Below, piece after piece: positions 1-33,817 of a DNA stretch of 33,817 nt (the first letter of the stretch is position 1; each line of letters opens with the position of its first letter). The notes beneath the pieces were generated by a model. The model was given only the letters and a program-made list of their open reading frames with translations. It was not told where the DNA came from and searched no databases. The position numbers and the translations under genes were made by a program. This DNA comes from Sedimenticola thiotaurini (GTDB lineage Bacteria > Pseudomonadota > Gammaproteobacteria > Chromatiales > Chromatiaceae): positions 1-33,817 of the forward strand of contig DRKP01000095.1 of assembly GCA_011051715.1 (NCBI GenBank), in the 5' to 3' direction.

Positions 1-677
1 ACCAGGTCCACCCGCAGTTCCGGTGGCAGCCCGCCGGAGGCGGTCTCCAGCCGTTCCAGCACGCCGTTGCGGACGGCGTTGGCACGGGTCGCCTCCAGCG
101 CCTGGGGATCGTGGTCGACGGCGATGGCGCGGGCCGCTCCCAGCCGGAGGGCGGCGATGGAGAGGATGCCGGAGCCGCAGCCGAAGTCGAGCACTCTCTT
201 CCCGGCGATATCGGCCCGGTCCAGCCAGGAGAGACAGAGGGCGGTGGTCGGATGGGTGCCGGTGCCGAAGGCGAGGCCCGGGTCCAGGTCCAGGAACACG
301 CCGTCCCGGGTATCGGGCCTCTGGCCGTCGGGACAGACCCACAGCCGCTCGCCGAAGCGCATGGGGTGGAAGCGCTCCAGCCAGGCCCGCTCCCAGGCAC
401 GATCCTCCAGCACCTCCAGCTCCAGCCCCCGGCTCACCTCGGGGGCCAGGCTGCGCTGGATGGCGTCACGCAGGCCATCGGTATCGGTGTCGCCGGGGAA
501 CAGCCCGGTCACCCGGGTGCGTCGCCACAGCGGCGAGGCCCCTGGCGGTGGCTCCAGCAGGGCCTCGTCGGCGGCATCGCCGAGGGTGACCGAGAGGGCG
601 CCCAGCCGCTCGAACAGCAGTTCGACCAGGGGCGCCCCGGCCTTGTCGGTGGTCAGGTGGACCTGCAGCCAGGACAT
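1..677 (-). CDS. prmA: Ribosomal protein L11 methyltransferase PrmA (C-terminus cut by window edge)
   Basis: PrmA trimethylates ribosomal protein L11 in the cytoplasm using S-adenosylmethionine. Reading leftward from an ATG at 677 the frame stays open for 225 codons to the window edge, about three quarters of the usual ~290 residues. The N-terminal L11-recognition domain (about 1-60) begins MSWLQVHL. The linker carries LDPGLAFGTGTHPTT (about 131-145), a PrmA signature, and SAM motif I reads LDFGCGSG (about 163-170). The downstream NPP-type motif lies outside the window. It is the last visible gene of aroQ-accB-accC-prmA on the minus strand, 84 nt after accC. A 6-bp hairpin (723-737) sits in that gap. 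Identity is secure; only the missing end limits the call. Confidence 0.93.
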   Translation of the reverse strand, partial: MSWLQVHLTTDKAGAPLVELLFERLGALSVTLGDAADEALLEPPPGASPLWRRTRVTGLFPGDTDTDGLRDAIQRSLAPEVSRGLELEVLEDRAWERAWLERFHPMRFGERLWVCPDGQRPDTRDGVFLDLDPGLAFGTGTHPTTALCLSWLDRADIAGKRVLDFGCGSGILSIAALRLGAARAIAVDHDPQALEATRANAVRNGVLERLETASGGLPPELRVDL

Positions 678-722
678 GGGTGGTCACAGAGATACAAGAC
701 GGTTCCTCATCGGCCGGAGCCG

Positions 723-737
723 GGTCCGCACCGGACC
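723..737. repeat. Small hairpin between accC and prmA
   Basis: A perfect 6-bp inverted repeat (GGTCCG / CGGACC) with a 3-nt loop lies in the 84-nt gap between the accC stop and the prmA start. It has no T-tract on the minus strand, so it is not a canonical terminator. It could stabilise or process the operon mRNA; that is inference. Confidence 0.4.
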
Positions 738-761
738 GGCCACGCGGGCAGTCGGGTCGAA

Positions 762-2102
762 CTACAGCCCCAGCTTCTTCTCCAGGTAGTGGATGTTGGC
801 ACCGCCGGCGATGAAGGCGCTGTCACGCATGATCTCCTGCTGCAGCGGGATGTTGGTCTTGATGCCGTCGACGATCATCTCCGACAGGGCCGTGCTCATG
901 CGGGCGATGGCCGACCGGCGGTCCTCGCCGTGGGCGATCAGCTTGCCGATCATGGAGTCGTAGTGGGGCGGCACCCGGTAGCCGTGGTAGATGTGGGTAT
1001 CCACCCGGATGCCCGGTCCACCGGGGACGTGCAGGTGGGTGATGTCGCCGGGACTGGGCATGAAGGTGTTGGGGTCCTCGGCGTTGATGCGGCACTCCAC
1101 TGCGTGACCGCGGATCTGGACCTGGTCCTGGGTGTAGGCCAGCGGCTGGCCGTCGGCGATGCGCAGCTGCTCCTTGACGATGTCGATACCGGTGATCATC
1201 TCGGTCACCGGGTGCTCCACCTGCACCCGGGTGTTCATCTCGATGAAGTAGAACTCGCCGTTCTCGTACAGGAACTCGAAGGTGCCGGCGCCGCGGTAGC
1301 CGATGCGGCGGCAGGCCTCGGCGCAGCGCTCGCCGATCTCGCGGCGCTGCTGTTCGGTGATGCCGGGGGCCGGGGCCTCCTCCACCACCTTCTGGTGGCG
1401 GCGCTGCATGGAGCAGTCGCGCTCGCACAGGTGGATGGCGTTGCCGTGGCTGTCGGACAGGACCTGGAACTCCACGTGGCGCGGATTCTCCAGGAACTTC
1501 TCCATGTACACCGTCTCGTTGCCGAAGGCGGCGCCGGCCTCGGCCCTGGTGAGGGCGATGGCGTTGAGCAGGGCGGCCTCGGAATGGACCACGCGCATGC
1601 CGCGGCCGCCGCCGCCGCCGGCCGCCTTGATGATCACCGGATAGCCGATCTCCCGGGCCAGGCGGATGGTGCGCTCCTTGTCCCCGGTGAGCGGGCCGTC
1701 GGAGCCGGGGACGCAGGGGACACCGGCCTCCTTCATCGCCTCGATGGCGGTGATCTTGTCGCCCATCATGCGGATCGTCTCCGGCTTCGGGCCGACGAAG
1801 ATGAAGCCGCTCTTCTCCACCCGCTCGGCGAAGTCGGCGTTCTCCGACAGAAAGCCGTAGCCGGGGTGGATGGCGACGGCGTCGGTCACCTCGGCGGCGC
1901 TGATGATGGAGGGGATCTGCAGGTAGCTGTCCACCGACGGCGCCGGGCCGATGCAGACCGATTCGTCGGCCAGGCGTACGTGCTTCAGGTCCCGGTCCGC
2001 CTCCGAGTGCACCGCCACGGTCTTGATGCCGAGCTCGCGGCAGGCGCGCTGGATGCGCAGGGCGATCTCGCCCCGGTTGGCAATGACGAGTTTCTCGATC
2101 AT
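762..2102 (-). CDS. accC: Acetyl-CoA carboxylase, biotin carboxylase subunit
   Basis: AccC carboxylates the biotin of BCCP using ATP and bicarbonate, the first half-reaction of acetyl-CoA carboxylase, which makes malonyl-CoA for fatty acid synthesis. The 446-residue length is standard. The N-terminal biotin carboxylase domain starts [12 protein letters not shown]. The ATP-grasp domain has K116, K159 and the glycine-rich loop AGGGGGRGM (161-169). The catalytic strand [15 protein letters not shown] (287-301) supplies E288, N290, R292 and E296 at the same numbers as the E. coli enzyme. It lies 13 nt after accB, so both should be made from one mRNA and in matched amounts. Nothing unusual was seen. 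Confidence 0.98.
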
Positions 2103-2115
2103 GGATGGCCGGCCT

Positions 2116-2559
2116 CTACTCGATGATGAACAGGGGCTGGTTGTACTCCACCGGCTGGCCGTTCTCCACCAGGATCTGCTTGATGGTGCCCGCCTTGTCG
2201 CTCTCGATCTGGTTGAGGATCTTCATCGCCTCGATGATGCACAGGGTATCGCCCACATTGACCTGCTGGCCCTCGCGCACGAACGGCTTGGCGCCGGGGG
2301 AGGGGGCCTCGTAGAAGGTGCCCACCATCGGTGACTTGATCACGTGGCCGCTGATCTCCGGCTCGGCGGGGGCGCTCTCGGCGGCGGCCGGGGCGGGTGC
2401 CGCGGGAACCGCGGCCGCCGCCGGCACCGGTGCCGCCACCACGGCGCCGCTGCCGTAGCGGCTGATGCGGACCGACTCCTCTCCTTCGTGGATCTCGATC
2501 TCCGCGATGTCGGAGGCCTCCAGCAGCTCGATCAGTTTCTTTACCTTGCGAATGTCCAT
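2116..2559 (-). CDS. accB: Biotin carboxyl carrier protein of acetyl-CoA carboxylase
   Basis: AccB carries the biotin cofactor between the biotin carboxylase and the carboxyltransferase. The ATG at 2559 gives 147 residues beginning MDIRKVKKL, the conserved N-terminus of the family; the frame stays open upstream but that part overlaps aroQ and is not conserved. An Ala/Pro-rich flexible linker spans about 39-68. The biotinyl domain (about 70-147) includes [19 protein letters not shown] and the biotinylation motif EAMKI, with the modified lysine at K113. It starts 11 nt after aroQ stops and precedes accC by 13 nt, the usual gammaproteobacterial order. Confidence 0.97.
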
Positions 2560-2570
2560 GTTCTGTTCTC

Positions 2571-3017
2571 TCAGGTCGGCCGGGCGGACAGGCGGTGCAG
2601 GGCGGCCTGCAGGGCCAGCTCGTAGCCCTGGGCGCCGAGGCCGCTGACGACGCCCTCCGCGATATCGGAAAAATAGGAGTGCTTTCTGAACGCCTCGCGC
2701 CGGTGGACGTTGGACAGGTGCACCTCGATGAAGGGGATGCCGACGCCCAGCAGGGCATCGCGCAGGGCGACGCTGGTGTGGGTGAACGCCGCCGGGTTGA
2801 AGAGGATGAAATCCACCGTGTCGCGGGCGCCGTGGATGGTGTCGATCAGCTCGTGCTCGGCGTTGCTCTGCAGGAACCGCAGGCGATGCCCCGCCGCTTC
2901 CGCCAGCCCGGTCAGGCGCCGCTCGATGGTCGCCAGGGTGTCCCGGCCATACAGCTCCGGCTCCCGGGTGCCCAGCAGGTTGAGGTTGGGGCCGTTGAGT
3001 ACCAGGATGGTCGCCAT
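2571..3017 (-). CDS. aroQ: Type II 3-dehydroquinate dehydratase
   Basis: AroQ converts 3-dehydroquinate to 3-dehydroshikimate in the shikimate pathway. The ATG at 3017 gives 148 residues, the usual type II length. The start is set by the family N-terminus [21 protein letters not shown] (about 4-24), which holds the active-site Arg and Tyr region. [17 protein letters not shown] (about 93-109) and [17 protein letters not shown] (about 118-134) are the other family signatures. Open frame continues upstream but is not conserved. It heads the aroQ-accB-accC-prmA operon, with a plausible sigma70-type promoter at 3112-3140. Confidence 0.97.
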
Positions 3018-3111
3018 GTCGCGCTTGCTCGTCCCGCGGATTCCAGGGGATGCGCCCACCTCCGCGGCGGCATCGGCGCCAGCACGCGAGGGGGCGGGGA
3101 AAATTTGGGAA

Positions 3112-3140
3112 ATTCTCCATGATCCGGGCAATTTTGTCCA
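3112..3140 (-). promoter_or_regulatory. Candidate sigma70-type promoter for aroQ-accB-accC-prmA
   Basis: On the minus strand TGGACA (3140-3135, five of six matches to TTGACA) is followed after 17 nt by GAGAAT (3117-3112, four of six matches to TATAAT). Transcription would begin near 3105, about 88 nt before the aroQ start. The surrounding A/T-rich patch stands out from the high-GC background. It lies in the 186-nt gap between the TlpA-like gene and aroQ, which suggests the two groups are transcribed separately. Confidence 0.45.
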
Positions 3141-3203
3141 GATCGCAGGGTTTTCTCGTCAAGATCGGCGCAGAATTTCCTGCCCGTTCAGCCCTTCGGC
3201 ACC

Positions 3204-3740
3204 CTACAGCAGCGGCAGCAGGCGCTCCTTCAGCAGCTGTTCGGAGATCTCACCGGCCTGGATGTAGCGGGTACGGCCGTCCCGGTCGAAGATGGCGGTG
3301 AAGGGGAGGGAATCGAAACGGTTGCCGAGCCGGTTGGCCAGCTCGATCGCTTTGGTGTCGCCGATCAGGGTGGGGAAGTTGATGCCGTAGACATCATGGA
3401 AGTCGCGCACCAGGTCCGGGTCGTCGATGGCGATGGCGACGAACTGCAGGCCGCGGTCGCCGTACTTCTCCTGGAAATCGATGAAACGGGGCATCTCGCT
3501 GCGGCAGGGTGGACACCAGGTGGCCCAGAAGTTGACCACCAGCACCCTGCCCCGCCACTCGTCGCTGCGACGGAGATCGCCGTCGATATCGGTGAACTCG
3601 AAGGCGGGCAGGGTCTCCACGCCGTCGCCGGTCCAGTGCGGGGTCGCGCGGCTCTTCTGGTACAGGTGGTAACCGACGCCGCCGGCCACCAGCAGAGCGA
3701 CGGCGAACACCAGGTAGAGCAGGGGAGGCGAGCGCTTCAT
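3204..3740 (-). CDS. TlpA/ResA-family membrane-anchored thioredoxin
   Basis: This is a periplasm-facing thiol-disulfide oxidoreductase, probably passing electrons from DsbD to envelope targets such as cytochrome c apoproteins. The ATG at 3740 gives 178 residues. An uncleaved N-terminal anchor (about 6-27) is followed by a thioredoxin fold with [15 protein letters not shown] (70-84; redox pair C76 and C79) and a downstream cis-Pro region ([13 protein letters not shown]). The start overlaps the dsbD stop by 4 nt (ATGA), so the genes are translationally coupled, and DsbD is its likely electron donor. A role in cytochrome c maturation versus general disulfide reduction cannot be settled here. Confidence 0.9.
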
Positions 3741-6121
3741 CGGAAGGCCTTCCTGACGTGGTCGGCGAACTCCTCCGCATCGAGGAAGCCGACCACGCGG
3801 TAGGCGCGCCGTTCCCTGCCGTCCCTGCCGTAGAAGATGATCGCCGGCGGTCCGGGCAGTCCGAAGTGCCCCTGCAGCAGGGCGCGGTCCCGGGCATCGT
3901 CCGCGGTGACGTCCGCCTGCAGCAGCACCGCGTCGCCCAGGGCCCGGTGTACCGCCGGATCGGAGAAGGTGTAGCGCTCCAGCTCCTTGCAGGAGACACA
4001 CCAGTCGGCGTAGAAATCGAGCATCACCGGCCGGCCGGCGGCGCTGGCCGCCGCCACCTCGCGCTGCAGATCCTCCAGGCTCTTGATGCGCTTGAAGTGC
4101 AGTTCCCCACCCGCGCTGCCGCCGCTGGAGCCCGCCAGCAGGGCGCCCGGCAGCAGCCCGCGCAGCGGTTGCACCGTGTCCCTGCCGCCGGCGGCCACGC
4201 CGACCAGCATCAGGGCGCCGTAGATCAGCAGCACGCAGCCGAGGCCGCGCCAGAGCCGGTCCCAGCCGGAGGCCTCGACCGGCAACTGCTGCAACGCCCC
4301 CATGTAGACCGCGCTCACCACCAGCAGGGTGCCCCAGAGCAGCATCGCCACTGCCGGCGGAACGATCCGTTCCAGCAGCACGATGGCCACCGCCAGCAGG
4401 CCGACGCCGAACACCGCCTTGACCGTATTCATCCAGGGGCCGACCCGCGGCAGCAGCCGGCCGGCGGAGGCTCCGATCACCAGCAGCGGCGCGCCCATAC
4501 CCATGGCCAGGGAGAACAGGCCGACCCCGCCCAGCAGCGCATCCCCGGTCTGGCCGATGTAGATCAGGGCCCCGGCCAGCGGTGGCGCCACGCAGGGGCC
4601 GACGATGAGGGCGGAGAGAAAGCCCATCACCGCCACCCCGGTATAGCGTCCGCTCCGCTGGCGTGAGCTGGCCTCGGACAGGCGGCTCTGCCAGCGGCTC
4701 GGCAGCTGCAGGTCGTAGAAGCCGAACATGGAGAGGGCCAGCAGCACGAAGATCACGGCGAAGCTGCCCAGGATCCAGGGGTTCTGGAAGGTCGCCTGGA
4801 GGTTCTGGCCGAACAGCCCCGCCAGCACCCCGGCGATGGTGTAGGTGACCGACATGGCCAGCACGTAGACCAGCGAGAGGGTGAAGGCGCGGCGGGTGGT
4901 GACAGTGCTTCCCTGGCCGGCGATGATGCCCGACAGGATCGGGATCATGGGAAAGACGCAGGGGGTGAAGGCCAGCAGCAGGCCGAGGCCGAAGAAGGTG
5001 AGGACGATGAGCCAGGTGCTGCCGCCGGCCAGGGTGGTGGCGATCCGGTCCTGCTCCGACACCTCGGCCTCGGCATCGCCGGCGGGGGCGGGCACCGGCG
5101 CGGCCGGCGTGGTCTCGAGTACCGCCTGCCGTGCCCGTTCCAGGGCGTCCGGGGCCGCTGGTGGCGCAGCCGTGGCCGGCGCGGCGGTTTCGGTCACGGC
5201 GGGCAGGGCCAGGCTCACCTCCTTCTTCTGCGGCGGATAGCAGACGCCGGCCTCGGCGCAGCCCTGGTAGATCGCCTGGACCCGGATCCCGGTCGGCCCC
5301 GGGTCACTGCGCTGCAGCGGGATGGTCAGGTTCAGCCGGCCGACATAGACCGGCAGGTCGCCGGTGGTGCCGTCCGGGCGCAGTGCATTCTTCTTGATCT
5401 TGGCCGGCGGCAGCTCAAACCGGCCGAGGCGTACGCCGTCCCCGTCCAGCAGCCGCACCTGGACCTTGTCCTGGTAGAGGTAGGTGCCCTCGGCGATGGT
5501 CCAGTTCAGCTGCAGCCGTTTTGCATCGGCGCCCACCTTGAGCTGGTAGGCCTGTTCCGGCGTCAGGATCCGGTTGTCGTCGTCGATGCCCAGGCTGCTG
5601 CCGAGGGTGGCGAGCGCCTGCAGCGGCGAGAGGGCGTCCGACGAGTCGTCATCGGCCGGCGCCGCCGGCGGCAGCGGGATCTCGACCGTCTGTTTCTGCG
5701 GTGGATAGCAGAGGCCGGCCTCGGCGCAGCCCTGGGAGACGGTCTTCAGCCGCAGCAGCTCCCCGGAGCCGGCGTCGCGTTGCAGCGGGATGCGGATATC
5801 GACCCGGTGCTTGTAGATCTCCACGTCGCCGAAGTAGGGGTCCTGCTTGGTCCGGGACGGAGGCAGCTGTGGCTCGCCCAGTTCGATACCGGGGGTATCG
5901 CTGGCGAAGCTGAACTTGTCCCGGTAGAGATAGTAGCCGTCGGCGATGTCCCAGCTCAGCGTCACCGCTCCGGGGTCTTCGACCGCGGTGGAGAGGCGAT
6001 AGGCCTGCTCCGGCTCCAGGAACTCGTTCTCGCCGCCCCGGACCGCGGAGACGGCCAGCAGCAGAACCAGCAGCAGGCGCAGCGGGTTCAGGATTCTGGT
6101 GTCAGGCATTGTTCGACCCAT
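3737..6121 (-). CDS. dsbD: Thiol:disulfide interchange protein DsbD with duplicated alpha domain
   Basis: DsbD moves electrons from cytoplasmic thioredoxin across the inner membrane to periplasmic partners. The protein has 794 residues against about 565 in E. coli. After a signal peptide (about 10-28) come two tandem N-terminal alpha domains (about 34-152 and 185-308), each ending in CAEAG-x-CYPPQK with its own Cys pair (C132/C138 and C288/C294). An Ala/Pro linker leads to the eight-helix beta domain (about 367-650) with C388 (FTPCVFP) and C510 (GPCVAPP). A C-terminal thioredoxin domain carries WCVSC (C708, C711). The start overlaps the cutA end; an ATG at 6109 (MPDTRI) is an equally good start. 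Coupled to the TlpA-like gene. Confidence 0.96.
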   Translation of the reverse strand: MGRTMPDTRILNPLRLLLVLLLAVSAVRGGENEFLEPEQAYRLSTAVEDPGAVTLSWDIADGYYLYRDKFSFASDTPGIELGEPQLPPSRTKQDPYFGDVEIYKHRVDIRIPLQRDAGSGELLRLKTVSQGCAEAGLCYPPQKQTVEIPLPPAAPADDDSSDALSPLQALATLGSSLGIDDDNRILTPEQAYQLKVGADAKRLQLNWTIAEGTYLYQDKVQVRLLDGDGVRLGRFELPPAKIKKNALRPDGTTGDLPVYVGRLNLTIPLQRSDPGPTGIRVQAIYQGCAEAGVCYPPQKKEVSLALPAVTETAAPATAAPPAAPDALERARQAVLETTPAAPVPAPAGDAEAEVSEQDRIATTLAGGSTWLIVLTFFGLGLLLAFTPCVFPMIPILSGIIAGQGSTVTTRRAFTLSLVYVLAMSVTYTIAGVLAGLFGQNLQATFQNPWILGSFAVIFVLLALSMFGFYDLQLPSRWQSRLSEASSRQRSGRYTGVAVMGFLSALIVGPCVAPPLAGALIYIGQTGDALLGGVGLFSLAMGMGAPLLVIGASAGRLLPRVGPWMNTVKAVFGVGLLAVAIVLLERIVPPAVAMLLWGTLLVVSAVYMGALQQLPVEASGWDRLWRGLGCVLLIYGALMLVGVAAGGRDTVQPLRGLLPGALLAGSSGGSAGGELHFKRIKSLEDLQREVAAASAAGRPVMLDFYADWCVSCKELERYTFSDPAVHRALGDAVLLQADVTADDARDRALLQGHFGLPGPPAIIFYGRDGRERRAYRVVGFLDAEEFADHVRKAFR

Positions 6122-6417
6122 TGGAGGTAGCCCGGCAGGCCCTGTTGTACAGGGACCGCCACGATTTCCGGAAGTTCATAGGGATGGAGGGCGACCAGCG
6201 CCCGCTCCAGCGCCGGGTAGACCCGGCTGCTGCTCTTGATCGACAGCATGGTTTCGGTCGCCCGCTCCAGCCTGCCTTCCCAGCGGTAGACAGAGGTGCT
6301 GTCGCCACCGATGTTGACGCAGGCGGCGAGCCTTCGCTCCACCAGGGCGGTGGCGATGGCCTCCGCGGTCTCCCGGTCGGGGCAGCTGCAGTAGACGAGA
6401 AGGATGGTGTCGGTCAT
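6088..6417 (-). CDS. cutA: Divalent-cation tolerance protein CutA
   Basis: CutA is a small trimeric ferredoxin-like protein historically linked to copper/divalent-cation tolerance; its biochemical role remains uncertain in the family. The 109 residues match the usual length. Signatures are TILLVYCSCPDRETAEAIA (4-22), LVERRLAACVNI (26-37), SVYRWEGRLE (42-51) and LHPYELPEIVAVPV (76-89). The end overlaps the dsbD start by 34 nt (22 nt if the later dsbD ATG is used), so cutA and dsbD are cotranscribed, an arrangement also found in E. coli. Confidence 0.96.
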   Translation of the reverse strand: MTDTILLVYCSCPDRETAEAIATALVERRLAACVNIGGDSTSVYRWEGRLERATETMLSIKSSSRVYPALERALVALHPYELPEIVAVPVQQGLPGYLQWVEQCLTPES

Positions 6418-6713
6418 GGGTGAACCTGATCAGGGTCGCTGTCCGGCAGCGCGTGAACGCAACCGGCCGCCGTCATGGAGTAGTCGATCGATCGGGCCGG
6501 GGCATCGTTTCGATCTGTTCTCTTCCACCCGGGGCGATTCAAGGCAACGGGATCCGGCTGAGCCCGTATCCCTGCCGGTCCGACGAACGATACCGGATCG
6601 CCGGGGTGGCGGCAAAGCGGGGAAAACCACCGGCCGGATGGTGTTTTCCACGACACGGCTGGTGCCGGGGTCACGGTTGTACGGCCGCGGCGGGCGGCGT
6701 AAGCTGCCGGGCC
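6418..6713. other. Divergent intergenic region cutA / fxsA
   Basis: This 296-nt gap separates the divergent cutA and fxsA genes. It holds an imperfect inverted repeat at 6621-6649 (listed separately). Close to fxsA is a weak plus-strand promoter-like pair, TTGTAC (6677-6682) and TAAGCT (6700-6705), 17 nt apart. If real it would start transcription almost at the fxsA ATG and give a leaderless message. The fxsA frame stays open upstream to 6420, but the extra translation is low-complexity and I do not treat it as coding. Confidence 0.3.
6621..6649. repeat. Imperfect inverted repeat upstream of fxsA
   Basis: GGAAAACCACC (6621-6631) pairs with GGTGTTTTCC (6640-6649) as a 10-bp stem with one bulged C and an 8-nt loop. 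It lies between divergent genes, so a terminator role is not expected on the plus strand. It might be an operator or an end-of-leader structure. Confidence 0.45.
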
Positions 6714-7172
6714 ATGAATCCCCTGTTTCTGTTCCTGCTGCTGTTCGTCGGCGTGCCGCTGGTGGAGCTCTACTTCCTGATCGAGGTGGGCTCCAGGATC
6801 GGCGCCCTGCCCACCATCGGCCTGACCATCTTCACCGCCCTGCTTGGCGGCGTGCTGGTGCGCATGCAGGGGCTGTCCACCGCGATGCGGGTGGGGGAGT
6901 CCCTGAACCGGGGCGAGGTGCCGGCGATCGAGATGCTGGAGGGGGCGCTGCTGCTGGTCGCCGGCCTGATGCTGCTGCTGCCCGGTTTCATCACCGACGC
7001 CCTCGGCTTTCTGCTGCTGGTCCCGCCGCTGCGCAGGGGCCTGGTGCTCTGGTTCCTGCGCCATTCCGGCACCCTGCGTCCCGGCGGGCCGCCGCCCGGG
7101 GCGCCGTCGTCCGGCCGGCCACAGCCGCGGGTGCTGGAAGGGGAGTACCGCAAGGAGGACGATGCCGGGTAG
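6714..7172 (+). CDS. fxsA: FxsA family inner-membrane protein
   Basis: FxsA is a small cytoplasmic-membrane protein; in E. coli its overproduction relieves F-plasmid exclusion of phage T7. The ATG at 6714 gives 152 residues starting MNPLFLFLLLFVGVPLVELYFLI, the conserved family start and first membrane helix. Further helices lie at about 25-45 (including LGGVLVRMQG) and about 74-102 (LLLVAGLMLLLPGFITDALGF), then a Pro/Gly-rich cytoplasmic tail. No Shine-Dalgarno precedes the start. In many relatives fxsA lies just upstream of groESL; here it is a single plus-strand gene followed by the convergent ElyC-like gene. Confidence 0.93.
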   Translation: MNPLFLFLLLFVGVPLVELYFLIEVGSRIGALPTIGLTIFTALLGGVLVRMQGLSTAMRVGESLNRGEVPAIEMLEGALLLVAGLMLLLPGFITDALGFLLLVPPLRRGLVLWFLRHSGTLRPGGPPPGAPSSGRPQPRVLEGEYRKEDDAG

Positions 7173-7176
7173 GGCA

Positions 7177-7192
7177 CCGGCCTCCAGGCCGG
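7177..7192. terminator. Hairpin between convergent fxsA and ElyC-like gene
   Basis: CCGGCCT, a 2-nt spacer, then AGGCCGG form a perfect 7-bp stem in the 21 nt separating two converging genes. Its position suits a bidirectional transcription-ending structure, but there is no T-run on either strand, so it is not a textbook intrinsic terminator. Confidence 0.35.
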
Positions 7193-7193
7193 C

Positions 7194-7955
7194 CTACAGG
7201 TGCTCCCGCAGCCGGTACCAGAGCCGCCCCAGCTGCTCGTGCAGGGCGTAGTAGCTGATCAGCAGGGCGCGGGGATCCGGCAGCCAGTCGGACAACTCCT
7301 CCGCCCCGTCGTCGACGTGGAAGAAGCGGGTGGGCGCCGGGACGGCGTCGATGCCGGCGCGTTGGAACGCCTCCAGGGCGCGCGGCATGTGCATGGCGTG
7401 GGTCACCAGCAACACCCGCCCGATTCCCCTGCTGCGCAGCAGGTCGCGGGTCAGGTAGGCGTTGTCCCAGGTGGTGCGGCTGGCGCTCTCGGTGGCCGCC
7501 ACCTCCACGTCGAACTCCTGCTCCAGCACCTGGCGCGCCAGCTCGGCCTCGGCGGTACGGTCGCCGTGCAGGCTGCCACCGCTGATCACCACCGGCAGAC
7601 CGGTCTGCCGGGCCAGCCGGGCGGCATAGCGTACCCGCTCCAGCATCAGGCCGTTGACCGTGTCACCGCCGTACTCGGGTGCGTCGGCATAGCGTCCGCC
7701 ACCCAGCAGGACGATGGCGTCGGCACCGCTGGCGCGCGCCTGCCGTGTCGACAGCGGCGCGATCGTCTCCACCGGCGCCATCAGCCGTCCGGCCACATAG
7801 GGGGTGCTGAACAGGTAGAGCAGGGCCAGCGAGAGCACCACCAGCAGGCGCCCCAGGAAGCGGCGGCCCAGGGCCAGGCCCAGCACGCCGAGCAGGATCG
7901 GACCTCCGGGGGGGAGGATCAGGGCCTTCAGCACCCAGACCACCTCCTGTCCCAT
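7194..7955 (-). CDS. ElyC/YdcF-like DUF218 envelope protein
   Basis: This is a DUF218-family inner-membrane protein. E. coli ElyC affects peptidoglycan/lipid-carrier metabolism, which would suit this cluster. The 253 residues include two N-terminal membrane segments (about 5-30 and 35-55), as in ElyC. The DUF218 domain (about 78-235) has ADAIVLLGGGRYADA, LPVVISGGSL, ESASRTTWDNA and VLLVTHAMHMPRA, the family's conserved blocks. The start overlaps the lipA stop by one base (TGATG), so it is translationally coupled to lipA. SanA/YdcF paralogues share the domain, so the exact family member is not certain. Confidence 0.85.
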   Translation of the reverse strand: MGQEVVWVLKALILPPGGPILLGVLGLALGRRFLGRLLVVLSLALLYLFSTPYVAGRLMAPVETIAPLSTRQARASGADAIVLLGGGRYADAPEYGGDTVNGLMLERVRYAARLARQTGLPVVISGGSLHGDRTAEAELARQVLEQEFDVEVAATESASRTTWDNAYLTRDLLRSRGIGRVLLVTHAMHMPRALEAFQRAGIDAVPAPTRFFHVDDGAEELSDWLPDPRALLISYYALHEQLGRLWYRLREHL

Positions 7956-8938
7956 CAGTCCCGGTCCGGTCCCAGCAGCGGGACCGCCTGCAGCTCGGCG
8001 TGGTAGGAGGAGCGCACCATGGGGCCGCTGGCCACGTTTTCGAAACCCATCGCCTCACCGCTGCGACGCAGTGCCTCGAACTCCTCCGGCGGCACGAAGC
8101 GTTCCACCGGCAGGTGGTCCCGGCTCGGCTGCAGGTACTGGCCCAGGGTGAGCATGGTGCAGCCGTGATCGCGCAGGTCGCGCATCACCGCCTCCACCTC
8201 CTCCCGCGTCTCGCCCAGGCCCAGCATCAGACCCGACTTGGTCTGCACCTCCGGCAGGGCTGCCCGGAACCGGCGCAGCAGGTCCAGGGATCCGCGGTAG
8301 TCGGCCCCGGGGCGCGCCTTGCGATAGAGCCGCGGCACCGTCTCCAGGTTGTGGTTGAAGACGTCCGGCGGCTGTTGCCGCAGCTGTTCCAGGGCCAGCT
8401 GCTCGCGTCCACGGAAGTCGGGGACCAGCAGTTCGATGCGGGTCCGCGGGTTGATCTCGCGCAGGGCCCGGACGCAGGCGGCGAAGTGGGCGGCGCCGCC
8501 GTCGCGCAGGTCGTCCCGGTCCACCGAGGTGACCACCACGTAGCGCAGACCCATGTCGCGCACCGCCGTCGCCAGCTGCACCGGTTCCTGCGGGTCCAGC
8601 GGTTGCGGCCGGCCGTGGGCCACGTCGCAGAAGGGGCAGCGGCGGGTGCAGATGTCGCCCATGATCATGAAGGTGGCGGTACCCTTGTCGAAGCACTCCC
8701 CCAGGTTGGGGCAGGCCGCCTCCTCGCATACCGAGCTGAGACTGCTCTGGCGCAGGATGCGCTTGATCCGGGTGACCCGCTCGCCCAGCGGCAGGCGGGC
8801 GCGGATCCAGGCCGGCTTGCGCAGCGGCGGGCGGTCGCTCTCCACCTTGACCGGGATGCGGTCGAGCTTGCTGCGTCCGCGCTGGTGGGTGTCGGGGGTG
8901 GTCCTGGAGGGGGCGTCGTAGCCGCTCGGCTTGGTCAT
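7955..8938 (-). CDS. lipA: Lipoyl synthase
   Basis: LipA is a radical-SAM enzyme that inserts two sulfurs into octanoyl groups on lipoyl domains of dehydrogenases and the glycine cleavage H protein. The 327 residues are normal. The auxiliary cluster ligands are C71, C76 and C82 ([12 protein letters not shown]), and the radical-SAM cluster ligands are C97, C101 and C104 (CTRRCPFC). The C-terminal MVRSSYHA supplies the conserved serine region. The start overlaps the lipB stop by 4 nt (ATGA) and the stop touches the ElyC-like start, so ybeD-lipB-lipA is a tightly coupled run. Confidence 0.98.
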
Positions 8939-9591
8939 GGTTCGGTCCGCAGGAGTGGGGGCGGCTCATTGTAGCCCAGGCGGGCGGCCAGTATCCGCGC
9001 CAGTTCCACCGCCGTGGCGTCGATACCGGTGTCGATGCCGAGATCGGCCATCTGGGTCACCTGCAGGCCGGGGTAGCCGCAGGGATCGATACGGGAGAAC
9101 GGCGCCAGATCCATCGCCACGTTGAGGCTGAGGCCGTGGAAACTGCAGCCGCGCCGCACCCGCAGCCCGAGGGCGGCGATCTTGCGTCCGTCGACGTAGA
9201 CCCCCGGGGCCTCCGGTCGTGGCGCGGCAGCGACGCCGTGACCGGCCAGCAGTTCCACCACGCTCTGCTCCAGCAGGGTGACCAGTGCCCGCACCCCGAG
9301 GCGACGGCGGCGCAGGTCGATCAGCAGGTAGGCGATCAGCTGTCCGGGCCCGTGATAGGTGACCTGGCCGCCCCGGTCCGCCTGTACCACCGGGATATCC
9401 CCCGGATCGAGCAGGTGTTCGGCCCGCCCCGCCTGGCCCTGGGTGAATACCGGGAAATGCTGCAGCAGCCAGATCTGGTCCGGGGTCTGCGGGCCGCGAC
9501 GGTCGGTGAAGGCCTGCATCCGCCGCCACACCGGCAGGTAGTCGCACAGCCCGAGGTGGTGGATCTGCAGCGGGACGGGATCGCCGGTCAC
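8935..9591 (-). CDS. lipB: Octanoyl-[ACP]:protein octanoyltransferase
   Basis: LipB transfers octanoate from acyl carrier protein to lipoyl domains, making the substrate for LipA. The 218 residues hold [13 protein letters not shown] (73-85), [11 protein letters not shown] (135-145) with the catalytic lysine K137, and the [14 protein letters not shown] block with the catalytic cysteine C171. It overlaps ybeD by 4 nt at its start and lipA by 4 nt at its stop. The order ybeD-lipB-lipA is shared with many gammaproteobacteria. Confidence 0.98.
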
Positions 9592-9863
9592 AGGCTCATC
9601 AGCACCCGCTCGTGGTCGGTCAGGGCCTGGTAGATGGCGTCCAGCTGGGCCTTGCTGGTGGCCTGGAAGGTGACGGTGACCGAGGTATAGCGGCCGCCCC
9701 GGCTGGGGCGGCTGCGCACCGCCCCCTCGCCAAGGTCGGGAACGTGGCGGCGTACGATCCCCGCCACCAGGGCGTCGAAATCGTCCGCCGCCAGGCCCAT
9801 CGCCTTGACCGAGAATTCACAGGGGAACTCGAACAGGGTCTCTTCGTCGCTGGTCTGGTTCAT
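9588..9863 (-). CDS. ybeD: YbeD family (DUF493/UPF0250) protein
   Basis: This is a small conserved cytoplasmic protein with a ferredoxin-like fold resembling ACT regulatory domains; its function is not established. The ATG at 9863 gives 91 residues beginning [23 protein letters not shown], the conserved family start; 18 open codons upstream are not conserved. The core reads [37 protein letters not shown], typical of the family C-terminus. It is the first gene of ybeD-lipB-lipA, with a 4-nt overlap into lipB, and may act on lipoate metabolism by association only. Confidence 0.93.
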
Positions 9864-10094
9864 TGGTCGTCTGTTTCCACTCTTTGGGCAAGCCTTCCCG
9901 GTCCGGTCATCATCCAACAGTCACGCCAGCCTGGAGCCCCACCGGCGGGTGGCCGGTCGGAACCGGTCGCCAAGGCTCCCCGGGGGAACGTCCGAACTGC
10001 CCTTTATTACGTCATTCCGGCGGAGGCCGGAATCCAGAGGGCCCACCCCCCGGTCCCGACCAACACCGCGGCGAGGGGTCGTTCAGCGCTTCTC
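9864..10094. other. Intergenic region dat / ybeD
   Basis: This 231-nt gap holds one copy of the 28-nt palindromic element (10010-10037). Otherwise I see no convincing gene. A promoter for ybeD-lipB-lipA is expected here, but I found no convincing -35/-10 pair; TAATAA on the minus strand beside the palindrome is the only A/T-rich patch. Confidence 0.4.
10010..10037. repeat. 28-nt palindromic intergenic element, copy 1
   Basis: ATTCCGGC (10014-10021) and GCCGGAAT (10026-10033) make an 8-bp stem with a 4-nt loop, flanked by CGTC and CCAG. A second copy at 23489-23516 matches 27 of 28 bases and differs only in the loop. It resembles the widespread REP-like palindromes that follow operons in proteobacteria. 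Here it sits just downstream of dat. Confidence 0.75.
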
Positions 10095-10970
10095 CTAGTC
10101 CACCTCACCGGCCCGGATCGCCTCCTTGTAGTCGGCGAACAGGCCTGCGGTGCGGCAGAAGATGGGGCCGGGACGGCCGTTTCCAACGGTCTCTCCGTCG
10201 AGGCGGGTGACCGCCACCATCTCCTTGGTGGAGCTGGTGATCCAGATCTCGTCGGCCTGCCGCAATTTGGTCAGCGGGATCTCCTCCTCCCGGCAGGGCA
10301 GGCGGTGGCGGCCGGCCAGCTCCAGGATCAGGTCGCGGGTGATTCCGGGGAGCAGGTAGCGGCTCTTGGGCGGGGTGACGATGGTCCCGTCCGTGACCAT
10401 GAACAGGTTGCTGGCCGCCCCCTCCATCACCAGCCCATCGCGCACCAGGATCGCCTCAGCGGCGTCCTGGTCCCGCGCCTGTTCCCGTACCAGCACGTTG
10501 GCCAGCAGGGTGATCGCCTTGATGTTGCACAGCTTCCAGCGCAGGTCGTCCAGGGTGATGGCGGCAATGCCGGGGCGCTGCTCCGCGGGTGGTGGTACCG
10601 GCAGCGGCGAGGCCATGGCGAACAGAGTCGGTGTGATGCCCTGGGGGACCGTGTGGTTACGCTCTGCCGCCACGCCGCGGGTCACCTGCAGGTAGACCGA
10701 GTAGTCGCCGTCGGGCAGGGGCGCGAGCAGCCGCTCCAGGATCGCGCGCCATTCATCGTGGTTCAGCGGCGGTTGCATGCGGATTCCGTGCAGGCTGTTG
10801 TCCAGCCGCTGCAGGTGGTGGGGCAGCCGGAACAGGCGCTTGCGGTAGGCCGGGATCACCTCGTAGACGCCGTCACCGAACAGGAAGCCCCGGTCGAGTA
10901 CCGGGATGCAGGCCCGTTCCAGGGGCAGGAACTGGCCATTGAGATAGACCTGGGGCGGGTTGTCGTTCAT
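10095..10970 (-). CDS. dat: Class IV PLP aminotransferase, probably D-amino acid aminotransferase
   Basis: This is a fold-type IV pyridoxal-phosphate aminotransferase. D-amino acid transaminases of this family exchange D-Ala and D-Glu, and the neighbouring dacA and peptidoglycan genes favour that role. The ATG at 10970 is preceded by AGGAG five bases upstream and gives 291 residues. Key blocks are DRGFLFGDGVYEV (26-38), YLQVTRGV (93-100), the catalytic lysine K151 in CNIKAITLLANVL, and the cofactor-binding EGAASNLF region. Branched-chain aminotransferase or aminodeoxychorismate lyase share the fold and remain possible. It starts 8 nt after dacA. Confidence 0.87.
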   Translation of the reverse strand: MNDNPPQVYLNGQFLPLERACIPVLDRGFLFGDGVYEVIPAYRKRLFRLPHHLQRLDNSLHGIRMQPPLNHDEWRAILERLLAPLPDGDYSVYLQVTRGVAAERNHTVPQGITPTLFAMASPLPVPPPAEQRPGIAAITLDDLRWKLCNIKAITLLANVLVREQARDQDAAEAILVRDGLVMEGAASNLFMVTDGTIVTPPKSRYLLPGITRDLILELAGRHRLPCREEEIPLTKLRQADEIWITSSTKEMVAVTRLDGETVGNGRPGPIFCRTAGLFADYKEAIRAGEVD

Positions 10971-10978
10971 CTTCGCTC

Positions 10979-12130
10979 CTATTCGAACCACAGCAGGACG
11001 CTGTCCTTGAGGTTCTGCATCAGGCCGCCCTCCGCCACCGCCCGCAACGCCACCAGCGGCACCTCGGTGACCGGTTCCCCCTCCAGCGAAACCTCCACCC
11101 GGCCCAGGATCTGGCCCTTGCGGATCGGCGCCATCAGCTGCGGATCCACCCGCATGCCGGCCTCCAGGTTCTTGTACTGGCGCCGGGGAATGGTGACGTA
11201 GAGATCCTGCTCCAGGCCCAGGGGCACCTTCTCCTGTTCGCCCTTCCACACCCGCGCCCGGCTCAGCACCTCGCCGGCGCCATAGAGCCGGTGGGTCTGG
11301 TAGAAGCGGAAACCGTAGTTGAGCAGGGCCTGGGTCGCATCCAGCCGCGCATCCTCGCTGGCGGTGCCCATCACCACCGACAGCAGCCGCATGTCGTTGC
11401 GCCGGGCGGAGGCCACCAGGCAGTAGCCCGCCGCCTTGGTGTGGCCGGTCTTCATGCCGTCCACCGACTCGTCGCGCCACAGCAGTCCATTGCGGTTGCG
11501 CTGGCGGATCTTGTTGAAGGTGAACTCCTTTACCGAGTAGATCCGGTACATCTCCGGAAAGTCCCGGATGGTGGCGGCGGCCACCTTGAGGATGTCACGC
11601 GGGGTGGTGTAGTGCTCCGGGTCGGGCAGGCCGGTGGCGTTGACGAAGTGGGTGTCGTTCATTCCCAGCTGGGCCGCCTTCTCGTTCATCAGGTTGGCGA
11701 AGGCGTCCTCGCTGCCGGCCACGTACTCGGCCAGGGCGACGCTGGCATCGTTACCGGACTGGACGATCATCCCCTTCAGCAGATCCTCGACGGTGACCTT
11801 CTTGCCCACCTCGATGAACATGCGCGAGCCGGGAGTGCGCCAGGCCTTCTTGCTGACCAGTACCTGGTCCTGCAACCGGATGTTGCCGTCGCGCAGCTCC
11901 TGGAACACCACGTAGGCGGTCATCAGCTTGGTCAGGCTGGCCGGTTCCAGGCGCTGGTCGGCGTTCTCCTCGGCCAGGATGCGACCGCTGTCGAAGTCCT
12001 TCAGCAGGTAGCCGCTGGCCGCGATCTTCGGTGGCGCCGGCACCGGGGCGGCATGGACGGCAGTGGCGGCCAGCAGCAGGCCGAGGGGGAGCAGGGTTCG
12101 AAGCAGGGTGGCGATGCGGTGGACGAACAC
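10979..12130 (-). CDS. dacA: D-alanyl-D-alanine carboxypeptidase (PBP5/6 family)
   Basis: DacA removes the terminal D-Ala from peptidoglycan pentapeptides at the periplasmic face of the inner membrane. I chose the GTG at 12130, which gives 383 residues with a clean signal peptide (MFVHRIATLL..., cleavage after A27) and an AGAGGA-like ribosome site 11 nt upstream. An ATG at 12208 would add 26 unlikely residues and overlap rlpA. The penicillin-binding motifs are complete: SLTK (65-68), SGN (125-127) and KTG (227-229). A C-terminal beta domain ends in an amphipathic anchor (LMQNLKDSVLLWFE). It follows rlpA and precedes dat in one cluster. Confidence 0.96.
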   Translation of the reverse strand: MFVHRIATLLRTLLPLGLLLAATAVHAAPVPAPPKIAASGYLLKDFDSGRILAEENADQRLEPASLTKLMTAYVVFQELRDGNIRLQDQVLVSKKAWRTPGSRMFIEVGKKVTVEDLLKGMIVQSGNDASVALAEYVAGSEDAFANLMNEKAAQLGMNDTHFVNATGLPDPEHYTTPRDILKVAAATIRDFPEMYRIYSVKEFTFNKIRQRNRNGLLWRDESVDGMKTGHTKAAGYCLVASARRNDMRLLSVVMGTASEDARLDATQALLNYGFRFYQTHRLYGAGEVLSRARVWKGEQEKVPLGLEQDLYVTIPRRQYKNLEAGMRVDPQLMAPIRKGQILGRVEVSLEGEPVTEVPLVALRAVAEGGLMQNLKDSVLLWFE

Positions 12131-12191
12131 GGGGCGACGGATCCTCTTGTCTGGACATGGATGGGGCCCGCACGGGCGGGAACCGGGGATT

Positions 12192-13010
12192 CTACTCGAT
12201 GACCACATGGGAGTTTGTGACCCCGATCCGGGCCAGGCGTTCGGTGATCCGGTCCGCCTGTTCGACGTCGGCGACCGGCCCGATACGGACCCGGTAGATG
12301 GAGCGGCCGTCGCGCTCCACCATCTGCAGCCGCACCGGGGTCTGCAGCGACTCCAGCAGGCGGCGCATGCGGCGGCGGGCGTTGTCCTCGATCGAGAAGG
12401 CGCCGGCCTGGATGTACATCCGGGGCGGGGTCTCGCGCTCTGCCGCCTGCTTCACCGCTGCTGCCCGGGGAGCCTGCGGCCGGCGCGGGTCGATGGCGCG
12501 GATCTCCACCAGCCCGGTGCCCTTGCCCAGGATCCCCAGCTTGGTGGCGGCGGCGTAGGAGAGGTCGATGATGCGGTTGGGGTGGAACGGGCCGCGGTCG
12601 TTGACCTTGACGATGGCACTGCGGCCGTTGTCCAGGTTGCGGACCTCGACATAGGTCGGCAGCGGCAGGGTCTTGTGGGCGGCGGTCATGGCGTACATGT
12701 CATAGGGCTCACCGCTGCTGGTGCGGCGGCCGTGGAACTTGGTGCCGTACCAGGAGGCGATGCCGCGCTCGACATAGCCGCGGCTCTGCTTCATCACCCG
12801 GTAGCGCTTGCCCAGCACCTGGTAGCTGGCGGGGTTGCCGTAGCGGCTGCGTGGTTCGTCCCGGGGCACTGCGTCGGCGATCCGGTCCGGATCCAGCCTG
12901 CGCGCGGGGGCGCCGTCCGCGCCGCCGGGCATCCGTGGTGGCGCGCTGCAGCCGGCCAGCAGCAGGAGTGCGAGCAGCGCCGGGATCGCGGGATGGGGAT
13001 GGATCCTCAT
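12192..13010 (-). CDS. rlpA: RlpA septal/rare lipoprotein, lytic transglycosylase with SPOR domain
   Basis: RlpA is an outer-membrane lipoprotein; in Pseudomonas it cleaves denuded glycan strands. The ATG at 13010 gives 272 residues with lipobox LLAGC (lipidated C21). The double-psi beta-barrel domain (about 80-175) has ASWYGTKFHGRRTSSGE with E101, AHKTLPLP with H112 and VKVNDRGPF with D138, the residues needed for activity in the Pseudomonas enzyme, so it is probably active. A C-terminal SPOR domain (about 197-270) should bind glycan lacking stem peptides. It begins 7 nt after mltB. Confidence 0.95.
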   Translation of the reverse strand: MRIHPHPAIPALLALLLLAGCSAPPRMPGGADGAPARRLDPDRIADAVPRDEPRSRYGNPASYQVLGKRYRVMKQSRGYVERGIASWYGTKFHGRRTSSGEPYDMYAMTAAHKTLPLPTYVEVRNLDNGRSAIVKVNDRGPFHPNRIIDLSYAAATKLGILGKGTGLVEIRAIDPRRPQAPRAAAVKQAAERETPPRMYIQAGAFSIEDNARRRMRRLLESLQTPVRLQMVERDGRSIYRVRIGPVADVEQADRITERLARIGVTNSHVVIE

Positions 13011-13017
13011 GTCGCTG

Positions 13018-14046
13018 TCATCCGCCGCCGGCCACCGCACCCGGTGACTGTCCGTGCCGGCGCAGGATCTCCCGGCTGAGCTGGTACACCGCCATGGCGT
13101 AGAGGTTGCTGTGGTTGTAGCGGGTGATGGCGTAGAAGTTGGGCAGGCCGATCCAGTATTCGTCACCGGCCGCGCCCTGCAGCCGGATCAGGCTGGCGCG
13201 GGTCTCCGGCGGCACCTCCAGCGGAGCCTCCGGCTCGATGCCGGCACCCCGCAGGTGGTCGAGCCGGATCGAGGGCTTCATGCCCCGCTCCGCCAGCCGG
13301 CGGTTGCTGTCGTCCACCCCCCGGGCCGGGGTGGTGACGGGCTGGCCCCGCTGCCAGCCGTGGCGCTCGAAATAGGCGGCCACGCTGCCGATGACGTCGG
13401 CATCGCTGTTCCACAGGTCGCGCCGGCCGTCGCCGTCGAAGTCCACCGCATACTGGCGGTAGCTGCTGGGGATGAACTGGGGCTTGCCCAGGGCTCCGGC
13501 GTAGGAACCCTTCACCCGGTCAGCCGCGATCCGCTCCTCCCGGGTGAGCAGCAGGAACTCCTCCAGCTCCCGGCGGAAGAACTTCGCCCGCTTGGGATAG
13601 GCGAAGGCGAGGGTGCCGAGGGCGTCGATCACCGGGTAGGAGCCGGCGTGGCGGCCATAGCGGGTCTCCACCCCGACGATGGCGGTGACGATCTCCGGCG
13701 GCACCCCGTATTCCGCCTCCGCCCGGCGCAGCAGCGCTTCGTTGGCGCGCCACCAGGCGACCCCCTCCTCGGCCCGTTCCGGGGTGACGAAGATGGGACG
13801 GTAGTCGCGCCAGGGCTTGGCCTCGGCCGGCCGGGTGATGGCGTCGATGATGCTCTGGCGGTAGCGCGCCTGTCCCAGCAGCCGCCCCAGCCGTTCCCGG
13901 TCGAAGCCGTGGCGCTCGGCCATCTCGTCGGCGAAGCGGGCCAGTTCCCGGTCGAAGCCGGCCGGCCTGGCGGCGATGGCGGCGGTGACCGGGAGCCACA
14001 GCAGCAGGAGGGCCAGCAGCGGTGACAGGGAACGGACGCGGTGCAT
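13018..14046 (-). CDS. mltB: Lytic murein transglycosylase of the MltB family
   Basis: MltB-type enzymes cut the glycan chain of peptidoglycan, leaving 1,6-anhydro-muramyl ends. Two starts compete: ATG 14061 without a ribosome site, and ATG 14046 with GGAG (14059-14056) nine bases upstream; I took 14046, giving 342 residues. The signal peptide ends about A26 (TAAIA-A) and has no lipobox cysteine, unlike E. coli MltB, so it is probably a soluble periplasmic enzyme. The catalytic glutamate is E127 in VGVETRYGRHAG; GALGKPQFIPSSYRQYAVDFDG and the C-terminal NLYAMAVYQLS are family blocks. It lies between rodA and rlpA. Confidence 0.94.
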   Translation of the reverse strand: MHRVRSLSPLLALLLLWLPVTAAIAARPAGFDRELARFADEMAERHGFDRERLGRLLGQARYRQSIIDAITRPAEAKPWRDYRPIFVTPERAEEGVAWWRANEALLRRAEAEYGVPPEIVTAIVGVETRYGRHAGSYPVIDALGTLAFAYPKRAKFFRRELEEFLLLTREERIAADRVKGSYAGALGKPQFIPSSYRQYAVDFDGDGRRDLWNSDADVIGSVAAYFERHGWQRGQPVTTPARGVDDSNRRLAERGMKPSIRLDHLRGAGIEPEAPLEVPPETRASLIRLQGAAGDEYWIGLPNFYAITRYNHSNLYAMAVYQLSREILRRHGQSPGAVAGGG

Positions 14047-14055
14047 CGTGGACGA

Positions 14056-14059
14056 CTCC
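14056..14059 (-). promoter_or_regulatory. Ribosome binding site deciding the mltB start
   Basis: GGAG on the minus strand lies nine bases before the ATG at 14046. The alternative ATG at 14061 has only TGATCCCTGTC upstream, which shows no Shine-Dalgarno. Confidence 0.6.
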
Positions 14060-14069
14060 ATGACAGGGA

Positions 14070-15209
14070 TCAGGTCGGCAGCAGTTTGCGGTGGGTGTGG
14101 ATCGACATCAGGATACCGAACCCGGCCATGATGGTCACCAGTGACGTGCCGCCATAGCTGATCAGCGGCAGGGGTACGCCCACCACCGGCAGGATGCCGC
14201 TCACCATGCCGGTGTTGACGAACAGGTAGACGAAGAAGACCAGGGTCAGGGCCCCCGCCAGCAGGCGGCTGAAGGTGTCCTGGGCATGGGAGGCGATGTA
14301 GAGGCCGCGGAAGATGATGAACAGGTAGAGCGCCAGCAGCAGCAGGATGCCGACGAAGCCGAACTCCTCCGACAGCACGGCGAAGATGAAGTCGGTGGTC
14401 CGCTCCGGCAGGAACTCCAGATGGGACTGGGTGCCGTTGAGCCAGCCCTTGCCATAGATCCCGCCGGAGCCGATGGCGATCTTCGACTGGATGATGTGGT
14501 AGCCGGTGCCCAGGGGGTCGCGCTCCGGATCGAGGAAGGTGAGCACCCGGTTGCGCTGGTATTCGCGCATGCCCCATTCCCACAACACCCAGCCGGAGGG
14601 GATGGCGACCAGCACCATGCCGACGATGAAGCGCCAGCTGAGCCCGGCCAGGAACAGCACGAAGATGCCGGCGCTGGCCACCAGCAGGGAGGTACCCAGG
14701 TCCGGCTGCTTGGCGATCAGCAGCACCGGCACCAGGATCATGATGCCGGCGGTGGCCAGCCGCTTCCAGGTGGGTGGCAGGGACTTCTCGGCCAGGAACC
14801 AGGCGATCATCATCGGCACTGCCAGCTTGGTCAGCTCCGATGGCTGGAACCGGAACAGCCCCAGGTCGAGCCAGCGCTGGGCCCCCTTGCCGACCTGGCC
14901 GACGATCATCACCGCCAGCAGCAGCAGGATGCCGAGGCCGTACAGCCAGGGGGCCAGCCGGCGCAGCTGCACCGGCGGGATCTGGGCCACCAGGAACATC
15001 ACCAGGAAGGCGAGGGCGAGGCGGATCAGCTGGCGCTGGATCTGTCCCATGTCCTGGCCACTGGCGCTGTACAGCACCACCAGGCCGAAACCGCAGAGCA
15101 GGATCAGGCCGGTGAGCAGGGGCAGGTCCAGGTGCAGGTCCGCCAGCAGACCGCTGGCCCTGGTGGGGTTGGATTCGGGCAGGCCGCTGCGCTGGTAGGC
15201 CTGGTTCAT
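14070..15209 (-). CDS. rodA: RodA, SEDS-family peptidoglycan glycosyltransferase
   Basis: RodA polymerises lipid II into glycan strands for side-wall growth together with PBP2. The 379 residues hold about ten membrane helices. Family blocks include LTGLILLCGFGLVVLYSASGQ, FRFQPSELTKLAVPMMIAWF, KQPDLGTSLLVASAGIFVLFLAGLSW and the C-terminal VGVPLPLISYGGTSL. The ATG at 15209 follows the mrdA stop directly (TGAATG), so the two partners are translated in step. The gene is also called mrdB. Confidence 0.97.
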   Translation of the reverse strand: MNQAYQRSGLPESNPTRASGLLADLHLDLPLLTGLILLCGFGLVVLYSASGQDMGQIQRQLIRLALAFLVMFLVAQIPPVQLRRLAPWLYGLGILLLLAVMIVGQVGKGAQRWLDLGLFRFQPSELTKLAVPMMIAWFLAEKSLPPTWKRLATAGIMILVPVLLIAKQPDLGTSLLVASAGIFVLFLAGLSWRFIVGMVLVAIPSGWVLWEWGMREYQRNRVLTFLDPERDPLGTGYHIIQSKIAIGSGGIYGKGWLNGTQSHLEFLPERTTDFIFAVLSEEFGFVGILLLLALYLFIIFRGLYIASHAQDTFSRLLAGALTLVFFVYLFVNTGMVSGILPVVGVPLPLISYGGTSLVTIMAGFGILMSIHTHRKLLPT

Positions 15210-17060
15210 TCAGCGGTCCCCCATCAGGTAGTAGTCCATGATGCGTTTGGCGATGGGCGCGGCGGTGGACCCGCCGTGTTCGCCGTTCTCCACGATCACC
15301 GCCACCGCGATGCGTGGGTCCTCCACCGGTGCGAAGGCGATGAACAGGGCGTGGTCGCGATTCTTCCTGGAGATCTTGTCGGCATCGTACTCCTCGTCCT
15401 GTTTCACCGTGAAGACCTGGGCGGTACCGGTCTTGCCGGCGATGCGGTAGCGCTCGTCCCGGATCCTGCGGGCGGTGCCGCGGCGTCCCTCGATCACCTG
15501 GACCATGGCGTCGACCACGTCGTCCCAGTTGCCCGGCAGGGACTTCTCCAGTACCACCGGCTGCGGCGGCGGCAGCGGGACCGGGGCGGGATCGCCGCTG
15601 CCGAGGGTCGCCTGGACCACCCGTGGCGGATGGTCGATCCCGCCGGCGGCCAGTACCGCGGTGGCGTGGGCCAGCTGCAGCGGCGTGGACAGGAAGTAGC
15701 CCTGGCCGATGCCCATGATCAGGGTCTCGCCGGGATACCAGGGCTGCTTGCGCGCGCGCCGCTTCCATTCCCGCGACGGCAGCAGTCCGGGCCGTTCCCC
15801 GGCGACATCGATGCCGGTGCGGCGTCCGAAGCCGAAGCGGCTGAGGAAGGCGTGCAACCGGTCGACCCCCATGCGGTTGGCCAGATCGTAGTAGTAGACG
15901 TCGCAGGACTGGGTGATGGCATCGCTCAGGTTGACCAGGCCGTGGCCGGCCTTTTTCCAGTCGCGGTACTTGTGCTTGCGCCCCGGCAGGCGGAAGAAGC
16001 CGGGGCAGAAGGTCTTGCGGGTGATGTCGGTGACCCCGGTCTCCAGTCCGCCCAGGCCGATGAAGGGTTTCACCGTGGAGCCCGGCGGGTACTGGCCGCG
16101 CAGGGCACGGTTGAACAGGGGTTTCTCCTCCGACTGCTGCAGTGCCCTGTACTCCTTCGGCGAGATCCCCTCCACGAACAGGTTGGGGTCGTAGCCCGGC
16201 TGGCTCACCAGCGCCAGCACCTGGCCGTTGCGCGGATCGATGGCGACGGCGCCGCCGGTGTAGTCGCCGAATGCCTCCATGGCGGCGGCCTGCAGGCCGG
16301 CGTCGAGGGAGAGATAGAGATCGCGGCCAGGCTCCGGCGGCTGGCTCTGCAGCACCCGGATCACCCGTCCGAGGGCGTTCACCTCCACCTGCTGCAGTCC
16401 CACCTTGCCGTGCAGCATCTCTTCGTAGGTCTTCTCCACTCCGTTCTTGCCGATGTGGCTGGTGCCCGAGTAGGCGGAGGTGTCGATGGTCTTCAGCTCC
16501 TCCTGGTTGATGCGGCCGACATAGCCGATCACGTGGGCGGTCACCGGCCCCAGGGGATAGTCGCGCAACAGCTTGGCCTGGATCTCGACACCGGGAAAGC
16601 GGTGGCGGCTGACCGCCAGCCGCGCCACCTCGTCCGGGTCCAGGCGGATGCGGATGGGGATGCTGTCGAAGCGGCGTTTCTGTTTGCGCAGTCGCTCGAA
16701 GCGGCGCCGGTCGCTGTCGCTGATCTCCACGATCCGGCCGATCCCGGCCAGGGTCTTCTCCATGTCCTCCACCCGTTCCGGGGTCACCTCCAGGCTGTAG
16801 GTGGGCAGGTTCTGGGCCAGGATGGTGCCGTTGCGGTCGTAGATCAGGCCACGGGTGGGAGGTAGGGGCTGCACCTTGACCCGGTTGTCCTGGGACAGGG
16901 TGGTGAAGTGGTCGTGATTGACGATCTGCAGATTGATCAGCCGCAGGATCAGGCCGGACACCAGCAGCAGTACCAGGATCACCGCCACCACCACCCGGTC
17001 GCGGAACAGCCGGGTCTCGCGCAGGTGGTCCTTCAGGCGGATCTTGGTCAGCAATGCCAT
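15210..17060 (-). CDS. mrdA: Penicillin-binding protein 2 (elongation transpeptidase)
   Basis: PBP2 crosslinks new peptidoglycan during rod elongation and activates RodA. The ATG at 17060 gives 616 residues. A cytoplasmic start and one membrane anchor (about 22-45) lead to a pedestal domain with RGLIYDRNGTILAQN (70-84). The transpeptidase domain has all three motifs: STVK (328-331, nucleophile S328), SCD (385-387) and KTG (543-545). The mRNA leader is odd: no Shine-Dalgarno, an anti-Shine-Dalgarno-like ACCTCCTT, and four 7-bp tandem repeats within 40 nt of the start. It is followed immediately by rodA. Confidence 0.97.
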   Translation of the reverse strand: MALLTKIRLKDHLRETRLFRDRVVVAVILVLLLVSGLILRLINLQIVNHDHFTTLSQDNRVKVQPLPPTRGLIYDRNGTILAQNLPTYSLEVTPERVEDMEKTLAGIGRIVEISDSDRRRFERLRKQKRRFDSIPIRIRLDPDEVARLAVSRHRFPGVEIQAKLLRDYPLGPVTAHVIGYVGRINQEELKTIDTSAYSGTSHIGKNGVEKTYEEMLHGKVGLQQVEVNALGRVIRVLQSQPPEPGRDLYLSLDAGLQAAAMEAFGDYTGGAVAIDPRNGQVLALVSQPGYDPNLFVEGISPKEYRALQQSEEKPLFNRALRGQYPPGSTVKPFIGLGGLETGVTDITRKTFCPGFFRLPGRKHKYRDWKKAGHGLVNLSDAITQSCDVYYYDLANRMGVDRLHAFLSRFGFGRRTGIDVAGERPGLLPSREWKRRARKQPWYPGETLIMGIGQGYFLSTPLQLAHATAVLAAGGIDHPPRVVQATLGSGDPAPVPLPPPQPVVLEKSLPGNWDDVVDAMVQVIEGRRGTARRIRDERYRIAGKTGTAQVFTVKQDEEYDADKISRKNRDHALFIAFAPVEDPRIAVAVIVENGEHGGSTAAPIAKRIMDYYLMGDR

Positions 17061-17070
17061 GGAAGGAGGT

Positions 17071-17098
17071 CCGAGGGCCGAGGGCCGAGGGCCGAGGG
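17071..17098. repeat. Four perfect tandem copies of a 7-bp unit
   Basis: CCGAGGG (plus strand) is repeated four times without mismatch, ending 10 nt before the mrdA start codon. Such arrays change copy number by slipped-strand mispairing; because the array lies in the mrdA leader and not in codons, any effect would be on mrdA expression. Confidence 0.9.
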
Positions 17099-17255
17099 GG
17101 TGAATCCTGCGGGCGACGGGGTGGGGGGGTGGTCGGGTGCGGCTGATTTCATGGCGAACCGATAGAGAGACCGCGGGGCAGGGGAAAAGTGCCGCGCCGG
17201 TGGCGGGTTTCCATCGTCGTGGCCGTGGCTGCCGGCCGCAACGGCGGCAGCGCCG

Positions 17256-17285
17256 GGCGATGTGCGTCCATCTGCATTCATTCGC
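17256..17285. repeat. Three degenerate 10-bp units
   Basis: Reading the minus strand, GCGAATGAAT (17285-17276), GCAGATGGAC (17275-17266) and GCACATCGCC (17265-17256) are consecutive related 10-mers. They look like a decayed copy of the short-unit intergenic repeats (GCAGATGAAC-like) that I associate with environmental proteobacterial genomes. Confidence 0.4.
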
Positions 17286-17311
17286 GGCCGTTTCCTGCGG
17301 TTTCCAACGAC

Positions 17312-17800
17312 TCAACTTACCTGGAAGCGGCGGCGCAGGTCGCGCAGGATGACGTAGACCCAGGGCCACAGCAGCATGCCGACGAAGGGTGGGGCCCAGA
17401 ACGACAGCGACGGCACCGGCTGGGAGATCACACCCATCACCCACAGCGCCAGCAGTTTCTCGATCAGCAGCAGCAGCAGGACGGTGAGGGCCTGCTGCCA
17501 GATCGGGAACAGGCGGATGCGCTGGTGCATCTTGTGGGTGATGAAGGCGATCAGGGAGAGGGCCAGGGCGTGCTGGCCGAGCAGGGTCCCGGTGAGTACG
17601 TCGGCGACGATGCCGGTGGCCCAGCCGACGCCGACCCCCACCCGCTGCGGGGTGGCCATGGTCCAGTAGATCAGCACCAGGGTGTACCACTGGGGCCGGT
17701 AGTCACGGGCCCAATCCGGCAGCGGCAGCAGGGTGAGCATGAAGGCGAGGGCGAAGCTGATCAGTATGATCAGGCCGCCACGGTGCGGCGTCAGGGTCAT
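17312..17800 (-). CDS. mreD: Rod shape-determining protein MreD
   Basis: MreD is an inner-membrane partner of MreC in the elongasome. The 162 residues contain about five to six hydrophobic helices. Family features include ALAFMLTLLPLPDWARDYRPQW, LVLIYWTMATPQRVGVGVGWATGIVADVLTGTLLGQHAL and the C-terminal WAPPFVGMLLWPWVYVILRDLRRRF. The start overlaps the mreC stop by 4 nt (ATGA). It is followed by an unusually long gap before mrdA. Confidence 0.96.
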   Translation of the reverse strand: MTLTPHRGGLIILISFALAFMLTLLPLPDWARDYRPQWYTLVLIYWTMATPQRVGVGVGWATGIVADVLTGTLLGQHALALSLIAFITHKMHQRIRLFPIWQQALTVLLLLLIEKLLALWVMGVISQPVPSLSFWAPPFVGMLLWPWVYVILRDLRRRFQVS

Positions 17801-18771
17801 TCGGTCCCCTCCGCCACGGGTTCCCGCCCGTCGCCGGCCGTTGGGGTGGGCGCCCCGTCTCCTTCCCCGGCGGTGGCGGGTTCATCGCCTTCCGCCCCTT
17901 TCCCCGGGCCATCCTCGGTGGCACCGCTGGCGCCGATCAGGGGCGGCGCCCGGTCCAGGGTCCAGACCAGAAGCGCCTCCCGGGTCCGGTCGAGGTGGGC
18001 AAGGGGGCGGGCCCGGACCACGGCGAAGGGCTGGCCGGGCTCCTGTTCCACCGACACCACCTCGGCCACCGGGTAGCCGGGAGGGAAGCGCCCGCCCAGG
18101 CCGGAGGTGATCAGCAGATCGCCCACCCGGATGTCGGCGTTGTTGGGCAGATGGGGCAGCTCCAGCAGATTGATGCGGCCGGTGCCCAGGGCCACGGTGC
18201 GCAGGCCGTTGCGGTTCACCTGCACCGGCAGGGCGTGGCGGGCGTCGGTGATCAGCAGCACGGTGGCGGTGAGCGGATTGACATGGGTCACCTGTCCCAT
18301 CACCGCATTGGCGTCCAGCACCGGCTGGCCCTCGTAGACGCCGGAGCTGGTGCCCTTGTTGATCAGCACCTGCTGGCGGTAGGGGTCCAGATCCACCGCC
18401 ACCAGTTCGGCGATCAGCACCCGGTCGCCGATCTTGAAGGAGGAGTCCAGCAGGTTGCGCAGGCGCATGTTCTCGGCCTCCAGCGCCGCCATCTTCTGCT
18501 GTTTCGCCTGCAGCAGCAGGTTCTCCCGCTCCAGCGAACGGTTACGGTTCTGCAGCTCGCTGCGGCTGGCCAGGCTCTCGCTGGCCCAGCGGCTGACGGT
18601 GGCCGGCAGATCGACCACGAAGGTGAGCGGGGAGAGGACCACCGCCAGCGTGGCGCGGATCCCCTCCAGGTGGTGCTGGCGATGATCGACCACCATCAGG
18701 GCGATGGAGACCACCACTGCCGCCACCACGCGGGTGTTGATGGAGGGGCCTTGTGTGAAGATCAGTTTGAT
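17797..18771 (-). CDS. mreC: Rod shape-determining protein MreC, apparent ATC start codon
   Basis: MreC is an anchored periplasmic scaffold linking MreB filaments to PBP2/RodA. The conserved N-terminus K-L-I-F-T-Q-G-P begins at an ATC codon (18771-18769), where E. coli has ATG (MKPIFSRGP). GAGGTG (18785-18780) lies 8 nt upstream, an ideal ribosome site. From there the protein has 324 residues: a membrane anchor (about 15-30), a coiled coil (about 65-105), a beta domain with INKGTSSGVYEGQPV and LITSGLGGRFPPGYPVA, and a disordered Ala/Gly/Pro-rich tail. A GTG at 18729 is a fallback start, but it has no ribosome site and would remove the conserved cytoplasmic end. Either a rare start or a base error. 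Confidence 0.93.
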   Translation of the reverse strand: MKLIFTQGPSINTRVVAAVVVSIALMVVDHRQHHLEGIRATLAVVLSPLTFVVDLPATVSRWASESLASRSELQNRNRSLERENLLLQAKQQKMAALEAENMRLRNLLDSSFKIGDRVLIAELVAVDLDPYRQQVLINKGTSSGVYEGQPVLDANAVMGQVTHVNPLTATVLLITDARHALPVQVNRNGLRTVALGTGRINLLELPHLPNNADIRVGDLLITSGLGGRFPPGYPVAEVVSVEQEPGQPFAVVRARPLAHLDRTREALLVWTLDRAPPLIGASGATEDGPGKGAEGDEPATAGEGDGAPTPTAGDGREPVAEGTE

Positions 18772-18785
18772 CGCTGATCCACCTC
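18769..18785 (-). promoter_or_regulatory. Ribosome binding site and non-canonical start of mreC
   Basis: GAGGTG (18785-18780), an 8-nt spacer, then ATC (18771-18769). No ATG, GTG or TTG occurs in this frame at a workable distance; the in-frame CTG two codons later (18765) is 14 nt from the ribosome site. The spacing and the conserved protein start both select the ATC. Confidence 0.65.
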
Positions 18786-18855
18786 GGGGGGATTGTCGGG
18801 CTCGGGTGTGGCGGGTCGGGTGCGGCGGTTCGCTGCGGCCCGGCCGGCGGGGCGC

Positions 18856-19932
<1,077 letters not shown>

Positions 19933-19998
19933 CTAATAAAGGGGGTCAGGGGCGGGGGAAGCCGGATGGGTAGCCAGTACGACCCTGACGAAAGGGTT

Positions 19999-20028
19999 AA
20001 TTTAGCAACCGCAGGGGGGGATGGGCAA
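19999..20028 (-). promoter_or_regulatory. Candidate mreB promoter
   Basis: On the minus strand TTGCCC (20028-20023) and TAAATT (20004-19999) are separated by 18 nt; each matches four of six consensus bases. The start of transcription would be near 19992, about 84 nt before the mreB ATG. Confidence 0.4.
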
Positions 20029-20073
20029 GGAAATGATCGTGAAACCGGGGGCGCGACGCCATTCTGTCCCGCT

Positions 20074-20100
20074 CCCCGTCCGCGGCGGTGGCGGACGGGG
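20074..20100. repeat. Perfect 10-bp inverted repeat between mreB and gatC
   Basis: CCCCGTCCGC (20074-20083) pairs exactly with GCGGACGGGG (20091-20100) across a 7-nt loop. No T-run follows on either strand, and both flanking genes point away, so a terminator role is unlikely. Confidence 0.8.
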
Positions 20101-20248
20101 TTCCCCCGAGAGCGGGGTCGCCACTGCCCACGCGGAGAGAAATGTGGTAGTTTTCCTAGCCTTTCGCCTGGGTCGTGCCCAGCGGCCGGGCCAGCGGTGC
20201 CGGCGCGGAGCGATCGGGCAACCCAGAACCGCCGGGAATCCAGATACC

Positions 20249-20536
20249 ATGACATTGAAACGAACCGAGGTGGAAAAGATCGCCCACCTGGCGCGGCTGC
20301 AGGTCACGGCCGACGAGCTCGACGCGGTGGCCGGCGACCTCACCAATATCCTCGACCTGGTGGCGCAGATGGAGAGCGTGGATACCGAGGGGGTCACGCC
20401 GATGGCCCATCCGCTGCACATGGCCCAGCGGCTGCGCGAGGACGAGGTGACCGAGAGCGACCAGCGCGAGCGCTTCCAGGCCATCGCCCCGGCGACCGAG
20501 AACGGCCTCTACCTGGTCCCCAAAGTGATCGACTGA
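20249..20536 (+). CDS. gatC: Asp/Glu-tRNA amidotransferase subunit C
   Basis: GatC is the small stabilising subunit of the GatCAB complex, which amidates mischarged Asp-tRNA(Asn) and/or Glu-tRNA(Gln). The ATG at 20249 gives 95 residues. The family start is [22 protein letters not shown] (3-24), then [28 protein letters not shown] and a C-terminal [12 protein letters not shown]. Open codons upstream are not conserved. gatA follows after 18 nt. Which amide is made in vivo depends on the organism's AsnRS and GlnRS, not visible here. Confidence 0.97.
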
Positions 20537-20554
20537 TCCGGCAGGTCCGACGAT

Positions 20555-22006
<1,452 letters not shown>

Positions 22007-22045
22007 GCCCCGGGCCCCCGCGACAACGAATCTGGAATCGACGCA

Positions 22046-23482
22046 ATGAACTGGGAAACCGTCATCGGGCTGGAGATCCACGCCCAGCTGGCCACCAAGT
22101 CGAAGATCTTCTCCGGCGCCTCCACTGCCTTCGGCGCCGCTCCCAACACCCAGGCCTGCGCCGTGGACCTGGGACTGCCCGGGGTGCTGCCGGTGCTCAA
22201 CCGCGGGGCGGTGCTGATGGCGATCAAGTTCGCCGCCGCCATCGACGCCGAGCTGGGCCGGCGTTCCGTGTTCGCGCGCAAGAACTATTTCTACCCGGAC
22301 CTGCCCAAGGGCTACCAGATCAGCCAGTTCGAGCTGCCCATCGTCGGCCGGGGCCGGGTGGAGCTGCTGCTGGAGAATGGCGACACCCGCACCATCGGCG
22401 TCACCCGCGCCCACTTGGAGGAGGATGCCGGCAAGTCGCTGCACCAGGACTTCCACGGCATGACCGGTGTGGATCTCAACCGGGCCGGCACACCGCTGCT
22501 GGAGATCGTGTCCGAGCCGGATATGCGCTCGGCCAGGGAGGCGGTGGCCTATGCCCGCAAGATCCATCAAATCGTGCAGTACATCGGCATCTGCGACGGC
22601 AACATGCAGGAGGGCTCCTTCCGGGTCGACGCCAATGTCTCGGTGCGCCGGCCGGGAGAGGAACTGGGGACCCGGACCGAGCTGAAGAACATCAACTCCT
22701 TCCGTTTCCTGGAGCGGGCCATCAACTTCGAGGTGGAGCGGCAGATCGAGCTGCTGGAGTCGGGCGGACGGGTGGTACAGGAGACCCGGTTGTACGATGC
22801 CGACCGGGACGAGACCCGTTCCATGCGGACCAAGGAGGAGGCCAACGACTACCGCTACTTCCCCGATCCGGACCTGTTGCCGGTGGAGCTGGACGATGCC
22901 CTGATTGCCGAGGCCACGGCCGACATGCCGGAACTGCCCGATGCGCGCCGCCAGCGCTTCTGCGACCAGTACGGACTGGGCGCGGCGGACGCGCAGCAGC
23001 TCACCGCCAGCCGTGCCCTGGCCGACTATTACGAGCAGCTGGTGGCCGTCTGCGGTGAGGCGAAGATGGCGGCCAACTGGATCGTCGGGGAGCTCTCCGG
23101 GGCCCTCAACCGGGAGGGGCTGGCCATCGAGCAGTCACCGGTGGATGCCGGGGCCCTGGGGGGGCTGCTGCAGCGGGTGGTGGACAATACCATCTCGGGC
23201 AAGATCGCCAAGCAGGTGTTCGAGGCCATGTGGCAGGGGGAAGGGACGGCCGACGCCATCATCGAGGCGCGCGGACTGAAGCAGATCACCGACAGCGGCG
23301 CCATCGAGCGGATCGTGGACCAGGTGCTGGCCGACAATCCGGAGCAGGTGGCCAATTACCGGGCGGCGGACGAAAAGAAGCGGGCCAAGATGATCGGCTT
23401 CTTCGTCGGCCAGGTGATGAAGGCGTCGAAGGGGAAGGCCAACCCGCAACAGGTGAACCAGCTGCTGCGCGGCAAGCTCTAG
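22046..23482 (+). CDS. gatB: Asp/Glu-tRNA amidotransferase subunit B
   Basis: GatB binds the mischarged tRNA, activates it with ATP and completes amidation using ammonia channelled from GatA. The 478 residues start [23 protein letters not shown]. The catalytic cradle includes [20 protein letters not shown]-like [29 protein letters not shown] and [12 protein letters not shown]. The helical and YqeY-like tail (about 330-478) ends in [25 protein letters not shown]. It is the last gene of gatCAB; a palindromic element lies 7 nt after the stop. Confidence 0.98.
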
Positions 23483-23488
23483 CTCGAT

Positions 23489-23516
23489 CGTCATTCCGGC
23501 GCAGGCCGGAATCCAG
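23489..23516. repeat. 28-nt palindromic intergenic element, copy 2
   Basis: ATTCCGGC (23493-23500) and GCCGGAAT (23505-23512) form an 8-bp stem with a 4-nt loop, with the same CGTC and CCAG flanks as the copy at 10010-10037 (27 of 28 bases identical). It lies between the converging gatB and diguanylate cyclase genes. Confidence 0.75.
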
Positions 23517-23578
23517 CGCGCGCATGACCGCCGGCCACTGCCGGGTCCGCGGGTGTAGAGGAGGGACGAACGGCCCCT

Positions 23579-24619
23579 TCAGCTCGCTTTAACCACCCGG
23601 TTGCGACCATTCTCCTTGGCCACGTAGAGGGCCTGGTCGGCGCGCTGCATGAAGTCCATCATCTCCTCGCCGAAGCGGTACTGGGCGACGCCGGCGGAGA
23701 TGGTGATCTGGCCCAGGGATTCGCGGGTGCCGGTACGCACCAGGTTGGTGTTGGCGATGTGGTTGCGGATCTTGTCGCACAGCACCACCGCGTTTTCGGC
23801 GCTGGTGTTGGGCAGCAGCAGGGCAAACTCCTCGCCGCCGTAGCGGGCGGCGGTATCCTGCCCCTTGAGCGACTGCTTCAGGGTCTCGGCGACGAAGCGG
23901 ATCACCTTGTCGCCGACCAGGTGGCCGAAGGTGTCGTTGACCCGCTTGAAGTGGTCGATGTCGGCCATCACCACGCAGAAGTACTCGCGTTCCTTCTCCG
24001 CCTCCTCCACCGTCTGGCGCAGCCGGTCGAAGAAGGTGGCCCGGTTGGCCAGCCCGGTGAGGGCGTCGGTCGACGCCTGCAGGCGTACCTGCTCCAGCTC
24101 CTTGCGCAGGTTCTCCATCTCCACCGACTTGAGTTCGAACTCGCGCTTCATGCGCGCCATCGCCTCCTTCATGTGCCGGGTCTCTTCGACCACTTCGCTG
24201 AGCAGACCATGGATATCGGCGATGGAGTCGGCGGTACTGCAGCCGGCGTCGAACCGTCCCAACACTTCCCCATAGCGGTTGGCATCGGAACCGGTGGATT
24301 GCAGAGTGATGGCCGCCTCGCTGACAGCCTCCTGGATCTCCTGGCGGATGCGTTCCGCCTGTTCCAGGTTGCACTCGGACAGGTACTCCTGGTAGAGGGC
24401 CCTGTTGATCTCCTCGTCGAAGGCGGCGCTGTCCCCGATCAGCTTGTCGATCTTCTCCTTGAGACCCGGCTTGTCGCCGAGGACGTAGTGGTACCAGATC
24501 GCGAAATTTTGCGGTGTGGTGGCGACCTTGTGCTTCGCCATCAGGGGGATCGCGACCCGCAGTGTATGGGCGGTGGATTCCGGATCCGGATCCAGTGATC
24601 TCTTGTTCTGCTCTGACAA
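23579..24619 (-). CDS. Cytoplasmic diguanylate cyclase (GGEEF)
   Basis: This enzyme should make cyclic di-GMP from two GTP. Translation appears to start at TTG (24619), with AGGGA about 10 nt upstream, giving 346 residues; M27 is a later alternative. No membrane segment is seen. The N-terminal half (about 15-100) has a conserved-looking block around TTPQNFAIWYHYVLGDKPGLKEKID, a sensory module I recognise from other gammaproteobacterial cyclases without a known ligand. A coiled coil (about 140-182) leads into the GGDEF domain (183-345) with the intact active site RYGGEEF (GGEEF at 261-265). The allosteric RxxD site reads KGQD (252-255), so product inhibition may be weak. Confidence 0.93.
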   Translation of the reverse strand: MSEQNKRSLDPDPESTAHTLRVAIPLMAKHKVATTPQNFAIWYHYVLGDKPGLKEKIDKLIGDSAAFDEEINRALYQEYLSECNLEQAERIRQEIQEAVSEAAITLQSTGSDANRYGEVLGRFDAGCSTADSIADIHGLLSEVVEETRHMKEAMARMKREFELKSVEMENLRKELEQVRLQASTDALTGLANRATFFDRLRQTVEEAEKEREYFCVVMADIDHFKRVNDTFGHLVGDKVIRFVAETLKQSLKGQDTAARYGGEEFALLLPNTSAENAVVLCDKIRNHIANTNLVRTGTRESLGQITISAGVAQYRFGEEMMDFMQRADQALYVAKENGRNRVVKAS

Positions 24620-24820
24620 GGGTGGGTTGTCCCTGGTGGCGATTCCGTTATGAGGATTCAGGCTCTTGTATCACACTACTACCGGTACCTGAACCGACCG
24701 CCTCCCTGCAGCGTCAGACCGTTTCGCAGCCATGCGCCGAAGACCGGTGGTGCTGCATTCGTTGTATCGGTTCGCAAGGACAGAAGTTTAACCTACCAGT
24801 CCGAAAAAGAAAGGCCGCCG

Positions 24821-25450
24821 TCAGCTGTTTTTCCCATCATCCCCGTCGCCGCAGAAGATGCGATCGAGCAGCCGGTCGCGGTCGCTGGCCTGCAGCGATA
24901 CCCGCCTGGCCAGGTCCACCATCTTGAGCTGGTGGCTGCGGGCGTAGCGCCGGAACGTCTCGAAGGCGATGGGACGCTCCAGTCGGAAGCGTGCCATGCC
25001 CATGCCGACGGCGATGCTGATGTCCCGGTTGCTCTCGATCGCACGGGTCAACTGGGCCTCGTTACGCTGCAACCGGCGCAGGTCCGCTGCACGCTCCAGG
25101 GCGGCCCGGATGGCCGGGATCAGCTGGATCGGGCTGATCGGTTTCACCACGTAGCCCAGGGCCCCCTCCTTGGTCGCCAGCTCCACCACCTCCTGCTCGG
25201 AATAGGCGGAGATGAAGAGGCTGCCCACCCCGACCCGGTCCCGCAGCTGCCTGGCCACCTCGATACCGAAGGTGCCGGGCATGCGCACGTCCAGGATCGC
25301 CAGATCCGGCTTCTCGCGGCAGCCGATGCGTACCGCGTCGTCGCCGTTGCTGGCGGTGAGCACTTCATAGTTGGCGGCCCGCAGTCCCCGGCTCAGCGTC
25401 GTCAACAGGATGGGGTCGTCGTCCGCCACAAGGATCTTGGTTCGCTGCAT
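24821..25450 (-). CDS. Response regulator with receiver and ANTAR-like RNA-binding domain
   Basis: The ATG at 25450, with GGAG nine bases upstream, gives 209 residues. The receiver domain (about 4-120) has acidic D10-D12, phospho-acceptor D54 (LAILDVRMPG), S81 and K103 (VVKPIS), so it should be phosphorylatable. The C-terminal helices (about 127-187: RRLQRNEAQLTRAIESNRD, IAVGMGM, then AFETFRRYA and KMVDLARRV) match the ANTAR pattern of AmiR/NasT-type antiterminators, which bind paired RNA hairpins. No partner histidine kinase lies in the window. A perfect CRP-type palindrome lies 132 nt upstream. The ANTAR call rests on pattern, not alignment. Confidence 0.8.
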   Translation of the reverse strand: MQRTKILVADDDPILLTTLSRGLRAANYEVLTASNGDDAVRIGCREKPDLAILDVRMPGTFGIEVARQLRDRVGVGSLFISAYSEQEVVELATKEGALGYVVKPISPIQLIPAIRAALERAADLRRLQRNEAQLTRAIESNRDISIAVGMGMARFRLERPIAFETFRRYARSHQLKMVDLARRVSLQASDRDRLLDRIFCGDGDDGKNS

Positions 25451-25496
25451 GGCACGAATCTCCACGACGAATACTTGTCTCAGGTCGGATGTGTCG

Positions 25497-25538
25497 CGCC
25501 CGGGGCCGGGCGGCTGGTGTCCCACGGGTCCCTGTGGG
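25497..25538 (-). other. Two adjacent hairpins in the response-regulator leader
   Basis: In the probable 5' leader of the regulator, CCCAC/GTGGG (25538-25521, 8-nt loop) is followed by CGCCCG/CGGGCG (25512-25497, 4-nt loop). They could be leader control elements. Neither has the six-base loop expected of ANTAR targets. Confidence 0.35.
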
Positions 25539-25581
25539 GCCTTTCAGTCATCGGGGCTCGGGAAGGACTGAAGGGGGGTAC

Positions 25582-25597
25582 TGTGATCTCGGTCACA
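25582..25597. promoter_or_regulatory. Perfect CRP-family binding palindrome
   Basis: TGTGA (25582-25586), six bases, TCACA (25593-25597) match the CRP/Vfr core exactly, and the arms extend to 7 bp (ACTGTGA / TCACAGT). It lies about 132 nt upstream of the response-regulator start and about 70 nt after the end of the methyltransferase gene, so the regulator is the likely target. Confidence 0.65.
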
Positions 25598-25668
25598 GTT
25601 GCAGGGATTGTAACCTCGATCCGGCATCCGCGCCAAGGGAAGTTCCTTCCCCGCTGGTGCCATGCAGG

Positions 25669-26286
25669 TCAGGGATCGAAGCGGGCCATGGCCACGGTGT
25701 AGCTGCGCCCCTGCTTAAGCTTCCGGTAGTTGCCGAACACCTCGTTGAAGGCGCGCTGCACGAACCTGCGCAGCCCGCTGATGGTGACCACATAGAAACG
25801 GGCCCCCGGGTTCATCCGCAGCAGGGCGTCGTAGAAGTAGAGGTAGTAGAGTTCCTTGCCGGTCTTGGCCGGCAGGTTGGAGACGATGAGATCGAAGCGG
25901 CGCTCCTCTCCCACCTGGTCGAAGCCGTTGCTGAGGAAGATCTCCACGTTGTCGATCCGGTTGATGCGGGCGTTGCGGCGGCTGTAGTCGACCGCCACGA
26001 AATCCTTGTCCACCAGCAGGCTGGTTCCTTCAGGTGCGAGGCGGGCCAGGGTCAGGCCGAGAGGGCCGTAGCCGCAGCCCAGGTCCAGGGTATCGTCGTC
26101 GGGGGCCACTTCGAGATGGTCCAGCAGCAGGCGGCTGCCCTCGTCCAGCCCCTTGGGTGAGAACAGGCCCCAGGTGGTGTGGAAGGTGAGCGACTGGCCG
26201 CGGATGGTCTCGGTGAAGACGATATCGCGGCGCAGCTGCTCCAGCCATTGGCGGGTATCGGCACCGATGCGGGGGGTGCTTCCCAT
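25669..26286 (-). CDS. Class I SAM-dependent methyltransferase (MTS-like)
   Basis: The ATG at 26286 overlaps the moeB stop by one base (TGATG) and gives 205 residues. SAM motif I is TLDLGCGYGPLGLTLARL (DLGCGYG at 68-74), followed by an acidic strand end (VDKDFVAVDYSRRNA). Overall shape resembles the RsmC/RlmG methyltransferase domain. However motif IV, normally NPP(F/Y) in enzymes acting on nucleic-acid or amide nitrogen, reads NLPAKTGKE (137-145). The target is therefore unclear. Translational coupling to moeB suggests a link to sulfur-carrier or cofactor chemistry, but that is inference. Confidence 0.82.
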   Translation of the reverse strand: MGSTPRIGADTRQWLEQLRRDIVFTETIRGQSLTFHTTWGLFSPKGLDEGSRLLLDHLEVAPDDDTLDLGCGYGPLGLTLARLAPEGTSLLVDKDFVAVDYSRRNARINRIDNVEIFLSNGFDQVGEERRFDLIVSNLPAKTGKELYYLYFYDALLRMNPGARFYVVTISGLRRFVQRAFNEVFGNYRKLKQGRSYTVAMARFDP

Positions 26287-27041
26287 CACTGTGGCGACCT
26301 GCCGGCACAGACCGGACAGGCCGGGTCGGCCTTCAGGCGCAGGGTGCGCCACTCCATCTGCAGTGCATCCAGCAGCAGCAGACGGCCGATCAGGGGCTCG
26401 CCGGCGCCGGTCAGCACCTTGATCGCCTCCAGTGCCTGGATGCTGCCGATGATGCCCACCAGCGGCGCCAGTACGCCGTTGGCGGAGCAGGTCTCGTCCA
26501 GCTCGGCACCACCACCGTAGAGGCAGCGGTAACAGGGATCGCCGGGGCGGCCGCTGAACACGGCGACCTGCCCTTCCATGCGGATGGCGGCGCCGGAGAC
26601 CAGGGGGGTGCGGGTGGCGACACAGGCGTCGTTGACGGCGAAGCGGGTGGTGAAGTTGTCGCTGCCGTCGATCACCAGGTCGGCCCGTGCGACCTCCTGC
26701 TCCAGTTCATCCCCTTCGAGGGCGTGGTCGATGGGGTGGATACGGCAGTCCGGATTGATCCCCTGCAGTGCCATCCGGGCCGATTCCACCTTGGCCATGC
26801 CGATGTGATCGTTGCGGTGGATGATCTGGCGCTGCAGGTTGCTCAGGTCCACCCGGTCGAAGTCGACCAGGGTGAGGCGGCCGACACCGGCCGCGGCCAG
26901 GTAGAGGGCGGCGGGCGAGCCGAGCCCGCCCAGGCCGATGATCAGTACCCGCGACTGCAGCAGTCGCTCCTGCCCCTCGATGCCGATGGACGGGAGCATG
27001 ATCTGGCGGCTGTAACGCAGCAGCTGCTCGTCGTTCATCAT
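26286..27041 (-). CDS. moeB: MoeB/ThiF-family E1-like adenylyltransferase
   Basis: This enzyme adenylates the C-terminal glycine of a small sulfur-carrier protein (MoaD or ThiS) for molybdopterin or thiazole synthesis. From ATG 27041 (or 27038) it has 251 residues. The nucleotide-binding loop is IIGLGGLGSPAALYL (GLGGLG 36-41), then VDFDRVDLSNLQRQ and DGSDNFTTRF. Zinc ligands are CYRC (C170, C173) and CPVC (C242, C245), and the conserved cysteine is C185 in DETCSANGVLAPLVG. Synteny behind prmC supports MoeB; ThiF is nearly indistinguishable by sequence. Confidence 0.92.
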   Translation of the reverse strand: MMNDEQLLRYSRQIMLPSIGIEGQERLLQSRVLIIGLGGLGSPAALYLAAAGVGRLTLVDFDRVDLSNLQRQIIHRNDHIGMAKVESARMALQGINPDCRIHPIDHALEGDELEQEVARADLVIDGSDNFTTRFAVNDACVATRTPLVSGAAIRMEGQVAVFSGRPGDPCYRCLYGGGAELDETCSANGVLAPLVGIIGSIQALEAIKVLTGAGEPLIGRLLLLDALQMEWRTLRLKADPACPVCAGRSPQ

Positions 27042-27121
27042 CGGTGCCGGATCCTGGATGGTGGGGGAGACCGGTGGATTATGGCACGGAACCGGCCTGC
27101 GTGCCGCCACCGTGGTGGAGG

Positions 27122-27532
27122 TCAGAGATATTTGCGCCAGTGCTCCGGACGCGGATCCTGCAGTGAATGGTCGCGCCGGTGATAGTGGTCGATGAAGATC
27201 TTGCGGGTGCAGTTGCTGTCCCCCCGCGGGCAGCCGTTGTTGGCCCGCTGGGTCTCTTCCGTATAGTAGTAGAGGGCCCGCCGGATGGCATGGATCGGCC
27301 GGTTGCTGAGGTGGAAGCCGGTATCGGTGAGGGCATTCTCGATCTGCTCCAGGCAGACCTGCAGCAGCTGGTAGCGCACCCGCAGCAGGGTCGGGCTCTC
27401 GGCCACCGCCTCCTCGATTCCCTCGATATCCGCCAGCATCCCGGCGGCCGTGGCCGCCTGGTTGGGGTCGGGATGCAGCTCCACGAAATGGATGTGGCGC
27501 TGCTTGATCAGTTCCGGTCTGTCCCTTTCCAT
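27122..27532 (-). CDS. Unrecognised small protein with HMA-like fold and C-x6-C tail
   Basis: I do not recognise this family. ATG 27532 has AGGA nine bases upstream; ATG 27538 is only three bases from it. The 136-residue product has a predicted beta-alpha-beta-beta-alpha-beta pattern (about 13-75: HIHFVELHPDP, NQAATAAGMLADIEGI, LLRVRYQLL, CLEQIENALTDTGFHL), like a heavy-metal-associated domain but without its CxxC. The tail is rich in aromatic and basic residues (RRALYYYTEETQRANNGCP, C101 and C108 in a C-x6-C arrangement, HYHRRDH), which could bind metal. It lies 76 nt after prmC and 80 nt before moeB on the same strand, so is probably part of that operon. Confidence 0.82.
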   Translation of the reverse strand: MERDRPELIKQRHIHFVELHPDPNQAATAAGMLADIEGIEEAVAESPTLLRVRYQLLQVCLEQIENALTDTGFHLSNRPIHAIRRALYYYTEETQRANNGCPRGDSNCTRKIFIDHYHRRDHSLQDPRPEHWRKYL

Positions 27533-27608
27533 AGCCATCGATCCTAACGGCTGGCGAGGAATAATCAAGTTTTCGTGGGGGTATGCCGGCAGCCGGCGGT
27601 GTTCCTCC

Positions 27609-28472
27609 TCAGGGGATTCGTCCCGCTGTCACCCGCTCGTTTCCGGCCAGGTCGCGGTGGGTCCCGATCTGCCCGAAGCCGGCCTGGCGCAGGATCCGCC
27701 GTACCGCGGCCCCCTGCTGGAAGCCATGCTCCAGCAGCAGCCGGCCACCTGCCCGCAGATGGGCCGGAGCCTGCTCCGCGATCCGCCGGATGGCGGACAG
27801 TCCGTCGTCGCCCGCTACCAGGGCGGAGAGGGGCTCGTGCTGCAGCTCCGGTGTCTGGAGATGGGGGTCGGCGGCGGCGACGTAGGGGGGGTTGGAGAGG
27901 ATCAGGTCGGATGGTGGTCGACCGGCCAGTGGCTCCAGCCAGTCACCCTGCAGGCACTCGACGGTGCCGAGGCCGAGACGTTCGAAGTTGTCCCGCGCCA
28001 CCGCCAGGGCCGCGGCGGAGCGGTCGGTGGCGATCACCCGGCAGGCGGGGCGCTCGTGGGCGACGGCGGCGGCGATGGCGCCACTGCCGGTGCCCAGGTC
28101 GGCGATGCGCCACGATGCCCGCGGCGGGATCAGTTCCAGCGCCAGCTCCACCAGCAGCTCGGTGTCGGGGCGGGGGACCAGGGTGTCGGGGGTGACCCGC
28201 AGGGAGAGGGACCAGAACTCCCGCTCGCCGGTGAGATAGGCCAGCGGTTCACCGGCCAGGCGCCGTTCGACCAGGGCGTGGTACGCCGTCTCCTGCTGCT
28301 CCGGCAGAGGGTTCCCGGGCCAGGCGTGGAGATGGCTGCGCGGCCGCTCCAGCAGGTGGGCCAGCAGCAGCTCCGCCTCCAGCCGGGGATCGGTTTCGTC
28401 CAGCGCAGCCAGGCGCCGTGCCGCCCGGGCCAGGGCGGTGCCGATGCTCCCTGCGCCCCAGTCGCGGGCCAA
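27609..28472 (-). CDS. prmC: Release factor glutamine methyltransferase PrmC
   Basis: PrmC (HemK) methylates the glutamine of the GGQ motif in release factors RF1 and RF2. The 287 residues have an N-terminal helical domain (about 1-75) with EAELLLAHLLER. Its REFWSLSLRVTPDTLVPRPDTELLVE block (84-109) is the family signature. SAM motif I is DLGTGSG (125-131) and the catalytic NPPY is at 194-197. It starts 3 nt after prfA, its substrate gene. Length and motifs are normal. Confidence 0.97.
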   Translation of the reverse strand: MARDWGAGSIGTALARAARRLAALDETDPRLEAELLLAHLLERPRSHLHAWPGNPLPEQQETAYHALVERRLAGEPLAYLTGEREFWSLSLRVTPDTLVPRPDTELLVELALELIPPRASWRIADLGTGSGAIAAAVAHERPACRVIATDRSAAALAVARDNFERLGLGTVECLQGDWLEPLAGRPPSDLILSNPPYVAAADPHLQTPELQHEPLSALVAGDDGLSAIRRIAEQAPAHLRAGGRLLLEHGFQQGAAVRRILRQAGFGQIGTHRDLAGNERVTAGRIP

Positions 28473-28475
28473 CGG

Positions 28476-29558
28476 CTACTCCTGCCCGGCCAGGGTGGCC
28501 AGCTGCTCCGCCTGGTGCTCCTGGACCAGGGGATCGATCACCTGGTCCAGGGCCCCGGCCAGCACCTCGTCCAGCTTGTAGAGGGTGAGGTTGATGCGGT
28601 GATCGGTGATCCGGTTCTGGGGGAAATTGTAGGTGCGGATGCGCTCGGAGCGATCACCGCTGCCCACCTGCAGCCTGCGTGAGGCGGCCTGTTCACTGGT
28701 CTGCTGCTGCTGCAGACTGGAGAGCAGTCTGGCCTGCAGCAGGGACATGGCGCGGGCCCGGTTCTTGTGCTGGGAGCGCTCGTCCTGACACTCCACCACG
28801 ATACCGCTGGGCAGGTGGGTGATGCGCACCGCCGAGTCGGTCTTGTTGACGTGCTGGCCACCGGCGCCGGAGGCGCGGTAGGTGTCGATACGCAGATCCG
28901 CCGGGTTGATCTCGACATCGTCGATGGCCTCCGCCTCCGGCAGTACCGCCACGGTGCAGGCCGAGGTATGGATGCGTCCCTGGGACTCGGTCTCCGGCAC
29001 CCGTTGCACCCGGTGGGTGCCGGATTCGAACTTCAGCCGGGAGTAGACGCCGCGCCCGCTGATCCGGAAGACGATCTCCTTATAGCCGCCCTGTTCGCCG
29101 GGACTCTCGCTGATGGTCTCCACCTGCCAGCCCCGCAGCTCGGCGTAGCGCAGGTACATGCGATGCAGGTCGGCGGCGAACAGGGCCGCCTCGGCGCCGC
29201 CGGTGCCGGCGCGGATCTCGAGAAAGATATTGCGCTCGTCGTTGGGGTCGGCCGGCAGCAGCAGTCGCTGCAGTTCCGGCTCCAGTGCCCGGCGTGCCTG
29301 CTCCGCCCGGGTCAGCTCCTCCTGCGCCAGGCCGGCCATCTCCGGATCCTGCAGCATTTCATGTGCGGCTGCGATGGTCTCTTCCTGCTCGCGGTAGCTG
29401 CCGTAGCAGGAAACCACCGGCTCCAGCCGGGCGTACTCCCGGCTCAGTTCGCGAAACCGCTCCTGGTCATTCTGTACCTCGGGTTCCGCCAGCAGGGCGG
29501 TGATCTCTTCGAAGCGGTCGCTGATCTGGTCCAGCTTGCTGCGTATGGACGGCTTCAT
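28476..29558 (-). CDS. prfA: Peptide chain release factor 1
   Basis: RF1 ends translation at UAG and UAA. The 360 residues are standard. The anticodon-like PxT motif is PET (188-190) in [16 protein letters not shown], and the peptidyl-tRNA hydrolysis motif is GGQ (233-235) in [18 protein letters not shown]. The [11 protein letters not shown] block (118-128) is also typical of class I release factors. It overlaps the hemA stop by 4 nt (ATGA) and is followed by prmC. Confidence 0.98.
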
Positions 29559-30826
29559 TGGCTGGAACCGGTCTCCTTGATCTGCAGCAGGGTGTTGGCC
29601 GCCTCCAGCAGGGCCAGCTCACCGTCGACGCCGGCCTGGCGGATCCGGGCGCTGGGGGTGTGCAGCAGCTTGTTGGTGAGGGTGTGGGCCAGGAACTGCA
29701 TCACCTGTTCCGGGGTCTTGCCGGCCTGCAGCTGTTTCATCGCCCGTCGCAACACCTCGTCGCGCATCCGTTCCGCCTTGCGGCGATAGTCGAGGACCAT
29801 GTCCACCGCATCCAGCGAGCGCAGCCAGCCCATGAACTCCTCGGTATGCAGGTCGATGATCTCCTGCGCCTGCTCCGCCGCCTCGCGGCGGGAGCGCATG
29901 TTCTCCTCGATCACCTCCTGCAGGTCGTCGACGGTGTAGAGGTAGACGTCGTTGAGATCGCCGACCTCGGCCTCGATGTCCCTCGGAACGGCTATGTCCA
30001 CCATAAAGATGGGCTGGTGGCGGCGCTTCTTCAGGGCGCTCTCCACCGTGCCCTTGCCCAGCACCGGCAGCGGGCTGGCGGTGGAGGAGATGACGATGTC
30101 CGCCTCCGGCAGGTGGGCCGGGATCTCGGTCAGGGCGATGGCGTAGCCGTCGAACTGGTTGGCCAGGCTGTGGGCCCGCTCCAGGGTGCGGTTGGCGACG
30201 ATGATGCGGCCGATTCCGTGCTGGTGCAGGTGGCGGGCGGCCAGTTCGATGGTCTCGCCGGCGCCGATCAGCAGGGCGCTCTGTTGCGCCAGGTCGCTGA
30301 AGATCTGACGCGCCAGGCTGACAGCGGCGAAGGCGATGGAGACCGGGCTGTGGCCGATGGCGGTGTCGGTACGCACCTGTTTCGCCACCGAGAAGGTGTG
30401 CTGGAACAGGCGCCCCAGCAGCTTGCCGGTGGTCGCCGCATCGGCAGCGGTCTGGTAGGCCTGCTTGACCTGGCCCAGGATCTGCGGTTCCCCCAGCACC
30501 ATCGAGTCCAGGCCGCTGGCGACCCGCAGCAGATGGGCCACGCTGTCCCGGTTCTCATGGCGATACAGGTAGGGGGCGATGGTCTCCAGCTCGAGGCCGT
30601 GAAAGTCACTCAGCCAGCGGCCCACCCGCTCCGCACCGTCGTCGCCATCGGTGGCGCAGTAGAGCTCGGTGCGATTGCAGGTGGAGAGGATCACCGCTTC
30701 CTCGAGGCCGGGCTGACCGCACAGGCTGCGCAGCGCCCCGACCACGATATCCGGCCCGAAGGTCACCCGCTCCCGGATCTCCACCGGGGCGGTCTTGTGA
30801 TTGAGGCCGAGTGCGAGAAGTGCCAT
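29555..30826 (-). CDS. hemA: Glutamyl-tRNA reductase
   Basis: HemA reduces Glu-tRNA(Glu) to glutamate-1-semialdehyde, the first committed step of C5-pathway heme synthesis. The 423 residues start [19 protein letters not shown]. The catalytic cysteine is C50 in [10 protein letters not shown]. The NADPH domain has [16 protein letters not shown] and [11 protein letters not shown], then [13 protein letters not shown] and a C-terminal dimerisation region (about 320-420). It heads the hemA-prfA-prmC operon, with a promoter candidate at 30861-30889. No strong Shine-Dalgarno precedes the ATG at 30826. Confidence 0.98.
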
Positions 30827-30860
30827 GGGAACCGGAAAGCCTGACCGTAGGGAATCTGAA

Positions 30861-30889
30861 ATTTTGTAGTATCAAGGGGTTGAATTCAA
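30861..30889 (-). promoter_or_regulatory. Candidate hemA promoter
   Basis: On the minus strand TTGAAT (30889-30884) and CAAAAT (30866-30861) are 17 nt apart; each matches four of six consensus bases. Transcription would begin near 30854, leaving a leader of about 28 nt before hemA. Confidence 0.45.
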
Positions 30890-30897
30890 GCTCCCTG

Positions 30898-30931
30898 CCC
30901 TTTTCCGCCCCCGGGCAGGGGCGGAAAAGGG
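30898..30931. repeat. Perfect 14-bp inverted repeat between hemA and the TPR lipoprotein gene
   Basis: CCCTTTTCCGCCCC (30898-30911) pairs without mismatch to GGGGCGGAAAAGGG (30918-30931) over a 6-nt loop. A competing smaller stem, CTGCCC (30895-30900) with GGGCAG (30913-30918), uses part of the same sequence. It lies between divergent promoters and lacks a T-run. Confidence 0.9.
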
Positions 30932-30961
30932 GGGTGGCGTCAGTGTCCAGGCCATTGTGAG

Positions 30962-30967
30962 TATGAT
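30962..30967 (+). promoter_or_regulatory. Candidate -10 element for the TPR lipoprotein operon
   Basis: TATGAT matches five of six consensus bases. The position 17 nt upstream (GTCAGT) is a poor -35, so an activator may be needed. Transcription would begin about 30 nt before the ATG at 31004, which has AGGAG five bases upstream. Confidence 0.35.
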
Positions 30968-31003
30968 AGATTCCCCGCTTCCGGGACAGTTCCAGGAGAG
31001 TCG

Positions 31004-32758
31004 ATGAACGGGTTGTTGAAACGGGTTGCCTGCCTTGGCGGTGTCCTGCTGCTGGTGGGCTGCAGCTCGCTGGAGCAGCGGCAGGGCGGGGCGTCGCAGG
31101 GGCAGCCTGTTGCCGCCACCGAACCGCCGAGGCTGCCGTTCACGCCCCCGGCACCGCCGGTGCGGGAACTGGACGAAGACCTGGTGTTCAGCGCCCTGGC
31201 CGGTGAGATCGCGCTGCAGCGCAGGGATTTTCCCCTCGCCTACCGCTACCAGATGCAGACCGCCCGCCTGGCCGGGGACGCGGCGGCGGCGGAGCGGGCG
31301 GCCCGTATCGCCCTGGTGCTGAAGCGGACCGAACTGGCCCGGGAAGCGGCGGCCCTGTGGACCAGGCTGGCCCCCAACAGCCTGGGCGCGCGCCAGCTGG
31401 CGGCCCTGCTGGCGATGAACGCGGGGCAGCGCGACGAGGCTTTCCGGCAGTTGCAGGCGATCCTGGCGATCAGCGAGGCGAAGGGGGAGGACGGCTACCT
31501 GGCCGCGATGGCGGCCCTGTCCAAGGCGAAGGACCATCCGGCCGCGCTGCAGATGCTGCGGCGGCTGGGCGCCGCCCACGGGGACGACCGCCGTGCCGGC
31601 TACGCCCTCTCCCTGCTGGCGATGATGTGGAAGGAGTATCCGATCGCCGAGCAGGAGATCCGTCGCCTGCTGGAGCAGTACCCGGACTGGGGGCGGGGCT
31701 ACTTCCTGTGGAGCCGCATCCGCATGAGCCAGGGTGACCAGCAGGGTGCGATCGACATTCTGCGCCGGGCCATCGGGCGCCAGCCGGACGACCTGGATCT
31801 GAATGCGGCGCTGGCCCGCCTGCTGGTGGAGTCCGGTGACTACCAGGCCGCCTACCGTCAGTTTCTCCGGGTGAGGCGGCTGGCCCCCAAGGATCCCGAT
31901 GTCGTCTACTCGCTGGGTGTGCTGGCGATGCAGCTGGAACGGGTGGAGGATGCACGGCGTTATTTCGAGCAGCTGCAGCAGCGCGGCCAGCGCAGCGACG
32001 ACGTTGCCTATTATCTGGGACGGATCGCGGAGCAGGATGGTCGGCTCGACGACGCCCTCGGCTGGTATCGTCGGGTACAGGGCGGCGGCTTCAAGTTCGA
32101 GGCCCAGCTGATGGCGATCCGGGTGCTGGCGCGCCTCGGACGGGTGGAGGAGGCGCGCAGTGAATTGCAGTCGCTGCGTATCCAGATGCCGGAGAAGGAG
32201 GTGCAACTGTACCTGCTGGAGGCGGGGATCCTGCGCGATTTCGGTACCCGGCAGCAGGTTCTCGGCCTGTACCGGAAGGCGCTCGTCGCCCATCCGGACG
32301 ATCCCGAGCTGCTCTATGCCCGTGGCCTCTACGCCGCCGAGATCGGACGCATGGAAATGATGGAGCGGGACCTGCGCAAGGTGATCGCCATGGATCCGAC
32401 CAATGCCGATGCCCTGAACGCCCTCGGCTATACCTTCGCCGACCAGTCCCGGCGTTTCGAGGAGGCCCAGTCGCTGATCTCGCGGGCGCTGAAGCTGAAG
32501 CCGGATTCACCCGCGATTCTCGACAGCATGGGCTGGTTGCAGTATCGCATGGGCAACTATGAGCAGGCGCTGGTTTTCCTGCAGCGCGCCTATGGGCTGG
32601 ACAGGGATTCGGAGATCGCCGCCCATCTGGGCGAGGTGCTGTGGATGACCGGTGATCGTGCGGGCGCGCGCCGTATCTGGGAGCAGGCGCTGAAACGGGA
32701 TCCCGACAGCCGCTATCTGAAGGAGACGGTGGAACGTCTCACCGGTTCGCGGCCCTGA
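31004..32758 (+). CDS. TPR-repeat outer-membrane lipoprotein
   Basis: The strong ribosome site AGGAG (30994-30998) sets the ATG at 31004. The 584-residue product has a lipoprotein signal peptide with lipobox LLVGC (lipidated C20) and S-S after it, favouring the outer membrane. From about 60 to 575 it is made of helical tetratricopeptide repeats, clearest in DPTNADALNALGYTFADQ and SPAILDSMGWLQYRMGNYEQALVFLQRAY. The same type of gene lies divergent from hemA in Pseudomonas and many gammaproteobacteria; its function there is not established to my knowledge. A scaffold role in the envelope is inferred from the repeats. ispE follows after 10 nt. Confidence 0.92.
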   Translation: MNGLLKRVACLGGVLLLVGCSSLEQRQGGASQGQPVAATEPPRLPFTPPAPPVRELDEDLVFSALAGEIALQRRDFPLAYRYQMQTARLAGDAAAAERAARIALVLKRTELAREAAALWTRLAPNSLGARQLAALLAMNAGQRDEAFRQLQAILAISEAKGEDGYLAAMAALSKAKDHPAALQMLRRLGAAHGDDRRAGYALSLLAMMWKEYPIAEQEIRRLLEQYPDWGRGYFLWSRIRMSQGDQQGAIDILRRAIGRQPDDLDLNAALARLLVESGDYQAAYRQFLRVRRLAPKDPDVVYSLGVLAMQLERVEDARRYFEQLQQRGQRSDDVAYYLGRIAEQDGRLDDALGWYRRVQGGGFKFEAQLMAIRVLARLGRVEEARSELQSLRIQMPEKEVQLYLLEAGILRDFGTRQQVLGLYRKALVAHPDDPELLYARGLYAAEIGRMEMMERDLRKVIAMDPTNADALNALGYTFADQSRRFEEAQSLISRALKLKPDSPAILDSMGWLQYRMGNYEQALVFLQRAYGLDRDSEIAAHLGEVLWMTGDRAGARRIWEQALKRDPDSRYLKETVERLTGSRP

Positions 32759-32768
32759 CCACTCCGTC

Positions 32769-33611
32769 GTGAGTGAGCGTGCAGAGTACTGGCCCGCGCC
32801 GGCCAAGCTGAACCTGATGCTGCGGGTGGTGGGGCGGCGGCCGGACGGATATCACCTGCTGCAGACCGTGTTCCAGTTTCTCGATCACGGTGACCGGCTC
32901 CGGTTCCGGCTGCGGGACGATGGTCGTATCCTGCGCCCCGGCGACATCGACGGGGTGGCGGAGGCGGACGACCTGGTGGTGCGGGCCGCGCGACTGCTGC
33001 AGCAGGTGGCCGGTGTTTCCCGGGGGGTGGAGATCGGCCTGGACAAGAGGCTCCCGATGGGGGCCGGACTCGGTGGCGGCAGCTCGGATGCGGCAACCAC
33101 CCTGGTGGCGCTGAACCGGCTGTGGGGCTGCGGCCTGGACCGAGCCGCGCTGGCCCGGCTGGGGCTGAGGCTCGGTGCGGATGTGCCCGTGTTCGTGCAC
33201 GGGTTCGCCGCCTGGGCCGAGGGGGTGGGTGAACGGCTGCAGCCGGTGGATCTGCCAGAGCCCTGGTACCTGGTGCTGGTTCCACCCTGCCATGTCTCCA
33301 CTGCGGTGGTGTTCGCCGACCCCCGGTTGACACGGGACTCCCCCCGGATCACAATACGCGACTTTCTCGCCGGCAGCAGGGAAAACGACTGCGTGTCCGT
33401 CGTCCGGCGCCGCTTTCCCGCGGTGGCAGAGGCGATGGAGTGGCTGGGCAGATTCGCGGAACCACAGTTGACGGGCACCGGGGCAGGTGTGTTTGCCTGC
33501 TTTCCGGACGAGATGTCGGCCAGGGCGGTGTGGAAGAAGGCAGCGGAACGCTATCCCGCGTTCGTCGCCCGTGGTCGCAATCTGTCCCCCCTGCGCGAAC
33601 GGGAACACTGA
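32769..33611 (+). CDS. ispE: 4-diphosphocytidyl-2-C-methyl-D-erythritol kinase
   Basis: IspE phosphorylates CDP-methylerythritol in the MEP pathway to isoprenoids (including the lipid carrier for cell wall synthesis). A GTG start at 32769 gives 280 residues; no clear ribosome site is seen, so coupling to the preceding gene is likely. The GHMP-kinase fold has WPAPAKLNLMLRVVGRRPDGYH (about 8-29, K13), the ATP loop PMGAGLGGGSSDAA (96-109) and the catalytic D138 in LGADVPVF, with a C-terminal GTGAGVFACF. tRNA-Gln follows after 15 nt, the normal gammaproteobacterial order, but lolB is missing upstream. Confidence 0.96.
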   Translation: MSERAEYWPAPAKLNLMLRVVGRRPDGYHLLQTVFQFLDHGDRLRFRLRDDGRILRPGDIDGVAEADDLVVRAARLLQQVAGVSRGVEIGLDKRLPMGAGLGGGSSDAATTLVALNRLWGCGLDRAALARLGLRLGADVPVFVHGFAAWAEGVGERLQPVDLPEPWYLVLVPPCHVSTAVVFADPRLTRDSPRITIRDFLAGSRENDCVSVVRRRFPAVAEAMEWLGRFAEPQLTGTGAGVFACFPDEMSARAVWKKAAERYPAFVARGRNLSPLREREH

Positions 33612-33626
33612 TCGCCGACGAATCGA

Positions 33627-33701
33627 TGGGGCGTCGCCAAGTGGTAAGGCACAGGGTTTTGATCCCTGCATGCGCAGGTTCGAATCCTGCCGCCCCAGCC
33701 A
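33627..33701 (+). tRNA. tRNA-Gln (anticodon TTG)
   Basis: A 75-nt cloverleaf with encoded CCA. The acceptor stem pairs TGGGGCG (33627-33633) with CGCCCCA (33691-33697), discriminator G33698, then CCA. The anticodon stem CAGGG / CCCTG encloses loop TTTTGAT, anticodon TTG. The T arm GCAGG-TTCGAAT-CCTGC is intact. It lies 15 nt after ispE, so both may share a transcript. Confidence 0.97.
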
Positions 33702-33738
33702 TATTTGCGGAGTGCTGCGGCCGACCACGGCAGGATGA

Positions 33739-33811
33739 GAACCGAAAGGTTCGACAGGCCCGCATAGCGGGCCTGAACGGCGGAGCGGAGCGAGGCCGGC
33801 CCCGGAGGGGC
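33739..33811 (+). other. Run of three hairpins downstream of tRNA-Gln
   Basis: Hairpin 1 is GAACC-GAAA-GGTTC (33739-33752). Hairpin 2 is a perfect 9-bp stem, CAGGCCCGC-ATA-GCGGGCCTG (33755-33775). Hairpin 3 is GCCCC-GGA-GGGGC (33799-33811). Purine-rich linkers separate them and the pattern may continue past the window. No T-run is present. It may act in tRNA 3' processing or termination; I see no coding potential. Confidence 0.6.
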
Positions 33812-33817
33812 GGAGGG

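Follow-up and report, generated by a model that had tools for sequence, protein, structure and literature searches.

MreC is needed by rod-shaped bacteria for building the cell wall, and its gene in Sedimenticola thiotaurini raises the question of whether translation can begin at an AUC codon and, if so, what such a start would mean. To our knowledge, very few bacterial genes retain a non-NUG start over long evolutionary times. The stretch of DNA analysed here (the window, 33,817 nucleotides) is contig 95 of a gammaproteobacterial genome of 3.39 Mb assembled in 194 contigs. It carries mreB (18856..19908; ATG start; TIGR00904, 526.8 bits), mreC and mreD (17312..17800; ATG start; TIGR03426, 123.8 bits) in that order on the minus strand, with mreB as the operon gene upstream of mreC and a 4-nt overlap between mreD and the mreC stop; a PBP2 gene and rodA lie on the same strand. 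Read from ATC, the mreC coding sequence (17797..18771, minus strand) has 324 codons. Its product scores 219.5 bits with TIGR00219 (MreC), against a cut-off of 92.75, with profile positions 3-273 aligned to residues 5-271, and 143.1 with PF04085, against a cut-off of 28. Both the curated cut-off score and the mreB-mreC-mreD neighbourhood identify the gene as mreC.

On the minus strand, the start region reads ...GAGGTG GATCAGCG ATC AAA CTG ATC TTC ACA CAA GGC CCC TCC ATC... A previous sequence-only reading proposed that mreC starts at the first ATC of this segment (18769..18771, minus strand), and several observations bear this out. The nearest upstream in-frame stop found by translation is the TAG of mreB (18856..18858, minus strand), and from there to the GTG at 18729 the mreC frame contains no ATG, GTG or TTG. 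Conservation of the protein begins at codon 1, and the ribosome site claimed to lie 8 nt before ATC is indeed present and well spaced, as the Shine-Dalgarno (SD) motif GAGGTG (18785..18780, minus strand), a six-base match to the anti-SD complement. The N-terminus encoded in the window, IKLIFTQGPS, aligns with MKPIFSRGPS of Escherichia coli, and in E. coli K-12 the codon at that place is ATG. The position of the start is thus fixed by homology: opposite codon 1 stand ATG in E. coli mreC and ATC, ATT or ATA (AUH) in relatives. On the basis of this comparison, it is very probable that mreC of this organism starts at AUC (18771..18769).

Codon 1 was surveyed in 221 mreC loci of Gammaproteobacteria including E. 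coli, with one genome per species; the first 30 comprise the window's own locus and 29 relatives at 56-77% identity, 80 are named, and the others are spread over the class. A few frames that were off by one to three codons were corrected by hand before counting. The sequence-only reading had stated that relatives have ATG, and had proposed aligning the codon in close relatives as a check. E. coli does have ATG, but the alignment gave ATC, ATT or ATA, not ATG, in the close relatives, and in all except three of the first 30 loci. Over the 221 loci, codon 1 is AUH in 166 (ATC 87, ATT 54, ATA 25), ATG in 22, GTG in 3, TTG in 2 and GTT in 3, the remainder being unassigned and mostly with divergent N-termini. 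These loci represent 106 families, 84 of them assignable: 61 are wholly AUH, 1 is mixed, 21 are NUG and 1 is GUU, with 22 unassigned. AUH genera include Thiocapsa, Thiocystis, Chromatium, Lamprocystis, Thiobaca, Thiorhodococcus, Sedimenticola, Candidatus Thiodiazotropha and Methylobacter, while mreC starts with ATG in Rhabdochromatium and Thiohalocapsa and with GTT in Thiohalophilus. No canonical start occurs between the upstream in-frame stop and codon 1 in 139 of 161 AUH loci, where the median distance from this stop to codon 1 is 11 codons; the first canonical codon downstream of it is at a median of codon 16. MreC N-termini of the alphaproteobacterial type, from outside the class, did not align with the start segment and are uninformative on the codon. 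Judged from these alignments, the non-AUG state of mreC is conserved across species, and the AUH start is a class-wide inherited design in which ATC, ATT and ATA swap freely and AUG is mostly avoided.

The same picture emerges at the protein level. In a profile of 154 AUH relatives, where codon 1 has a value of 1.0 by selection of the set, identity is 0.81 at Lys2, 1.0 at Phe5, which served as the anchor, and about 0.7 at Gly8-Pro9-Ser10, and codon differences at the conserved N-terminal positions are largely synonymous. Upstream of codon 1, amino-acid identity is 0.06-0.23, with the higher values falling within the SD stretch. At the nucleotide level, AUH mreC loci favour C at -2 (0.66) and -1 (0.55) and have A nearly fixed at +4, the bias at +4/+5 coming partly from Lys2.

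As a negative control, mreB and mreD were read in the same loci. The mreB genes have canonical starts; five apparent AUH rows turned out to be one-codon misalignments adjoining ATG or TTG. The mreD genes start at ATG, GTG or TTG, with at most three rows not readable to a start. An unusual initiator tRNA was considered and discarded, as the genome that holds the window has a normal tRNA-Met(CAT) as its closest initiator match. The positive control was infC: where its N-terminus is readable in relatives, this gene begins at ATC or ATA, with ribosome sites of the GGAGGA type.

A purine (SD) peak at -12 to -8 is conserved in the 154 relatives, with a signal far above that of shuffled upstream sequence. 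This signal, the AUH state of 166 of 221 loci and the onset of protein conservation at codon 1 together speak against a match by chance. Median SD strength is -6.9 kcal/mol for AUH mreC and -2.6 for NUG mreC, compared with -3.9 for mreB and -3.2 for shuffled upstream sequence, and AUG lineages such as Rhabdochromatium have no strong ribosome site before mreC. The contrast between AUH and NUG has a p of about 1e-7 over all rows with kinship ignored; the independent pairs on well-supported branches number only 4, go mostly in the same direction and are not significant, so that, with ancestry taken into account, the contrast is no more than suggestive. On a tree built with FastTree from 203 MreC proteins, with codon 1 excluded and with partial branch support, the third base of the start codon underwent at least 46 changes among ATC, ATT and ATA, and about 13 changes occurred between AUH and other start classes. 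The strongest sites of all belong to the three rows of GTT-started mreC genes (median -10.1 kcal/mol).

In the window, the predicted minimum-energy fold places AUC in the loop of a candidate RNA hairpin, GAUCAG[CGAUCAAA]CUGAUC (18761..18780, minus strand), with a 6-bp stem (GAUCAG/CUGAUC) and a weak z of -1.35. A conserved RNA structure at the mreC start was not retained, as such stems are only mildly enriched in relatives compared with shuffled upstream sequence, and Rfam gave no match.

Initiation at AUC could be accomplished with ordinary components. The usual initiator tRNA (anticodon CAU) would read AUC with a third-position mismatch, and the strong SD would hold the 30S subunit in place at this codon. 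IF3 destabilises non-NUG initiation complexes and might throttle MreC synthesis as it does with infC, an effect that the strong site would offset; the shared mRNA would then yield less MreC than MreB, and MreC output would follow the IF3-to-ribosome ratio. The best explanation, which we regard as likely from the sequence comparisons, is that AUH is the true start, used by a normal initiator tRNA in an infC-like design that joins a strong site to an IF3-sensitive codon. MreC production may in this way be tied to the start-codon checkpoint of the ribosome. An influence of IF3 discrimination on how much MreC is made in vivo, as suggested by analogy, has about an even chance of being real. Tentatively, and with rather less confidence, it may be proposed that in most Gammaproteobacteria MreC is under IF3 start-codon discrimination, with the IF3-to-ribosome ratio directly tuning cell-wall elongation and shape, so that the infC circuit would have a second arm acting in trans. 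If this reading is true, gene finders pass over AUH starts, and the second arm has escaped notice for that reason. A search of the open-access literature gave no paper that connects MreC synthesis with IF3. An AUH mreC would offer a direct and easily tested link between the fidelity of translation initiation and cell-wall growth.

Other readings of the start itself must be weighed against an AUC start. The sequence-only reading regarded a G-to-C base error as the main alternative, and the window does rest on one assembly, of 194 contigs. However, ATC, ATT or ATA is present in 166 loci from independent assemblies, single-contig chromosomes among them, and because these codons recur there in independent genomes of dozens of families, ATC is neither an error nor a strain quirk; the chance that the true codon is ATG is practically negligible. 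Initiation might instead occur at the GTG of codon 15 (18727..18729, minus strand), leaving the preceding segment as an untranslated leader. This is the first in-frame canonical codon and the choice expected of automatic annotation, and the published numbering of Pseudomonas aeruginosa MreC implies a late start in that species. Yet at codons 2-14, which such a start would remove, the protein sequence is conserved while the codon changes are synonymous, and the K2-xx-F5-xx-GPS motif lies there; the SD is correctly spaced for ATC, and E. coli has ATG at the same codon. GTG 18729 adjoins the MreC membrane helix, and a start at codons 15-17 would lose the cytoplasmic segment and cut into that helix. 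The rejection of this GTG by the sequence-only reading is therefore upheld, and we consider it very unlikely as the start. Even less probable is readthrough of the mreB TAG to give an MreB-MreC fusion, or a canonical start further upstream giving a longer N-terminus: the mreB and mreC frames coincide in the window with that TAG as the nearest in-frame upstream stop, but in relatives the median distance to the in-frame stop upstream is 11 codons, no canonical start lies between in 139 of 161, and the codons before codon 1 show no conservation at the protein level.

A more serious competitor accepts the AUC start and dispenses with IF3 regulation. The AUH codon would merely scale MreC translation, the strong site would have evolved to compensate, and a change to AUG would overproduce MreC, so that codon and site are locked as a pair. 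The association of strong sites with AUH and weak ones with NUG, and the AUG lineages such as Rhabdochromatium that lack a strong site, speak for this possibility, to which we give somewhat less than an even chance. Against it, the E. coli combination of AUG and a weak site would serve equally well, and some 13 changes between AUH and the other classes indicate that the lock can be escaped. Our best explanation has points against it too: AUG suffices for mreC in E. coli, Rhabdochromatium and Thiohalocapsa, so that the AUH codon is dispensable over long times; the independent pairs behind the SD contrast are few; and 22 families are unassigned. As AUG with a weak site would be enough for low MreC, the retention of a strong site together with an IF3-sensitive codon, which is the infC design, hints at control by the amount of IF3. 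The sequence-only reading had suggested that a weak start sets the MreC level by holding it low; the setting of the level is plausible, but holding it low is an incomplete account, given that the ribosome sites of AUH genes are stronger than those of NUG genes. These stronger sites fit simple down-tuning no better than the IF3-sensitive, infC-like design.

Two known systems are instructive for the IF3-sensitive design. For infC, an AUU or AUC start with autoregulation by IF3 is well established (PMC5472188), and mreC resembles it: both start at AUH after a strong ribosome site, and both are conserved between species. The product of infC is IF3 itself, which closes a feedback loop; that of mreC is a protein of cell-wall elongation, and the putative control by IF3 would act in trans. 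In Streptomyces, the GTC start of sigR has been experimentally proven to be repressed by IF3 (PMC5472188). For non-canonical starts in infC fidelity mutants, the same paper quotes rises of 3- to 15-fold. Like sigR, mreC is a cotranscribed gene with a non-NUG start, probably misannotated in databases, whose product would have to stay below its partner; sigR differs in having GTC, conservation at the level of the genus and experimental proof, whereas the AUH start of mreC is class-wide and deduced by sequence comparison. Few genes are known to conserve an AUH start, and mreC is an unusually widespread addition to them. An earlier report of a non-AUG mreC start was not found in the open-access literature, outside which many journals lie, so that "unreported" is provisional.

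The consequences for annotation can be seen in MreC of the Pseudomonas type. Within one genus of this type, 25 of 25 genomes have AUH (ATC 23, ATA 1, ATT 1), and one of them encodes an MreC whose core shows 100% identity to the P. aeruginosa protein of known structure (6zlv). TAG usually lies four codons upstream of codon 1, beside the ribosome site, and canonical codons first appear mostly at codon 13, 16 or 17. The structure paper on P. aeruginosa MreC names Glu188 and Arg190, and in its numbering the first 14 residues span the cytoplasmic portion together with the membrane region (PMC8137920). Counted from AUC, these two residues are 204 and 206; the offset is 16, and the published numbering therefore begins at codon 17, a GTG within the membrane segment. 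We infer that this late numbering is a database truncation, and databases probably cut off the N-terminus of AUH-started MreC. A class-wide AUH start of mreC, Pseudomonas included, would imply that sequence databases, and published protein constructs as well, systematically carry a truncated MreC.

Another gammaproteobacterial gene with an AUH start is pcnB of E. coli, which starts at AUU. In several relatives, pcnB has no ATG, GTG or TTG, or none well placed, before the conserved region, which suggests a further conserved AUH start. Unlike those of mreC, the N-termini of pcnB are too variable to be aligned, and the window genome's own pcnB appears to be ATG-started.
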